Shown here: positions 1 to 64,000 of the stretch, piece by piece
Layout: each line of letters starts with the position of its first letter
Position numbering within the stretch: the stretch's first letter is position 1
From: Natronoarchaeum mannanilyticum
GTDB taxonomy: Archaea; Halobacteriota; Halobacteria; Halobacteriales; Natronoarchaeaceae
Reading direction: 5' to 3'
NCBI RefSeq assembly: GCF_039522665.1
Contig: NZ_BAAADV010000001.1
Location: forward strand, 496,001 to 560,000
Length of the DNA: 64,000 nucleotides
Translations under genes and position numbers: made by a program
The notes under the pieces: model-generated
What the model saw: the letters and a program-made list of their open reading frames with translations, nothing else
Database searches by the model: none
Told to the model about the DNA's origin: nothing

Positions 1-645
1 CGTTCCCGCGAGCAGCGCCCAGAGGCCGACCTGTCCGAACACAACCAGCCAGCGGAACGCCGTCGCGAGCGCCGCGGGCGGGCCGGCGGTGCCGGTGGGG
101 ACCGCGAGCGACGCCAGCGCGATCGGCGCGAACGGCGCGGCGGCGGCGGTTGCGGCGACGATCCTGCTCCGATCCGCCCGGGCGCGTCGGTACGCGAGAA
201 GCGAGAGTGCGCACGCGGTGGCGCCGATCGCCATCGCACCCGCGTAGACGGCCAGCCGCGTTCCGGCGTCGAGCGCGTGCTCCGCGCCCGGCGCGACCGG
301 CGGGAGCGCGAGCCACGGGATCCCGGAAATCGTCAGGAACCCCGCCGCGGCGAGCACGGACGCCGTCGCGGCGTCTCCGCCGGGGAGCGCCGGCTCCAGC
401 AGGTAGTAGGCGACGCCGAACCCGGCGCCCAGCAGCAGCCCCCAGAGGACGCCGCCGCCGACGCTCGCGACTGCTGTCGTCGCGGCCGAGACGGCCGGTT
501 CTGCGGCGTGAGCGTGACCGTGGTCGTGTCCGGCGTGCTCAGCGTGGCGCACGAGCGGATTGAGCGCGAGCGCGAGCAGCGCGCCGTAGGCGACTCCGGC
601 GACCGCGCCCGCGCCGACGCCGCGGCGCAGCGAGTCCAGCAGCAT
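1..645 (-). CDS. cbtA: CbtA family cobalt transporter subunit (C-terminus outside window)
   Basis: I translated this by hand on the minus strand from the ATG at 645-643. It gives 215 codons without a stop and runs off the left edge. The protein has several hydrophobic membrane segments. A His-rich stretch (HDHGHAHA) follows the first one near residues 42-49, as expected of CbtA, the membrane partner of CbtB in cobalt uptake. Its ATG overlaps the TGA of cbtB (TGATG), so the two should be translationally coupled. Placement downstream of cbtB and the cobaltochelatase gene supports cobalt supply for B12 synthesis. The family call rests on the His motif, topology and neighbours. Confidence 0.85.
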   Translation of the reverse strand, partial: MLLDSLRRGVGAGAVAGVAYGALLALALNPLVRHAEHAGHDHGHAHAAEPAVSAATTAVASVGGGVLWGLLLGAGFGVAYYLLEPALPGGDAATASVLAAAGFLTISGIPWLALPPVAPGAEHALDAGTRLAVYAGAMAIGATACALSLLAYRRARADRSRIVAATAAAAPFAPIALASLAVPTGTAGPPAALATAFRWLVVFGQVGLWALLAGT

Positions 646-830
646 CAGTGGCAGGTGATGCCCGCGGCGTGGCGGAAGTTGTGCAGCGAGTCGTGCGCGA
701 GCGGTTCCTGCAGGAACAGGAGGGTGAACCCGAGCGCGAGCGTCAGTCCGAGCGCCAGCGCGGCGGCCGTCGGCGTCACGTCGGTCCGGGCGCGTGCGAT
801 CCGGGAGCGAACGGTGTCGGTCTGCGTCAT
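645..830 (-). CDS. cbtB: CbtB, small cobalt transporter subunit
   Basis: This 61-residue protein starts MTQTDTVRSR, has one membrane helix (about residues 20-40) and ends in a metal-ligand-rich tail (HDSLHNFRHAAGITCH). One membrane segment plus a C-terminal His/Cys cluster is the CbtB hallmark. A longer in-frame reading up to 932 exists, but the ATG at 830 fits the family length and has a T-rich promoter element about 27 bases upstream. It is the first gene of a cbtB-cbtA pair and probably feeds cobalt to the CobN-ChlID chelatase next door. Confidence 0.88.
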   Translation of the reverse strand: MTQTDTVRSRIARARTDVTPTAAALALGLTLALGFTLLFLQEPLAHDSLHNFRHAAGITCH

Positions 831-870
831 TGAAACTCTGTTTGCAATAACAAAAAGTAAGATTGTAAAG
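831..870 (-). promoter_or_regulatory. Promoter of cbtBA
   Basis: The spacer between chlID and cbtB carries an AT-rich block on the minus strand (CTTTACAATCTTACTTTTTG) ending about 25 bases before the cbtB ATG. It stands out from the GC-rich surroundings and would serve as the BRE/TATA for a leaderless transcript. I see no large folded leader, so no cobalamin-riboswitch-like structure here. Confidence 0.5.
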
Positions 871-928
871 CTTGCGTCGTCGAGCCGCGGGCGGTCGCGG
901 CACCGCCGCGCGTCCGCCGCCCCGACGC

Positions 929-3196
929 TCAATCCCGGTCGTGCGCCCGCGCGACGGCATCCTCGACGCGCTCGGGCGTCAGGTCGTCCAGCGGGACGCG
1001 GTCGCCGCCGCAGATCCGGGCGACGTCGGCGGTCAGCGCCGACCGATCGGTGGAATCTCCGGCGTCGACGACGACGGCGCTGTCGCCGCGGTCGGCAAGG
1101 CGTCGCGCGGCCTCGCGGGTCGCCGCGGTCGGGCTCTCGCCGCCGGCGTTCGCGCGTCCGTCCGTGACCAGCACGACGACACCGACCGCGGGGTCGGCCC
1201 GGTCCAGTACCTCCGCGGCGGCGGCGAGCCCGGCCGGCAGCGGCGTCCGATCGGCGGTCGGCAGCTCCTTGAGGTGCCGGGCGGCCGCGCTCACGCTGTC
1301 GGTCGGCGGCAGCAACACGTCGGCGTCCTCGCCGGCGAACGCCACGACTGCGACCTCGTCGCGCTGCTCGTAGGCGTCCCGCAGCAATTCCATCACGACG
1401 CCCTTGGCCGCCCGCATCGGCCCGCGCATCGACGCGCTGGCGTCCAGCGCGAACACGACCAGCGCCGACTCGTTCGCGCTTCGCACCGATCGGCGCAGGT
1501 CCCGCGAGTCGACGGCGTCCGCGCCGCGGGCCGCCGCCGCGCGCACCGACGCCGCGGCGTCGACGGCGTCCTCGACCGCCGCGCGTTCGGTTCTGATCCG
1601 GGCGCCCTCGCCGTTCGTCGACGGGACGCCGCGGCGCGATCCGGCGCCAGCGCTTGCGCCCGATCGTTCGTCTGCAACCTCGCTTTCGGCGTCGACCGAC
1701 GGCGCTCGCGCGTCGCCGATCCCGGCGCGGTCCTGTCCGGGAAGTAGCGGGGTGGCGGTCTCGTCGGCGTCGTCAGCGTCGTCGTCAGGCTCGTCGCCGT
1801 CGCTCTCGCCCGAACCGCCGTCATTGCGGTCACCGCCGCCGCTCGATTCGTTTCGGTCGCTGTCACCGCCACTGCTCGACGAAGCGCCGGTCTCGCTGCC
1901 GCCGCGATCGCGGTTATCGGAACCTGCGCCGTCCGGGCCGGACTCGACGTCACCGTTTCCGCCGGAATCCGTCGAATCGACGCCCCCGTCCGGCGATCCG
2001 TCCGCGCTCCCGGAATCGGCCGTCTCGTCGTCCGCACCATCGCCTCGATCGGACTCGTCGCGTCCCTCATCGCTGGCTTCGGCGTCTTCGCCCTCTGCGT
2101 CCCCGCCGTCTCCCTCGTCCTCGAAGTGGTCGTCCAGCACGTCCTCGGGGTCCGGCGCGTCCTCGAACGGCCGGGACTGGAGGCGGTGGGGCAGGGAGAG
2201 TTCGGCGGCGCGGCGCACGTCGGACTCCAGGACGCGCGGCCGGTCGTCGAGCGCCGCCAGCGCGCGGGCCGCTCGCGCGGTCGCGACGTCGGCGCGGTGG
2301 CCCTCGACGCCGGCGTCTCGGCAGAGTTCGGCGATTCGGCGCTTGAACTCCGCGGGCAGCGCGACGTCGGGAAGCCGGTCGCGGGCGTCGAGCAAGCGGT
2401 TGCGGTGGCGCGCTGTCGCGTCTCGGGAGCGATCGGCTTTTGCTTTGGGTTTCGAAGTCACTTCGAAATCCGAACTATCGGCGTCGTCGCCCAGCGCCCG
2501 GTCGATGATCGCGACACGCTCGTCTAAGTCCTCGCTGCCGGTGACGGTCGCCTGCAGCGCGAACCGGTCGCGCAGCTGCGGCCGCAGATCGCCCTCCTCG
2601 GGGTTCATCGTGCCGATCAGCGTGAACGCGGCGGGGTGAGTGAGACTAACGCCGTCGCGCTCGACGCGGTTGACGCCGCTCGCGGCGGCGTCGAGCAGCA
2701 CGTCGACGAGGTGGTCGTCGAGCAGGTTCACCTCGTCGACGTAGAGGATCCCGCGGTGGGCCCGCGCTATCAGGCCGGGGTCGAACTCGGGGTCGCCCTC
2801 CAGCGCGTCGGCGACCGAGAGCGTCCCGACGACGCGCTCGCGGGTCGCGCCCAGCGGGAGCGTCACCAGCGGCACGGGACGAGTTTCGACGGGCGGGTCG
2901 TCGCGCTCCCGGCAATCTGCGCACTGCGCGCCGGGCGCCGCCGGATCGTCGTCCGGCGGACAGCCGAAGGGGCAGTCCGCGACGGCGCGCTGGTCGGGCA
3001 GCAGGTCGACCAGCCCCCGGACCGCGGTGGACTTGGCGGTCCCCTTCTCGCCGCGGATCAAGAGTCCGTCGAGCCCGTCGGCCGCCGCGACCGCCAGCAG
3101 CGCCTCCTTGAGCCCGTCCTGTCCGACGATCTCGCCGAACCGGAGCCGGTCGGGGCCGCCCGGCGACAGCTTTTTGCCGCGCGGTAAATCAACCAT
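929..3196 (-). CDS. chlID: Cobaltochelatase AAA/VWA subunit (ChlID type)
   Basis: This is the energising subunit for cobalt insertion by CobN, fusing the ChlI/BchI-like AAA+ ATPase and the ChlD-like VWA domain in one chain (755 residues). Walker A (GEKGTAKS) is at residues 49-56. A four-Cys insert (C75, C79, C92, C95) follows, then Walker B (ILYVDEVN) near 150-157. A long Asp/Ser/Gly linker spans about residues 360-520, and the VWA domain carries the MIDAS motif DASAS. I chose ATG 3196 because a GTTAAAC box lies about 27 bases upstream; a GTG at 3211 is the alternative. It is divergent from cobN and upstream of cbtBA. Confidence 0.9.
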   Translation of the reverse strand: MVDLPRGKKLSPGGPDRLRFGEIVGQDGLKEALLAVAAADGLDGLLIRGEKGTAKSTAVRGLVDLLPDQRAVADCPFGCPPDDDPAAPGAQCADCRERDDPPVETRPVPLVTLPLGATRERVVGTLSVADALEGDPEFDPGLIARAHRGILYVDEVNLLDDHLVDVLLDAAASGVNRVERDGVSLTHPAAFTLIGTMNPEEGDLRPQLRDRFALQATVTGSEDLDERVAIIDRALGDDADSSDFEVTSKPKAKADRSRDATARHRNRLLDARDRLPDVALPAEFKRRIAELCRDAGVEGHRADVATARAARALAALDDRPRVLESDVRRAAELSLPHRLQSRPFEDAPDPEDVLDDHFEDEGDGGDAEGEDAEASDEGRDESDRGDGADDETADSGSADGSPDGGVDSTDSGGNGDVESGPDGAGSDNRDRGGSETGASSSSGGDSDRNESSGGGDRNDGGSGESDGDEPDDDADDADETATPLLPGQDRAGIGDARAPSVDAESEVADERSGASAGAGSRRGVPSTNGEGARIRTERAAVEDAVDAAASVRAAAARGADAVDSRDLRRSVRSANESALVVFALDASASMRGPMRAAKGVVMELLRDAYEQRDEVAVVAFAGEDADVLLPPTDSVSAAARHLKELPTADRTPLPAGLAAAAEVLDRADPAVGVVVLVTDGRANAGGESPTAATREAARRLADRGDSAVVVDAGDSTDRSALTADVARICGGDRVPLDDLTPERVEDAVARAHDRD

Positions 3197-3231
3197 AGTT
3201 GTACTAACCACAACGGAGGTTTAACAACGTT
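3197..3231. promoter_or_regulatory. Compact divergent promoter chlID / cobN
   Basis: Only 35 bases separate the two start codons. On the minus strand GTTAAAC sits about 27 bases above the chlID ATG, giving a leaderless start. On the plus strand GGAGGT at 3215-3220 is a Shine-Dalgarno match 11 bases before the cobN ATG. The heptamer ACTAACC lies at 3203-3209; the same heptamer forms both arms of the inverted repeat at 8782-8808. The two promoters must overlap, so one regulator could control both arms of the cluster. Confidence 0.55.
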
Positions 3232-6200
3232 ATGCCACAGGTAGCCGTCTACACCGCGACCGAGAACGAACTGGGGGCCATCCAGCGCGCCGCGGGCGAG
3301 GTCGAGGCGGACCTCGCGGTGCGCTCGGAGGGCGACCTCGACGATCTCGCTGACGTCGACGCGTTCGCCGACGAGATCGTCGGGCGGGGAGAACAGGGCG
3401 ACGGGAGCGGAGCGGACGGCGAGCGGGCCGACGCCGCCGTGTTCTGGCTCCACGGCGCCGAGGACAGCATGCCGGGGTACGAGCACGCCGTCGAGCGCGT
3501 GCGCGAGGCGGGCGTCCCGCTGGTCGTCAAGGCGACCGGCGACGCGTTCGCCGTCGAGGACACCAGCGTCGACGCCGACGCCCGGGGGACCGCCTGCGAG
3601 TATCTGGAGCGGGGCGGCGCGGCCAACGTGGCGAACCTCGTTCGCTATCTCGTCGACGAGTTCGGCGACGAAGAGCGGGCGTACGACGAGCCCGTCGCGC
3701 TGCCGACCGAGGGCGTCTACCATCCCGACCATCCGGGCGCCAGCTACGAGGAGTTGCGGGCGACGATCGACGACGATAGCCCGACTGTCGGCGTCTGGTT
3801 CTACGAGTCCCACTGGACCCACGAGAACGTCCGGTACGTCGACGCGCTTGTACGGGCGATCGAGGCCCAGGGCGCCGACGCCCTGCCGATCTTCTGTAAC
3901 CCGGCCACGGATACGGACGAGCAGGAGGACGCCGAGTGGGTCACCGACGAGTGGTTGCTCGACGGCGAGAGCGAGGACGCGGAGCCGGTCGTCGACGCCG
4001 TGCTCTCCTCGTTCATGTTCTCGCTGTCGATGGACGAGCGCGGCAGGAGCGCGAGCGACGAAGGGGATTCGGCCGAGGACGTGTTCCTCGACCGGCTGGG
4101 CGTCCCGGTGCTCCAGACGATCACGACGATGCGCTCGCGGTCGCGCTACGAGACCTCGGATACCGGCGTGATGGGCTTCGAGCTCGCGCTCTCGGTCGCG
4201 CTGCCGGAGTTCGACGGCAACGTGATCACCCACCCGATCTCGGGCAAGGAGCGCATGGACGACCGGGGGGAGATCGGCACCGTTCCGAAGCAGCACTTCC
4301 CGATCGACGACCGCATCGACCACGCCGTCCGGCTCGCGGTGAACTGGGCGGAGCTGCGCCACACGCCCAACGAGGACAAGCGGGTCGCCGTCGTCCTGCA
4401 CAACTACCCGCCGAGCGACGACGGCATCGGGACGGCGTTCGGGCTCGACAGTCCGGAAAGCACCGTCAACCTGCTGGACGAGCTAGCGAATCGCGGTTAC
4501 GATCTGAACGGTAAAACTCCTGAGAGCGGCCAACAGCTCGTCGAGACGCTCACCGCGCAGCTCACGCTGGACGACCGGTGGGTCGCGCCCGAGGACGTCC
4601 GCGACCGGTCGGTCGACGTCGTCTCGCCCGATCAGTACGCGGAATGGTTCCAGGATGCCGACGACCGCTTTTGCGAGAACGTCGTCGAGGAGTGGGGTGA
4701 GGCGCCCGACCGCCCGTTCGCCATCCCGGGCGTCGAGTTCGGCAACGTGCTCGTGACGGTCCAGCCCCCGCGCGGGTTCGGGATGGACCCCTCGAAGGTG
4801 TACCACGACTCGGACCTCCAGCCGCCCCACGACTACGTCGCGTTCTACGCGTGGCTGCGCAACGAGTTCGGCGCGGACGGCGTCGTCCACCTGGGCACGC
4901 ACGGTTCGCTGGAGTGGCTGCCGGGCAAGACGGTCGGCCTGAACGGCGAGAGCGCCCCCGATCAGCTGATCGACGACCTGCCGAACGTCTACCCCTACAT
5001 CGTCAACAACCCCGGCGAGGGGACCCAGGCCAAGCGCCGGTCGTACGCCGCGGTCGTCGACTACCTGACGCCCGTGATGTCCAACGCCGGGACGTACGAG
5101 GAGATCGCCGAGCTGGAAGAACTCGCGAGCCAGTATCGCGAGGCCGGAATGGAAGACGCCCGCGCGGACGACGGCGAGCACCTCGAAGCGCTCATTCGAA
5201 CGAAGGTCGACGAGCTGGACCTCGCCGTCGAGCTCGGCATCGAGGGCGAGATTTCGGAGAAGGCGGACGTACGCGGGCCCGACGAAGCCGGCTCGACGCT
5301 CGCCGAGGGCGAGGTCGAGGGTGACGCCGTCGGCGACGATATCGCTATCGAGGAACTCGTCGAGCGCATCCACGAGTACGTCACCGACGTGAAGACGACC
5401 CAGATCAGGCTTGGGCTCCACACGATGAGCGAGCCGCCCGAGAGCGACAGGCTCGTCGAGTATCTCGTCGCGCTGACGCGGCTGGAGAATCCGGGCGCGC
5501 CGAGCCTCCGCGAGAGCGTCGCGGGCGTGCTCGGCGTCGATTACGAGCGGATGCTCGATTCGCCCGGCGAGTACGACGATGCTCTCGGGATGACCTACGC
5601 CGAGGCCGCCGACGAGGTCCACGAGACGAGCAAAGCGCTCGTCGAGACGCTCGCGGAGTACGACTTCGACCTCCCGGCGTCGGAAGCCGAGGCCGGCCCC
5701 GACGACGAGGTCAACATGAACCTGCTCGTCGTCGACGTCGACACGGTCGGCGACGGTCGCGCCAAGTCGGGTGCCCACGACGACCTGCGCGACGTCCTCG
5801 CATTCATCTGCGAGGAGGCCGCGCCGCGCGTGCGGGGCGCCGAAGACGAGATTCCGAGAACGGCGGACGCGCTGGCCGGCGAGTACGTCCCGCCGGGCGG
5901 GTCGGGCGCGCCGACGCGGGGCGGCGTCGACCTGCTTCCCACCGGCCGCAACTTCTACACGCTCGACCCCCGGAAGGTGCCCGCGAAAAACGCCTGGACG
6001 GTGGGGCAAGAGGTCGCCGAGGGCGTCGCGGAGCGCCACCGGGACGCCGAGGGCGAGTACCCCGAGGAGATCGGCGTCGTCGCCTGGGGGACCCCCACCG
6101 TTCGGACGCGCGGCGAGACGATCGCGCAGGTGCTCGCCCTGATGGGCGTCGAACCGCAGTGGACCGACGCCGGGCGGGTCGACGGCGTCGAGCCGATCCC

Positions 6201-7221
6201 CCTCGACGAACTCGGCAGACCCCGGATCGACGTCACGACGCGCGTCTCCGGGCTATTCAGAGACGCGTTCCCCGCCGCGGCGGGCGTGATCCACGACGCC
6301 GTCGACGCCGTGGCGGATCTCGACGAACCCCACGAGATGAACTACGTGAAAAAGCACGTCGAGGAGGACGCCGAGCAGCTGCTCGCGGACGCCGATGGCG
6401 AGGCGGACGACACCGGCGACGCCGACGAGACGCTCGACGCCGAAGCTGCGCGGAGCGCGGCGAAGCGGCGCGTGTTCACGACCCGGCCGGGCGGCTACGG
6501 CGCCGGGACGAACAAAGCGGTGGACGAGGGCAACTGGGACGACCGCTCGGACCTCGCGGAGGTGTACGTCCAGTGGGGCGGCTACGCGATGGGCTCGCGC
6601 GGGAAAGTTTCAGAAGCGCACGACGCCTTCGAGCGCCGCCTCGGCAACGTCGACGCCACCGTGAAGATCGAAGACACGATGGAGCAAGACGAGTTCGACT
6701 CCTCGGACTGGTACGCGTTCCACGGCGGCTTTATCACCGCGGTCTCGGAGGTCTCGGGCGAGGAGCCGGCGTCGTACGTCGGCGACTCCTCGGACCCGGA
6801 CAACGTCGACGTGTACACCAACGAGGAGAAAGTTCGCAAGGCGATGCGCGCCCGCGTGCTGAACCCCGAGTGGCTCGACTCGATGGAGGAACACGGCTAC
6901 AAAGGCGCCGGCGACCTGTCTCAAACTGTGGACGTCGCGCTCGGCTGGGACGCCACGACGGGTGTCGTCTCCGATCGGCTGTGGGAGGAGGTCGCCGAGA
7001 AGTTCGCGTTCGACGACGATAGACAGGAGTGGATGCGCGAGGTCAACCCCTGGGCGCTGGACTCGATCACCGACACGCTGCTGGAGGCGATCGATCGCGG
7101 CCTCTGGGACGCCGACGCCGAAACCAGGGATCGGCTGCGCGACCTGAACCTGGATGTGGACGGCGATCTGGAGGCGCGCGCGTCCGCCGACGCTCCGGAG
7201 GTGACGAGCGATGACGACTGA
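3232..7221 (+). CDS. cobN: Cobaltochelatase subunit CobN
   Basis: CobN is the large subunit that binds the corrin ring and inserts cobalt, using ATP hydrolysis by the AAA/VWA partner. At 1329 residues it matches full-length CobN with haloarchaeal acidic insertions (for example about residues 395-410 and 1055-1080). The family motif HLGTHGSLEWLPGK is near residue 553, and the C-terminal third contains RVFTTRPGGYGAGTNKAV. It is the first gene of a rightward operon and overlaps cbiC by 11 bases (7211-7221). CobN is classically the late-insertion chelatase of the aerobic pathway, yet its neighbours are named for the early-insertion cbi pathway. This hybrid layout is known in haloarchaea. Confidence 0.95.
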   Translation: MPQVAVYTATENELGAIQRAAGEVEADLAVRSEGDLDDLADVDAFADEIVGRGEQGDGSGADGERADAAVFWLHGAEDSMPGYEHAVERVREAGVPLVVKATGDAFAVEDTSVDADARGTACEYLERGGAANVANLVRYLVDEFGDEERAYDEPVALPTEGVYHPDHPGASYEELRATIDDDSPTVGVWFYESHWTHENVRYVDALVRAIEAQGADALPIFCNPATDTDEQEDAEWVTDEWLLDGESEDAEPVVDAVLSSFMFSLSMDERGRSASDEGDSAEDVFLDRLGVPVLQTITTMRSRSRYETSDTGVMGFELALSVALPEFDGNVITHPISGKERMDDRGEIGTVPKQHFPIDDRIDHAVRLAVNWAELRHTPNEDKRVAVVLHNYPPSDDGIGTAFGLDSPESTVNLLDELANRGYDLNGKTPESGQQLVETLTAQLTLDDRWVAPEDVRDRSVDVVSPDQYAEWFQDADDRFCENVVEEWGEAPDRPFAIPGVEFGNVLVTVQPPRGFGMDPSKVYHDSDLQPPHDYVAFYAWLRNEFGADGVVHLGTHGSLEWLPGKTVGLNGESAPDQLIDDLPNVYPYIVNNPGEGTQAKRRSYAAVVDYLTPVMSNAGTYEEIAELEELASQYREAGMEDARADDGEHLEALIRTKVDELDLAVELGIEGEISEKADVRGPDEAGSTLAEGEVEGDAVGDDIAIEELVERIHEYVTDVKTTQIRLGLHTMSEPPESDRLVEYLVALTRLENPGAPSLRESVAGVLGVDYERMLDSPGEYDDALGMTYAEAADEVHETSKALVETLAEYDFDLPASEAEAGPDDEVNMNLLVVDVDTVGDGRAKSGAHDDLRDVLAFICEEAAPRVRGAEDEIPRTADALAGEYVPPGGSGAPTRGGVDLLPTGRNFYTLDPRKVPAKNAWTVGQEVAEGVAERHRDAEGEYPEEIGVVAWGTPTVRTRGETIAQVLALMGVEPQWTDAGRVDGVEPIPLDELGRPRIDVTTRVSGLFRDAFPAAAGVIHDAVDAVADLDEPHEMNYVKKHVEEDAEQLLADADGEADDTGDADETLDAEAARSAAKRRVFTTRPGGYGAGTNKAVDEGNWDDRSDLAEVYVQWGGYAMGSRGKVSEAHDAFERRLGNVDATVKIEDTMEQDEFDSSDWYAFHGGFITAVSEVSGEEPASYVGDSSDPDNVDVYTNEEKVRKAMRARVLNPEWLDSMEEHGYKGAGDLSQTVDVALGWDATTGVVSDRLWEEVAEKFAFDDDRQEWMREVNPWALDSITDTLLEAIDRGLWDADAETRDRLRDLNLDVDGDLEARASADAPEVTSDDD

Positions 7222-7939
7222 CGCCGACGCGGAGGCGTCGGCCGAAGACGGTCAGGACCAGTACGCCGACCTGGGCGCCACGACGCGGGACGCCATGGAG
7301 ATCGCCGAGACGAGCATGGAGATCGTGCGCCAGTTCGTCCCCGACGAGACGCTCGCCGACCGAGTTCGCCAGAAGTCGGTCCACTCGATGGGCGATATCG
7401 AGTTCCAGCACCTGCTCCGGTTCACAGGTGAAAACGAGGACGAACCGGTCCGGGCGGGTGCCCGCGCGGTGCTCGACGAGGCGACGATCGTCACCGACAT
7501 CACGATGGCGAAGGCGGGCGTCACGTCGCGCGGGCACGACTGCGACCGGCGCAAGGCGATCGGATCGGGCGCCGAACTGGCCGCAGAGACCGGGATGACC
7601 CGCACCGCGGCGGCGATGCTCGAACTCGACCGAGAGGGCGCGTTCGAGGACGCGATCGTCACGATCGGAAATGCCCCGACCGCGGCGCTGGCGCTGGCCG
7701 ACTGCATCGAGCAGGGCACCAGGCCCGCCGTCGTCGTCGCGACGCCGGTCGGCTTCGTCAAGGCCGAGGAGAGCCGCAAGCGCATCCGCGAGGTCTGCGC
7801 CGAGCGCGGCGTCCCCGCGATCACCAACGTCGGGAAGCGCGGCGGCAGCGGCCTCGCCGCGGCGCTGACCAACGAGTTGATCCACGTCGCGAGCGACGCC
7901 AGGGAGGGCGAGCTCTCGATCGAAGCCGGGGCGGACTGA
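7211..7939 (+). CDS. cbiC: Precorrin-8X / cobalt-precorrin-8 methylmutase
   Basis: CbiC/CobH moves the C11 methyl group to C12, forming cobyrinate or hydrogenobyrinate. The 242-residue protein has the conserved catalytic-His segment KSVHSMGD (His58) after an acidic 20-residue N-terminal extension, and the family blocks TDITMAKAGV, TIGNAPTAAL and PVGFVKAEESR. The start overlaps the end of cobN by 11 bases, and its stop overlaps the cbiE ATG by one base (TGATG). It should therefore be translated in tandem with both neighbours. Confidence 0.94.
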   Translation: MTTDADAEASAEDGQDQYADLGATTRDAMEIAETSMEIVRQFVPDETLADRVRQKSVHSMGDIEFQHLLRFTGENEDEPVRAGARAVLDEATIVTDITMAKAGVTSRGHDCDRRKAIGSGAELAAETGMTRTAAAMLELDREGAFEDAIVTIGNAPTAALALADCIEQGTRPAVVVATPVGFVKAEESRKRIREVCAERGVPAITNVGKRGGSGLAAALTNELIHVASDAREGELSIEAGAD

Positions 7940-8712
7940 TGGGCGAGGACTACGACCTCGACGCGGGACCCGATCCCGCCGGGTTCGCCGCGGCGGCGCC
8001 CGAGCGAGACGCCGCCGGGCAGGCTGCCGATCCGGTCTACGCCGTCGGCATCGGTCCCGGCAACCCGGAGTACCTCACGCCGCGGGGCGAGCGAGCGATC
8101 CGCGAGGCCGACGTCGTCGTCGGCTTCGAGACGGTCGTCGAGTTCGTGGCCGACCGGACGGACGCCGACCTGCTGACGTGTGGCTACCGCGACGAAGCCG
8201 AGACCCTGGAGCGGTTCGCCGAGCGCGTCGCGGCCGGCGAGGCGGGGACGGCCGCGCTGATGGGCGATCCGAACCACTCGGGCTACCAGTTCGTCGGCAA
8301 GGTCGAGCAGGCGGTCGGCGCGGAGCGGCCAGTCAGGGTCCTTCCCGGCATCTCGTCGCTGCAGGTCGCCGCCAGCAGGGCGCGAACGCCGATGGAACGG
8401 ACGACGTTCGTCACGCTGCATCGGAGCGGCGATCTGTCGGACGATCTCGAACGGCTCCGCCGCGACGCCGGCGACCGCCACCTGCTCGTGCTCCCGCGCC
8501 CCTACGACTGGATGCCCGGCGATATCGCCGCCCACCTCCTCGACGCGGGCGCCTCGGCGTCGCTCGACGTGCTCGTGCTCGAACGGCTGACCCACGACGA
8601 CGAGGCGGTCACTCGGACCACGCTGGGCGAGCTATCGGCCCACGCGAACGGTTCAGGACCCGGGGAGACGCCGTTCTCCGATCTTAGTGTGCTGGTCGTC
8701 CGGGCGGACTGA
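7939..8712 (+). CDS. cbiE: Cobalt-precorrin-7 (C5)-methyltransferase
   Basis: This is an SAM-dependent tetrapyrrole methylase of corrin ring synthesis, 257 residues. After a 30-residue acidic lead the fold starts at YAVGIGPGNPEYLT, whose GIGPG loop is the family's first signature. LMGDPNHSGY and VLPGISSLQVAASR are the later SAM/substrate signatures. The ATG shares its first base with the cbiC stop. No CbiT decarboxylase domain is fused here, so that partner must lie elsewhere in the genome. The spacer after it (8713-8823) carries a new promoter. Confidence 0.93.
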   Translation: MGEDYDLDAGPDPAGFAAAAPERDAAGQAADPVYAVGIGPGNPEYLTPRGERAIREADVVVGFETVVEFVADRTDADLLTCGYRDEAETLERFAERVAAGEAGTAALMGDPNHSGYQFVGKVEQAVGAERPVRVLPGISSLQVAASRARTPMERTTFVTLHRSGDLSDDLERLRRDAGDRHLLVLPRPYDWMPGDIAAHLLDAGASASLDVLVLERLTHDDEAVTRTTLGELSAHANGSGPGETPFSDLSVLVVRAD

Positions 8713-8781
8713 GGGCGGGCGACCCCCACCGACCAAAACATATTTTGTGACCGGCGCCGAGTCGTTTAGCAAAGGAACTTG

Positions 8782-8808
8782 GGTTAGTTAAACTGAACTT
8801 GACTAACC
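8782..8808. promoter_or_regulatory. Inverted repeat over the cbiX-like promoter (candidate operator)
   Basis: GGTTAGT at 8782-8788 and ACTAACC at 8802-8808 are exact reverse complements separated by 13 bases. The spacer begins TAAACTG, so the likely TATA sequence (GTTAAACT, about 30 bases before the ATG at 8824) lies inside the repeat. A dimeric repressor bound here would block TBP. The half site ACTAACC recurs in the chlID/cobN promoter. Confidence 0.55.
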
Positions 8809-8823
8809 TGCCGGATACCACTC

Positions 8824-9609
8824 ATGACATCGGAAACACTGCTGCTCGTCGGCCGCGATACGGGATACAGCCGCGACGTCTTCGAGACGCACGCCGAACG
8901 ACTCGCCGGGCGTATAGCAGTCGACGAGGTCGAGGTGGCGACCTACGAGAGCGAACCGGTCCGCGAGCTCCGTGATCGGCTGCGGACGGTGCCGGGCGAC
9001 CGGGTGTACGCCGTCCCGCTCTGTGCCGCCCACTCCCACGAGACCCTCGACGGCGTCCCGGCCGCGCTGTCGTACGTCCCGGGCGAGGTTCGCTACTGCG
9101 AACCGCTCGGTCGGAGCCCCGCGGTCACTGACGTTCTCCGGGATCGGGGCAACGACCTCGTGACCGCCGACGAGGACGCCACGCTCGTCCTGGTGGGCTT
9201 CGGCAGCAGCTCGAAGCCGTACCACCGCCAGACCGCCGAGTACCACGCCAGCCGCCTCCGCGAGCGGTCGGCGTACGGCGAGGTGCTGACCTGCTATCTG
9301 CTGCAGAATCCTGCCGTCGAGTGCGTCCGGTACAACGTCTCGAACCCCCGGGCCGTCGCGGTGCCGCTGTTCGCCGCGCGCAGCGAGGCGACCGAGCGCC
9401 GCGTCCCCGAGGAGCTCGAGCTCGACCGCGGCGGCATCGAGTACGCCGAGCCGCTCGGCGAGCACCCACGGATCACCGACGCGCTCCACGCCGAGATCGC
9501 GAAGCAGCGCGCGCTGGCGACCGACGTCGACGCGGCGGAGCAGTCCTTCGAATCGGAGCTGCTGCAGACGCGGCGTCCGGTCGCGACCGACGGGGAAGGG
9601 CCGACGTGA
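8824..9609 (+). CDS. CbiX-like tandem chelatase-fold protein with degenerate active-site motifs
   Basis: This 261-residue protein is an internal duplication. VYAVPLCAAHSHETLDGVP plus a CEPLGRSP segment (about residues 60-100) is mirrored by AVAVPLFAARSEATERRVP plus AEPLGEHP (about 178-220). Each half resembles CbiX/SirB chelatases. The first-motif GHGS is replaced by GRDTG in half one and GFGSS in half two, and the second His survives only in half one. Known CbiX enzymes use those two His residues to bind cobalt. This may be a weak or non-catalytic chelatase, a cobalt handler, or a diverged enzyme. It sits between cbiE and cbiA with its own promoter. Confidence 0.7.
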   Translation: MTSETLLLVGRDTGYSRDVFETHAERLAGRIAVDEVEVATYESEPVRELRDRLRTVPGDRVYAVPLCAAHSHETLDGVPAALSYVPGEVRYCEPLGRSPAVTDVLRDRGNDLVTADEDATLVLVGFGSSSKPYHRQTAEYHASRLRERSAYGEVLTCYLLQNPAVECVRYNVSNPRAVAVPLFAARSEATERRVPEELELDRGGIEYAEPLGEHPRITDALHAEIAKQRALATDVDAAEQSFESELLQTRRPVATDGEGPT

Positions 9610-9617
9610 GCCGACCG

Positions 9618-9692
9618 ATGCGTTCCGCCCGGAGCGATACGGACGCGGATCGCGACAGATTCGTGCCCCCGCGGCGCCGAGGTGACGCATGA
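9618..9692 (+). CDS. Possible 24-residue ORF coupled to cbiA
   Basis: An ATG at 9618 opens a 24-codon frame rich in Arg and Asp. It ends in a TGA overlapping the cbiA start as ATGA (9689-9692). There is no promoter-like element or recognisable domain, and GC-rich DNA leaves long frames open by chance. Its only support is the overlap and its fit in the 79-base gap between the cbiX-like gene and cbiA. Confidence 0.2.
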   Translation: MRSARSDTDADRDRFVPPRRRGDA

Positions 9693-11011
9693 ACGGCTTC
9701 GTTCTCGGCGGCACGCGATCGGGCGTCGGCAAGACCGTCGCGACGCTCGCGGTCCTCCGCGCGCTCGAAGCGTCGGAAAGAACTGTCCAGCCGGCGAAGG
9801 TCGGCCCGGACTTCATCGACCCGAGCCACCACGAGGCGGTCGCCGGCCGCCCGTCCCGGACGCTCGACCTGTGGCTGCAGGGCGAAGACGGGCTCCGACG
9901 CAACTACCGCCGCGGCGAGGGCGACGTCTGCGTCGTCGAGGGCGTGATGGGGCTGTACGACGGCGACGCCTCCAGCACGGCGATGGTCGCCGCGGCGCTC
10001 GACCTGCCGGTCGTCCTCGTCGTCGACGCGAAGGCCGGCATGGAGAGCGTCGCCGCGACGGCGCTGGGGTTCCGGCAGTACGCCGAGCGGGCCGGCCGCG
10101 ACGTCGACGTCGCGGGCGTGATCGCCCAGCGCGCCCACGGCGGTCGCCACGAGGCGGGGATCCGCGACGCCCTGCCCGAGGAGCTGACGTACCTCGGCCG
10201 GATCCCGCCGACCGACGAACTGGAGATCCCCGATCGCCACCTCGGGCTCCACATGGGCGAGGAGTCCCCGATCGACGCCGACGCGCTGGACGCCGCCGCC
10301 GAACACCTCCGGGTCGAGCGACTACTCGAACTCGCGCGGGCGCCGACGGCGCCCGACGCCGGGGGCGCATCCGCCGCTTCGTCGGGAACGGGACGCGAGC
10401 GGACCGAAAAGCGCGTCGCGGTCGCTCGCGACGAGGCCTTCTGCTTCTACTACCCGGCGACGATCGAACGGCTCCGCGAGCGCGCCGAGATCGTCACGTT
10501 CGCGCCGACCGACGGCGACGACCTCCCCGACTGCGACGGCGTCTACCTCCCCGGCGGCTATCCGGAACTGCACGCGCCGACGCTGGCCGAGAGTCCGGCG
10601 CTCGATCGGCTCGCCGAGCGCAGCGCCGACGGGCTGCCGATCCTCGGCGAGTGCGGCGGCCTGATAGCGCTCTCGGAGTCGCTGACGACGACCGACGGCG
10701 AGCGCCACGCGATGGCCGGCGCGCTGCCGGCCGACGTGCAGATGCACGACCGGTACCGGGCGCTGGACCACGTCGAGCTGGAGGCCAAATCGAATACGCT
10801 CACCGCCGTGAGCGGGGCGACGCTCCGGGGCCACGAGTTCCACTACTCCAGCGCCGACGTCGACGCCGACGCCCGGTTCGCCTTCGACGTCGTCCGCGGC
10901 GACGGCATCGACGAGGGCCGGGACGGGCTCACCGAGCACCGGACGCTGGGGACGTACTGTCACGTCCACCCCGAGAGCGGCGCGTTCGACGCGTTCGTCG
11001 ACTCGCTCTGA
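9689..11011 (+). CDS. cbiA: Cobyrinate a,c-diamide synthase
   Basis: CbiA/CobB amidates the a and c side chains of the corrin ring with glutamine and ATP. The 440-residue protein has the N-terminal ATP-binding P-loop-like motif GGTRSGVGKT (residues 8-17), the VGPDFIDPSHH segment, and a C-terminal class I glutamine amidotransferase domain. There GECGGL gives the nucleophile Cys322, and CHVHPES near the C-terminus holds the partner His. An acidic/Ala linker near 225-245 joins the halves. It is the last gene of the rightward cobalamin run; 188 bases without a gene follow. Confidence 0.94.
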   Translation: MNGFVLGGTRSGVGKTVATLAVLRALEASERTVQPAKVGPDFIDPSHHEAVAGRPSRTLDLWLQGEDGLRRNYRRGEGDVCVVEGVMGLYDGDASSTAMVAAALDLPVVLVVDAKAGMESVAATALGFRQYAERAGRDVDVAGVIAQRAHGGRHEAGIRDALPEELTYLGRIPPTDELEIPDRHLGLHMGEESPIDADALDAAAEHLRVERLLELARAPTAPDAGGASAASSGTGRERTEKRVAVARDEAFCFYYPATIERLRERAEIVTFAPTDGDDLPDCDGVYLPGGYPELHAPTLAESPALDRLAERSADGLPILGECGGLIALSESLTTTDGERHAMAGALPADVQMHDRYRALDHVELEAKSNTLTAVSGATLRGHEFHYSSADVDADARFAFDVVRGDGIDEGRDGLTEHRTLGTYCHVHPESGAFDAFVDSL

Positions 11012-11199
11012 GCGACGCCGATCGCCGGTCCGGTTTTCACGGATACACCCCTCGAACCGCCCACGGAGCGGTCGTTGCCGTCCGATCCTAATCGTCGGTA
11101 CGTTCGGGGACTCGACGCAATTCTATATCGCGGTATGTGATTTATACCGGTCCGACCCCGGTCTCCAAAATCTGCGTAAAGATAGTAAGATCCCTGTCG

Positions 11200-12540
11200 T
11201 CAGGCCCACTCCAGCCCGGCGGGACCGATCCGCGCCGTCTCCTTCAGGGCGTCTTCCTCGCGGCCGACGTGTTCCTCGGCCCAGACCGCCATCGTCTCGG
11301 CGAGTTCGTCGACCACGTCGGGATGCTCGTCGGAGATGTCGTCTTGCTCCCACGGATCGTCGATCACGTCGTAGAGCGCGACCTCCGGGAGCCGATCGGC
11401 CCACTGGCCGGGGTGATACGTCCGGACGAGCTTCCAGCGCTCGGTCCGCACCGCGCGCTGGGCGGTGTACAGCCCGTGGTCGACGACGACGAACTCCCGG
11501 CTCTCCGCTCCCGCGTCTGCGACCGCCGGCCGCAGCGACCGACCCTGCCACCGCGCCGGGCGTTCGACGCCGAGGTAGTCGGCGACGGTCGGCGCGAGAT
11601 CGACGTTCGTCACCAGGTGATCGCGGGCGCCCGGCGAGACGTCGGCGTCGGCGGGCGGTTTGACGAGCAGAGGGATCCGCTGGGTGCCGTCGTGCGTGCT
11701 CCAGTGCTCGCGGTAGAGCCCGTGCTCGCCGAACTCCTCGCCGTGATCGGCGGTGACGATCACGAGCGAGTCCTCGTAGAGCCCCCGATCCTTCAGGAAC
11801 GCGGCCAACCGACCGATCTGTCGGTCGACGTGGCGGATCTCCGCGTCGTACTCGGCGAGCAGCGCCGCGAGGTCGTCGCGGTCCGATATCCCCTGCTCGG
11901 ACGCCGACCGCCACCGGTCCCACTCGCGGTGTTCGGCAATCTGCGCCTCCGTCGGGTGGGGCGGCATCGGCGGATCGGCGAACGCGGCGACCTCCTCGTC
12001 GGTCCTGTTGTACGGCGCGTGAGGGTCCCAGTACTGGACGTACAGGTAGAACTCCTCGCCGGCGTGATCGTCGAGAAAGTCGAGGGCGAGATCGGTGACG
12101 TCCGCGCCGCGGGGCGTCTGGAAGTACTCGCCGTCGCCCGGCGGCTCCTGGGGCTGGTAGAACTCGTGCCAGAGCTGGTAGAACCACGGCGCCGGATGGC
12201 GGGGGAACGAGGAGACCGCGCCCGTCGCGATCCGCTCGTGGAACAGCGACTCTGGCAGCGTCCGCCAGTCGGGGTGGTACGCGCCGTCCGACCGGTGGTG
12301 CGGGGAGTTGATCGCCCGGGCCTGCGGACCGTGCGAGGCGACCCCGTTGTGGATGCCGTAGCGACCGGTGAGCGTTCCCGCCCTGGAGGGCATACACGGG
12401 GAGTTCGCGGCGTAGGCGTTCTCGAATTGAACGGCGTCCGCGGCGATTTCGTCGACGTTCGGCGTCGTGTCGCCCTCGTACCCGTACGCTCCGACGTGGT
12501 CCGGCCGGAGCGAGTCGACGTCGATGTGGATGACCGGCAT
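11200..12540 (-). CDS. Sulfatase (formylglycine-type arylsulfatase family)
   Basis: A hydrolase of the alkaline-phosphatase fold, 446 residues. The metal-binding start VIHIDVDSLRPDHVGAYGY is at residues 3-21. The sulfatase signature NSPCMPSR places the formylglycine-forming Cys at 49, and the second metal site is VTADHGEEFGEHG. There is no signal peptide, so the enzyme looks cytoplasmic; its substrate cannot be told. A TTTTTT element 27 bases upstream of the ATG supports a leaderless start. It is divergent from rio2 and has no sulfatase-maturase neighbour here, so whether Cys49 is modified is unknown. Confidence 0.9.
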   Translation of the reverse strand: MPVIHIDVDSLRPDHVGAYGYEGDTTPNVDEIAADAVQFENAYAANSPCMPSRAGTLTGRYGIHNGVASHGPQARAINSPHHRSDGAYHPDWRTLPESLFHERIATGAVSSFPRHPAPWFYQLWHEFYQPQEPPGDGEYFQTPRGADVTDLALDFLDDHAGEEFYLYVQYWDPHAPYNRTDEEVAAFADPPMPPHPTEAQIAEHREWDRWRSASEQGISDRDDLAALLAEYDAEIRHVDRQIGRLAAFLKDRGLYEDSLVIVTADHGEEFGEHGLYREHWSTHDGTQRIPLLVKPPADADVSPGARDHLVTNVDLAPTVADYLGVERPARWQGRSLRPAVADAGAESREFVVVDHGLYTAQRAVRTERWKLVRTYHPGQWADRLPEVALYDVIDDPWEQDDISDEHPDVVDELAETMAVWAEEHVGREEDALKETARIGPAGLEWA

Positions 12541-12632
12541 CGTCCGTGCGTCGACGGATCGGCAAAAAAGGATTACGACGGACGCGACCGCACGCGCGGG
12601 GCTTTTACCGCCGCGCGCGCTACGGTGACGAT
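12541..12632. promoter_or_regulatory. Divergent promoters of the sulfatase gene and rio2
   Basis: For rio2, GCTTTTACC at 12601-12609 lies about 28 bases before the ATG. For the sulfatase gene, a TTTTTT run near 12565-12570 lies about 27 bases before its ATG on the minus strand. Both spacings are typical of leaderless haloarchaeal transcripts. Confidence 0.5.
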
Positions 12633-13544
12633 ATGGTGCAGAACGTCGCCGGGGTGTTGCCCGAGCTCGAGCCCGAGGACTTCCACCTCCTGTCGGGGAT
12701 CGAGCAGGGGATGCGCTTCTCGGAGTGGGTCGCCAAGGAGAAGATCCCGAAGTTCTCCCGGCTGACGGCCGAGGAGGTCGACTACCGGATCGACCGGTGT
12801 CTCGACCGGGACCTGATCGAGCGCAAGACCATCCAGTACGAGGGCTACACCCTCAAGTTCGAGGGGTACGACGCGCTGGCGCTGCACAGCTTCGCCGAGC
12901 GCGACACGATTTCGGGCTTCGGCGCGTCGCTCGGCGTCGGCAAGGAAAGCGACGTCTACGAGGTCCAGTCCTACGAACCGATGGCGCTGAAGTACCACCG
13001 CGAGGGGTACACCAACTTCCGCGAGGTGATGAAAGAGCGCGATTACACGTCCGACCGCGACCACGTTTCGTGGCTCTACACCGCGCGGAAGGCCGCCGAG
13101 CGCGAGTTCGAGTCGCTGGAGGCGCTGTACCCCCAGGTCTCGGTGCCCCGTCCGATCGGCCAGAACCGTCACGCCATCGTGATGGAGAAGATCGACGGCG
13201 TCGAGCTCTCGCGGACCAAACTCGAAGACGACCAAGTCCGGCCGGTGCTGGGGCTGATCCTCCGGGAGATGCGCGACGCGTACGACGAGGGGCGGGTTCA
13301 CGCCGACATGAGCGAGTACAACGTGTTCGTCTCCGAGGACGGGATCACGATCTTCGACTGGCCCCAGGCGATCCCGACCGACCACGAAAATGCGGAAGAG
13401 TTCCTGGAGCGAGACGTCGAGAACATCGTGGGCTACTTCCGTCGGAAGTATCCCCAGCTCGTCGGCGACGCGGACGTCGAGGCGCTGGGGGCGGCGCTGG
13501 CCGACGGGTCGTACGACTCCGTCGGGGAGTTCGTCGACGAGTAG
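12633..13544 (+). CDS. rio2: Rio2 serine kinase/ATPase
   Basis: This atypical kinase acts in late maturation of the small ribosomal subunit. The 303-residue chain has the Rio2 N-terminal winged helix (residues 1-90) and the flexible nucleotide loop GVGKESDVYEV. The catalytic-loop motif HADMSEYNVF is present, and the metal-binding segment is IFDWPQA in place of canonical DFG, as usual for RIO kinases. I start it at ATG 12633 rather than the upstream in-frame 12546, because the promoter box and family N-terminus (MVQNVAGVLPEL) fit. Confidence 0.93.
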   Translation: MVQNVAGVLPELEPEDFHLLSGIEQGMRFSEWVAKEKIPKFSRLTAEEVDYRIDRCLDRDLIERKTIQYEGYTLKFEGYDALALHSFAERDTISGFGASLGVGKESDVYEVQSYEPMALKYHREGYTNFREVMKERDYTSDRDHVSWLYTARKAAEREFESLEALYPQVSVPRPIGQNRHAIVMEKIDGVELSRTKLEDDQVRPVLGLILREMRDAYDEGRVHADMSEYNVFVSEDGITIFDWPQAIPTDHENAEEFLERDVENIVGYFRRKYPQLVGDADVEALGAALADGSYDSVGEFVDE

Positions 13545-13560
13545 CCTATTTTTTGCGATA
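13545..13560 (+). terminator. T-tract terminator after rio2
   Basis: The sequence CCTATTTTTTGCG starts right after the rio2 stop. A run of six T on the coding strand is the usual archaeal termination signal. I see no strong hairpin. Confidence 0.5.
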
Positions 13561-13796
13561 GCAGCCATCTCCGGGGCGAATCTGTGGACCTGCCGAGAGA
13601 CGCCCGTTCAGGGAATAAACCATATATCGCGATAGCAAATCGTCGGGGCGGTGCCGATCCGCGGGGGGAACTGGAGGGCTGGTCTGTACGAGGAATCGGT
13701 TGTGAGCGGCTATAGACGGCCGAAACAGCGGGATCCGCCGAGGTCGTCAACTTATCGTCCGGAAGACATATACCAGACGCGCCGGAGCATCTCGAT
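13561..13796. other. Non-coding spacer rio2 to winged-helix gene
   Basis: I see no convincing gene in this stretch. GCGATAGCA occurs twice (near 13555 and 13630), the second inside ATATATCGCGATAGCA. A TATA-like CATATACC lies at 13767-13774. It stands about 27 bases upstream of an ATG at 13797 and would start a transcript reading into the winged-helix gene. Confidence 0.4.
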
Positions 13797-13883
13797 ATGT
13801 TCCTCCCCGCATACCGAGCGAACGACGGTGCACTAACCGCCAGCTCCACGACGAATCCCACCGCGAGCTACGGGGGTGCGTGA
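13797..13883 (+). CDS. Possible leaderless 28-residue upstream ORF
   Basis: The ATG at 13797 lies about 27 bases below CATATACC, so the transcript would begin at or next to this codon. The frame encodes 28 residues (begins MFLPAYRANDG) and stops at 13881-13883, four bases before the ATG of the next gene. It has no domain. It may be a leader that delivers ribosomes to the regulator gene, or chance. Confidence 0.3.
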   Translation: MFLPAYRANDGALTASSTTNPTASYGGA

Positions 13884-13887
13884 TTCG

Positions 13888-14241
13888 ATGCGTTCGAACG
13901 CCGGTTCCGAGTCCGAAGCCGTCTTCGAGTGCCTCGCCGAGAAACGGCGACGTGACGTCGTCGCGGCGCTTCGAGGCCGCGGTGCGGCGTCGCTGCGCGA
14001 ACTCGCGGATTCGATCGCCGACCCGAACGACAGAACGGAGCGCGTCGAACTCGAACTCCACCACCGCCACTTGCCGAAGCTGGCCGACGCGGGGCTCGCG
14101 GAGTACGATCCGGACGATCGTACGATCGAACCGTCCGAGGGGACCGCTGCGGCGGACGTCGTCGCACGGACCGTAGAACAGTGCGGGGCGCTGTGTCCGG
14201 ACGCCGAGCCGACGCGGAGCGACCGCGCGCGACTCGAGTGA
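13888..14241 (+). CDS. Small winged-helix DNA-binding protein (DUF7344-like)
   Basis: A 117-residue protein. The segment AVFECLAEKRRRDVVAALRG, then SLRELADSIAD, then LHHRHLPKLADAGLAEYD is the helix-turn-helix plus wing pattern of the many single-domain haloarchaeal regulators (DUF7344 type). The C-terminal 25 residues are low complexity with two Cys (CGALC). I start it at ATG 13888; an in-frame GTG at 13876 would overlap the upstream micro-ORF. No target can be named. It converges on fba, with 13 bases between stops. Confidence 0.75.
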   Translation: MRSNAGSESEAVFECLAEKRRRDVVAALRGRGAASLRELADSIADPNDRTERVELELHHRHLPKLADAGLAEYDPDDRTIEPSEGTAAADVVARTVEQCGALCPDAEPTRSDRARLE

Positions 14242-14254
14242 AGAGAGTCGCTCG

Positions 14255-15043
14255 TTACTCTTCGAGAGCGTCCTCGGCGGACTGACCCTCGTAGACGACC
14301 TTCTCGAGGGCGTCGAGGATCGCGGTGGGGTCGTCGCGCTGCCAGACGTTGCGGCCGACCGCGAGGCCGCTCGCGCCGGCGTCCATCGCCGTCTCCACGG
14401 TCGAAAGGAACTCGTAGTCGCTGGTCTTCGAGCCGCCGCTGAGGACGACGTTGGTGTTACCCGCCGCGTCGACGGCCCACTCCATGGCCTCGCCGCTGCG
14501 AGGGTACTTCACCTTGACCAGGTCGGCGCCGAGTTCGAGGCCGATCCGCGTCGCGTACGCGATCGTCTCGGGCTTGCGGTGCTCCTTGATCGCCTGCCCG
14601 CGGGGGTACGACCACATCGCGACCGGAAGCCCCTCCTCGCGGGCCTCTTCCTGGACTTCCTGGAAGTCCTCGAACATCTGGGGCTCGGTGTTCGTGCCGG
14701 GGTACACCGTGTAGCCGATGGCGTCGGCGCCCATCTCCGCGGCGTACTCGACGGACCACGTCTGGGGCGAGTAGGGTTCGCCCATCCAGAGGCTGCTGGA
14801 GCCGTTACATTTCGCGAGGAGGTTCACCTGGTCGTCGTAGGAGGGGTAGTACTGCTCGGCCAACCCCTTCTGGACCGCGAACGCCGTCACGGCGTCGTGG
14901 GTCGCCATGTCGAACACCGTCGACGGATCGAGACGGTCCTCGACGCCGGCGAACGCGCCGGGGCCGTGTTCCAGGCCGTGGTCGTGTGCGAGGATGATCG
15001 ATTTGCCGTCGCGGGCGATCGGGGAGTCTGCGGGCACAGTCAT
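14255..15043 (-). CDS. fba: Fructose-bisphosphate aldolase, archaeal class I
   Basis: Cleaves fructose-1,6-bisphosphate to DHAP and glyceraldehyde-3-phosphate through a Schiff base. The 262-residue TIM barrel has AHDHGLEHGP (residues 19-28) and LGADLVKVKYPRSG, where Lys177 is the expected Schiff-base Lys of the DhnA-type enzyme. VLSGGSK and GLAVGRNVWQ form the phosphate site. ATG 15043 is preferred over an upstream TTG. It lies downstream of ptfB but has a 131-base gap and its own promoter, which shares a motif with ptfC. In Haloferax volcanii the aldolase of the equivalent cluster is class II, so this is a different type. Confidence 0.93.
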   Translation of the reverse strand: MTVPADSPIARDGKSIILAHDHGLEHGPGAFAGVEDRLDPSTVFDMATHDAVTAFAVQKGLAEQYYPSYDDQVNLLAKCNGSSSLWMGEPYSPQTWSVEYAAEMGADAIGYTVYPGTNTEPQMFEDFQEVQEEAREEGLPVAMWSYPRGQAIKEHRKPETIAYATRIGLELGADLVKVKYPRSGEAMEWAVDAAGNTNVVLSGGSKTSDYEFLSTVETAMDAGASGLAVGRNVWQRDDPTAILDALEKVVYEGQSAEDALEE

Positions 15044-15115
15044 GTACAATCATAACTAACGATTCTCGATCACTAAATACTACTGAACGTGATTGTTTCG
15101 TACAGTTATCGAGAG
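15044..15115 (-). promoter_or_regulatory. fba promoter with element shared with ptfC
   Basis: On the plus strand ACGTGATTGTTTCGTACAGTT starts at 15087, 44 bases from the fba ATG. Between it and the start lies a minus-strand TATTTAG box at 15072-15079. An almost identical element (ACGTGATTGTTT, then TAC and GTT at the same offsets) lies 48 bases above the ptfC ATG. A site directly upstream of the TATA box is where archaeal activators usually bind. Confidence 0.6.
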
Positions 15116-15174
15116 GGAATATCGGAGTTCGTTCGAAATCGTGCGGGCGCCGGCCGGATCGGCGCTGCCGGCGG

Positions 15175-15684
15175 TCAGGAGAACAGCTTCTTCAGCCGGG
15201 CGACCAGGCCGCCGTCCGACGAGCGGTCGGCGGATCGGGAGCCGGCGTCCGCGGTCGGCTCGTCGGCGCTCGACGCCGCTGCGGCGTCGTCCGACGTAGC
15301 CGACCCGTCCGCGGCGTCGTCCGCGTCGGCCTCGTCGCCGGCCGCTCCGGCGTCCTCGGCGGACGCCGCGTCGGCGTCGCCCTCGACGCGCTCGATCGCC
15401 TCGTCGATCAGGCCGCCGGCGTCGTTGACGCCGTCCTTGACCGAGCCCTTCACGACGACCTTGCCGTCGAAGCGGTCGGTCTGGACCGACGTGTCGGCCG
15501 CGATGAGCACGGCGTCGGCCTCGGCGATCGCGTCGGACGGGATCTCGTTTTCGGTTCCCATGGCGCCCTGGACCTCGACGTGGATCTCGTGGCCGCGTTC
15601 CTCGGCGGTGGTCTCTAAGTTCTCGGCGGCCATCTGGCTGTGCGCGATGCCGGTCGGACACGCTGTGACGGCTACGAATTTCAT
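15175..15684 (-). CDS. ptfB: Fructose PTS enzyme IIB
   Basis: The phosphocarrier that passes phosphate from EIIA to fructose through EIIC. The EIIB-fructose fold covers residues 1-100, with VTACPTGIAHS placing the phospho-Cys at 9. About 65 residues of Asp/Ala/Ser linker follow, then a short amphipathic end (GGLVARLKKLFS). That long acidic tail is much more than the domain needs and may tether it to the membrane or to EIIC. The start overlaps the ptsI stop by four bases. Confidence 0.92.
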   Translation of the reverse strand: MKFVAVTACPTGIAHSQMAAENLETTAEERGHEIHVEVQGAMGTENEIPSDAIAEADAVLIAADTSVQTDRFDGKVVVKGSVKDGVNDAGGLIDEAIERVEGDADAASAEDAGAAGDEADADDAADGSATSDDAAAASSADEPTADAGSRSADRSSDGGLVARLKKLFS

Positions 15685-17369
15685 GATTCTTGATCTAGGA
15701 TACGGCGTACGTCCCCTTTAGTGCTTGCCGCGAGCGCCCGGTCCGCGACGTCGCGGGCGTCGGCAGTGTCTATTTCCTCTACCTGCGCCTTCACGTCCGG
15801 GATCGTCACGGCGCTCATGCTCAGCTCGTCGAGACCGAGCCCGACGAGCAACTCCGTCAGCTCCGGGTCGCCGGCCATCTCGCCGCACATCCCGATCCAA
15901 GCGTCGTTGTCGTGAGCGGCCTCGACGGCCCGGTCGATCGCCCGCAGCACCGGCGGGTGGCGCGGGTCGTGGAGGTGCGCGACGGCGTCGTTCTCGCGCG
16001 CGGCGGCCATCACGTACTGGGCGAGGTCGTTCGTCCCGATGCTGAGGAAATCCACGCGCGCGGCGAACTCGTCGGCCATCAGCGCGGCCGCGGGCGTCTC
16101 GACCATGACGCCGAGCTCGGGCACCGCGTAGTCGACGCCCGCCTCGTCGAGATCGCTCGCGATCTCGTCGACCCGTTCGAGCGCGGCGTCGAGCTCCTCG
16201 ACGGTCGCCACGAGCGGGAACATCACCGACAGCGTCCCCGCGCCCTCGGCGGCGGCCCGAAGCAGCGCGCGCAGTTGCGTCTCGAACAGGTCGCCGTCGT
16301 CGCCCAGCGACCGCCGGATGCCGCGGTTGCCCAGGAACGGGTTCTCCTCTTCGGGCAGATCGAGGTACGGGACGGGCTTGTCGCCGCCCACGTCCAGCGT
16401 GCGGACGACGACCCGCCCCTCGGGGAACGCGTCGAGCGCCTCGGCGTACGTCTCGACCTGCTCGTCCTCGTCCGGCGGCGACTCGCGATCGAGGAAGAGG
16501 AACTCGGTGCGGTAGAGGCCGACGCCGTCGGCGCCCTGCGCGTCGGCGCCCTCGAGTTCGGCGGAGGTGCCGAGGTTCGCGGCGACCTCGACTTCGCGGC
16601 CGTCGGCGGTCTCGACGCGCTCGGCCCTGACGTCGACCTCGCGCTCGGTCGCGACGCGCTCGCGGGTCTCCTCGTCGGGATCGACGATCACGGCGTCGTT
16701 CTCGGCGTCGACGGCGACGTCGGCGCCCTCCTCGATCTCCGCGAGGGCGTCGCCGACGCCGACGACCGCCGGGATGCCCAGCGACCGCGCGAAGATGGCG
16801 GCGTGGGAGGTGCGCCCGCCGGTCATCGTCGCGAAGCCGGCGACCCGTTCGGGGTCGAGCTGTGCCGTGTCGCTGGGCGTGAGCCGCTCGGCCAGCAACA
16901 CGGTGCCCTCGGGGAGCTCGGCGAGGTCGATGCGCTCGCCGCCCGAGAGGATCCGGAGGAGCCGGTCGCGGATGTCGCGCATGTCGTCGGCGCGCTCGGC
17001 CATCATCCCCTCCATCCCCTCGAACTGCTCGATGGCGGCGTCGAACGAGCGGGCGACGCCGGCCTCCGCGGCGGCGCCGTCGTCGATCGCGTCCTCGACG
17101 CCGTCGGTGATCTGGGGGTCGTCGAGGAACTGCAGGTGCGCGTCGAACACGGCGGCCTCCTCCTCGCCGACGCGCTCGGCGGTGCGCTCGCGCTCGGTCT
17201 CGAGTTCCTCGCGGGCGGTCGCGCGCGCCTCGTCGAACCGCTCGCGCTCGGTCTCCGGGTCGGCGGCAGTCACGTCCTCCGGGTCCGGGTGCTCGCCGGG
17301 GCGGTACCAGCGCGCGTTCCCGAGCCCCGACAGCGGCGTCACGCCGACGCCGTCGAGCGTCTCACTCAT
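15681..17369 (-). CDS. ptsI: PTS enzyme I (PEP-protein phosphotransferase)
   Basis: Takes phosphate from PEP and gives it to HPr. The 562-residue chain carries the active-site His at residue 189 in TGGRTSHAAIFARSLGIP, the same number as in E. coli enzyme I. The PEP-binding barrel motifs LYRTEFLFLDR and GTNDLAQYVMAA are present, with the active-site Cys in IGMCGEMAGDPE. It overlaps ptsH by 8 bases and ptfB by 4 bases, so the genes are translationally coupled. Confidence 0.96.
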   Translation of the reverse strand: MSETLDGVGVTPLSGLGNARWYRPGEHPDPEDVTAADPETERERFDEARATAREELETERERTAERVGEEEAAVFDAHLQFLDDPQITDGVEDAIDDGAAAEAGVARSFDAAIEQFEGMEGMMAERADDMRDIRDRLLRILSGGERIDLAELPEGTVLLAERLTPSDTAQLDPERVAGFATMTGGRTSHAAIFARSLGIPAVVGVGDALAEIEEGADVAVDAENDAVIVDPDEETRERVATEREVDVRAERVETADGREVEVAANLGTSAELEGADAQGADGVGLYRTEFLFLDRESPPDEDEQVETYAEALDAFPEGRVVVRTLDVGGDKPVPYLDLPEEENPFLGNRGIRRSLGDDGDLFETQLRALLRAAAEGAGTLSVMFPLVATVEELDAALERVDEIASDLDEAGVDYAVPELGVMVETPAAALMADEFAARVDFLSIGTNDLAQYVMAAARENDAVAHLHDPRHPPVLRAIDRAVEAAHDNDAWIGMCGEMAGDPELTELLVGLGLDELSMSAVTIPDVKAQVEEIDTADARDVADRALAASTKGDVRRILDQES

Positions 17370-17634
17370 ACTCGTCTTCCGGCGTCGTGAGGACGTCTTC
17401 GAGCGCGTCGATCGCCGCCTCCTCGTCGGGACCGTCGGCCGCGAGCACGACGTCCTCGCCGGACTTGACGCCCAGTCCCGTGACAGCGAGCATGCTCGCG
17501 GCGTTGACCGGCTCGTCGCCGTTGGCGGCGACGGTGATCTCGCTGTCGTACTCGTTTGCCGTCTCGACGAACTTCGAGGCCGGGCGGGCGTGCAGACCGT
17601 CCTCCGGGACGACCGTGACGGTGCGCTCGATCAT
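17362..17634 (-). CDS. ptsH: PTS phosphocarrier HPr
   Basis: A 90-residue HPr. GLHARPASKF puts the phosphorylated His at 15, the canonical position. The Ser-46-like region reads VNAASMLAVTGLGVKSGE. It shares ATGA with the upstream ptfA stop (17631-17634) and overlaps ptsI. The C-terminus is more acidic than bacterial HPr, as expected for a high-salt cytoplasm. Confidence 0.95.
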   Translation of the reverse strand: MIERTVTVVPEDGLHARPASKFVETANEYDSEITVAANGDEPVNAASMLAVTGLGVKSGEDVVLAADGPDEEAAIDALEDVLTTPEDEYE

Positions 17635-18098
17635 TGTTCGACCGCCTCCAGCACGATCTCCTGGACGCGCTCTTTCGATTCGGCCTCGTGGAGATCGTCG
17701 CGCGTCTCCTCGTGCATCAGCGAGCGAGAGAGCGAGCTGAGCATCTGGAGGTGCTCCTCGCCGCCCTCCTCGGGGACCAGCAGCATGAAGATCAGCGTCG
17801 CCGGCTCGTCGTCCATGGCGTCGAAGTCGATCCCGTCGGGGACGCGCGTGAACGCGATCGTCGGCGAGCGGACAGCCGCGCTTTTCGCGTGGGGGATGCC
17901 GATCCCCATGCCGACGCCGGTCGTCGCTTCCTCCTCACGTTCGAGGAGATCTTCGAGAGCCTGCTCGCGGTCGGAGACGCGGTCGGCGTCGACCGCGAGG
18001 TCGAGCAGGAACTCGATGACGCCGCGCTTGTCGGCGGGCGCGCCTTCGAGAGCGATCAGATCTGTCGTCAGCGGGGTGTGTTCCGAGTCGGAGTTCAT
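17631..18098 (-). CDS. ptfA: Fructose PTS enzyme IIA
   Basis: Relays phosphate from HPr to EIIB. The 155-residue protein has the EIIA-fructose signature GMGIGIPHAKS with phospho-His70, then the core strand RSPTIAFTRVPDGIDFDAMD and LIFMLLVPEEGGEEHLQMLS. It lies 55 bases downstream of ptfC, close enough for one transcript. Confidence 0.95.
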   Translation of the reverse strand: MNSDSEHTPLTTDLIALEGAPADKRGVIEFLLDLAVDADRVSDREQALEDLLEREEEATTGVGMGIGIPHAKSAAVRSPTIAFTRVPDGIDFDAMDDEPATLIFMLLVPEEGGEEHLQMLSSLSRSLMHEETRDDLHEAESKERVQEIVLEAVEQ

Positions 18099-18153
18099 AC
18101 GTGTATAGTGGGTTTGATGTTGTAAATAGGACCGTGGTAAGCGGTCGAGTCGA

Positions 18154-19302
18154 TCAGGCCGCGGCGCCGGCCTCCGGTTCGTCGGCGGTCGCTTCTTCGT
18201 GGTCGGGCTTGAGCATCGCGACCAGGCCGGCGGTCACGAGCGTACCCAGCGCGATGCACGCGAGGAAGCCGATGATGTTCTCGGCGACGAAGATCACGAA
18301 GATGCCGCCGTGGGGCGCGGGCATCCCGACGCCGAGGCCCATCGCGGAACCGGCGGCGACCGCGCTCCCGACCATGATGCTCGGGATGACACGGAGCGGG
18401 TCAGCGGCGGCGTAGGGGATCGCGCCCTCGGTGATGAAGGAAAGTCCCATCGGCACGGCCGCGATGGCGTTTTCCTTCATCTCGGGAGCGAACTTGTGGG
18501 GCGCGACGAAGTTCGCCAGCGCGAGGCCCAGCGGCGGCGTCATGCCGGCGATCATCACGGCGGCCATCGGCCCGTAGATGCCGTCGGCGACCAGCACGGT
18601 GCCGAAGACGTACGCGACCTTGTTGACGGGGCCGCCCATGTCGAAGGCCATCATCGCGCCGAGGATCAGGCCGAGGATGACGGCGTTCGAGCCCTGCATG
18701 CCTTCGAGCGTGTTGGTCAGCGCGGTGTCGGCCAGCGCGATCGGGACGCCGAGCACGAGGATGACCAGCGGCGCGAGCAGCGCTGTCGTGAACACCGGGA
18801 TCACGAGGATCGGCATCATCGGCTGGACCGACGACGGCACGTTCCATCCCTTCATCCACTTGGCGACGTAGCCCGCGAGGAGACCGGCCACGATCGCGCC
18901 GAGGAAGCCGGCGCTGGCCCCCTCCGAGGAGATGCCGACCAGCTCGCCCGCCTGGACGATGATCGTCGTCTGTTGGATCGCGTACGCGAGGATGAACCCC
19001 GGTGCGAGCCCGGGTTTGTCCGCGATTGCGTACGCGATGTATCCCCCGAGGACCGGAATCATGATCGTCAGCCCGAGACCGCCGACCTGACCCAGGAACC
19101 ATCCGAGCGATCCGGGGTGCTGGAAGACCGTTTCCGTGTCGCCGACCGTCCACGGTAGTTCCGCCACGAGGAACGCCAGCGCGGTGAAGATCCCGCCGAT
19201 CGTGACGAACGGAATCATGAAGGAGACCCCCGTCATGAGGTCTTCTTTCACCGAAGTGACGTGCGAGCGCAGCCTGTTTTCTGCCTGGTCTTTGGTTGCC
19301 AT
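18154..19302 (-). CDS. ptfC: Fructose PTS enzyme IIC (membrane permease)
   Basis: Integral membrane channel that transports and phosphorylates fructose to fructose-1-phosphate. The protein has 382 residues from ATG 19302 (MATKDQAENR) and about nine hydrophobic segments. It carries the EIIC loop ITEGAIPYAAADPLRVIP and the MAFDMGGPVNKVAYVFG segment. A longer reading to 19329 lacks support. It is first in the ptfC-ptfA-ptsH-ptsI-ptfB operon, and a regulated promoter lies upstream. Confidence 0.95.
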   Translation of the reverse strand: MATKDQAENRLRSHVTSVKEDLMTGVSFMIPFVTIGGIFTALAFLVAELPWTVGDTETVFQHPGSLGWFLGQVGGLGLTIMIPVLGGYIAYAIADKPGLAPGFILAYAIQQTTIIVQAGELVGISSEGASAGFLGAIVAGLLAGYVAKWMKGWNVPSSVQPMMPILVIPVFTTALLAPLVILVLGVPIALADTALTNTLEGMQGSNAVILGLILGAMMAFDMGGPVNKVAYVFGTVLVADGIYGPMAAVMIAGMTPPLGLALANFVAPHKFAPEMKENAIAAVPMGLSFITEGAIPYAAADPLRVIPSIMVGSAVAAGSAMGLGVGMPAPHGGIFVIFVAENIIGFLACIALGTLVTAGLVAMLKPDHEEATADEPEAGAAA

Positions 19303-19666
19303 TGTCGCTCTGGAAGCTAGTACTTCCACATATGCAAAAGTATTTTCGGACGTGATTGTTTACTACTGTTCTGTCCCCGGCAGGGGTCGATATCGTTCAC
19401 GATAGGGGAGACGCCATCGCAGAATCGCCGCCTAAGTCGCTCTCTCGGCATCGAGTAGCAATATTTGCGAGACTGCGTATCGTCATCACGTACCAATACC
19501 TGCAGAATCAATCACCCGAACGCCACACACCGGCAGTTTACTTCCGATACGTCCCGATTCGAGCGCCGATATGCCGCATATCGATATATTCCGATCACGT
19601 ACGATCGAAAGAGGTGATAAACAGTTATAGCGGTGGGTCCCAACGTGTCGAACGAACGGACGACTC
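19303..19666. promoter_or_regulatory. Divergent regulatory region ptfC / glpR
   Basis: This 364-base gene-free, AT-richer region separates the PTS operon from glpR-pfkB. On the ptfC side, ACGTGATTGTTTACTACTGTT at 19350-19370 lies 48 bases before the ATG, with AATACTTTTGC below it as TATA. On the glpR side, AGTTATAGCGG near 19623-19633 gives a start about 15 bases before the ATG. A run AGGTGATAAACAGTT just upstream contains the GTGAT and ACAGTT parts of the shared element with a shorter spacer. GlpR probably also binds here. Confidence 0.6.
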
Positions 19667-20428
19667 ATGCTACCGGAAGCACGCCAGCGAAAGATCGTCG
19701 AACTCGTCTCCGAGCGGGACGGCTGTTCGGTCGAGGAACTCTCCGAGAAGATGGACTGCTCGAAGGCGACGATCCGCCGGGATCTGAACGAGCTCGCGGA
19801 TCGCCAGCTGATCGAGCGCTCACACGGCGGCGCCGTCCCCGCGACGTCGGTCGGCCAGGAGCAGACGTACCGCCAGAAGGAGGTTCAAAATCTCGACGGC
19901 AAGGTCGCGATCGCCGAGCGGGCGGTCGAGGAGGTCCACGACAACCAGGTCGTGTTCTTCGACGCCGGCTCGACGACGATGCAGGTCGCAAAGCAACTGC
20001 CCGCCAACGACACCGTGCTGGCGGTCACGAACTCCCCGCTGCAGGCGATGGAACTCGACGACGACGGCACCGAGGTCAAACTCACCGGCGGGTCGCTGCG
20101 CCGCCCGACCCGGGCGCTCGTGGGGCCGAGCGCCGAGCGGTTCATGGAGCGGATGACGTTCGACGTGCTATTTCTGGGAACGAACGCCATCGCCGCCGAC
20201 GGCGGGCTGATGACGCCCAACGAGGACGAGGCGCGGATCAAGGAGCTGATGATCGAGAAGTCCCACCGGGTCGTGCTGGTCGCCGACGGGTCGAAGATCG
20301 GCGAGCAGAGCTTCATCAGCTTCGCCGACATCGCCGACATCGACGTGTTCGTCACCGACGCCGACGTGCCGAGTGACCTCGCCGAACAGTTCGAGACCGA
20401 CGACGTCACGCTCGCGGAGGTACGATGA
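19667..20428 (+). CDS. glpR: DeoR-family repressor GlpR
   Basis: A 253-residue DeoR/GlpR protein. The N-terminal helix-turn-helix (residues 3-56, with CSKATIRRDLNELADRQLIERSHGGAV) is followed by the DeoRC sugar-phosphate sensor (FFDAGSTTMQ, TNAIAADGGLMTPNEDEARIK, VVLVADGSKIG). In Haloferax the homologue represses fructose and glycerol genes and is cotranscribed with pfkB. Here it overlaps pfkB by four bases (ATGA) and faces the PTS operon, so the same circuit is expected. Confidence 0.93.
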   Translation: MLPEARQRKIVELVSERDGCSVEELSEKMDCSKATIRRDLNELADRQLIERSHGGAVPATSVGQEQTYRQKEVQNLDGKVAIAERAVEEVHDNQVVFFDAGSTTMQVAKQLPANDTVLAVTNSPLQAMELDDDGTEVKLTGGSLRRPTRALVGPSAERFMERMTFDVLFLGTNAIAADGGLMTPNEDEARIKELMIEKSHRVVLVADGSKIGEQSFISFADIADIDVFVTDADVPSDLAEQFETDDVTLAEVR

Positions 20429-21348
20429 TCGTCACCGTGACGTTCAACCCGGCGGTCGACCACACCATCCAGGTCGACGCCATGCCGGCGCCGGGCGCCG
20501 TCGCGCGCACCGACCGGGCGCAGTTCGACGCCGGCGGCAAGGGGATCAACGTCTCGCAGTACCTGACCGGGCTGGGCGCCGACACCGTCGCGACGGGGCT
20601 GGTCGGGGACTTCCTCGGCGAGTACATCCGGAGCGAGCTCGACGACGCGGAAATCCCGGCCGATCTCGTCGAGATCGACGGCAAAACCAGACTTAACACG
20701 ACGATCCTCTCCGACGACGGCGAGTTCAAGATCAACCACGACGGGCCGACCGTCGGCGCCGCGGTCGTCGACGACGCGATCGACGCGATCGAGCGCCACG
20801 ACCCCGAAATGTGTCTGGTCGCCGGGAGCCTCCCGCCGGGGCTCGGACCCGGAGCCATCGATCGGATCGCCCGCGCGGGCGAGTGGGACGCCGTCGTCGA
20901 CGTCGGCGGCGCGACGCTCCAGGAACTCGACGCCGACTACGCGCTGTGCAAGCCCAACTGGGAGGAACTCGCCGCCGCCGTCGACCGGCCGGTCGAGACA
21001 GTCGAGGACTGTCTCCTCGCCGCGGACGCGCTCCGCGAACGGGGATTCGAGCGCGTCGTCGCCTCGCTGGGCGCCGACGGCGCCCTGCTGGCGAGCCCCG
21101 ACGCACTTGTTCACGCCGCCGCGTTAGACGTCGAGGTCGCCGACACGGTCGGCGCCGGCGACGCGATGCTGGCGGGCGTGCTCTCGGAACTCGTCGACGA
21201 GGGAGACGAGCGGGCGGCGCTGCGCCGCGGCGTCGCCGTCGCCTCGCGAGTCGTCGCGAACACCGGGACGACGGTCCCCTCGTTCGCGGAGCTGGACGCC
21301 GCGGCCGACCGCGTCGAACTCACCGACTACTCCTCGCTGCGCGAGTGA
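20425..21348 (+). CDS. pfkB: 1-phosphofructokinase (PfkB family)
   Basis: Phosphorylates fructose-1-phosphate, the PTS product, to fructose-1,6-bisphosphate. The 307-residue ribokinase-fold protein has the entry motif GGKGINVSQYLTGLG, the NHDGPTV substrate segment, and the C-terminal anion-hole/catalytic motif DTVGAGDAMLAG. The gene pair glpR-pfkB and the adjacent fructose PTS make fructose-1-phosphate the most likely substrate over tagatose-6-phosphate. Confidence 0.93.
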   Translation: MIVTVTFNPAVDHTIQVDAMPAPGAVARTDRAQFDAGGKGINVSQYLTGLGADTVATGLVGDFLGEYIRSELDDAEIPADLVEIDGKTRLNTTILSDDGEFKINHDGPTVGAAVVDDAIDAIERHDPEMCLVAGSLPPGLGPGAIDRIARAGEWDAVVDVGGATLQELDADYALCKPNWEELAAAVDRPVETVEDCLLAADALRERGFERVVASLGADGALLASPDALVHAAALDVEVADTVGAGDAMLAGVLSELVDEGDERAALRRGVAVASRVVANTGTTVPSFAELDAAADRVELTDYSSLRE

Positions 21349-21451
21349 GCGGCACGTCCGTTCTCATCGAGTCGTCCACTACGTCGCCGCGCCGTCCACG
21401 ACGCCGCCGCGCCGTCCGAGTCGTCTACCGCACTGTCAGTTCTACGGCCGC

Positions 21452-22294
21452 TCACCCGCCGAGCCGCTCCTCCAGCTCATCGATCATCTCGGGCGACCCG
21501 AAGAAGGTCGGGAGCCGCTGGTGGAGCCCCTCGGGTTCGACGTCGAGGATACGCTCGTGGCCGGTCGAGGCCGCCCCGCCGGCCGATTCGACGACGTAGG
21601 CCACCGGGTTCGACTCGTACTGCAGCCGGAGCACGCCGTCGGGCCGCGAGCGCTGGGCCGGATAGCCGACGATGCCGCCCTTCGCGAGCAGGTGCTGGAC
21701 GTCGGCGACCATCGCGCCGGTGTACCGGAGCTTCGTGCGGTGGTACAGATCGTCGGCGAACTCGGCGACGGGGTCGAACCACGTGTCGGGCCCGCCCGCG
21801 AACCCCCAGATGGCGTTTTCCTCGGCCAGCGAGACCGGCGTCGAGTCGACGATCTCGCCGTCCGAAAGGACGTACTCGGTCGCCTCGCCGTCGACCGCGA
21901 CGGTCAGCGTCGTCGTCGGGCCGAACACCAGTACCATCCCCGCGATCAGGTCGTCGCCCGTCGCGGGGAGCTCGCCGTCGTACACCGCCAGGATCGTTCC
22001 GACGGTCGTGTTCGACGCCAGGTTCGAGGAGCCGTCGAGCGGGTCGGTCGCGACGGCGAGCCCGCCGCCGACGTCCGCGATTTCCTCGCGCTCCTCGCTG
22101 GCGAACGCGCCGACGCCGTCGATCGGCGCCAGCACCTCGTAGAGCAGTTCGTCGAGTTTGCGGTCGGCGAGCGACTGCTCGTCGCCGCTGGGGTTCGTCC
22201 CGCTTTTCGCCCCTCGGTGGTCGCCCAGGGCCGCCCGCAGTTCGGGCGCGACCTCGACCACCGCGTCGACGACCTCGTCGACGACGCCGCTCAT
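21452..22294 (-). CDS. fbp: Fructose-1,6-bisphosphatase, class I
   Basis: Gluconeogenic phosphatase of 280 residues. The metal-binding motif DPLDGSSNLASN, the upstream FASEERE acidic site and LRYTGAMVADVQHLLAKGG identify class I FBPase. I use ATG 22294, which has GGAGG four bases upstream. The frame stays open far upstream but without family similarity. It converges on pfkB with 103 bases between them, so opposing kinase and phosphatase genes lie tail to tail. A micro-ORF ends on its start codon. Confidence 0.93.
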   Translation of the reverse strand: MSGVVDEVVDAVVEVAPELRAALGDHRGAKSGTNPSGDEQSLADRKLDELLYEVLAPIDGVGAFASEEREEIADVGGGLAVATDPLDGSSNLASNTTVGTILAVYDGELPATGDDLIAGMVLVFGPTTTLTVAVDGEATEYVLSDGEIVDSTPVSLAEENAIWGFAGGPDTWFDPVAEFADDLYHRTKLRYTGAMVADVQHLLAKGGIVGYPAQRSRPDGVLRLQYESNPVAYVVESAGGAASTGHERILDVEPEGLHQRLPTFFGSPEMIDELEERLGG

Positions 22295-22341
22295 CGCGCC
22301 TCCGTGCCGGCTCGTCCGTCCGCGGATCGCTGTTCGGTCAT
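22291..22341 (-). CDS. Possible 16-residue leader ORF overlapping fbp
   Basis: The ATG at 22341 opens MTEQRSADGRAGTEAR and ends in a TGA that shares ATGA with the fbp start. A weak box (GGTTAGTG on the minus strand, near 22366-22372) lies about 27 bases above, so the mRNA could begin at this ATG. No function is claimed; it would make fbp translation depend on termination-reinitiation. Confidence 0.3.
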   Translation of the reverse strand: MTEQRSADGRAGTEAR

Positions 22342-22470
22342 GCGAGAGTCCACTCCGTGCGCCCACTAACCGTTTGCGGACGCGCTCGTTTTCGTTCGGT
22401 CGACGCGGGAACGCCGGACGATCGGTCAGATCGGACGGTGCAGCTCCGGGCACCTGTCGCGTCGGCCGTA

Positions 22471-22668
22471 CTACAACAGCAGCGAGATGATCGCCAACAC
22501 GAGGAAGATCAGCACGAACACGCGGGCGATGTCCATCGAGACGCCGGCGACGCCCCGGGCGCCGACGGCCGCCGCGATGATCGCCAGCACGAAAAACAGG
22601 ATCGCCCACTGCAGGAACTCTCCCGTGAGCTGAACCGGGAGCGCCTGCGCGGCGACGGAGAGGCTCAC
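22471..22668 (-). CDS. DUF1328-type small membrane protein
   Basis: A 65-residue protein with two membrane helices: [19 protein letters not shown] and [19 protein letters not shown]. The pattern W-A-I-x-F-F-V-L-A-I-I-A plus a Gly-Val-Ala-Gly turn matches the YtjA/DUF1328 family, whose function is unknown. The GTG start has a near-perfect Shine-Dalgarno (GAGGTGATC) four bases upstream, unusual in this mostly leaderless window. That points to a longer 5' leader. Confidence 0.8.
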
Positions 22669-23030
22669 GCGCGATCACCTCGATGCACGGGACGCTGTGG
22701 TGTCCGCGAGTCGAACCCCCGCCGTGACGGACTGCGTGCCATCGACATACTGGCAGGTTCGCCGAGATCGGACTTTGTAACGGCCCGGTTATCGCCGGAA
22801 ATCCGCGATTACTCGGCGTGACGCCCCCGCGGAGCGGGCGGGACGACCGGTGCCGTGAGAGAACACGCGGCCCCCGACGGGGCGGGTTTCGAAGCCCTTA
22901 TGCGCCGAACCGGACAAGAATCTCCCACTCGCTGGACGACACGGGCACCAGCGGGCACCTGCCGCACGCGCGACAGGACGGGATGTGGCCGGACTGCCGG
23001 CTGAACCACGCAACGCCCGTGGTGATAACC
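22669..23030. other. Intergenic region between DUF1328 gene and rpl15e
   Basis: I see no protein gene in these 362 bases. On the rpl15e side CCCTTATGCG near 22897-22906 could be the promoter. That leaves a leader of about 100 bases with several short GC-rich stems (CGGGCACC against GGTGCCCG-like pieces). Ribosomal protein genes are sometimes autoregulated through such leaders; there is no direct evidence here. Confidence 0.35.
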
Positions 23031-23621
23031 ATGGCACGAAGCTTCTACTCGCACATCAAGGACGCCTGGAAGGATCCGGGCGACGGACAGCTCGCGGAAC
23101 TGCAGTGGCAGCGCAAGCAGGAGTGGCGCGATCAGGGCGCAATCGAGCGCGTCGAGCGCCCCACCCGCCTTGACAAGGCCCGTGAACTGGGCTACAAGGC
23201 GAAGCAGGGCGTCGTCGTCGCGCGCGTCAGCGTCCGCAAGGGCTCTGCGCGCAAGGTCCGACACAAGGCCGGCCGCCGAACGAAGCGCCAGGGGGTCAAC
23301 CGCATCACGCGGCGCAAGAACCTCCAGCGCATCGCCGAGGAGCGCGCCAGCCGCAAGTTCCGCAACCTGCGCGTCCTGAATAGCTACTGGGTCGGCGAGG
23401 ACGGCAGCCAGAAGTGGCACGAAGTCATCCTCATCGATCCGAACCACCCCGCGATCGAGAACGACGACGAGCTCAACTGGATCTGCGACGACACCCACCA
23501 GGGTCGCGCGTTCCGCGGCAAGACCAGCGCCGGCCAGCGCGGCCGGGGTCAGCAGAACCGCGGCAAGGGTACCGAGCACACCAAGCCCTCGATCAGCGGC
23601 GACCGCAACCGCGGCAAGTAG
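23031..23621 (+). CDS. rpl15e: 50S ribosomal protein L15e
   Basis: A 196-residue basic ribosomal protein, standing out from the acidic neighbours. MARSFYSHIKDAWKDP, LGYKAKQGVVVARVSVRKG and the Arg/Lys/Gly-rich C-terminus (RGKTSAGQRGRGQQNRGKG) are L15e signatures. L15e occurs only in archaea and eukaryotes and sits near the peptide-exit region of 23S rRNA. The ATG at 23031 is the family start; the open frame upstream is non-coding leader. Confidence 0.97.
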   Translation: MARSFYSHIKDAWKDPGDGQLAELQWQRKQEWRDQGAIERVERPTRLDKARELGYKAKQGVVVARVSVRKGSARKVRHKAGRRTKRQGVNRITRRKNLQRIAEERASRKFRNLRVLNSYWVGEDGSQKWHEVILIDPNHPAIENDDELNWICDDTHQGRAFRGKTSAGQRGRGQQNRGKGTEHTKPSISGDRNRGK

Positions 23622-23650
23622 ACGCCGCCTTCGATTTTCCGTATTTTTCG
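23622..23650 (+). terminator. T-rich terminator after rpl15e
   Basis: Right after the stop lie two T runs (GATTTTCC and GTATTTTTCG) in otherwise GC-rich DNA, the usual archaeal termination pattern. The next gene starts 150 bases later. Confidence 0.55.
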
Positions 23651-23800
23651 GCCCCGTAGCCGCGGCGCCGCGCACCGCGCTGATAACGGGGTCTCACCGT
23701 CGCGCCCGCTACGCGGCCGCCCGCAGCGCTCGCTACGGCACCGCCGCCAGACCGTTCGATCGGCAAACAAGTTCAAGCGTGATGACGACAAACGCTCGCC

Positions 23801-24640
23801 ATGGGCACGGACGAACTACCGTCGGGGACGCGGATGGGACGGGTGCGGCTCCGGGTGAACGACGTCGACGAGCAAGTCGAGTTCTACCGCCGGGTCGTCG
23901 GCGTCCCGACGGTCGACCGCGGGGACGGTCGAGCGACGCTACGAGCGGGCGAGGAGACGCTACTGGAACTGATCGAGGACCCCGAGGCGCCCGACCGACC
24001 GCGATCCGCCGCGGGGCTGTTCCACGTCGCGATCAGGGTGCCGGACCGGGACGCGCTCGCGGACGCGCTGGCACGGGTTCGCGCGGAGTGGACGCTGAGC
24101 GGCGCCGCGGACCACGACGCCAGCGAGGCGCTCTACCTGACCGACCCCGAGGGCAACGGGATCGAACTGTACTGCGACCGACCGCGCGAGGAGTGGCCCC
24201 GCGTCGAGGACGGCCGGGTCGACATCGGCACCGCACCGCTGGATATGGACTCGCTGGCGGGCGGCGACGCCGACGCCGCGCTCCCGCGGGGGACCGACGT
24301 GGGGCACGTCCACCTGGAGGTGTCGACGCTCGCGCCCTCGCGGTCGTTCTACGTCGACGCGCTGGGCTTTGACGTCTCGGGGACGTTCGACGACGGCGCC
24401 GCCTTCCTCGCGGCCGGCGACTACCACCACCACCTGGCGCTCAACACCTGGAACGGCCGGACCGAGCCCGTCAGCGAGCACCGGGGGCTGGTCGGGTTCG
24501 ACGTCGTCGTTCCGGACGCCGAGGCGATGGCGGCGACGCGGCGGCGCCTGGAGGGTCACAGCGTCGCCGTCGAACGTCGGGGCGATCACCTCCGCATCGA
24601 GGACCCCGACGGGATCGGCGTTCGGGTGACCACGGGGTAG
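23801..24640 (+). CDS. Tandem VOC-domain protein (CatE/glyoxalase-like dioxygenase family)
   Basis: A 279-residue protein of two vicinal-oxygen-chelate halves: residues 10-125 (MGRVRLRVNDVDEQVEFYRRVVGV ... LTDPEGNGIELYCDRP) and 165-279 (GHVHLEVSTLAPSRSFYVDALGFDV ... RIEDPDGIGVRV). The second half has HVHLEV, YHHHLALNTW and RIEDPDG, resembling the metal site of CatE-type catechol 2,3-dioxygenases. The first half starts RVRLRV, without the His. Substrate unknown. Confidence 0.85.
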   Translation: MGTDELPSGTRMGRVRLRVNDVDEQVEFYRRVVGVPTVDRGDGRATLRAGEETLLELIEDPEAPDRPRSAAGLFHVAIRVPDRDALADALARVRAEWTLSGAADHDASEALYLTDPEGNGIELYCDRPREEWPRVEDGRVDIGTAPLDMDSLAGGDADAALPRGTDVGHVHLEVSTLAPSRSFYVDALGFDVSGTFDDGAAFLAAGDYHHHLALNTWNGRTEPVSEHRGLVGFDVVVPDAEAMAATRRRLEGHSVAVERRGDHLRIEDPDGIGVRVTTG

Positions 24641-24694
24641 CGTTCGCGGCGAGACGCCGCTGTCCATCGAGCGCGGCGAGATGCCACGCGGGTG

Positions 24695-24710
24695 CGGCGT
24701 CCGGACGCCG
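24695..24710. repeat. Intergenic perfect palindrome CGGCGTCCGGACGCCG
   Basis: A 16-base perfect palindrome in the 146-base spacer between the VOC and DsbA-like genes. The same or near-identical palindrome recurs between genes at 51192-51232 and 56519-56574. Confidence 0.6.
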
Positions 24711-24786
24711 CGCTCGCACGAGCGCCTGGGCGTAACGCGCTCACGAGCGCGTCCCCCTTTTCCGACTGGCGCCGCAACGTGGTGGT

Positions 24787-25419
24787 ATGAGTCAACAGGC
24801 CGCCGAGCGGATCACGGTGTACGCCGACTACGTTTGCCCGTTCTGCTATCTGGGACGGCAGTCGCTCGATCAGTACCAGGACGAGCGCGACGAGGAACTG
24901 GAGATCGACTGGCACCCCTTCGACCTGCGGTCGGGCAAGCGCGGGCCCGACGGCGAGATCGACCACTCCGTCGACGACGGGAAGGACGAGGAGTACTTCG
25001 AGCAGGCCAAGGAGAACGTCCGGCGGCTCCAGGAGAAGTACGACGCCGAGATGGAACTGGAGCTCTCCCGCGACATCGACTCGCTGAACGCGCAGGTGGC
25101 ATCCTACCACGTCAAAGGGAACTACGACTACGATCAGTGGCTCGAGTTCGACGAGGCCATCTACGCCGCGCTGTGGCAGGACGGCCGCGACATCGGCGAG
25201 CCGGACGTGCTGGCCGACATCGCGGAGGACGTCGGCCTCGACTCCGAGGAGATCAGGGACGCGATCGACGACGACGGGCTGCGCGATGAGCTCACCCAGC
25301 AGTTCTCCGTCGCCCAGCAGCAGGGCGTCACGGGCGTCCCGACGTTCGCCTACGAGGGGTACGCCGCGCGCGGCGCCGTCCCGCCCGAGCAGCTCCGGCG
25401 GCTGGTCGAAGGCGAGTAG
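24787..25419 (+). CDS. DsbA-family (FrnE-type) thiol oxidoreductase
   Basis: A 210-residue thioredoxin-fold protein with a helical insertion. The redox motif CPFC is at residues 17-20 (YADYVCPFCYLGRQSL), and the cis-Pro loop is QQGVTGVPTFAYEGY. Arrangement and length match the FrnE/2-hydroxychromene isomerase-like DsbA subfamily. There is no signal peptide, so it acts in the cytoplasm, probably in thiol or oxidative-stress chemistry. It is a single gene with no evident partner. Confidence 0.88.
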   Translation: MSQQAAERITVYADYVCPFCYLGRQSLDQYQDERDEELEIDWHPFDLRSGKRGPDGEIDHSVDDGKDEEYFEQAKENVRRLQEKYDAEMELELSRDIDSLNAQVASYHVKGNYDYDQWLEFDEAIYAALWQDGRDIGEPDVLADIAEDVGLDSEEIRDAIDDDGLRDELTQQFSVAQQQGVTGVPTFAYEGYAARGAVPPEQLRRLVEGE

Positions 25420-25446
25420 CGGCGTCGAAACGAGGGCGCCGCCGAG

Positions 25447-26544
25447 TCAGAGGAACGCCTGCCCGCCGAGAACGAACAGCGCGGTCGAGATCAGCGCGAA
25501 CAGTCCGGCGACGAACAGCTTGAGCGTGGTCGTGTCGAGCGCGTCGGCGACGTACGGGGCGATCTGGCCGCCGGTAGCGGCCGCCGGAGCGGTGAACACG
25601 ACCATGTTCCACGGCGTCGTCGCCAGATTGATCCCGCCGTGACCGACGAGTCCGCCGCCGAACACGTGCGTGAGCGACGCGATGATCGCGGTGGTGGCGA
25701 CGACGATGTGGTTCGTCCCGATGGCGACCCGCACCGGGATCGACGAGGTGAGCATCGAGACGATGCCGATCTCGCCGATGCCGAAGCCGGCGACGCCCTG
25801 GAACACGCCGCCGAAGCCGTAGGTCCCGAATCGCCGCAGATACCCCGACCGATCGTAGCGGTACTCGTTGCCGTTCTTATCGACGCGCGTCACGTTCCCG
25901 TCGTCAACCGCGACGCCCGCGACGCCGAGCTTGTCGGCGTCGTCGGGGAGCACGCCCTCGGTTCCGCCGTCGGCAGCGGTCGCGGGGGCGTCGCCGCCGT
26001 CCGGTTCTGGATTCTCGTGATCGAGATCGAGCCGGAACAGCAGGACGGCCGAGAGCACGAGTACGCCGCCGAGCAGCAGCTGAAACACCGGTTCAGGCAG
26101 GAAAAACGACATGAGCGCGCCGCCGATCACCAGCGGCAGCGCGCCGGCGACGATCGCCACCGACAGCCTGCGATCGACCAGCCCGTAGGAGATGAAGGCG
26201 ATCGAGGAACTCGAGAGCCCGAACGATTCGCTGATCAGGCCGATCTTTACGATCGTCTGGGAGGAAAGCGGCTCGGCGAACAGCGGGAACACGAAGATCA
26301 GGAACGGGACGAACAGCGCCGCGCCGCTGATCCCGACCGTGTTCACGATTGTCGCGCCCAGCAGGAAAAACGGGAACAGCCACCAGTACTCGAGCCAGTA
26401 GTCGACGCCGGCGTTCGCCGGCGTGGGGGCCGCGAAGTACACGAGTCCGATGAACACCACGGGCGCAGCGAACACCAGCATGTGCTGATACCGCAGGAAC
26501 GCGGCGACGATTCGATCGAACGACGGCGACGATGGGAGTGTCAC
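25447..26544 (-). CDS. TauE/SafE-family membrane exporter
   Basis: About 365 residues with eight or so membrane segments, split by a polar loop near 190-250 that is rich in Asp/Gly. The halves begin WWLFPFFLLGATIVNTVGISGAALFVPF and GFGGVFQGVAGFGIGEIGIVSMLTS, the duplicated TauE/SafE pattern. Such proteins export sulfite, sulfoacetate or similar anions; the substrate here is unknown. I chose the GTG at 26544 because a TTTTTT element lies about 33 bases upstream; ATG 26610 is the alternative. Confidence 0.83.
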   Translation of the reverse strand: MTLPSSPSFDRIVAAFLRYQHMLVFAAPVVFIGLVYFAAPTPANAGVDYWLEYWWLFPFFLLGATIVNTVGISGAALFVPFLIFVFPLFAEPLSSQTIVKIGLISESFGLSSSSIAFISYGLVDRRLSVAIVAGALPLVIGGALMSFFLPEPVFQLLLGGVLVLSAVLLFRLDLDHENPEPDGGDAPATAADGGTEGVLPDDADKLGVAGVAVDDGNVTRVDKNGNEYRYDRSGYLRRFGTYGFGGVFQGVAGFGIGEIGIVSMLTSSIPVRVAIGTNHIVVATTAIIASLTHVFGGGLVGHGGINLATTPWNMVVFTAPAAATGGQIAPYVADALDTTTLKLFVAGLFALISTALFVLGGQAFL

Positions 26545-26651
26545 GGACAGTAGCCGACCTTGAGCGGATCGACCCGAAAAAAGGCGGCGCTCTTCCCCGA
26601 TTGTAATCATTTTCGAGGCGATAATGGCCCAACCGGGCGAAACGCTCAGTG

Positions 26652-27815
26652 TCAGGCGTAGCCGTCCGGCGCGAGCTCCGGCTTCGAGATGTCGCCCAGC
26701 CCCTGGACGACCTCCATCGCGGTGACCAGGTCGGCCTGCGAGATCGTCCCGACGATATTCTCGCCGTCAACCACGACGACCCGATCGGTGCGCGACTCGG
26801 CGAACAGCTGTAAGGCGTCGAACGCGTCGGCGTCGATGCCGACCGTCGGCGGGTCGGCGCGCATCACGTCGGCGACGCGGCTGGCGTCGCGCTCGGCCGG
26901 CGGGACCGACCGAACGTCGTCGAACGTCACCAGCCCGACCAGGCGCCCGCCGTCGACGACGGGGTAGCCCGTCGAGCGCTCGGCGACGAGCCGTTCGAGC
27001 AGCGCCTGGACCGACTCGTCGGCGTCGACCGCCTCGCCGCGGTCCGAGAGCAGGTCGCAGACGGTGATCCCGCGGAACAGGTCACGGAGCGCCGTGGTGC
27101 GGGACTCGGCCGTCGCGGCGACGTAGACGAACATCGCGATCAGCACGAGCATCGGCGCGAAGCTGAGGATGCCGAGGATCGCCATCACGACGGCGAAGCC
27201 CCGGCCGACCGCCGCGGCGGTCTGAGTCGCCGAGACGTACGGCCGCGAGCGGGCGAGCAGCGCGCGGAGGATCCGGCCGCCGTCCATCGGGAATGCGGGC
27301 ACCATGTTGAAGATCGCCAGCGAGAGGTTGGCGACCGCGAGCCAGCCGACGACGAAGATCGCCAGCGGCGCCGACGCGGGGACGATCTGGAGAACGGCGC
27401 CGAAGCCGACGGCCAGGAGCAAACTGGTGATCGGTCCGGCGACGGCGATCCAGAACTCCACGTTCCAGTCCTCGGGGAGCTCGTCCATGTGGGCCATCCC
27501 GCCGAAGATCCACAGCGTGATCGACGCGATGCCGACCTCGAAGCGGCGAGCGGTCCACGAGTGGCCGAGCTCGTGGAGCAGGACGCTGGCGAACAGTCCG
27601 ACGGCGCCCGCGCTTCCCAGGAGCAGCGGCGTCTGCCCGGCTTCGATCGCGGCCTCGTCGATGCCGTGTGGCGACAGCGACTCGATCACGCCGGCGTAGA
27701 CGCCAATCTGGTCGGGACGGCTGAGCAGCCACGCCAGCGCCGGCAGAAAGACCAGCAGGGTGACGTTGATCCGGATCGGGATCCCCGTCACCGATCCGAT
27801 CGTGTAGTTGCGCAT
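26652..27815 (-). CDS. Site-2-protease-type M50 metallopeptidase with CBS domains
   Basis: A 387-residue intramembrane zinc protease. HELGH is at residues 81-85 inside the second membrane segment, and the third zinc ligand is in FNMVPAFPMDGGRIL. About six hydrophobic segments precede two CBS domains (about 250-380: TVCDLLSDRGEAVDADESV and VADVMRADPPTVGIDADAF), which usually bind adenine nucleotides. The protein may cleave a membrane-anchored regulator under energy control. No substrate gene is recognisable nearby. Confidence 0.92.
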   Translation of the reverse strand: MRNYTIGSVTGIPIRINVTLLVFLPALAWLLSRPDQIGVYAGVIESLSPHGIDEAAIEAGQTPLLLGSAGAVGLFASVLLHELGHSWTARRFEVGIASITLWIFGGMAHMDELPEDWNVEFWIAVAGPITSLLLAVGFGAVLQIVPASAPLAIFVVGWLAVANLSLAIFNMVPAFPMDGGRILRALLARSRPYVSATQTAAAVGRGFAVVMAILGILSFAPMLVLIAMFVYVAATAESRTTALRDLFRGITVCDLLSDRGEAVDADESVQALLERLVAERSTGYPVVDGGRLVGLVTFDDVRSVPPAERDASRVADVMRADPPTVGIDADAFDALQLFAESRTDRVVVVDGENIVGTISQADLVTAMEVVQGLGDISKPELAPDGYA

Positions 27816-27998
27816 GCTGCCGTGGTTGGCGCGGCCGGCGGTTATAGCTGGTCATCGCGCCGGAATCTCGCCGGCCGATCGGCCGCCACGATCGTCGGCG
27901 GGCTGCCGACACGCGACCGTCCAGATCACGCTCAATCGCGGCTGACATGTGCGATTTGCGTCACCACGACTAAATACCGAGCGAGAATACCCTACTAC

Positions 27999-29027
27999 AT
28001 GAGTGATCTCGGCAAGATCGATCGCGAGTTCTTCGACGAGTACGTGTACCCGAACCTCGGCGCCGAGCGCGACGACGTGACGCTCGGCCCGCAACACGGC
28101 GTCGACTTCGGGGTGGTCGACGTGGGCGAGAAAGTCGCCGCGATGGCGACCGATCCGGTGTTCGTGATGCCGTCGCTCGGCTTCGAGCGGGCGGCGTGGT
28201 TCGCCGTTCACATCCTGCTTTCCGACGTCGCCGTCTCCGGACTCGCCCCGACGCACCTCAGCGTCGACCTGAACATGCCCGCCGAGATCACCGACGAGCA
28301 GTTCGCGACGCTCTGGGAGACGTTCGACCGCGAGGCCACGGAGTTCGGCGTCAGCATCGTCACGGGCCACACCGGCCGGTACGCCGGCTGCAACTATCCG
28401 ATGATCGGCGGCGGGACGGCGATATCGGTCGGCGATCCCGACGACCTGGTACGCCCCGACGGGGCGCGGCCGGGCGACAAAATCGTCGTCACGAAGGGGC
28501 CCGCCATCGAGGCGACCGGCCTGATGTCGATCCAGTTCGAGTCGCTGATGCGGGGCGACCTCGACGACGGGACGATCGCGGACGCGAAGGACCGCTTCTA
28601 CGACATGAGCCCGATCAGGGACGCGCTGACCGCCGCGGCGGCCGGCCCGGTCAGCGCGATGCACGACGCGACCGAGGGCGGCGTCCACGGCGGCCTCTAC
28701 GAGATGGCCCGCGCCGCGGGCGTCGGCATCGAGATCGAGCGCGACCGCATCCCGATCCAGCCCGGCGTGCTGGACGCCTGCGAGTACTTCGGCATCGATC
28801 CGTGGGTCTCGATCAGCGAGGGGACGCTGCTGGCTGCGGTCGCCCCCGCCGGCGTCGACGACGTGCTCGACGCGCTGGAGTCCGAAGGGATCCCCGCCGC
28901 CGAGGTCGGCGAGGTCGCCGACGGATCGGGTCTCACGGTCGACGGCGAGCGCGTCGACCACCCCGGTCAGGATCCGTTCTGGGGCGCCTTCGAGGAACAC
29001 ATGGAGAAGCTACAGGCCGAGGAGTGA
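27999..29027 (+). CDS. AIR synthase-related (PurM/HypE-fold) protein
   Basis: A 342-residue protein of the PurM/HypE/SelD/ThiL fold. N-terminal metal/ATP parts are [13 protein letters not shown] and [19 protein letters not shown]; the C-terminal half has [24 protein letters not shown] and [14 protein letters not shown]. The long family members lacking a named reaction look like this. It is neither PurM (no purine neighbours) nor clearly ThiL. Location 59 bases ahead of thiDN suggests a possible thiamine link. ACTAAATACC about 26 bases upstream supports a leaderless start. Confidence 0.82.
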
Positions 29028-29086
29028 CCGAACGTCCGGATCGAGATTCCATCACCGATTTGTATTCTCCGATAATACTAACGAGT

Positions 29087-30442
29087 ATGAGACGACCTGC
29101 ACCCGACGATCGGCCCGTCGCGCTGACGATCGCGGGCAGCGATTCGGGCGGCGGCGCGGGGATCCAGGCCGACCTGAAGACGATGGAGGCCCACGGCGTC
29201 TTCGGCACGAGCGCGATCACCGCCGCGACCGCACAGAACACGACCGGCGTGTACGGCTCGCACGTCTTGCCCGTCGAGGAGATCGAGGGCCAGATCGACG
29301 CCGTCGTCGAGGACTTCGACGTCGGCGGAATCAAGACCGGGATGCTGGCGACGGCGCCGGTCATCGAACTGGTCGCGGAGAAAGTCGCCGCGAGCGACGC
29401 CCCCGCGGCGGTCGATCCGGTGATGGTCGCGACCTCCGGCGATCGGCTGCTCGATCCCGACGCCGAGGACGCCTACGAGGACCTGATCGCCGAGAGCGCC
29501 GTCGTGACGCCCAACGCCGACGAGGCCGAGGTGCTGACCGGCGAAGAACTCGAAACGACCGCGGACGCCCGGGCGGCCGGCGAGACGCTCGTGAAACTGG
29601 GCGCCGACGCCGCGCTCGTCAAGGGCGGTCACCTCGACGCCGAGGGGGAGGCTCGTGACGCCGTCGTCGACGTGCTGGTCACCGACGACGGCGCCGAGCG
29701 CTTCGAGCACCCGCGGATCGACACCGACGCCACGCACGGCTCGGGCTGTACGCTCTCCAGCGCGATCGCCGCCCGGCTCGCCCGCGGTGAGCCGCTCCGC
29801 GACGCCGTCGCCGGCGGCGTTCGGTTCATGGAACGAGCGGTCCGCTACCACTACGACGTCGGCGAGGGACCGGGCGCGGTCAACCACGGCGCCGTCCGAA
29901 CCGAACTCGCCGAGCGCGCCGGGACCGTCGAGGCGGTCGAAGCCGTCCTCGACCGGATCGCGGACGCCGACGCTCGAATGCTGGCGGGCGACGGCGGGCT
30001 CCAGCTCGTCGGCGCGACGCCGTACGCCGAACGCCCCGCGGAGGTCGCAGCGGTGGAAGGCGGCGTCGGCGCGACGCGGACGGGACTGCGGGCGAACCGC
30101 GGCGTCCGCTTCGGCGTCGCGCCGCGGGCGGCCGAGGTGGTGCTCGGCGCCCGCGAGGTCGATCCCGCCGTCCAGTTCGGGGCGACGATCCGGGCGACGG
30201 ATGCGGTCGACGCGGTCGAATCCCTCGGCTGGCGGTCGGTCGTGTACGGGCCCCCGGCGGCGAGGGCGACGGGCGAGAACCAACTGCGCGACGCGGTCGA
30301 GGACGTGATCGCCGGAGTTGACGAGACGCCGCGCGTGCTCGTCGGCGAGCGCGAGCACTCGGTCGCCGTGCTGGCGACGGAGCACGATCGACTGGCAGAA
30401 CGCCTCCTCGCGCTGGCCGACGCGATCGAGAGCGGCGACTGA
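29087..30442 (+). CDS. thiD: HMP(-phosphate) kinase fused to thiamine-phosphate synthase ThiN
   Basis: A bifunctional thiamine enzyme of 451 residues. Residues 10-265 are ThiD ([22 protein letters not shown] near the N-terminus, [14 protein letters not shown], then [13 protein letters not shown] with the catalytic Cys). Residues about 285-451 are ThiN, the archaeal thiamine-phosphate synthase that replaces ThiE ([40 protein letters not shown]). ThiD-ThiN fusions are typical of archaea. A TTTGTATTC box about 24 bases upstream gives its own promoter. Confidence 0.93.
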
Positions 30443-30499
30443 CGGCGGTCGGCAGTCAAACGTCTCCTACCCGGGTCGAAAAAAGCGCCGCGCCGTCAG
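30439..30499. terminator. Convergent terminator: 9-bp inverted repeat across two stop codons plus T-tract
   Basis: CTGACGGCG at 30439-30447 contains the thiDN stop. Its exact complement CGCCGTCAG at 30491-30499 contains the transducer stop. The loop holds GTCGAAAAAAGC, which reads as six T on the minus strand 12 bases past the transducer stop. Together they could end both convergent transcripts. Confidence 0.55.
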
Positions 30500-33400
30500 T
30501 TCTCGTCGTCGCGATTCTCGGGGTCCGACTGGACGAACGAGAACATGTCGTCCGAATCGTCCTCGTCGGCGTCGTCTTCGTCAGCGTCGGCTCCCTCGTC
30601 CGCCTCGGCGTCGTCCGCGTCTGCGTCGTCGCCGGCGTCGTCGGGCGCGCCGAGCGTTATCGAGTCCGACTGGTCGTCGCCGGAGCCCTGATCGGCAAGC
30701 GGGTCGGTCGTTCCGTCGTCGCCGTCCTCGGCGGTGACGTCACCGGAGAGCGGATCCGGCGTCGAATCGCCCGCATCGTCAGCGAGCGGGTCCGCCGTCT
30801 CGTCCTCTCCGCCCCCGACGGTTCCGTCGTCGGCGAGCGGATCGGACGCACCGTCGTCGGCGAACGCGTCCTCGGCCTGTTCGTCCGAAGTCGCACCGTC
30901 GTCCGCGGAGCTGCCGAGCGGCCCCTCGTCGTCGAACATGTCGTCGGGATCGACTCTGTCGGCGGCCGCGGCCGAGTCGGTCGCGGCGTCGTCAGCGTCC
31001 GCAGCCGGATCGGAGTCGTTCGACGACTCGGCGTCGCTCGCGGCGGATCCGCCGAGCGGAGTGGCGTCGGGCTGCTCCTCCTCGGAGGCATCCGCCGCCG
31101 TCTGTTCGACCTGCTCGTCGGCAGTCTCGGTGCGCTCGCCGAAGCCGCCGGTCGCCGACTCGGTTCCGGCGTCCGTCGACTGCTCGGTGCGGTTGAGCGT
31201 CGCCGGGTCGGAGTCGCCGGCGTCGACCGGGGTGGCGTCCGGCACGTCACCGGCGTCCGCATCGTCGGCGTCTGTCCGGAGCGCGTCGGCGCCGAGCGTG
31301 TCCGAATCGGCGGACTCGGCGTCCCCGAGCGGTTCCGGCTCCTCGGTCGGTGCGCCCCCGGCTGCGTCGTGCCGCGGCGACGCCGCGTCGGGAGCGCTCG
31401 AGGTGTCGTCGTCCGCATCCTCAGCGAGCGGGTCGTCGAAGCCGTTCCCGTGGTCAGCCGGCTCGTCGGCGGCGTCGTTCGTCACGCCATCGTCTGCCGC
31501 CGGTGCGGCGGTCTCGTCGGTCTGCTCGCGCACGTCCGCGGCGAGTTCCTCGGCGGAGGGCAGCGCACTGTCCTCGCCGTCGGGGAGCTCGGAGGGACCG
31601 GGGTCGCGGTCGGCGTCGGTGTCGAAGCGGTCGAGCGCCTCGGAGAGCTGGGACGCCTGGTTGGCCAGGTCGGAGGCCGACCGGGAGACCTCGGTGAGCG
31701 CCGTGGTCTGTTCCTCGGCGGCGGCGGCGACGTTCTCGGCCTCGGCGGTCGTCTCCTCGCTGATCGTCGCGGCCTCGTCGACCATCGCGACGACCTGCTG
31801 GGTCGAGGCGGCCTGCTCTTCGGTCGCTGCAGAGATTTCCTGAACGCCAGTGTTGGTCTCCTGAGCGTAGCCGGCGATCTCCTCGAGCGCGTCCGCGGCC
31901 TGGCGCACGGAGTCGGTGTGCTGGGAGACCTCGTTGGAGGTCTTGCGGACCTCCTCGGCGGTGGTGTCGGTCTGGGCCTTGATCTGCTCGAGCCGATCCT
32001 CGATGTCCTCGGCGGCGTCTTTGGTGTCGGCGGCGAGTTCCTTGACCTCCTCGGCGACGACGGCGAACCCTTCGCCGGATTCGCCGGAGCGGGAGGCCTC
32101 GATGTTGGCGTTGAGCGCGAGCATGTTGGTCTGCTCGGCGACCTCGGTGATGAACTCCAGGAGCTCGTCGATCTGGGCGACCTCCTCCTGCAGTTGCTCG
32201 ATCTCCGCGACCGCTTCCTCGCTCTCGGCTTCGATCGAGTTCATCCCCTCGATCGCCTGCTGGGCCGCCTCGCGGCCCTCGCGGCCGGTGTTCGCGGTCT
32301 GCTCGGCGATGTCCGCGACCTCGTTCGACGAGGAGGCGATCTCCTCGATCGTAGTCGAGAGGCCTGACATCTCCTGGCTGACCGACTGGAGCGAGTCGTT
32401 CTGGCGCTCGGCGCCGTCCGAAATCTCCTGGATCGACTCGGTCACCTGCTCGCTGGCCGAGCGCACCTCCTCGCTGGAGGCGGTCACCTGTTCGCTGGCG
32501 GTCGCGACCTCGGCGGCGAAGTTCTTGAGCTGCTCGGTGGTGGCCTCGATCTCGCCGAGCATGTCGTTGAACGTGCGGCCGATCTGGGCCATCGACTCGT
32601 TGTCGCTCTCGGGGTCCATCCGAGCGGTCAGGTCGCCCTCGGCGGCCGACTCCATGACCGTCTGGTAGTCGTCGGCCTTGGTCTCGAGATGCTCGTTCAT
32701 CTGTTCGGTCTCGGCCCGGGCCTGTTCGGCCTCCTCGCGGGCCTGCTGGGCCTCGCGGATCTGCTCGCGCAGCGCGTCGCGCATGTTCGCGAACCCGTCG
32801 TACAGCCGACCGATGTTGTCGATGCGCTGGGTCTCGAAGTCGACGTCGAGGTTCCCGGACTCCATCTCCTCGGTCTTGGAGGTGAGCCGGTCGATCGCGA
32901 CCGACGTGTTCCGACCGAGCAGGGCGCCGAGTAGCCCGATCAGGAGCACGCCGCCGATCGTCGCGCCGACCCCGTACTGTCGCACCGACGAGACGAAGCC
33001 GAACGCCTCGCTGGTCGGCGTGTGGACCATCACGTACCAGTCCTCTTCGGAGGTTCGGGTGTCACTCGATGTCGGGGAAATACCGACGATGTGGTCCTCC
33101 TCGAGGAGGTCGGTCGACTGCGACTGGATGGAGATCGGATTGCCGTACTGGGCATCCTGCGCGGTCCGGAACGCGTCGGAGTCCGTCGGGTACGACTCGC
33201 CGATCAGCTCACCGCTGTCGTGCATGATGATGTTTCCGTCACCGTCGACGACCGTAGTGAAACTCCTATCGTAGGACGTGCCCGAGAGAATCGTCTCGCC
33301 GACGTTCTGGGTGTTGTACGTCATCACGACGGCAAGATCTTCCTGATCCTGAACCGGTTTGACGAACGCGATGAGCTTATAATCGGCGCTCCCGCGCTCT

Positions 33401-33894
33401 GTTTCGTACGGGTCGGTGATGTGAGTATCGCCGGTGCTCAACTCGGTGTCCTCGATCCACGGGTGGTTATCGGTGGAGAGCGTCTGCCCCCGGAACACCG
33501 GATTCGAGGAGTTGCGGACGTACCCCGTGTCCTGTTCGACGAGGTGTATCGAAGAGATATACGACGTCTGGTCGTTCCGCTGTCCGGTGTACCCGCTCAG
33601 ATAGTCGTTGACGTTACTGCCGCTGGTGCTTTCGGTGAGAATATCCTGCCGTGAGAGGACGCTCAAACTGTTGACCTTGTCAGATTGCCACTTATACGCG
33701 CTCTCTGCGTCGCCGAGCGCCGTCGCTTCGTGGTCGCTGTTGACGTTCTGTTCGATATCGTCGGTAATGAGGGCGGTCGCCGCCCCGCCGATGAGACCGA
33801 TCGAGAGTCCGATTATGATCACGACGATGGCGAATTTCGCCGCGTAACTCCGGCGGATCCTGTTAGGGACCAGCCGTTTTAGAGGATCGAGCAT
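30496..33894 (-). CDS. Halobacterial transducer (methyl-accepting chemotaxis protein) with giant acidic tail
   Basis: Signals to CheA/CheW. From ATG 33894 the chain is 1132 residues. TM1 is about 20-43, an extracytoplasmic sensor (probably Cache-like) spans 44-305, and TM2 is about 308-327. HAMP segments follow to about 455, then the long coiled coil with the conserved hairpin tip near 583-621 (EVAEQTNMLALNANIEAS). From about 760 to 1132 the chain is low-complexity Asp/Ala/Glu/Ser with repeated DPLADD-like units, ending DMFSFVQSDPENRDDEN. Transducers normally end soon after the coiled coil. A leaderless promoter (AATTTATATTAC) lies about 28 bases upstream. Confidence 0.92.
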   Translation of the reverse strand: MLDPLKRLVPNRIRRSYAAKFAIVVIIIGLSIGLIGGAATALITDDIEQNVNSDHEATALGDAESAYKWQSDKVNSLSVLSRQDILTESTSGSNVNDYLSGYTGQRNDQTSYISSIHLVEQDTGYVRNSSNPVFRGQTLSTDNHPWIEDTELSTGDTHITDPYETERGSADYKLIAFVKPVQDQEDLAVVMTYNTQNVGETILSGTSYDRSFTTVVDGDGNIIMHDSGELIGESYPTDSDAFRTAQDAQYGNPISIQSQSTDLLEEDHIVGISPTSSDTRTSEEDWYVMVHTPTSEAFGFVSSVRQYGVGATIGGVLLIGLLGALLGRNTSVAIDRLTSKTEEMESGNLDVDFETQRIDNIGRLYDGFANMRDALREQIREAQQAREEAEQARAETEQMNEHLETKADDYQTVMESAAEGDLTARMDPESDNESMAQIGRTFNDMLGEIEATTEQLKNFAAEVATASEQVTASSEEVRSASEQVTESIQEISDGAERQNDSLQSVSQEMSGLSTTIEEIASSSNEVADIAEQTANTGREGREAAQQAIEGMNSIEAESEEAVAEIEQLQEEVAQIDELLEFITEVAEQTNMLALNANIEASRSGESGEGFAVVAEEVKELAADTKDAAEDIEDRLEQIKAQTDTTAEEVRKTSNEVSQHTDSVRQAADALEEIAGYAQETNTGVQEISAATEEQAASTQQVVAMVDEAATISEETTAEAENVAAAAEEQTTALTEVSRSASDLANQASQLSEALDRFDTDADRDPGPSELPDGEDSALPSAEELAADVREQTDETAAPAADDGVTNDAADEPADHGNGFDDPLAEDADDDTSSAPDAASPRHDAAGGAPTEEPEPLGDAESADSDTLGADALRTDADDADAGDVPDATPVDAGDSDPATLNRTEQSTDAGTESATGGFGERTETADEQVEQTAADASEEEQPDATPLGGSAASDAESSNDSDPAADADDAATDSAAAADRVDPDDMFDDEGPLGSSADDGATSDEQAEDAFADDGASDPLADDGTVGGGEDETADPLADDAGDSTPDPLSGDVTAEDGDDGTTDPLADQGSGDDQSDSITLGAPDDAGDDADADDAEADEGADADEDDADEDDSDDMFSFVQSDPENRDDEN

Positions 33895-34238
33895 ACAGCA
33901 ACAGCAATCCCTGAAGTAATATAAATTCATCCATTGGTAACTAATCGGACAGTATCTATAACAGAAAGTATGTAATTTATATTATATAAGACAACCCTCC
34001 GATAGCCGAAATAATGAGGAGTGGGCCTGATATCGCGACTCCATCCCGCAATCCGCCGATCGGTTCGGTCGACGTCGAGATGAATCGGACGCGTCGGCGC
34101 CACGGTTCACGACCCGAGCATGCGAACCCGGAATCGGGTGCCGACGGTGGCTGAGGAGTCATCCCTCGGCGGCTGGCGGCGAGCCGCGCGGCGCCGGCGA
34201 TCAGCAGGATTTTATTCGGACGGCGACGTGGACCGACC
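33895..34238. other. Divergent intergenic region transducer / mutS
   Basis: The transducer end holds an AT-rich block. AATTTATATTAC near 33918-33929 is the promoter, and a second AT run at 33970-33990 (GTAATTTATATTATATAAG) has no assigned role. The mutS end has GGATTTTATTCGG about 25 bases before the mutS ATG. The middle is GC-rich, and a minus-strand reading frame there has a hydrophobic end (GPLLIISAIGGLSYII), but no start signal supports it. Confidence 0.45.
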
Positions 34239-36986
34239 ATGACCGAGGCCGAGGGGATCGTCGGCGAGTTCAAGTCGCTCAAGCGATCGAGCGACGCGGA
34301 CCTACTGGCGATGCAGGTCGGGGACTTCTACGAATTTTTCGACGAGGACGCCGAGATCGTCGGCGAGGAGCTGGATCTGAAGACCTCCAAGAAGTCCTCC
34401 GGCGGAACGAAGTATCCGATGGCGGGCGTGCCGGTCGCCGAGCTGACGCCGTATCTCAAGGCGCTGGTCGAGCGGGGCTACCGCGTCGCCGTGGCGAACC
34501 AGCGCGAGACCGAGTCGGGCCACGTCCGCGAGATCGAGCGGGTCGCCACGCCCGGCACGCTCTTAGAAACGAGCGACGCCGACGCGCGGTACGTCGCCGC
34601 CATCGTCGACGACGGGGGAGCGGCGTCACGCGGCGACGACACCTACGGCCTGGCGTTCGCCGACGTGACGACCGGGCGGTTCTACGTCACCGGCGTCGAC
34701 GGCGACGACCCGCGCGAGTCCGCGCTGACCGAACTGTACCGGTTCGACCCCGTCGAGGTGCTTCCCGGACCGTCCGTTCGGGAGGACGACGAGCTGGTGG
34801 GGACGATCCGCGACCGGACCGGCGCGACGCCGACGCTGTTCGACGCCGAGGCGTTCGCGCCGGGCGCCGCCGAGCGGGCGCTCACGGAGCAGTTCGGCGC
34901 CGAGACCGTCGACAGCGTCGGCGTCGAGACCGACGCCGCGATCCGGGCGGCCGGCGCCGTCGTCGCGTACGTCGAGGAAACCGGAACCGGCGTGCTGGCG
35001 TCGATGACGCGGCTCCAGCGCTACCGCGACGCCGACCACGCCGAGCTCGACGCGACGACCCAGCGCAACCTCGAGCTGACAGAGACGATGCAGGGCGACC
35101 GGTCGGGATCGCTGTACGACACGATCGACCACACCGTCACGAGCCCGGGCGGGCGCCTGCTCAAGGAGTGGCTCCAGCGCCCCCGACGTTCACGGGACAT
35201 GCTGGAGCGTCGGCAGTCGAGCGTCGAGGCGCTGGCGGCCGCGGCGCTCGCCCGGGAGGAGCTCCGCGAGACGCTGGGCGAGGCCTACGACCTCGAACGG
35301 CTGGCGAGCAAGGCGACCCACGGCAGCGCCGACGCCCGGGACCTGCTCGCGGTGCGTGACACGCTCGGCCTGCTGCCCGAACTGGAGGCCGTGATCGACG
35401 CCGCGCCCCAACTGGACGACTCGCCGCTGGCCGAGATCGTCGACGCGCCCGACCGGGACGCCGCCGCGGAGCTGCGGGAGACGCTGGACGCGGCGCTCGC
35501 CGAGGACCCGCCCTCGACCGTCCGCGAGGGCGGGATGCTCACTCGCGGGTTCGACGAGGAGCTCGACGAGATCATCGAGCGCCACGAGGAGTTAGAGGAG
35601 TGGTTCGACACGCTGGCCGAGCGCGAGCGCCGCCAGCACGGGCTCGCCCACGTCAGCGTCGGCCGGAACAAGACCGACGGCTACTACATCCAGGTCGGCA
35701 AGTCCGCCGCCGACGACGCGCCCGACCACTACGAGAACGTCAAGACGCTCAAGAACTCCGAGCGGTTCGTCACCGACGAGCTGGAAGAGAAGGAACGGGA
35801 GATAATGCGCCTGGAGGAACGGCGCGGCGACCTGGAGTACGAGCTGTTCTGCGAACTGCGCGAGGCCGTCGCCGACGCCGCCGAGACGCTCCAGGACGTC
35901 GGGCGCGCGATAGCCGAACTCGACGCGCTGGCGAGCCTGGCGGTCCACGCCGTCGGCAACGACTGGACTCGCCCGGAGCTCGCCGAGCCGGGCGCCGACG
36001 TCGAGATCGAGCAGGGGCGGCACCCCGTCGTCGAGCAGACGACCGACTTCGTACCCAACGACGCGAGCCTGACCGACGACCGCCGGTTCCTGATCGTCAC
36101 CGGCCCGAACATGGCGGGGAAGTCGACGTACATGCGCCAGACCGCGCTGATCGTGCTACTCGCTCAGATCGGCAGCTTCGTGCCCGCCCGAAAGGCCACG
36201 ATCGGGCTGGTCGACGGCATTTACACGCGCGTGGGCGCGCTTGACGAACTCGCGCAGGGCCGCTCGACGTTCATGGTCGAGATGCAGGAGCTCTCGAAGA
36301 TCCTCCACTCGGCGACCGACGAGTCGCTGGTGATCTTAGACGAGGTGGGCCGCGGGACGGCGACGTACGACGGCATCTCGATCGCCTGGGCAGCCACCGA
36401 GTACCTCGTCAACGAGATCGGCGCCCGAACCCTCTTTGCGACCCACTACCACGAGCTCACCGCGCTGGGTGATCACTTCGACAGCGTCGCAAACGTCCAC
36501 GTCGCGGCCGACGAGACAGACGGCAACGTCACCTTCCTCAGAACCGTGCGCGAGGGACCGACCGATCGGTCCTACGGCATCCACGTCGCCGACCTCGCCG
36601 GCGTTCCCGACCCGGTCGTCGACCGATCGCAGGACGTGCTCGGCCGGCTTCGGGACGACAAGGCGATCGACATCCGAGGGAGCGGCGGGAGCGGCGGGAG
36701 CGGCGGTGAGACGAAGCAGGTCGTCTTCGACGTCCAGAGCGGGCAGATGAAGACGGCGAGCGCTGACGGCGGGGAGGCGTCGCAGCGAGACGAACGCTCC
36801 CCCGGTCGAACGGACGCCGAAAACGAAGGACGTGCGACCGATGCATCCGATTCATCCGCCGCGCTGCCAGTTGACGAAGACGCCGAAGCCGTCTTGGATC
36901 ACCTGCAGGACCTGGACGTCAACGAGACTCCGCCGGTTGAACTGATGGCGAAGGTTCAGGAGTGGCAAAATAAGTTAAATGATTAA
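34239..36986 (+). CDS. mutS: DNA mismatch repair protein MutS
   Basis: A 915-residue MutS1 with the mismatch-reading Phe-x-Glu motif intact (MQVGDFYEFF, F30-Y31-E32). The ABC ATPase site is complete (Walker A VTGPNMAGKSTYMRQ, Walker B ILDEVGRGTATYDGISI, then FATHYHELTAL). A Gly/Ser-rich and acidic linker precedes a conserved tail (VELMAKVQEWQNKLND). The last five codons are AT-rich, unlike the rest, and the foreign-looking islet begins at once. Its partner mutL lies 3.4 kb downstream; in many haloarchaea they are adjacent. Confidence 0.96.
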   Translation: MTEAEGIVGEFKSLKRSSDADLLAMQVGDFYEFFDEDAEIVGEELDLKTSKKSSGGTKYPMAGVPVAELTPYLKALVERGYRVAVANQRETESGHVREIERVATPGTLLETSDADARYVAAIVDDGGAASRGDDTYGLAFADVTTGRFYVTGVDGDDPRESALTELYRFDPVEVLPGPSVREDDELVGTIRDRTGATPTLFDAEAFAPGAAERALTEQFGAETVDSVGVETDAAIRAAGAVVAYVEETGTGVLASMTRLQRYRDADHAELDATTQRNLELTETMQGDRSGSLYDTIDHTVTSPGGRLLKEWLQRPRRSRDMLERRQSSVEALAAAALAREELRETLGEAYDLERLASKATHGSADARDLLAVRDTLGLLPELEAVIDAAPQLDDSPLAEIVDAPDRDAAAELRETLDAALAEDPPSTVREGGMLTRGFDEELDEIIERHEELEEWFDTLAERERRQHGLAHVSVGRNKTDGYYIQVGKSAADDAPDHYENVKTLKNSERFVTDELEEKEREIMRLEERRGDLEYELFCELREAVADAAETLQDVGRAIAELDALASLAVHAVGNDWTRPELAEPGADVEIEQGRHPVVEQTTDFVPNDASLTDDRRFLIVTGPNMAGKSTYMRQTALIVLLAQIGSFVPARKATIGLVDGIYTRVGALDELAQGRSTFMVEMQELSKILHSATDESLVILDEVGRGTATYDGISIAWAATEYLVNEIGARTLFATHYHELTALGDHFDSVANVHVAADETDGNVTFLRTVREGPTDRSYGIHVADLAGVPDPVVDRSQDVLGRLRDDKAIDIRGSGGSGGSGGETKQVVFDVQSGQMKTASADGGEASQRDERSPGRTDAENEGRATDASDSSAALPVDEDAEAVLDHLQDLDVNETPPVELMAKVQEWQNKLND

Positions 36987-37109
36987 CAGATATGTACTCA
37001 TCTGGAATTCATACCCAATATAAGTTTCATATAAATTAATGAGGAATTCTTGCTGGTTCCTGATCAGGGATTTCATAATGACTGAAATACTATTCTATGA
37101 TAGCCAGAT

Positions 37110-37934
37110 ATGAATAATGATAGCCATTGGATCTGGTCTCTTTCAATAATTGATATTATATATAAATTACTAATACCCATACTCATATTATCAATATCAA
37201 TATCATATTCATTTATGTTTTTTCATTATTACTTCCAGTATATACTGGCCGCCTCTATCCCGGAAGAAAATGCTGTGGAGCTTGCTTTAACTGGGGTTAG
37301 CATCCTTACAAGTAGTCTTTTATCTTTAGCACTTGTTGGGCTCTATAATTCCCAGCGAAATATACTTTCATCTCAGAAGGACCTAGCAAAAGCCGAACAT
37401 ACACCAATTCTACGGGTTGATTCCATCAATGCTGCCGAGTTTAAGCCGACAGGCGCGCAAGACCAAGGAGATTGGTTGGAGATCACCCTCTCTAATGTTG
37501 GTAATGAGGTGGCAACTGAGATTGAGGTGGAGTTTCTTATCTCATACGAAGACAAGGAAAATTCTGGATATGAGGTGAACTCAAGCCGTTATCCACTTAA
37601 CAGGATAGATCAACCGCAGCAATTCAATGCACGAACTGGAGAAGCCCTTCCCGCAGGAGAACAAGACGTTGACTATTATTCTATAGTCCAATTTGAGGTG
37701 AGTGGCTGGGGAGAAAACCCAGAAGACGAACAGAATCGTGCTTTTATTAATGCATTAGATGGCCTCGAGGAAGTGGACACCGTCAATTTCGGGGTCAAAC
37801 TTCATTATCAGAGCCCTGCTGGCGAAGATTATGATATAGTTCTCGATCCAGCTTATGAAATCTCTTGGACTGATACACCACCGTCGTTTAAAAATGCATT
37901 AGAGTCAGCTGACAAGCAAGAGATGACATTCTGA
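37110..37934 (+). CDS. Unrecognised membrane protein with C-terminal beta-domain (islet)
   Basis: A 274-residue protein. Two hydrophobic helices lie in the first 85 residues (about 14-40 and 60-85), then a short helix with NSQRNILSSQKDLAKAE. A soluble half of about 180 residues looks beta-rich (PILRVDSINAAEF, WLEITLSNVGNEVATEIEVEFLISYED), like an immunoglobulin/CARDB-type sandwich. I do not recognise the family. Codon use is AT-rich. It converges on the next gene with 21 bases between stops. Topology suggests a surface-exposed or membrane-anchored binding domain. Confidence 0.7.
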   Translation: MNNDSHWIWSLSIIDIIYKLLIPILILSISISYSFMFFHYYFQYILAASIPEENAVELALTGVSILTSSLLSLALVGLYNSQRNILSSQKDLAKAEHTPILRVDSINAAEFKPTGAQDQGDWLEITLSNVGNEVATEIEVEFLISYEDKENSGYEVNSSRYPLNRIDQPQQFNARTGEALPAGEQDVDYYSIVQFEVSGWGENPEDEQNRAFINALDGLEEVDTVNFGVKLHYQSPAGEDYDIVLDPAYEISWTDTPPSFKNALESADKQEMTF

Positions 37935-37955
37935 GAGGGGAAACCAATAATAGGG

Positions 37956-38576
37956 TCACCTACCCGGATAATTTGGTTCACTAGGGATTTCATCAGTAGG
38001 TTCAATATCTTGTTCAATTCCTAAATTAAAGGAGTAGTTGAGGAAAGTCTCAGTTAAAGATCCAGCATTAAGCACAGTCATCACATCTCTATTGAATGTA
38101 GTAAGGGTGAAATCAGGTTCATAGGGGAAGAGATTCGCGTACACTAAGAACGCCTTAAATACGTCTTCCTCAGTATCTGCAGTCTGTATCCCAACAGGAT
38201 GCTGCTGAACCAACTCTGATATTTGATAGAGGATATCCCTCTCATGTTCTCTCTCAATTGAGTTCACCAAATCAAGTGCCTCTTCAATAGATTCTTGGAA
38301 TGAATCGTCATCTTCTTGCTCCTTATCGGGGTTGTGTATCTTATTAGCGATACTCGTCACTAAATCGTAGTGGTAGCAAATTGAGAAGCTCTGTTCGTCA
38401 GGATGGCATGAAATATAGAAATCACCATTCCATCCGCTAAGAGGTACATCAAGAACTATACGCTCATTAGATTCCTCCCCAAGATTATCTATTCTATCTG
38501 GTTCATGACCAAGAATTTCCTCTACATAGGAAGAGATAGTACGAATGACCTCCTCAAAATTATTCTTATCAGACAT
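37956..38576 (-). CDS. Unrecognised acidic protein, operon with winged-helix regulator (islet)
   Basis: About 206 residues from ATG 38576 (MSDKNNFEEVIR); ATG 38582 is also possible. The N-terminal half (LDVPLSGWNGDFYISCHPDEQSFSICYHYDL) looks like an alpha/beta fold of the YbjN or secretion-chaperone kind, a weak impression only. The C-terminal half is helical. The start overlaps the end of the upstream regulator gene by 8 bases, so the two are cotranscribed and coupled. It might be the regulator's partner or effector; no function can be assigned. Confidence 0.65.
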   Translation of the reverse strand: MSDKNNFEEVIRTISSYVEEILGHEPDRIDNLGEESNERIVLDVPLSGWNGDFYISCHPDEQSFSICYHYDLVTSIANKIHNPDKEQEDDDSFQESIEEALDLVNSIEREHERDILYQISELVQQHPVGIQTADTEEDVFKAFLVYANLFPYEPDFTLTTFNRDVMTVLNAGSLTETFLNYSFNLGIEQDIEPTDEIPSEPNYPGR

Positions 38577-39024
38577 TGGCATCCTCAATTGCAGCACCAA
38601 CATCTGAATTTCGAACACGGTCGGCTATATCCTTGCTTGAAGCCTCAGGTGGCTGATATTCACCAACTGTGTTTAGGCCAGAATCATCGCTAGTCCTATG
38701 TGCGCTATTGAAAAGCGCATCTTGAGCTTGAGCGAGGGCTTGGACCGCCTGATTATCAAGGTTGATTTGATATCGCTGGCCTTTTTGTCCAGTTCTAGTT
38801 TTTTGAACAAGACCATAATCAAGCAGAGTCTCCATATTTCGACTTACTGTACTCTGATCAATTCCAGTTAATTTCTCTAATTCCCTCGAACGGAGATCAT
38901 GATGGGATTCACGAAGGAACGCATCCAGCATCTTGACCCGGCTCCGCGTCTTGAGTAGCCGTACAAAGGGCGATGCATCGGAATATTCGGCAGCACCCAC
39001 TAATTGCTCATGCTCCGATGGCAT
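38569..39024 (-). CDS. MarR/IclR-like winged-helix transcriptional regulator (islet)
   Basis: A 151-residue protein. Residues about 25-90 form a winged helix: SRVKMLDAFLRESHHDLRSRELEKLTGIDQSTVSRNMETLLDYGLVQKTR, then the wing TGQKGQRYQINLD. The C-terminal part is polar. I start at ATG 39024 because a minus-strand TTTATG box (39049-39054) lies about 28 bases upstream; a reading to 39051 would start inside it. ATGCAT repeats between the TATA and the start suggest autorepression. Confidence 0.8.
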   Translation of the reverse strand: MPSEHEQLVGAAEYSDASPFVRLLKTRSRVKMLDAFLRESHHDLRSRELEKLTGIDQSTVSRNMETLLDYGLVQKTRTGQKGQRYQINLDNQAVQALAQAQDALFNSAHRTSDDSGLNTVGEYQPPEASSKDIADRVRNSDVGAAIEDANV

Positions 39025-39033
39025 GCCTTGACC

Positions 39034-39054
39034 ATATATGCATAGATGCATAAA
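39034..39054 (-). promoter_or_regulatory. Promoter with ATGCAT repeats upstream of islet regulator
   Basis: ATGCAT (itself a palindrome) occurs at 39038-39043 and 39046-39051, two bases apart, followed by the TATA-like sequence on the minus strand. A TATGCA hexamer appears again near 39089 towards the rightward gene. The repeats lie between TATA and start codon, a classical repressor position, and could regulate both divergent islet genes. Confidence 0.5.
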
Positions 39055-39128
39055 TCCACCGTCCGTTTCCTGCTCTAACCTCTACGGTATGCAAAAGCTA
39101 ATCACTGCGGATACCAAGTAGCCTACCA

Positions 39129-39437
39129 ATGGGAGGCGGAGAGGATGAGTATGTGCTCAGAGGCCAGAAGATCTCAATCCTTCAAATGCTTCAAGGCCGG
39201 AGTGTGTATGAATCTGAGGACGCAGACCCTTGTCCTGTAGAAAGCATCATACAATGTTATAGTTGGAAGGACGAATATAATGAAGAAAACATGCGTGAAA
39301 TGATTGAATCACTACACCAGGACCCATCTTCTCCTTTGAACTATTGTAATGAGGAAGAAACCCATATTATTTTAAACAATCCAAGAGTGACCAAGACGTT
39401 TATAAATACACTAAAAGAGAAGCAAAGAACTAGATAA
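39129..39437 (+). CDS. Small unrecognised protein (islet)
   Basis: A 102-residue acidic protein (starts MGGGEDEYVLRGQKISILQM) with AT-rich codon use. It has three Cys and no membrane segment or known motif; the chain looks mainly helical. It is divergent from the winged-helix gene, sharing a 104-base spacer. It may be a small effector or a chance frame, but composition and placement favour a real gene. Confidence 0.5.
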   Translation: MGGGEDEYVLRGQKISILQMLQGRSVYESEDADPCPVESIIQCYSWKDEYNEENMREMIESLHQDPSSPLNYCNEEETHIILNNPRVTKTFINTLKEKQRTR

Positions 39438-39513
39438 TATAGAACATCATTATCATTGAGGATATCATCGGTACATTATTCCGAACGTCTCCACTGAAGT
39501 CACGAGAAATTCT

Positions 39514-40182
39514 CTACCGCGATTCGCGGTGGAGCACTTCGTCCACCGAACGGCGCGGGAGCCGGTCGGGCTCCTCGCCGGCGCTCGGGCCGATCGAGAT
39601 CAGCATGACCGGGATCTCGTCGTCGGGCAGTTCGAGAAACTCCGAGATCCCTTCCTGGTCGAAGCCGATCATCGGCGTCGCCTTCAGCCCGCGAGCGTGG
39701 GCCGACAGCAGGAGGTTCTGCGCCGCGAGGCTGGCGTTTCGGACGGCGTAATCCCGGCCCATCCGCTCGTCCTCGTACATCTCGACCGACTGGGCCTTCG
39801 TCTGCTCGGCGGAGGCCTCGTCCATCCGACCGGCTTCCTCCCACTCGTTGAACACTCGATCGGCCGTCTTGGCGTCGGTGTGGCCGACGACGAGAATCGC
39901 GGTTCCGGCCTCTCGGATGTGCTCCTGTCCGTAGGCCAGCTCGACGACCTCGTCGAGCCGGTCCGCGTCCTGCACGGCGACGAACTCCCACGGCTGGAGG
40001 TTGTACGACGACGGCGCCAGCGTGGCGTCGCGGATCACCGCCTCCAGCGTCTCGTCGTCGAGTTTCGCGTCGGGATCGAAGTTGTGTCCCGACCGGCGGG
40101 TTCGGATCGCCTCGATGGCTTCGCCGAACGATTCGTCGTGCGCTACGGCTCGCTCTTCGGGGGCGGCTGATTCGGAGGACAT
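39514..40182 (-). CDS. Nitroreductase-family FMN oxidoreductase
   Basis: A 222-residue nitroreductase-fold protein. The FMN phosphate site is RTRRSGHNFDPDAKLDDETL near residues 27-46, followed by LAPSSYNLQPWEFVAVQD, the central ASLAAQNLLLSAHARGL helix and GFDQEGISEFLELP. These enzymes reduce nitro compounds, quinones or enones with NAD(P)H; the substrate is unknown. Composition is normal for the genome, so the AT-rich islet ends at its 3' end. It is divergent from mutL. Confidence 0.9.
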   Translation of the reverse strand: MSSESAAPEERAVAHDESFGEAIEAIRTRRSGHNFDPDAKLDDETLEAVIRDATLAPSSYNLQPWEFVAVQDADRLDEVVELAYGQEHIREAGTAILVVGHTDAKTADRVFNEWEEAGRMDEASAEQTKAQSVEMYEDERMGRDYAVRNASLAAQNLLLSAHARGLKATPMIGFDQEGISEFLELPDDEIPVMLISIGPSAGEEPDRLPRRSVDEVLHRESR

Positions 40183-40390
40183 CGACGGGACCTAGTCGGT
40201 TGCGGGGGATACGCTCGGGCCCAAACCATCGAGGTGACACCGGCGTAACTGGGTCGCTCGGCTGCCGGGCGGCGGGCGGACCGCGAACGACCACATCCGC
40301 TCCGAACCGCGCGTTTTAGTGGGACGCCCGCCCACCGTGGACTATGAATCGATCGACGCCGCAGCGACCGACTCCGGAGGTGACCGCGCC

Positions 40391-42694
40391 GTGACCGACG
40401 CGCCCGAGTCCGGCGGAACGGACGCCGAGAACGACGCCGAGGCGGTCGAGGGAGACGCGACGGAGATCCGAAAACTCGACGACCGAACGGTCCAGCGCAT
40501 CGCCGCCGGCGAGGTCGTCGAACGGCCCGCATCCGCGGTGAAGGAACTGGTCGAGAACAGCCTTGACGCCGACGCCTCGCGGATCGAGGTGGCCGTCGAG
40601 CGCGGCGGCGTCGAGTCGATCCGCGTGCGCGACGACGGCGTCGGGATGAGCGAGGCCGACGTCCGCGCGGCGGTACAGGAGCACACTACCAGCAAGATCG
40701 AAGACGTCGACGACCTCGAATCCGGCGTCGCGACGCTGGGGTTCCGGGGCGAGGCGCTGCACACCATCGGCGCCGTGTCGCGGACGGAGATCACGACGAA
40801 GCCCAGGAGCGCCGACGACGCCGGCACGAAGCTGACGTACGTCGGCGGCGAGGTCGAGTCCGTCGAACCGGCCGGCTGTCCCGAAGGCACCACGGTCGAG
40901 GTCACTGAACTGTTCTTCAACACGCCCGCGCGCAAGAAGTACCTCAAGACCGAAGCCACCGAGTTCGCCCACGTCAACCGGGTGGTGACCCAGTACGCGC
41001 TGGCCAACCCCGACGTCGCCGTCTCGCTGGAACACGACGGCCGCGAGGTGTTCGCCACCACCGGGCAGGGCGACCTGCAGTCGACGCTGCTCGCGGTCTA
41101 TGGGAAAGACGTCGCCGCGTCGATGATCGGCGTCGACGCCGCGCCCGAGGTCGGGAGCGAGTTCCCCGAAGGCCCCCTGGAGGGGATCTCGGGCTACGTC
41201 AGCCACCCCGAGACGACCCGGTCGAGCCGCGAGTACGTCTCGACGTTCGTCAACGGCCGGTACGTCCGCTCGCCCGCGGTTCGAGAGGCGATCCTCGAAG
41301 CCTACGGCGGCCAACTCGCCAGCGACCGGTATCCCTTCGTCGTCCTCTTTCTGGAGGTGCCCGCGGAGACGGTCGACGTCAACGTCCATCCCCGCAAAAT
41401 GGAGATACGGTGGGGGGACGAGGCGGGCGTGCGCCGACAAGTCAGGGCGGCCGTCGAGGACGCGCTGCTCGACCACGGGCTGGTGCGCTCGTCGGCGCCC
41501 CGCGGTAAGTCCGCGCCCGAGGAGGCGTCGATCGCGCCGGAGGCCGAGGACGAATCGGTCGACGATGACGACGAGCCGACCGGGGGTGACGAGTTCGACA
41601 ACCCCGATAGCGAGGGGAGCGCCGCGACCGAAGCGCGCGCGAAGCCAGAGACGAGCGACTCGCTGACGGGAGGCGGAGACCCCGCTTCGGCGTCCGATGC
41701 GGGTGCGGAGTCGGTCGACGCCGATACGGGGCCCGCGAGCGCTGCCGGAGAGACCACCGATTCGGGGAGCGCCGGATCGGCGTCCAGCACGGCGGACGAG
41801 TCGGCGTCTAGGCCCGACGGCGTCGCGGCCAACGACGCCGACGCGGCGTCCACCGAGCACGGCGGGACGCCCGAATCCACCACCGAAACGCCGGACGCCG
41901 ACGGTGCCGCGGCGTTCGACGGCGACGCCGCTACATCCGGAGGCCTGGACGCCGCGTCCGACGCGTCCGAGTCCGTCGATGGCGATGCCAAGTGGACCGT
42001 AGACGACGAGAAGTTCACCGGCCCCCACGACCAGCGGACGCTGGGCGGCGACGTCGTCGACGACGAGCGCCGGTTCGACAGCCTGCCGCGGCTGCGCGTG
42101 CTCGGCCAGCTCCAGGACACCTACGTCGTCGCCGAGACCGGCGAGGGACTGGCGCTGATCGACCAGCACGCCGCCGACGAGCGGGTCAACTACGAGCGCC
42201 TGAAAGCCGAGTTCGAGGGCGACACGACCGCCCAGGCGCTGGCCAATCCCGTGGAGCTGGAGCTCACCGCGGGGGAAGCGGCGCTGTTCGACGAGTACCG
42301 CGAGGCGCTGGCGAAGCTCGGCTTCTACGCCGAGCGCGACGGTCGGCGGGCCTCGGTCTCGACGGTGCCCGCGGTGCTCGACGAGACGCTGGCGCCCGAG
42401 CGCCTGCGGGACGTGCTGACCTCCTTCATCGAGGGCGAGGCCGACGACGGCGGGGAAGCCGCCGTCGAGTCGCTGGCCGACGAGTTCATCGCCGACCTGG
42501 CGTGTTACCCGTCGATCACGGGCAACACGTCGCTGCGCGAGGGCTCCGTGGTGGAGCTGCTGGACGAACTCGACGACTGCGAGAACCCGTGGGCCTGCCC
42601 GCACGGCCGCCCGGTCGTCATCGAGATCGACGGCGAGGAGCTGGACGACCGGTTCGAGCGCGACTACCCCGGCCACGGCGGGCGGCGGGACTGA
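40391..42694 (+). CDS. mutL: DNA mismatch repair protein MutL (endonuclease type)
   Basis: A 767-residue MutL. The GHKL ATPase has VERPASAVKELVENSLDA (motif I), VRDDGVGM and TLGFRGEALHTIGAV; PARKKYLKTE follows. An acidic linker spans about residues 375-530. The C-terminal domain carries DQHAADERVNYE from residue 591, matching the DQHA(x)2E(x)4E endonuclease metal motif, and ACPHGRP near the end. So it should nick DNA itself, fitting the absence of a MutH. I chose GTG 40391 because GGAGGTGA, a perfect Shine-Dalgarno, lies 7 bases upstream. GTG 40319 and 40337 are alternatives. Confidence 0.94.
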   Translation: MTDAPESGGTDAENDAEAVEGDATEIRKLDDRTVQRIAAGEVVERPASAVKELVENSLDADASRIEVAVERGGVESIRVRDDGVGMSEADVRAAVQEHTTSKIEDVDDLESGVATLGFRGEALHTIGAVSRTEITTKPRSADDAGTKLTYVGGEVESVEPAGCPEGTTVEVTELFFNTPARKKYLKTEATEFAHVNRVVTQYALANPDVAVSLEHDGREVFATTGQGDLQSTLLAVYGKDVAASMIGVDAAPEVGSEFPEGPLEGISGYVSHPETTRSSREYVSTFVNGRYVRSPAVREAILEAYGGQLASDRYPFVVLFLEVPAETVDVNVHPRKMEIRWGDEAGVRRQVRAAVEDALLDHGLVRSSAPRGKSAPEEASIAPEAEDESVDDDDEPTGGDEFDNPDSEGSAATEARAKPETSDSLTGGGDPASASDAGAESVDADTGPASAAGETTDSGSAGSASSTADESASRPDGVAANDADAASTEHGGTPESTTETPDADGAAAFDGDAATSGGLDAASDASESVDGDAKWTVDDEKFTGPHDQRTLGGDVVDDERRFDSLPRLRVLGQLQDTYVVAETGEGLALIDQHAADERVNYERLKAEFEGDTTAQALANPVELELTAGEAALFDEYREALAKLGFYAERDGRRASVSTVPAVLDETLAPERLRDVLTSFIEGEADDGGEAAVESLADEFIADLACYPSITGNTSLREGSVVELLDELDDCENPWACPHGRPVVIEIDGEELDDRFERDYPGHGGRRD

Positions 42695-42786
42695 GCGGCT
42701 GTCCGCCGCTTCGTTCCGATGTCGAACCGCTCGTCGGAGACCCCGAAACGATGGAACTTATATCGGGCCCGTCCGATTGCCGAACC

Positions 42787-42852
42787 ATGATTCCGAGTAG
42801 CTCGCGAGCGGGCGCCGCGACGGCGTCCGGCGGCCGGGAGGGGAACCGATGA
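42787..42852 (+). CDS. Possible leaderless 21-residue ORF coupled to kdgK
   Basis: AACTTATATCGG centred near 42760 is a good TATA element, and the ATG at 42787 lies 27 bases below it. This codon, not the kdgK start, is where a leaderless mRNA would begin. The frame (MIPSSSRAGAATASGG...) runs 21 codons and ends in a TGA sharing ATGA with kdgK. A GGAGG lies near its end for reinitiation. No domain. Confidence 0.4.
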   Translation: MIPSSSRAGAATASGGREGNR

Positions 42853-43805
42853 GCGACGACCTCGTCACCTTCGGCGAGACGATGCTGCGCCTGTCGCCGC
42901 CGAAGGGCGAGCGGCTCGAAACCGCCACCGACCTGGAGTTCCGGGCGGCCGGCGCCGAGAGCAACGTCGCGACCGCCGCCCAGCGGCTGGGCGCGAGTTC
43001 GACGTGGCTCTCGAAGCTCCCGAAATCGGAGCTCGGGCGAAAGGTCGTCTCGGACCTCCGCAAGCACGGCATCGGCGTCGACGTCGCCTGGTCGGACGAG
43101 GGGCGACAGGGCACCTACTACCTGGAGTACGGCGACAAGCCCCGCGGGACGAACGTGATCTACGACCGCGACGACGCCGCCGTCCAGTCGGCCCGCGCCG
43201 AGGAGCTGAACCTCCAGCGCATCCGGGACGCCGGCGCGTTCCACACGACGGGGATCACGCCGGCGCTGTCGAACCAGCTCGCCGAGACGACGGCGAAGCT
43301 GTTGAAGGTCGCCAAGGACGCCGGGACGACGACGTCGTTCGACGTCAACTACCGCTCGAAGCTGTGGTCGCCCGAGGAAGCCAAGCAGACCCTCTGGCGA
43401 CTGTTCCCGGCGGTCGACGTGCTGGTGTTCGCCTACAAGGACGCCGAGCGGATCCTCGACTGGGACGGGGAGGCCCGTCAGCTGGCCCACCACCTCGGCT
43501 CCGAGTTCGACCTGCAGACCGCCATCGTCACGCACGGCGAGCGCGGCTCGCTGGCCTGGCACGACAACACGGTCCACGAGCAGGGCATCTACGAGGCCGA
43601 CACGTTCGACGCCATCGGCACCGGCGACGCCTTCGTCGGCGCGTTCCTCGCCCGCCGGCTCGCCGGCGACGGCGTCCCCCGGGCGATGGACTACGCGGCG
43701 GCCACGGCGTCGCTCAAGCGCACGATCGCCGGCGACGTCGCCACGGTCACGCGCCGGGAGGTCGAGTCGGTGATGGACGAGGAGTTCGACGACGTTTCGC
43801 GGTAG
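42849..43805 (+). CDS. kdgK: 2-keto-3-deoxygluconate kinase (PfkB family)
   Basis: A 318-residue ribokinase-fold sugar kinase of the haloarchaeal semiphosphorylative Entner-Doudoroff pathway. LVTFGETMLRLSPPKGERLE is the KDG-kinase entry motif, GGAESN-like RAAGAESNVATAAQRLG the sugar site, SFDVNYRSKLW the phosphate region, and DAIGTGDAFVGAF the catalytic motif. Other 2-keto sugar acids are possible substrates. Its start is preceded by GGAGG and overlapped by a micro-ORF (ATGA). Confidence 0.88.
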   Translation: MSDDLVTFGETMLRLSPPKGERLETATDLEFRAAGAESNVATAAQRLGASSTWLSKLPKSELGRKVVSDLRKHGIGVDVAWSDEGRQGTYYLEYGDKPRGTNVIYDRDDAAVQSARAEELNLQRIRDAGAFHTTGITPALSNQLAETTAKLLKVAKDAGTTTSFDVNYRSKLWSPEEAKQTLWRLFPAVDVLVFAYKDAERILDWDGEARQLAHHLGSEFDLQTAIVTHGERGSLAWHDNTVHEQGIYEADTFDAIGTGDAFVGAFLARRLAGDGVPRAMDYAAATASLKRTIAGDVATVTRREVESVMDEEFDDVSR

Positions 43806-43878
43806 GATCGGATCGCCGCCAGGGGATTTCTCACTTTCTTTCAGGTCACTTGTCGCGCGACCGATCGCCCCGCCGAAT

Positions 43879-43900
43879 CACCCCCAGAATGGCGGGGGTG
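43879..43900 (+). terminator. Hairpin CACCCCC / GGGGGTG after kdgK
   Basis: CACCCCC at 43879-43885 pairs with GGGGGTG at 43894-43900 around an 8-base loop, about 75 bases past the kdgK stop. A pyrimidine-rich stretch (TTTCTCACTTTCTTTC) precedes it. It may be a terminator or an mRNA 3' stabiliser. Confidence 0.4.
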
Positions 43901-44030
43901 GGATCACCTGGCACTGATCAAATCCGGTCGTCGGTGCCCAGTTTTGTACGCCATTTTCGCCGGAACGTCTAGAGCGCCGTATACGAAGCCAGAAAATATA
44001 TCCGGTACTCCCGGCCACCGAACGGACGGC

Positions 44031-45170
44031 ATGAAACGCATAGTCGCAGCTACGATGGCGGTGTTGTTGATGAGCGCGGCGGTGGCGCCCGCCGCGACGG
44101 GGTCGACCGGGGCGACCTCGGCCGACGCGTCGACACAGAGCGCCGAGGCGTTCGCCGGCGCGCACGTGTCGTTCCAGACTGAAGGGAACGGCGTGACGAA
44201 CTACACGGTCGACGGACAGATGATCGCCGAGAACGTCTCCGTCGAGTCCGCGAGCGCCTACGAGGGCCGCCTCGGGCTCGGCGCCGACGTACAGCTCTCG
44301 GCCGTGACGAACCTGGCCGGCGCCTCCACGTCGCTGGCCGCCCAGACGAAGACGAGCGCCACCGTCGAGACCGGCGGCTCGGCCGAGCTCCGCGCCCACG
44401 ACAGCGACCACGGGCAGCTCGTCGTCGACGCCGGCGGCGAGAGCCAGTACGTCCGGGCGAACCTCTCCGAGGACGCCGAGACCGAACAGAACGGCGAGTC
44501 GCGCCTGACGGTCGAGACCGCCGACGGCGGCGAGGCGACGTACCTCGTCGTCGGCGACGGCGAAGTGACGACCAACGAGGAGGGCGACGTCGCCGCGTCG
44601 CTCTCGAGTGACGCCCAGCTCGTCGTGCGAACGTACGACGAGTCCAAGAGCGAGAGCGACGAGCGGATCGAGCAGTACGTCGCCAACGGCACCGCGACCG
44701 CCGAGGCGTACGTGACCGAGCGGAGCGGCGAGATCGTCAACTCGACGGTCGCGTACGGCCAGGAGACGACGGTCGAGGCGAGCCAGACCGCCGAGAGCGA
44801 GGTCACCGTGACCGTCGACCGCGCCGAGAGCGAGGGCAAGATCCTCGTGACGAGCGTGAGCGAAGCGGCCGTCGGGAGCGTCGACGACCTGAACGTCACG
44901 GTCGACGGCGAGGCCGCCGCCGAGGTCGAGAGCTACTCCGAGCTGGAGGGCGCGATCGGCAACGAGCCGCGCTACATGGTCGTCAGCGAGGGGAGCGCCG
45001 ACGCCGACGCGACGGTGCTCGTCGGGATCGACCACTTCTCGGAGCGCCAGGTGACGATGAGCGGCGACGAATCGGGCGACGGTAGTTCGGACGACGGGCT
45101 GCCCGGCTTCGGCGTCCTCGCGGGGCTGACCGCGCTGCTGAGCGCGGCCGGTCTCGCGCGGCGCCGATAA
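44031..45170 (+). CDS. Secreted surface protein with PGF-CTERM anchor
   Basis: A 379-residue exported protein: a Sec signal at residues 1-25 (KRIVAATMAVLLMSAAVAPAATG), then an acidic, Thr/Val-rich beta-like region. It closes with a linker and the tripartite PGF-CTERM signal (DDGLPGFGVLAGLTALLSAAGLARRR split as PGF, hydrophobic helix, Arg). PGF-CTERM proteins are processed by archaeosortase A and lipid-anchored. Several N-x-S/T sites (NYT, NVS, NLS, NGT, NST, NVT) allow N-glycosylation. Its role is unknown. AAAATATATCC about 30 bases upstream is the promoter; the frame upstream to 43944 is not coding. Confidence 0.88.
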   Translation: MKRIVAATMAVLLMSAAVAPAATGSTGATSADASTQSAEAFAGAHVSFQTEGNGVTNYTVDGQMIAENVSVESASAYEGRLGLGADVQLSAVTNLAGASTSLAAQTKTSATVETGGSAELRAHDSDHGQLVVDAGGESQYVRANLSEDAETEQNGESRLTVETADGGEATYLVVGDGEVTTNEEGDVAASLSSDAQLVVRTYDESKSESDERIEQYVANGTATAEAYVTERSGEIVNSTVAYGQETTVEASQTAESEVTVTVDRAESEGKILVTSVSEAAVGSVDDLNVTVDGEAAAEVESYSELEGAIGNEPRYMVVSEGSADADATVLVGIDHFSERQVTMSGDESGDGSSDDGLPGFGVLAGLTALLSAAGLARRR

Positions 45171-45257
45171 CCCGAGCGACGACCGCGACGGATCGACGAC
45201 GCGGTTTCTTTTCGCGGCGGGCGACGAACGTAACCGACCGCGCGGCGTACGCCCGAC

Positions 45258-45785
45258 GTGGTCAACGCGTTCTGGCTCGACCGGGACACAGAGCGGGCGG
45301 TCCGGTGGCTCGTCGATCGGCACGTCACGAGCAGCGTGTTCGAGTGCGCGATGGTGCTGACGACGGCCGTCCAACTGAACGGCTATCCGGAAGACGACGA
45401 GCTGTATTTCACCCACCCGGACCACCCGCTCACGCGCTGGGCCGCGGCGTCGCGATCGAACTGGGAGCGGCTCCGCGAATACACCCGGCTGGCCCACGAG
45501 GAGTGGCGCTACCGCTGGGACCACGGCCCGGAGCGCGTGCACAAGTCCTGGGAGACGGTGCTGTCGCTGGACGGCGATGCCGTCGACGCGCTGGCGTGGC
45601 CCGAGGAGGGCCGCAGCGACCCGCCGCAGGTCACCGGCGAGTGGCGAGCGGAGGACTACGTCGACGCCTACCGGCTGTACTACGCCAACGAGAAGCGATC
45701 GCTGTTCGAGTGGTCCGGCCGGGAGCGGCCGCCGTGGCTCGATGAGTACGCGTTCCCCGAAGGACCGGAGAGTCACCCCTTCTGA
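45258..45785 (+). CDS. Conserved hypothetical protein resembling a phage-type uncharacterised family
   Basis: A 175-residue soluble protein with GTG start. The order of motifs is FWLDRDTERAVRWLVDRHV, FECAMVLTTAVQL, HPLTRWAAASRSNWERL, HEEWRYRWDHGPERVHKSWE, and AYRLYYANEKRSLFEW ... PPWL. From memory this matches an uncharacterised family found in T4-like phages (N-terminal D-x-D-P, CDKHVVK, HPC-x-W, YRYGK-x-HK, YR-x-YY-x-x-EK). I could not verify this by search. The His, Arg and Glu conservation suggests an enzyme. Confidence 0.6.
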   Translation: MVNAFWLDRDTERAVRWLVDRHVTSSVFECAMVLTTAVQLNGYPEDDELYFTHPDHPLTRWAAASRSNWERLREYTRLAHEEWRYRWDHGPERVHKSWETVLSLDGDAVDALAWPEEGRSDPPQVTGEWRAEDYVDAYRLYYANEKRSLFEWSGRERPPWLDEYAFPEGPESHPF

Positions 45786-45918
45786 GGTCCGCCCGGCGCC
45801 GCGGCGGCGGCCCGTCGCGACGCCGAGCGGCCCCTTCGATCAGTAACCGTCGCGCTAGTGCGCCCCCGGGGCACGACCGCGGGGGCCTTTTGATGTAGCC
45901 GCCCATATAAAGGAGCGC

Positions 45919-46179
45919 ATGACTGATCGAGAGGTTCTGTCGGAGTGTCCGCCGAGCGCCAAGCTGGTGTACAAGGTGCTGGAACACGACGGGGAGCTGA
46001 CCCAGCAGGAACTCGCCGAGGCGACGATGCTCTCGCCCCGAACCGTCCGGCACGCACTGTCGGACCTCGACGAGGAGGGGCTGATCGACCAGCGCGTCTA
46101 CCTCGCCGACGCCCGCCAGAAGATCTACTCGCTGCAGGACGCCGAGGCCGAGGCCGACGTCGACGCCGCCGCGGTGTGA
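45919..46179 (+). CDS. Small winged-helix transcriptional regulator
   Basis: An 86-residue single-domain protein. SAKLVYKVLEHDGELTQQELAEATMLSPRTVRHALSDLDEEGLIDQRVYLADARQKIYSL is a complete MarR/TrmB-like winged helix with wing, followed by an acidic Ala-rich tail. CTTTTGATG about 27 bases upstream is the likely TATA. Single-domain regulators of this sort are frequent in haloarchaea; target unknown. Confidence 0.85.
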   Translation: MTDREVLSECPPSAKLVYKVLEHDGELTQQELAEATMLSPRTVRHALSDLDEEGLIDQRVYLADARQKIYSLQDAEAEADVDAAAV

Positions 46180-46181
46180 CG

Positions 46182-46201
46182 CGAAGCGTTTCTACGCTTC
46201 G
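46182..46201. terminator. Perfect hairpin between convergent genes
   Basis: CGAAGCG (46182-46188), loop TTTCTA, CGCTTCG (46195-46201). The 7-bp perfect stem lies two bases past the regulator's stop and 28 bases past the end of the zinc-finger gene, so it can serve both strands. Confidence 0.5.
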
Positions 46202-46228
46202 AGTCCCGACGCGCCAGTCGCCCCGACG

Positions 46229-46336
46229 CTACCCGCCGAGCTGTTCTCCCGTGTGCTCCTCTTGAGCGTGCTCTCTGAGCGTATCCTTCGTGTCGAACGT
46301 GTCGCCACAGAGGTCGCACTCGTACTCGTCGGACAT
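46229..46336 (-). CDS. C2H2 zinc-finger micro-protein (35 residues)
   Basis: Read by hand on the minus strand: ATG at 46336, TAG at 46231-46229. The peptide begins MSDEYECDLCGDTFDTKD and has C7, C10, H23 and H28, a C-x2-C-x12-H-x4-H finger of classical spacing with the hydrophobic core (F14, L20). Almost the whole protein is the finger. TTTTTGTTC about 27 bases upstream is a good promoter, supporting a leaderless gene. Such single-finger proteins in haloarchaea may bind nucleic acid or a partner protein. Confidence 0.82.
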   Translation of the reverse strand: MSDEYECDLCGDTFDTKDTLREHAQEEHTGEQLGG

Positions 46337-46420
46337 GCGGGTCCGACTACCACGAGCGAGAACAAAAACGGCGGGCGGCGGCGCACCAAAGCCTAAGCGC
46401 CCGCTCGCGGACAGCTACGT

Positions 46421-47344
46421 ATGGGAAGCGGGGACCGGAGCGCCGTGGGACGCCGCGACGCCCTGCGACTGGCGGCGACGAGCGGCGCCGTGCCGCTGCT
46501 CGCGGGCTGTTTCGGCGAGAACGGCGGGAGCGGCGGGGACGGCGGGGACGGGGGAGGCGGCGGAACAAGCGGCGCGGGCGATCCCGCCGATCCCGACGGC
46601 CCCCGGGAACTCGTCGTCGGCACCGCCGCCGAGTTCCCGCCGTTCGAGTCGACCGAGGCGTCCTCGCCGGTCGGCTTCGACGTCGACCTCGCGACGGCCG
46701 CGATCGAGGCCGTCGAAGGCTACGAGCTCGCCGAGTGGCGCTACGACCGGCTGTTCTCGTCGCTGCCCGGCGCGCTCGCGGACGGCGACGTCGACGTGCT
46801 GGCGGCGGCGCTGTCGATCACCGAGCCGCGACAGGGGGATTTCGCGTTCACCGAGCCGTACTTCGACACGCGCCAGGCCGCGCTCGTCGCGGACGACGAC
46901 TGGACGCCCGCGTCGCTCGACGAGCTGGCCGGCCGGACGCTCGGCGCCCAGACCGCCACCACCGGGGAAGCGCTGATCCAGACGGAGCTGATCGAGCCGG
47001 AGCTGGTCGAGCCCAACGAGTACGCCTCGTGGGACACCTACCCCGCGGCCGTCGCGGCGCTGGAGCAGGGGACGGTCGACGCGGTCGTCGTCGACGCGCC
47101 CGCCGCCTGGTCGTTCGCGGCGGACGGACCGGCGTCGATCGCTTTTCTCGTCGGCGACCGCGTCGAGCGCTACGGCTTCGGCGTCCGCGGCGACGAGGCC
47201 GAGCTCCGCGACGCGCTGGACGAGGGGCTACTCGCCGTCCGCGAGAGCGGCCGGTACGACGAGATCGCCGCCGAGTGGCTGTCGGCTGACGAGGACGTCG
47301 TCGAGGAAGGCGGTGCGAGCGGCGCGAACGAGTCCGGCGACTGA
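46421..47344 (+). CDS. Tat-exported solute-binding lipoprotein (amino-acid ABC type)
   Basis: A 307-residue extracytoplasmic binding protein of the SBP_bac_3 family. The N-terminus has the twin-arginine motif GRRDALRL and lipobox LLAGC (Cys30), then a Gly/Ser linker. The binding fold follows from about 60: ELVVGTAAEFPPFES, PVGFDVDLATAAIEAVEG, DGDVDVLAAALSITEPRQGDFAFTEPYF, and a hinge GTVDAVVVDAP. Ligands are usually polar amino acids. No permease or ATPase gene is adjacent, so it is an orphan receptor component here. Confidence 0.88.
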   Translation: MGSGDRSAVGRRDALRLAATSGAVPLLAGCFGENGGSGGDGGDGGGGGTSGAGDPADPDGPRELVVGTAAEFPPFESTEASSPVGFDVDLATAAIEAVEGYELAEWRYDRLFSSLPGALADGDVDVLAAALSITEPRQGDFAFTEPYFDTRQAALVADDDWTPASLDELAGRTLGAQTATTGEALIQTELIEPELVEPNEYASWDTYPAAVAALEQGTVDAVVVDAPAAWSFAADGPASIAFLVGDRVERYGFGVRGDEAELRDALDEGLLAVRESGRYDEIAAEWLSADEDVVEEGGASGANESGD

Positions 47345-47476
47345 GAATCCGGTTCGCGCCGCTCGACGCCGACGCGGAGACGGCTCTCGGCGGCGTCGAT
47401 CGGATCGCGAGAGCGGCGCCGCTCGGTAGTTGCGCTAAAATGCTGAAAGTAGGAAGCGAACCCGCGTCAGACCGCC

Positions 47477-47671
47477 TTAGAGGCGCTCGACGTTGGTCGC
47501 CCGGGGGCCCTTGGGGGCCTGTTCGATGTCGAACTCGATCTCGGTGCCTTCCTCGAGGTCCGGGCCGCCAACGTCTTCCATGTGGAAGAACACGTCGTCG
47601 TCCGCGTCGTCCGTCGAGATGAAACCGTAACCGCCAGTGTCGTTGAAGAAGTCAACTTCGCCTTTCGCCAT
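47477..47671 (-). CDS. cspA: Cold shock protein (CspA family)
   Basis: A 64-residue OB-fold single-stranded nucleic-acid-binding protein. GEVDFFNDTGGYGFISTDD is RNP1-like and DVFFHMEDV RNP2-like, followed by a typical Gly-Pro-rich C-terminus (APKGPRATNVERL). Acidic substitutions replace several of the usual Lys. A minus-strand TTATCC element about 28 bases upstream indicates a leaderless mRNA. Confidence 0.95.
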   Translation of the reverse strand: MAKGEVDFFNDTGGYGFISTDDADDDVFFHMEDVGGPDLEEGTEIEFDIEQAPKGPRATNVERL

Positions 47672-47773
47672 TGCAACCTATCGGAGGCACACCACAGGGA
47701 TAAGGCCTTCGTAACAGTTTTTGCCGGGAGACGCGCTGGCACGGGACTCGAAGTGACGGGCAGAGCGACTCGC

Positions 47774-49591
47774 TCAGTCCGTGGGACTCCATCGCGCGTC
47801 CGCGAGCGTGCGCTGGACGACGTCCTGCCCGACGGCCTCCGCGAGCGTCTCGAAGGCCGCCTGCTCCGAGCGGTCGTCGGCGCCGGCGACCAGCCGCGAG
47901 ACGATGAACTCCGGCGTCGACCGGCCGACCGTGCCGAAGCGCGGCTGGTAGTCCACCAGCAGATCGAGCTCCGGCGAGAGCCCCTCGGCGAAGATGCCGT
48001 CGACGCGCGCGGTCTCTGGCAGCGGTTCGAGGTCGTCGGCGAGGTGCGTGACAAAGGCGCCCAGCGCGGCGCGCTCGACGGTCAGCGTGACGAGCCCGTG
48101 GAGCAGATCGGCGGCGCTGCCGGGCTCGGTGATCGCCTCGAACTCGTCGACGAGCATCAGGGTGCGCTCGCCCGCCGAAACCGGCGGAACGATCGAGCGC
48201 AGCGTCGATTCGAGGACGCCGGCGTTGAAGCTGGCGTGCCGGCGGTGGAACACGACGGCGTCGAAAACGGAGACTTCGGCGCGCTCGGCCGGCACGGGCA
48301 GGCCCATCTGGGCCAGCAGCACGATCTGGCAGAGCGTCTCCAGCAGCGTCGTCTTCCCGCCGCTGTTCGCGCCGGTGACGACCGCGACCCGGTCGTCGTC
48401 GGGCGGCGTCGGGTTCTCGCGCGCGCCCGGCCCGGCGGTCGGGTCGACCTCGCCGAGGTCGTGCGAGCCGACGGCGTACGTGACGGGCTGGACGCGTTCG
48501 TCGTCCGCGGCGAGCAGGGAGAGATTACGAGCCGCGACCGCCGCGACAACGTCCCGCTCGCCCTCGACGTACGTCGGCCGAACGAGGTCGTAGGCGTCGG
48601 CGAAGCGAGCCAACGAGAGGTAGAAGGCGACGTCGTCGACCGCGGCGACGGCGGCGTCGACGTCCTCGCGAGCCTCGGCGACCGTCCCGCGGAGGTCGCT
48701 GGCGACCAGCTCTTCTCGGGTGGAGACGGCCTCGCGCAGGTCGTTCGAGAGCTCGCGCAGCGTCGTCCCGGCGAAGTCGGTCGCGTCGACGGCGTCGCCC
48801 GGCATGGCGTCCCGGACGCGGTCGACGGTGACGCCGGCCTCCGAGCGGACGTGTTCGAGGAAGGCGTCGCGGAACCCGTCGCCGTCGCGGACGCCGTCCT
48901 CGCGCAGCTGCTCGATGACGTCCAGCGCGTTGGCTTCCAGCCGGTCGGCCGCCGCCAGCGATTCGCGCAGGTCGTCGAGCTCCTCGTCGACGCCCTCGGC
49001 GACGCGGCCGTCCTCCAGTCCGCCGAGCGCCTCGGCCGCCTCGGCGATGGCGTCCCGATCGAGTTCGGCGAGCGGGGCGAAGGGCGAATCGGCACCGCTA
49101 TCTGCGGACTCCACGACGCCGGCGTCCAGCAGCGCGAGCGCGGCCTCGACGGCCGGGCGCTCGCCGGCGCCGGCCTCGTCGTAGCGCTCGAAGGCGTCGA
49201 GCACGCGCTCGCGCTCGGCATCGTCGAGCGCCGTCCAGACCGCGCGGACCGCCTCGACGTCGTCGAGGCGCTCGTTCATCGGGTCGGTGTCGAGCAGCGG
49301 CGTCAGCACGCGGATCCGGTCGGCGGCCTGCCGGGTGACCGCGTACGCCTGGATCAGGTCCAGCAGCTCGCGGTAGACGTCGCGAGCGTCGCCGGTCGCG
49401 AGCACGTCCATCCCCTCGCCGCCGTTGGCTCGCCGCAGGATCCGAGTCGCGCGGCCACGCGAGAGCCCGGCCTCGGTCAGCGCGCGGACGTCGCCGCTCT
49501 CGATCGCCGCCACGGCGTCCTCGACGCCGATCGACGCCGTCAGCCGCTCGCGGGTCTTCGGGCCGACGCCCCAGTACTCCTCCAGTCGCAT
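47774..49591 (-). CDS. MutS-family ATPase with N-terminal helix-hairpin-helix (archaeal MutS-related)
   Basis: A 605-residue protein without the mismatch-recognition domain. The N-terminus (WGVGPKTRERLTASIGVEDAVAAIESGDVRALTEAGLSRGRA, residues 6-47) is a helix-hairpin-helix DNA-binding region. Helical core and clamp regions follow. The C-terminal ATPase has Walker A VVTGANSGGKTTLLET and Walker B LMLVDEFEAITEPG. The usual Walker B DE is kept, but the loop differs from MutS1. Relatives act on branched or recombination DNA rather than mismatches. It is separate from mutS and mutL. Confidence 0.85.
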   Translation of the reverse strand: MRLEEYWGVGPKTRERLTASIGVEDAVAAIESGDVRALTEAGLSRGRATRILRRANGGEGMDVLATGDARDVYRELLDLIQAYAVTRQAADRIRVLTPLLDTDPMNERLDDVEAVRAVWTALDDAERERVLDAFERYDEAGAGERPAVEAALALLDAGVVESADSGADSPFAPLAELDRDAIAEAAEALGGLEDGRVAEGVDEELDDLRESLAAADRLEANALDVIEQLREDGVRDGDGFRDAFLEHVRSEAGVTVDRVRDAMPGDAVDATDFAGTTLRELSNDLREAVSTREELVASDLRGTVAEAREDVDAAVAAVDDVAFYLSLARFADAYDLVRPTYVEGERDVVAAVAARNLSLLAADDERVQPVTYAVGSHDLGEVDPTAGPGARENPTPPDDDRVAVVTGANSGGKTTLLETLCQIVLLAQMGLPVPAERAEVSVFDAVVFHRRHASFNAGVLESTLRSIVPPVSAGERTLMLVDEFEAITEPGSAADLLHGLVTLTVERAALGAFVTHLADDLEPLPETARVDGIFAEGLSPELDLLVDYQPRFGTVGRSTPEFIVSRLVAGADDRSEQAAFETLAEAVGQDVVQRTLADARWSPTD

Positions 49592-49728
49592 ACCGTGTGA
49601 GTCCCACCCGCGGGCTATCAGTGCTGTGGTCCGGTCGCGGTCGCGTCGACGTCCTGCCGAGCCGCGATCGGAATCCCGGAGCGCGCCGGGCCCCGCGTTT
49701 ACGGAGTCCGCTGTGGTACTCGGGCGCG

Positions 49729-50868
49729 ATGGCGGAGGGGACCGAGGCCGGAACGGACGTCACCGACTGGCTCACGCTGTACGGCAGCCGGTACGCCGTC
49801 GCGGCGCTGGTGCTGGTCGTCGTCGCGGCCGTCGTCGCGACGCTCGTCGTCGCGGGCGTCGTTCCGCCGACGAACGCCGACGCGATGCTCTACCTGTTCA
49901 GCGCGTTCGTCGGCGGCAACTTCACGCTGATCACGGTCGTGCTCTCGATCAACCAGCTGGTGCTGTCCCAGCAGCTGCAGGCGCCCGACGAGATCCGCTC
50001 GGAGATCGAGGCGACGATCGAGTACCGGCGGGACGTCGAGGACGTGACCGGGGTCGACGTCCTGCCGGTCGTTCCCAGAGCCTTTCTCCGCCAGCTCCTC
50101 GAGAGCACGCGCCAGCACGCCCAGGCGCTGGGCGGACTGGTCGCGAGGACCGGGCGGCCGGACCTCGAACGCGACGTCGACGACGTGGTCGAGGCGGTCA
50201 CCGCGAGCGCGGACCGTGCGGACGAACTGCTTCGGGGAGAATCGGGAGACAAGGAGATCGAGAGCGGCCGGCGCGGCGCCGACGATCCATCGGGAATGGG
50301 CATCTTCGCGGTGCTTGCGGTGCTTCTGAGCACGAACTACGCGGGCCAGCTTCGGGACGCCGCGCGCATCCGCGCCGAGCACGGCGAGGCGCTGCGGGAG
50401 CCGGAGTCGGTCGCGATCGACGAGCTGACCGACGCGCTCCGCGGGCTCGACGTCGCGCGCCAGTACTTCCGGACGATCTACGTTCAGGAGGAGCTCGCCC
50501 GACTTTCGAGGATACTGCTGTACGTCGGCATCCCCGCGATCGTCGCCGCCGGGCTGTTGCTTCCCGTCTACCGGCCACCCGGGGGTCCGACCGTCCCGCG
50601 CTGGGCGATCGGTCCGCTGTTCACGCTCGGCGTCGTCGTCTCGCTCGCGCCGATCGCGATGCTGTTCGCCTTCGTCCTCCGGCTCACGGTGGTCTCCCAG
50701 CGGACCGTCGCCGTGACGCCGTTCACGACGCCGCGCCAGGAACATCCCGGCGAGGCCGCTCAGGGCGAGTCCGACGCCGACGAGCAGGACGCGAGCGGCG
50801 AGAGCGAGGACGGAACCGAGAGCTCGTCCGACTCCCGGGACCGATCCGAAGTGCCGGGCGAGGAGTGA
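49729..50868 (+). CDS. Hypothetical four-helix membrane protein
   Basis: A 379-residue protein with membrane segments near 21-45, 52-75 (FSAFVGGNFTLITVVLSINQLVL), 265-285 and 300-325. They flank a charged helical cytoplasmic region (about 80-255) and a 50-residue acidic C-tail. Conserved-looking patches are QLQAPDEIRSEIEAT and AVLLSTNYAGQLRDAARI. It looks like the haloarchaeal membrane family of unknown function seen beside stress genes. I do not recognise a function. Confidence 0.7.
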   Translation: MAEGTEAGTDVTDWLTLYGSRYAVAALVLVVVAAVVATLVVAGVVPPTNADAMLYLFSAFVGGNFTLITVVLSINQLVLSQQLQAPDEIRSEIEATIEYRRDVEDVTGVDVLPVVPRAFLRQLLESTRQHAQALGGLVARTGRPDLERDVDDVVEAVTASADRADELLRGESGDKEIESGRRGADDPSGMGIFAVLAVLLSTNYAGQLRDAARIRAEHGEALREPESVAIDELTDALRGLDVARQYFRTIYVQEELARLSRILLYVGIPAIVAAGLLLPVYRPPGGPTVPRWAIGPLFTLGVVVSLAPIAMLFAFVLRLTVVSQRTVAVTPFTTPRQEHPGEAAQGESDADEQDASGESEDGTESSSDSRDRSEVPGEE

Positions 50869-50896
50869 CCGCCGCGGCGGCGCGACGTCGCTCGGC

Positions 50897-51145
50897 CTAC
50901 GCCTCGGCGGCGTACGTCCGGTCGACGAACTCGACGATGTTGTCGGACTCGGACATCGTGACGCCACGGTCCTCGTCGACCAGCACCGGGACGCCCCGCT
51001 GGCCCGACACGCGCTTTACCTCGTTGCGGTCGGAGTGCATCGCGTCGACCCAGATCGTCTCGTAGTCGACGCCGACCTCGTCGAGGCGGTCGGCGACTTT
51101 CTCGCAGAACGGACAGCCGTCGAGCTGGTACAGCGTGACGCTCAT
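50897..51145 (-). CDS. Glutaredoxin-like / GST-N-domain protein
   Basis: An 82-residue thioredoxin-fold protein. VTLYQLDGCPFCEKVADRL gives a CPFC redox motif at residues 10-13. GVPVLVDEDRGVTMSESDNIVEFVDRTY has the cis-Pro and the S-x-x-I segment of the GST N-terminal/glutaredoxin fold. ATG 51145 is used; a GTG two codons upstream is possible. Haloarchaea use gamma-glutamylcysteine as their thiol, a plausible partner. Confidence 0.88.
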   Translation of the reverse strand: MSVTLYQLDGCPFCEKVADRLDEVGVDYETIWVDAMHSDRNEVKRVSGQRGVPVLVDEDRGVTMSESDNIVEFVDRTYAAEA

Positions 51146-51190
51146 GCCCACGAGTTGGGGCCACCGTCACTAATCGTTCACGGACGGGCA

Positions 51191-51240
51191 GCGGCGTCGG
51201 GACGCCGATGCGAAGGCGGCGTCGGGACGCCGACGCGAAA
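51191..51240. repeat. Two tandem 25-base repeats containing a palindrome
   Basis: The 25-base unit 51191-51215 is repeated at 51216-51240 with two differences. Each contains the 16-base near-palindrome CGGCGTCGGGACGCCG (51192-51207 and 51217-51232). A partial third unit follows up to the end of the permease gene. Related palindromes occur at 24695 and 56519. Confidence 0.65.
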
Positions 51241-51253
51241 GCGGCGCCGCCGA

Positions 51254-52903
51254 TCAGTCGAGCGTGAAGTTCCCGACTCGATCCAGCGCGTACCGGAACG
51301 ACCACGCCGCGACGCCGAGCCAGCCCAGCAGGGCGACCCCGGCACCGGCGCGGACCGCAACGCCCGAGACGCCGACCGCGCCGGCGACCCACCCGGATCC
51401 GCCCGCGGAGATCAGCAGCCAGGCCAGCAGCGAGAACGGGAGCACCAGCAGCGAGTAGACGGCGAAGGCGGACTTGCTGGGGGCGGTCGCCTCGCGGTTG
51501 TTCATCACCTGCACCGTGCCGAAGCGCGGGAACGCGACGCCGATCCCCGTCGCGAGCAGGGTCGCACCGAGGACGCCGAGCGCGGTGACGACCGCGAGTC
51601 CCGCCGCCTCGACGATCCCGAGCGGGCCGAGAACGCCGACGAGCGCCGCCAGCACCGCGCCGGGAACCAGCGCGCAGAGCGCGCCCGCGGCGGCGTGACC
51701 GACGACGACGTGGCGGCCGCCGCGCGGGGCGCTCAGCGCGACCGGCATCGTCGCGCCCTGGTCGCCCAGCACGTTGAGGGTGAACGCCGAGCCGGCCGCC
51801 CAGACGACGAAGCCGGCGACGAGCCAGGGGACGTGGGCCGGGATCGCCCCCGAAACGTAGATCTCCTGGGCGAGCGGGAACGCGCCGAACAGCGGATAGG
51901 CGACGTACGCGAGCTGGATCGGCGCGCGGCGCGCCCGGAGCACGACGGTCCGCACGACCGAGCGGGTCGGCCGGCCGACGCCCGAGGGCAGCAGGTCGGC
52001 GACGCGATCGCTTGTCGAGGCGCCGGCGTCGGCGTCCGCGCTCGATTCGTCGTCGCCCTCGATCACGCCGTCGGCCAGCCAGTGGGCCTCGGCGACGCGT
52101 GCGCTCACGACGACCAGCGCGGGGACGACGCCGACGGTGAGCGCCGCGGCCGCCAGGATCCGCAGCGGCGCGACGCCGAGCGTCGGCACGTCGACGAGCA
52201 GGAGATCCGCGAACCAGCCGACCGGCACCGCGGCCATCAGCGGGAACGCGGCGGCCATGACGGCGCCGAGCGCGTCCGACATCAGCAGCCCGAAGTACGC
52301 GATCGCGGCGACGATCGTGATCGCGGTCTTGTTTCGGGCGATCGGCTCGACGGTCAGCAGCGCGTGGCGGAGCACGATCCCGACCAGAAAGCCCAGCGGG
52401 ACCGCCCACGCGAGCACGGCCGCGACGACGACCGGGAGCGCGAGGACGGGCGCGACGGCGTGAGCGCCGACCGCGAACGCGCCCGCGAACAGAGCCAGCG
52501 GGATGCCGATCCACGTCCCGACCACGGCGGCCTCGGCGAGCAAAATCCCGACGACGGCGTCGAAGATCGGAACGGTGGTGAACAGTCCCGCGGGAGCGTC
52601 CGGATCGCCCCGGTAGTTGATCGTCCGGATCGCGACGAACGACGCCGCGCCGAGCCAGCCCATCGCGACGAGGCTGCGGACCCGCTCGGTCGCGACGAAC
52701 TCGGCGACGTCGCCGCCCGTCCGGAGGTCGGCGCCCAGCCCGTGCAACAGCCCCACGAACAGCAGTATCGGGAACGCCATCATCAGCCCGACGAACCCCA
52801 GCACCGCGAGCTGGGTCCTCCGTTCGCTCATCTTGCGCCAGCCCCGTCGGAGCTCGGTCCGGGCGATCAGCCGGTGACGTCGGAACGCGGCCCCGTCGAT
52901 CAC
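51254..52903 (-). CDS. Large multi-spanning membrane protein, ABC-2-type permease-like
   Basis: A 549-residue protein with about 12-14 hydrophobic segments and a polar loop near 285-320 (DGVIEGDDESSADADAGASTSDRV). The N-terminus HRLIARTELRRGWRKMSERRTQL before the first helix is typical of ABC-2 exporter permeases. No ATPase gene adjoins, so it is either served by a distant ATPase or a different family. GTG start. I would call it permease-like, function unknown. Confidence 0.7.
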   Translation of the reverse strand: MIDGAAFRRHRLIARTELRRGWRKMSERRTQLAVLGFVGLMMAFPILLFVGLLHGLGADLRTGGDVAEFVATERVRSLVAMGWLGAASFVAIRTINYRGDPDAPAGLFTTVPIFDAVVGILLAEAAVVGTWIGIPLALFAGAFAVGAHAVAPVLALPVVVAAVLAWAVPLGFLVGIVLRHALLTVEPIARNKTAITIVAAIAYFGLLMSDALGAVMAAAFPLMAAVPVGWFADLLLVDVPTLGVAPLRILAAAALTVGVVPALVVVSARVAEAHWLADGVIEGDDESSADADAGASTSDRVADLLPSGVGRPTRSVVRTVVLRARRAPIQLAYVAYPLFGAFPLAQEIYVSGAIPAHVPWLVAGFVVWAAGSAFTLNVLGDQGATMPVALSAPRGGRHVVVGHAAAGALCALVPGAVLAALVGVLGPLGIVEAAGLAVVTALGVLGATLLATGIGVAFPRFGTVQVMNNREATAPSKSAFAVYSLLVLPFSLLAWLLISAGGSGWVAGAVGVSGVAVRAGAGVALLGWLGVAAWSFRYALDRVGNFTLD

Positions 52904-53103
52904 GAAGGATCACCGTCCGCGCGTCGAACGTGTAATATCACGAACGTCTCTCGGGCGTGTGTTCGACGAGTCGGCCCTTGAAGTATGTGGTTTCGCCGCG
53001 GAACGCCGCGCCCGGTGGGGGATTCTATGCGACACCTGCGGTTAGGAAAGTAAATTCACGCGTACGGGAATTTATTTGTACGTGGGGTGCAGTACGGTAC
53101 GAT

Positions 53104-54189
53104 ATGGAGCGGGACGAGCCATCGGGTGCCGACGAGTACGTCGAGGCCGAGATCCCGGGGGCGCTGTACGAGCGACTCGAGGCGCTGTTCCGGGAGTATC
53201 GGGGGTACGATCCGTCGTCGGTCCAGGAGTGTCTGAGCGTCGTCGCCGATCTCGCCGAGCGGCCCGACCGAGAGGCGACTCCGGCGGCTGCCGGCGAACG
53301 GCGGACGGGCTCGGACGCGACGCGGAACGCCGGCAGGACGCCGAACGCCGAGTCCGCGAAGCCCAACGAGCACGCCGAAAGTTCGACATCCTCGAAGTCC
53401 GCGACGACAAGCGAGCAGCCGAGCGACGAGCCGCCCGCGGAGATCGTCGACGCGATCGACGCCGTGTTCCCGACGAAATGGTCGGCCACCGACGACGCCG
53501 AGCGGTTGCTCCCGCTGGTCGTGCGGCGGTACGTCGCCGCGTCCGACGCCGATACGCGCGTCGAGCGCGAGAACGCCGCCCTGTCGGCGGTCGCGGCCCG
53601 CGAGGGCACGACGGCCGAGGACCTCAGGGAGACGCTCGTCGACGACGTCTACGGCGGGCCCGCGCTACCGGGCGACCTCGCGTCGGAGTTCCTCAGCGAG
53701 GGGCTCGAAAAAGTCGAGCGCCGCCTCGACGACGCCGAGCGCGAGACGCTCTCGCCGGTCGACCTCGTGGAGGGTGACGCCGAATCGGGAACCGCAGCCG
53801 ACGAGGTCGGTCGGGACGACACCAGCACCGAACGTGCGACCGACCCCGACACCAGCATCGAACCCGCCGTCGACGCCGACGCGGCGTCGAACGACGGGGA
53901 CGACGTCTCGATTGGACTCGACCTCGGACCCGGGAGCGGGGATCTCCCGCAGGAGCTGGCCGACGAGATGGCCAGCGACGGCGGGTCGGTCCAGGGCGTC
54001 GACGAGCGCGTCGACAACCTGTTCACGGGGCCGAACGGACTGACCGAGATCGGACTGGACTCGATGATCTCGGGCGCGCGGGCGGACTGCGAGATCTGCG
54101 GCGCCACCCGATCGGTCCAGTCGCTGGAGACGACGACCGACGCGAGCGACGACCGGCGGGTCGATCTCGTCTGCCCGGACTGCCTGTAG
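53104..54189 (+). CDS. Hypothetical protein with C-terminal four-Cys zinc motif
   Basis: A 361-residue acidic protein. The N-terminus (IPGALYERLEALFREYRGYDPSSVQECLSVVADLA) looks like a compact helical domain. A linker of about 50 polar residues follows, then a helical block (about 115-225). The C-terminus carries CEICGAT about 25 residues before LVCPDCL, a likely zinc ribbon. GAATTTATTTG about 26 bases upstream gives a leaderless start. Halobacterial-specific, function unknown; the ribbon suggests nucleic-acid or protein binding. Confidence 0.72.
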   Translation: MERDEPSGADEYVEAEIPGALYERLEALFREYRGYDPSSVQECLSVVADLAERPDREATPAAAGERRTGSDATRNAGRTPNAESAKPNEHAESSTSSKSATTSEQPSDEPPAEIVDAIDAVFPTKWSATDDAERLLPLVVRRYVAASDADTRVERENAALSAVAAREGTTAEDLRETLVDDVYGGPALPGDLASEFLSEGLEKVERRLDDAERETLSPVDLVEGDAESGTAADEVGRDDTSTERATDPDTSIEPAVDADAASNDGDDVSIGLDLGPGSGDLPQELADEMASDGGSVQGVDERVDNLFTGPNGLTEIGLDSMISGARADCEICGATRSVQSLETTTDASDDRRVDLVCPDCL

Positions 54190-54190
54190 C

Positions 54191-54208
54191 GGTTTGCAAA
54201 AGCAAACC
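54191..54208. repeat. Perfect inverted repeat GGTTTGC-AAAA-GCAAACC
   Basis: A 7-bp perfect stem with a 4-base loop, one base past the upstream stop codon and 30 bases before the copD-like ATG. It can be a terminator hairpin for the upstream gene or an operator over the downstream promoter; its position allows both. Confidence 0.55.
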
Positions 54209-54238
54209 TCAAATCCCCCCGGCACACACATCTCCCGC

Positions 54239-54697
54239 ATGGCTATCGTCGAAGCGGCGGCTGTCGTGATCCACACGATATTCGCCGCCGTCTGGGTGGG
54301 TAGCGTCGTTTTCATGACTGTCTCCGTGCTCCCGATGGCGAAAGACGGGCTGCTCGACCCCGAAGCCGTCGAGCGCGCCTCGGGCACGCTGACGAGGATC
54401 ACGCGCTGGAGCGCGCTGTTGCTGCTGGCGACGGGAAGCTACATGGCATCGGAGTTCTACACGGCTGAAGGGCTGTTCGGCTCCGGCAGCGGCCACCTCG
54501 TGCTGACGATGGTCGCGCTCTGGCTGGTGCTGACCGGGCTGCTCGAGATGACGACGCGCCGCCTCGAAGACGGTCTGCAGGCCAAGCGCGTCCGCGCGCC
54601 GGCCGCCGAAACCGAGACGTGGTTCCGCGCGGCGTCGGTCGTCGGCCTCGCGCTGCTGACCGTCGCCGGGCTGCTGTCCTCGCCCGGCCTCATCTGA
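54239..54697 (+). CDS. CopD-like four-helix membrane protein
   Basis: A 152-residue protein of four membrane helices with VVIHTIFAAVWVGSVVFMTVSVLPMAK near the start. The H-x-x-x-x-x-V-W-V-G pattern is that of the CopD/DUF2269-type family. ITRWSALLLLATGSYM and HLVLTMVALWLVLTGLLEM follow. Bacterial CopD assists copper uptake, and some relatives bind haem through His; the role here is unproven. The next gene is a small membrane protein 73 bases downstream. Confidence 0.78.
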   Translation: MAIVEAAAVVIHTIFAAVWVGSVVFMTVSVLPMAKDGLLDPEAVERASGTLTRITRWSALLLLATGSYMASEFYTAEGLFGSGSGHLVLTMVALWLVLTGLLEMTTRRLEDGLQAKRVRAPAAETETWFRAASVVGLALLTVAGLLSSPGLI

Positions 54698-54770
54698 GCG
54701 GACATCCTTCCTCGCGATCCCAAAGCATCTTCCCCCCGCGTCTTTTGCCTGAAGCGTCGTACCCGCCCGT

Positions 54771-55010
54771 ATGGCCGAGCAACCATTCGATCGAGAGACG
54801 CTGCTCGATATCACGGTCAACGCCGTCCCGTTCGCGATACTGGTGATCTTCATTCTCCTGTTCACGTTCGTCACGCCGTGGGGACCGCGCTTCGGCGGCC
54901 AGAACACGCTACCGTCGCTGGTCATGTACGGGCACATGCTCTTTACGACGTTCATGCTCGTCGTCGTGACCTACGTCAGCGCGAAGTACATCTCGCGCGA
55001 CGAACCCTGA
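54771..55010 (+). CDS. DUF6684-type small membrane protein
   Basis: A 79-residue protein with two helices: NAVPFAILVIFILLFTFVTPWG and LVMYGHMLFTTFMLVVVTYVSAKYI. The FDRETLLDITVNAVPF start and the WGP loop are shared by a haloarchaeal family often found near cytochrome-oxidase or copper genes. The CopD-like neighbour fits a role in the respiratory membrane. Function unknown. Confidence 0.78.
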   Translation: MAEQPFDRETLLDITVNAVPFAILVIFILLFTFVTPWGPRFGGQNTLPSLVMYGHMLFTTFMLVVVTYVSAKYISRDEP

Positions 55011-55141
55011 ACGGGCGCCTGCGAGCGTTCGGCGTCCGGACGGGCGTCGGGAGCGACGAGCCAGGAGGCGGACGCCGATTCGGGTACAACAGGTGATGTA
55101 AATCCGCAACGGTTTTTCCGACGACGCGCGCACGGGGAGGC

Positions 55142-56491
55142 ATGGCAGATTACGGACCCGAGTCGGACGACGACGGGACGCCGCGGTGGACCCGCGCGCA
55201 GGCGTCGGGGATCGAGCGCAGTCCCGACGCCGTCGCGCCGATCGTCTACCCGCCCGACGAGCAGGACGCCCCGGAGATCCACGTCTGGGACACCTGGTTC
55301 CTGCGGAACCGCGACGGGTCGATCGCGGAGATCGACGGCTACCGCGTGACGTTCTCGCTGACGGCGCCGGCCGACCTGCTGCCGGGCAAGCGCCACGACG
55401 TCGCGACGATTCGGTACTTCTACTCCCGCGACGGACGAACCTGGCACTGCGGCGGCCCGGTGTTCGAGGACACCGACGAGCAAAGCTCGGCGAGCCCTCG
55501 CTCGACTTCGTCTCGCGAGGACGGAGCCGCGCTGGGCTCGCGCCAGTGGGCCGGATCGGCGCTGTACGACGAGGACGGCGCCGTCTACGTCTACTACACC
55601 GCCGCCGGCGAGCGCGGCGAGGACGAGCTGACGTACACCCAGCGGATCGCCGTCGGCGCCGGGGGACGCGTCGAGACGACCGACGAGAGGCTCTCAATCG
55701 AGGGGCCGTTCGACCACGAGGTGCTGCTCGAACCCGACGGCGATCGCTACGAGCGGGAGGACCAGTCCCGCGGGATGATCTACACGTTCCGCGACCCGTG
55801 GTTCTTCGAGGACCCCGAGACCGGCGAGACGTGCCTGCTGTTCGAGGCCAACACCCCGACCCAAGAGGGCAGCGACGCCGGCGACGGGGATCCCCATCAC
55901 CAGGAGTTCAACGGCAGCGTCGGCATCGCCGTCTCCGAGAGCGGGGATCCGACCGAGTGGGAGCTCGACGACCCGCTGCTGGAGGGCGTCTCCACCAACC
56001 AGGAGCTCGAACGGCCCCACGTCGTCGTGCGCGACGACCGGTACTACCTGTTCCTCTCGAGCCACGAGCACACGTTCGCGCCGGGGATCGAGGGGTACGA
56101 CGCGCTGTACGGCTTCGTCGCCGACTCGCTTCGGGGCGACTACGAGCCGCTCAACGGGAGCGGGCTGGTCGTGACGAACCCGGCGAACGCGCCGTTCCAG
56201 ACGTACTCGTGGGTCGCGTACCCCCACCGCGAGGAGTTGCTGGTGAGTAGCTTCTTCAACTACTACGATCTCCGCGGGCTGTCGCTGGACGACGTCGCGG
56301 AGCTACCGCCCGAGGAACAGCAGCGCCGGTTCGGCGGGACGCTCGCGCCGACGCTCCGGCTCGCCCTCGACGGGACGGAGACGCGCGTGCTCGGCGCGCT
56401 GGATCACGGCCACCTGCCGCTTCCGGACGAGGAGCTGCCACCGCTACTCTCGGAGTACCGGAGCGAGGATCCGGAGCAGAGCGAGTACTGA
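55142..56491 (+). CDS. Glycoside hydrolase family 68 fructosyltransferase (levansucrase/inulosucrase/invertase)
   Basis: A 449-residue five-bladed propeller enzyme acting on sucrose. The nucleophile is Asp50 in HVWDTWFL, the transition-state stabiliser Asp218 in TFRDPWFF, and the acid/base Glu290 in ELERPHVV. All three GH68 residues are present. No signal peptide or Tat motif is visible (N-terminus MADYGPESDDDGTPRW), so it looks intracellular or is exported by an unknown route. It converges on a GH32 gene. GGAGG and GGTTTTTCC lie upstream of the ATG. Levan synthesis, inulin synthesis or hydrolysis cannot be told apart by sequence. Confidence 0.93.
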   Translation: MADYGPESDDDGTPRWTRAQASGIERSPDAVAPIVYPPDEQDAPEIHVWDTWFLRNRDGSIAEIDGYRVTFSLTAPADLLPGKRHDVATIRYFYSRDGRTWHCGGPVFEDTDEQSSASPRSTSSREDGAALGSRQWAGSALYDEDGAVYVYYTAAGERGEDELTYTQRIAVGAGGRVETTDERLSIEGPFDHEVLLEPDGDRYEREDQSRGMIYTFRDPWFFEDPETGETCLLFEANTPTQEGSDAGDGDPHHQEFNGSVGIAVSESGDPTEWELDDPLLEGVSTNQELERPHVVVRDDRYYLFLSSHEHTFAPGIEGYDALYGFVADSLRGDYEPLNGSGLVVTNPANAPFQTYSWVAYPHREELLVSSFFNYYDLRGLSLDDVAELPPEEQQRRFGGTLAPTLRLALDGTETRVLGALDHGHLPLPDEELPPLLSEYRSEDPEQSEY

Positions 56492-56518
56492 GCATCCGAG
56501 AAGTAGCGTTCGACGCCG

Positions 56519-56574
56519 CGGCGTCCGGACGCCGAAGCGTCCGCGGCGTCCAGTCGTCGAGGCGTCCGGACGCC
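56519..56574. repeat. Two GGCGTCCGGACGCC palindromes between convergent GH68 and GH32 genes
   Basis: The palindrome occurs at 56520-56533 (extended to 16 bases, 56519-56534) and 56561-56574, separated by GCGTCC/GGCGTCC pieces. They fill the 90-base spacer. They may end both convergent transcripts; related units occur at 24695 and 51192. Confidence 0.6.
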
Positions 56575-56581
56575 CCGACGC

Positions 56582-58994
<2,413 letters not shown>

Positions 58995-59564
58995 ATGAGT
59001 TTGATCGAACAGTGGACGGGCGTAACGAAGTTCATGGTAACTGAACCGGACGCGTTCATCGACCAGTACGACGAGGATCACGGGATCGGGTATCCGATCA
59101 AGTTCGTGGCGCTGTCGGTGATCGCCATGGCGCTGCCGATCACGCTGCTGATGGTACTCGCGAACCTCTCGTCGCCGGCCGATCTCAGGGCGGCCGCGAT
59201 CATCGGCGCCGCGATCGTGCTCATCGGGTTTGTCGCGTCGATCATCGAGATGCTCCTCGTTCACGGCGTCGTCTACGCGCTCGGCGGGCGCGAGGGGTCG
59301 GTGTCGACGTTCGAGGCGTACGCGTTTCCCTCGGCCGTCAGGCTCGGTCTGGCCTGGATTCCCCTGGTCAACCTTGCCGTCGGTTTCTACGGACTCTACT
59401 TGCAGATCAAGACGCTGGCGTCCTTTCAGGGCGTCTCGTCGGGACGGTCCGCCGTCGCGTTGGTCTTCGCCTCGCTCCTCGTGCTGCCGACGATGGTGAT
59501 CGCGATCGCCGTGATCGCCGCGTTCTTCCTCGAGCTCGGCGGGGGTGGCGGGGCGCCAGTTTGA
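58995..59564 (+). CDS. Yip1-domain membrane protein
   Basis: A 189-residue protein with an N-terminal amphipathic stretch (IEQWTGVTKFMVTEPDAFIDQY) and four to five membrane helices. VHGVVYALGGREGSVSTFEAYAFPSAVRLGLAWIPLVNLAVGFYGLYLQIKTL is the Yip1/YIF1 pattern, the A-Y-x-x-x-P motif included. Prokaryotic Yip1 proteins have unknown roles, perhaps membrane organisation. The promoter is strong and the gene stands alone. Confidence 0.85.
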   Translation: MSLIEQWTGVTKFMVTEPDAFIDQYDEDHGIGYPIKFVALSVIAMALPITLLMVLANLSSPADLRAAAIIGAAIVLIGFVASIIEMLLVHGVVYALGGREGSVSTFEAYAFPSAVRLGLAWIPLVNLAVGFYGLYLQIKTLASFQGVSSGRSAVALVFASLLVLPTMVIAIAVIAAFFLELGGGGGAPV

Positions 59565-59619
59565 TCCATTTTTGAGTGGCATAACGATCTTGTCGAAGAG
59601 TGTCCGTGCTACGACCGTG

Positions 59620-59901
59620 ATGTACGCGGGACTGGTCGACGGCACGGGGCGGATCGAATCGTCAACGACCGAAGGCGAGGGCCATCGCCTACGGATCGAC
59701 GCGAACGAGCTCGTCGATCCCGCGGTCGGTGACAGCGTGAGCGTCGCCGGCGTCTGCCTCACCGCGGATCGGTTCGCCGTGGCGGTGCTCCCCGAGACGT
59801 ACGACCTGACGACCCTCTCCGAAAAGGATCCGGGCGATCCGGTCCACCTCGAACCCGATCCCGTAGCGACGTACGTCGAGCGCCAGCTCTCGACGGCCTG
59901 A
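59620..59901 (+). CDS. Single-barrel riboflavin-synthase-like lumazine-binding protein
   Basis: A 93-residue protein. It starts MYAGLVDGTGRIES like barrel 1 of bacterial riboflavin synthase (MFTGIVEE-x-G), has VGDSVSVAGVCLTA and VLPETYDLTTL (barrel-1-like NGVCLT and PET), then GDPVHLEPDPVATYVERQ. That last part matches the end of barrel 2 (VN-x-E-x-D-x-x-AKYVE). Full enzymes have two barrels of about 95 residues each. This looks like a fusion of the front of barrel 1 with the end of barrel 2. It may bind flavin or lumazine without making riboflavin, or be a remnant. I start it at ATG 59620. Confidence 0.72.
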   Translation: MYAGLVDGTGRIESSTTEGEGHRLRIDANELVDPAVGDSVSVAGVCLTADRFAVAVLPETYDLTTLSEKDPGDPVHLEPDPVATYVERQLSTA

Positions 59902-59994
59902 GCGAGTCGACGGAACGGCGCGCGACGGAACAGCCACAGGAGTGCTCCCGAAGACCCCCTGAGGACTATTGCCTTCGGCATCCACAGGGACCGT

Positions 59995-60561
59995 ATGGGA
60001 GATACCGTTCTGCAGATCGACGGCGATCGATCACGGACAGAAGTCGCGTCGACGCTTCGCGCACTCGCCGAGCAGCTCGACCGCGGCGAGGAGGTCCGGC
60101 TCGTCGGTGACGGCGAGACGATCGGGGTCCGGCCGGCCGACGAGCTGGCCTTCGAGCTGGAGGTCGAGCAGGGGTCGAACGGCGACCGCGAGATCGAGGT
60201 CGAGATCGAACTGGAGTGGACCGAACCGTCCGAGTCGCCGAGCGACGCCGAAGCGGCGTCCGACGCCGAAGTGGCATCGGAAGCCGCCGACGAGCTTTCG
60301 GACGCCGAGGCGTCACCGGCCGCGCCCGAGGAGACGGACGTCGATAAGGCGGTGCCGGACGACGCCGGCACGATCGCGAGCCTCGCGCGGTTCGAGGTGT
60401 ACCGCGACCGCGCCGACGAGTGGCGCTGGCGGCTAGTCCACCGCAACGGGAACATCATCGCCGCGAGCGGCGAGGGGTACACGACCCGACAGAACGCCGA
60501 AAAAGGGATGCGCAGCGTGATGCGGAACGCGCCCGGCGCGAGCATCCTGCGCGGCGAGTAA
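59995..60561 (+). CDS. amphi-Trp domain plus DUF1508 (HVO_2922-like) protein
   Basis: A 188-residue, two-domain soluble protein. Residues 1-78 are an amphi-Trp-type domain (SRTEVASTLRALAEQLDRGEEVRLVG, ending IELEW). A low-complexity Ser/Asp/Ala linker spans about 80-125. Residues 128-188 are a YegP/DUF1508 unit (RFEVYRDRADEWRWRLVHRNGNIIAASGEGYTTRQNAEKGM). DUF1508 units usually pair or dimerise; here one is joined to another fold. Function unknown. Confidence 0.85.
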   Translation: MGDTVLQIDGDRSRTEVASTLRALAEQLDRGEEVRLVGDGETIGVRPADELAFELEVEQGSNGDREIEVEIELEWTEPSESPSDAEAASDAEVASEAADELSDAEASPAAPEETDVDKAVPDDAGTIASLARFEVYRDRADEWRWRLVHRNGNIIAASGEGYTTRQNAEKGMRSVMRNAPGASILRGE

Positions 60562-60581
60562 GCTAACCGGCGAGCGGTGAG

Positions 60582-62333
60582 CTACTTCTCCTCGACGTGG
60601 CGAACCGAGGAGGCGACGCCGCGGGTGCTCTCGGCCATCTCCGGGCCGGACATCGTCGCGCGGCCGACGCCGAAGGCCTTCCGCCCCTCGATGACGATCT
60701 CGTCGCCGACGCGGATCTCGTCGTCGGCGTCGACGATGCCCGGCGCCAGCACGTCGCCGTGGGGCACGAAGGCGTCGATCTCGACGCGCTTGGTCGGGGC
60801 TGGGCTCTCGACCCACCGGCGAGCGCCTTCCAAGGTGAACGCGAGGACGCCGTAGTTGGGCACCATCGCGGCGAGCTGCTCGCCGTCGGCGTCGTGGACG
60901 CGCAGCTTGGGGTAGCGGCTCTCCATCGAGATGTCGTCGAACAGCTCGTCGCCCGCACCGGGACCGAACTGGTAGTCGGCGATCGCGCGAACGGTGTTGT
61001 GCTCGCGCTCGCGCTTCGAGAACTTGAGCTCGCCCTGCATCGTGCTGGCGAGGTTCGCGAGCGACTCGTCGTCGGTGGGGTGGTCCGCGACGGTGTACTC
61101 GAAGTCGAGGCCGAGCTCGGCTTCGACGCGCTCGCAGATGTCGCGGTACCCCTCCTCGGGGACGTGCGCGACGACCCGCGGATACTCGTTGCGCCGGAGG
61201 TACGCCTCTAACACGTCAGCGACGAATCGCTTCTCGTCCTCGGACCAGCGCCCGGTCACCACGGAGTCGTAGTGCTGAGCGGGATAGGTGGTCTCCAGCT
61301 CCTGGGGGACGACGCCGATCGGGCTGGTCATCGAGACGGTGTGGCCGCGGAACTGGACGGCGTCGTGGAACTGCCCGTGGCTCTGGGACTCGCTGTAGGG
61401 TTTCTCGGCCGAGCACGGCACCAGCACGAGCGGGTTGTCGAACCGATTCTCGTAGCGCGTCGTGACGCGCTCGGCGAACCGCTGGATCTCGACGCGCCGG
61501 ATCGTGTCTTCGGTCGCGGAAACGAGTTCCGACCCGCGCAGGACGGGCGTGCGCTGTTCGAGATAGGACCACTGCTGGTCGAACTGGCGGAACGCGGCGG
61601 TGCACCACTGCTCGTGGCGAGCCTGTCCCTCGATGTAGTCCCGGAGGCGCCCGGCGCGGATGCGCTCGCGGACGGTCCCGAGTTCGGCTCGCAGCGCGTT
61701 GACGTTGTGCTCGACGCAGTCCTCGCGGTCGAACTCCTCGACCGACTGCTGGCAGGCCGGGCAGGCGCAGGGGAGTTCTTGTAGGTCCGAGAGGAAGTGC
61801 TCGCCCTCACTGGTGAGATACTTGCCCTGGGTGCCTTTCACCACGGCGCGGTCGGCGTCGAGTAGGTCGACGCCGGCGTAGACGAGCGTGGCGACGTTGG
61901 CCGGCGTCGCGACGCCCGAGAGGTACAGCCCGCTGTCGGCCGGGATCGCCTCGCGCGTCTCGACGACGGCGTCGCGGAACGCGCTGCCGTGGCCGACGAC
62001 ATTTTGAGTGCCCGAGAGGACGTACGCGTCTGCGCCGAAGTCGTCGGCCGTGTCGGGATCCACGACGACCGCGCTGGGGTAGTCGACGTCGGGGTAGTCG
62101 ACCGCGAACGACTCTTTGACTTCGTCGGCCGTTCCGGAGGGAAAGCCGCGGTGGGGCAGGATCGTGAGCTGGCTCTCCGATCCTTCGGGAAGCTCGCGGT
62201 CCTCGGGCCACAGGCTGCCGGCGTCCTCCGCGACGTCGTCGACGAGCGCCGGCGTCGTCAGCGGCTCGTCGAGGCGGAGCTGGGCGATCCGCGCGGCGGC
62301 GTCCCGCTCCAGCACCTCGAAGTAGTCGGTCAT
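60582..62333 (-). CDS. arcS: Archaeosine synthase subunit ArcS (TgtA2)
   Basis: Converts preQ0 at position 15 of tRNA towards archaeosine with a lysine donor and partner RaSEA where present. The 583-residue protein has a TGT-like N-terminal region that lost the catalytic residues, with a zinc site (CACPACQQSVEEFDREDCVEHN). The ArcS motif PCSAEKPYS follows, and a C-terminal PUA domain (about 505-583; VLAPGIVDADDEIRVGDEIVI). It lies just downstream of tgtA in the same direction with 288 bases between, keeping the pathway together. Confidence 0.94.
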   Translation of the reverse strand: MTDYFEVLERDAAARIAQLRLDEPLTTPALVDDVAEDAGSLWPEDRELPEGSESQLTILPHRGFPSGTADEVKESFAVDYPDVDYPSAVVVDPDTADDFGADAYVLSGTQNVVGHGSAFRDAVVETREAIPADSGLYLSGVATPANVATLVYAGVDLLDADRAVVKGTQGKYLTSEGEHFLSDLQELPCACPACQQSVEEFDREDCVEHNVNALRAELGTVRERIRAGRLRDYIEGQARHEQWCTAAFRQFDQQWSYLEQRTPVLRGSELVSATEDTIRRVEIQRFAERVTTRYENRFDNPLVLVPCSAEKPYSESQSHGQFHDAVQFRGHTVSMTSPIGVVPQELETTYPAQHYDSVVTGRWSEDEKRFVADVLEAYLRRNEYPRVVAHVPEEGYRDICERVEAELGLDFEYTVADHPTDDESLANLASTMQGELKFSKREREHNTVRAIADYQFGPGAGDELFDDISMESRYPKLRVHDADGEQLAAMVPNYGVLAFTLEGARRWVESPAPTKRVEIDAFVPHGDVLAPGIVDADDEIRVGDEIVIEGRKAFGVGRATMSGPEMAESTRGVASSVRHVEEK

Positions 62334-62621
62334 ACCTCACAGGTGCCGCGGCGACCGAATGAGGCTGTCGGTCCCCGTCGGCGGGCGCTCTCCGGACGAA
62401 ACGGCCGTGGGATCGACGTCGACGCCGAAGCGGCGTCGAGCCGAAGCGAGGAAGTAGCGAACAGGCGGCACTCGGCCGGGAGTCTACGCTCCCGGATCGA
62501 ATTCCGCGAGGCGACGTGCCGCGCAGTCGCGAACGCCCCGCGGCGTCGGTCAGATCACGGCGATGCTGGCCGCTCGATCAGGTATAAAGCTGTGGCGGCG
62601 CCGAGGGGAGCGAGGGACAGC
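62334..62621. other. Spacer between tgtA and arcS
   Basis: I see no gene in these 288 bases. An 8-bp hairpin (CGACGCCG, loop AAG, CGGCGTCG) is at 62420-62438. A plus-strand GGTATAAAGC near 62580 resembles a TATA box but leads into no gene on that strand. Confidence 0.35.
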
Positions 62622-64000
62622 TTAACGGGATTGCTCCGAGAGATTCCACAGCGTCACTCGCTCGGGGATCCGCTCCAGAGCGGACGCGTGCCAGTCACGG
62701 TGACCGACGGTGAACTCGACGTCGGGGTTCAACTCCGTCAGCCGGGCGATGCCGTCGGCGGCGCGTTCGAGCGCGCGCCGATCGCAGCGGTCGGGCACCT
62801 CCGCGGTGAGCGGGTACGTTTCGGACAGTTCTCTGGGGAACGGACCGAACGGCGGAACGACGCGCCAGGATTCGTCGAAGCTGTCGGACTTGTTGCCCTC
62901 GGTGAGCAGCACTTCTCCCTCGGGATCGAGCCGGTCGAGGCGCTTGTGGTGACGAACGACTTCGGGGCGGTCCGCGCTCTCGGCGGAGAGGTAGAAGAAG
63001 GCGTTCTTGGAGGCGGGATCCGATCGTTCGAGCTGCTCGGCGTGATCGCACAGCGCGCGATAGCCGTCGAGCATCGCGGGATGGGCGCGGGCGCGGGCCT
63101 CGACGAGTTCCAGCAGGTCGCCGTCGCGGATCGCCTGCTTGATCCGGCGGATCTCCTGGAACGTGACGTGGAGGTTGTGGGCGGCGAGTTCCTCCTCCTG
63201 AGCGCGGTCGTCGAGCGCGCGCAGTTCGTCCGGCGAGAACTCGGTGCAGACCGGACACGAGCAGGGCAGGTAGTCGAGTTCGTCGAGGTGCTCGGTGCCG
63301 TCGACGGTGAGATACCGGCCGTCTCGGGCGTACAGGGCGTAGGCGGCCGAGTCGAACAGATCGCAGCCCATCGCGACCGCGAGCGCGAACATCATGGGGT
63401 GGCCGGCGCCGAACAGGTGGACCGGCGCGTCCTCGCCCAGCCCGCGCTTGGCGGCGGCGACGGCGTCGACCATGTCGCCGTACCGGTAGTCGTTCATCAG
63501 CGGGACGACCGCGCCGACCGGGAAGACGTCGAGGTCGGTCGCGTCGGCGTGCTCGGCGGCGTCCTCCCGGAGGTCGGTGTACGTCGACCCCTGGACCGGC
63601 GCGTTGACGAGCATCTCGCCCGTGTCGATCCCCTCGGCTTCCTCGAGGCGCTCTTTCGTCGTCGCGAGCTCGTCTTCCGCGCGCTCGCGGTCGACGTCCG
63701 GCGGCGTCGGGATGTCGACGGGCGTCCCGATGTCCGAGCCGATCTTTCGCTGGAAGCGCAGGATCTCGTCGGTCGTCACGTCGATCTCGCCGTACTCCGA
63801 GAGTTGAAACGACCCGGAGTCGGTCATGATCGCGCCGGGGAACTCCAGCATCTCGTGGAGCCCGCGATCGAGGGCGTCCTCGCGAAGCTCGTCGTTGCCG
63901 TGGATGATGTAGGAGTTGGTGATGAGGATCTCGGCGCCGAACTCCTCGTGGAGCCGCTTCGGGGAGATCGTCTGGAGGTTCGGGTTGACGACCGGCAGCA
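62622..64000 (-). CDS. tgtA: tRNA-guanine(15) transglycosylase TgtA (N-terminus outside window)
   Basis: Swaps guanine-15 of tRNA for preQ0, the first archaeosine step. The frame is open from 64000 to the TAA at 62624-62622, so the start lies beyond the window. An internal ATG at 63851 is not the start, because [19 protein letters not shown] upstream is conserved TGT sequence. The catalytic region [14 protein letters not shown], the [12 protein letters not shown] and [27 protein letters not shown] loops and the zinc ligands CSCPVC plus a downstream His are all present. Confidence 0.95.

Follow-up and report, generated by a model that had tools for sequence, protein, structure and literature searches.

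A natural one-barrel derivative of a haloarchaeal riboflavin synthase paralogue, formed by in-frame fusion of its two barrels

Riboflavin synthase of the alpha type (RibE; two copies of PF00677; PRK09289/TIGR00187) has become a textbook example of how an internal duplication can lead to a division of labor between the two resulting barrels, with His102 playing a catalytic role. Mutation of its second residue (F2A) in the Bacillus subtilis enzyme has been used for the accumulation of 6,7-dimethyl-8-ribityllumazine (PMC8272222). The Photobacterium lumazine protein, along with the related yellow fluorescent protein, is a riboflavin synthase paralogue used for ligand binding in which His102 is replaced (by Ile in lumazine protein); it has a single ligand site in its N-terminal half, and this half in isolation binds lumazine (PMC8272222). 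A single barrel is also available in the form of the isolated N-domain of the Escherichia coli synthase (PDB 1pkv, 1hze), and as 1pkv is a complex with riboflavin, an isolated barrel is able to bind this ligand. These latter structures are laboratory truncations, whereas the gene described here, from a 64,000-nucleotide stretch of the haloarchaeon Natronoarchaeum mannanilyticum (henceforth the window), is a natural chimera of barrel 1 and barrel 2 with a shortened hairpin and a C-terminal helix. In the freely accessible literature searched, we found no description of a riboflavin synthase that naturally has one barrel.

The gene (59620-59901, + strand, stop included) reads without interruption from ATG to TGA and encodes a 93-residue protein, MYAGLVDGTGRIESSTTEGEGHRLRIDANELVDPAVGDSVSVAGVCLTADRFAVAVLPETYDLTTLSEKDPGDPVHLEPDPVATYVERQLSTA, whose start codon fits the MYxG motif conserved in a haloarchaeal RibE paralogue, for which we coined the label R2 in the present analysis. 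The protein shows one match to the Pfam Lum_binding domain (PF00677; 63.6 bits against a curated cut-off of 27), covering positions 2-86 of the 86 in the profile. The original prediction held that it begins like barrel 1 of riboflavin synthase and ends like barrel 2, possibly owing to an in-frame internal deletion. Half-by-half scoring bears this out for both segments: residues 1-51 score higher with barrel 1 than with barrel 2 in 61/61 canonical RibE and 31/31 paralogous full-length rows, and residues 52-93 show the reverse preference in the same 61/61 and 31/31 rows. The alternative of a C-terminus matching barrel 1 along its whole length is thereby ruled out, as barrel 2 is preferred for it in every row. 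The barrel-1 segment accordingly spans codons 1-51 (MYAGLV...GVCLTADR; 59620-59772, + strand) and has 82% protein identity to barrel 1 of the R2 protein from a congener (G008). The barrel-2 segment comprises codons 52-93 (59773-59898, + strand; FAVAVLPETYDLTTLSEK...PVATYVERQLSTA), including the C-terminal helix, as delineated by the half-by-half scores, the alignment and the fold model.

Comparison with the intact R2 of the congener further establishes the in-frame deletion, and shows that 306 nt, i.e. 102 codons, are missing rather than the predicted loss of about 95 residues. The join is marked by GATCGG (59767-59772, + strand), a 6-nt microhomology which either flank could supply. It lies at offset rather than exactly equivalent positions of the two barrels, and the hairpin after GVCLTA has therefore lost about 5 residues compared with that of a parental barrel; hence, the envisaged recombination between homologous barrel positions gives way to joining at a microhomology. 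Thus, the gene at 59620-59901 is a one-barrel R2 derivative, in which an in-frame deletion of 102 codons fused the front of barrel 1 to the back of barrel 2. That 306 nt were instead dropped from an intact R2 gene during sequencing or assembly might be entertained for a draft genome in 10 contigs. This is extremely unlikely, given that the 6 nt shared at the join are too short for an assembly collapse, that the missing length is exactly divisible by three and that there is an independent one-barrel case in another family (see below); as far as the sequence tells, the second barrel was not lost through a sequencing error.

The one-barrel protein has clear homology to RibE and shares its barrel fold, yet it differs from RibE in several respects. 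It matches PF00677 once, in place of the two barrels of the synthase, and while two of its stretches match the NCBI riboflavin synthase models, they do so at 64.9 bits, well short of the equivalog cut-off of 155. Furthermore, position 102 falls within the deletion and position 2 is Tyr instead of Phe. The original prediction derived it from riboflavin synthase itself. We found that the N. mannanilyticum genome does encode a full two-barrel RibE elsewhere, as had been asked (C3:67241-67783), but derivation from this gene is ruled out, the window protein being much more similar to the congener's R2; the parent is thus a separate paralogue. The congener has two RibE-type genes, respectively encoding a canonical RibE and a two-barrel R2. 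Among the haloarchaeal genomes examined, about 30 carry R2, with a patchy distribution (two-barrel genes L098-L124 and others), and 26 R2 proteins form one clade with support of 100/99 in a tree of 85 proteins, for which an E. coli RibE sequence served as outgroup and guide to residue numbering. In that numbering, position 102 is Thr or Cys in all 26 R2 proteins covering it, as against His in 58/58 canonical RibE, and position 2 is Tyr in 26/27 R2 proteins, as against Phe in 58/58. Cys48, Ser146 and Asp185 are retained in R2 (the last in all but one), and four further R2 genes found later show the same residue signature. The window protein belongs with this group: its closest sequence is an R2, it has Tyr2 and it shares with R2 genes a neighborhood containing tRNA-guanine transglycosylase (TGT) genes.

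In light of the loss of both His102 and Phe2, R2 is probably not a riboflavin synthase, and as the parental R2 already lacked these residues, catalysis was probably gone from the lineage of the window gene before the barrel was lost. Three R2 proteins tested against PRK09289 score 177-205 bits, above the cut-off of 155, and consequently public annotation probably names R2 proteins as RibE. It could still be argued that the window protein remains a riboflavin synthase acting as a homo-oligomer of single barrels, because Cys48/Thr50 and the PET segment are retained and an isolated synthase barrel can bind riboflavin (PDB 1pkv). With no equivalent of His102, Phe2 replaced by Tyr and an intact RibE in the same genome, we regard this as very unlikely. 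The replacement of His102 is a feature that R2 has in common with lumazine protein, but the latter has two barrels and a link to the lux system, whereas R2 proteins are a separate haloarchaeal clade, with the window copy having one barrel; judged by these sequences, the resemblance is one of convergence and not of membership. As a separate observation, a GY motif occurs in the tails of 31/58 canonical haloarchaeal RibE proteins and 1/26 R2 proteins. The motif is not universal; where present, it might act as a docking signal to lumazine synthase, on the model of the cage-localization signal of the Aquifex synthase (PMC13376624).

A second gene for GTP cyclohydrolase III (GCH III), in addition to the usual copy, directly adjoins R2 in six genomes (L122:5609-6340 and L115, L102, L108, L111 and L116; genomes G203, G211, G281, G282, G288 and G358), and being seen in only these six it does not strictly define R2. 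The products of these additional genes retain the conserved HFD...TD and FVGGDN blocks, as in all rows compared. GCH III (ArfA) catalyzes the first step of haloarchaeal riboflavin synthesis (PMC8305020). One further genome (G007) has two GCH III genes and no R2, one of them being very divergent in the tree.

Examination of the gene-neighborhood of the one-barrel gene, which lies on contig C1, revealed a Yip1-domain membrane protein (Pfam; 58995-59564, + strand) ending 55 bp upstream and an HVO_2922 family protein (59995-60561, + strand; DUF1508 and amphi-Trp) downstream, neither being known to be linked to it. These are followed by a gene for an archaeal TGT-type protein (60582-62333, - strand; TGT, TGT_C2 and PUA domains) and, in the same synteny block, by a second TGT-type gene (62622-63998, - strand) that extends past the edge of the window. 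In three other genomes (G355, G281 and G358), TGT-type genes likewise occur in the vicinity of a two-barrel R2, which supports orthology and the proposal that the window gene occupies an ancestral R2 locus; the neighbors of the congener's R2 differ from this TGT block. There are no lux genes among the neighbors of the one-barrel gene, and no second GCH III gene lies beside the one-barrel gene, the single GCH III gene of the genome being on a contig other than C1. Just upstream in the window is a GH68 levansucrase/invertase-type gene (55142-56491, + strand), tail to tail with a GH32 gene (56582-58765, - strand) with an N-terminal DUF4960 match; the pair is likely a fructan-related cluster in a haloarchaeon. 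The only RibH gene of the genome is on C7. These locations bear on the idea that the one-barrel protein is a partner subunit, which assembles with either the trimer of canonical RibE or RibH into a heteromer and thereby modulates it. The barrel fold and the C-terminal helix of a trimer-forming family are predicted to be retained, which speaks for such a role, but the gene has its origin in the divergent R2 clade rather than in RibE and shows no linkage to ribE (C3) or ribH (C7), making this an unlikely explanation.

Given that the original prediction had called for single-barrel orthologues in other haloarchaea, we surveyed 552 genomes, with PF00677 domain counting being complete for two families (f4 and f7) and selected genomes, and protein searches being used elsewhere. 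The source family includes, in addition to Natronoarchaeum, Halostella pelagica (CP040678.1). No orthologous or conserved one-barrel family was recovered in these haloarchaea; instead, a single case arising independently and in parallel came to light in Halobium salinum YJ-8-S (NZ_JAODIW010000008.1; L103:4973-5269, - strand), beyond which none of the 552 genomes yielded another one-barrel gene. The half-by-half comparison indicates that here too the protein, of 98 as against 93 residues, has a barrel-1 front and a barrel-2 back. Its gene lies at an R2 locus conserved in four other genomes (G091, G148, G206 and G224). Unlike in the window protein, the join is situated before DGVSLTV and leaves a full-length hairpin. 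By these sequence features, the collapse in Halobium is an event separate from that in the window and in another family. We found no other one-barrel copies in Halobium's own family. Odd domain counts in nine other genomes (G154, G226, G474, G242, G308, G377, G300, G513 and G545) proved to reflect insertions within two-barrel genes, a truncated copy or matches below threshold.

The main rival to a functional one-barrel protein is that the internal deletion recently killed a dispensable R2 gene whose frame is still unbroken. R2 occurs patchily, in about 30 of the genomes sampled, and is hence often dispensable; each of the two one-barrel genes comes from one species, and a random deletion keeps the frame one time in three. 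Moreover, R2 genes may decay repeatedly, as there are other damaged copies of this type, namely one with an abnormal start (L101:4875-5357; G226) and a scrambled-looking third RibE-type copy (L109:4844-5566; G203). The window gene itself has neither stop nor frameshift. Over both retained segments (90 codons) its product shares 82% identity with the congener's R2, with dS of 0.79, dN of 0.11 and dN/dS of 0.14 (bootstrap 0.07-0.26), the canonical RibE pair having a dN/dS of 0.18; the pairwise value for the window gene includes the time before the deletion and may reflect earlier selection. Of the differences that could be polarized, the lineage of the window gene has 6 and that of the congener 3, a further 10 being ambiguous, and thus there is no clear acceleration on the former. 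The window protein keeps 26/28 conserved R2 positions intact, both departures being common to the congener. Together, the low dN/dS and the lack of clear acceleration argue against long decay at the level of these codons, and are compatible with a recent pseudogene because the pairwise comparison covers pre-deletion time. The two independent in-frame collapses, each of which left one complete barrel, also count against inactivation. On balance, we consider a recent pseudogene a serious contender that is nevertheless rather unlikely.

The predicted structure is consistent with a folded single barrel. With 69 barrel-level rows AlphaFold2 gave one barrel of six strands and a C-terminal helix (pLDDT 81.7, pTM 0.63), the confidence of which depends on the barrel-level alignment chosen: full-length R2/RibE rows, to which the halves aligned at different barrels, gave pLDDT 55.8 and pTM 0.36. 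Each of the 18 PDB entries matched at E <= 0.001 is a riboflavin synthase, an isolated synthase N-domain or a lumazine protein, with 1pkv, the isolated N-domain, being the best single-domain match (TM 0.79 by target). Based on these observations, we are moderately inclined to propose that the collapsed R2 barrel is a non-catalytic, homo-oligomeric lumazine- or flavin-binding carrier, buffer or sensor, which arose from a non-synthase ligand-binding R2. R2 would have lost riboflavin production and, in a manner akin to lumazine protein, would bind riboflavin, its precursor 6,7-dimethyl-8-ribityllumazine or another compound related to the pathway. After the collapse there would be one composite ligand pocket, combining GVCLT of barrel 1 with LPET of barrel 2, with the C-terminal helix retained. 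Such a barrel would fold by itself and oligomerize via its open edges or the C-terminal helix, and the homo-oligomer would have one site for lumazine or flavin per chain without carrying out dismutation, the protein being a carrier, buffer or sensor of a flavin precursor and not an enzyme. The antenna, binding or sensor role suggested originally is thus a plausible candidate function. A real weakness of the binding interpretation is that in lumazine protein residues 101-102, which lie beyond the first barrel, form part of the lumazine site and are absent in the window protein.

The R2 clade is a more general finding than the window gene. It would be labeled riboflavin synthase by current family models despite having no His102, and it has a possible link to duplicated GTP cyclohydrolase III. 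More tentatively, R2 could be a haloarchaeal non-catalytic riboflavin synthase paralogue dedicated to a flavin-pathway ligand, partly paired with a second GCH III as a separate module of the first and last steps, and at least twice reduced to a minimal one-barrel binder, in a reversal of the internal duplication of riboflavin synthase. One-barrel lumazine binders are also attractive as scaffolds of minimal size for fluorescent or sensor proteins. If true, this natural return to one barrel would have happened twice, and only in a paralogue with the key residues already lost, suggesting that catalysis requires the two-barrel layout whereas the fold does not.
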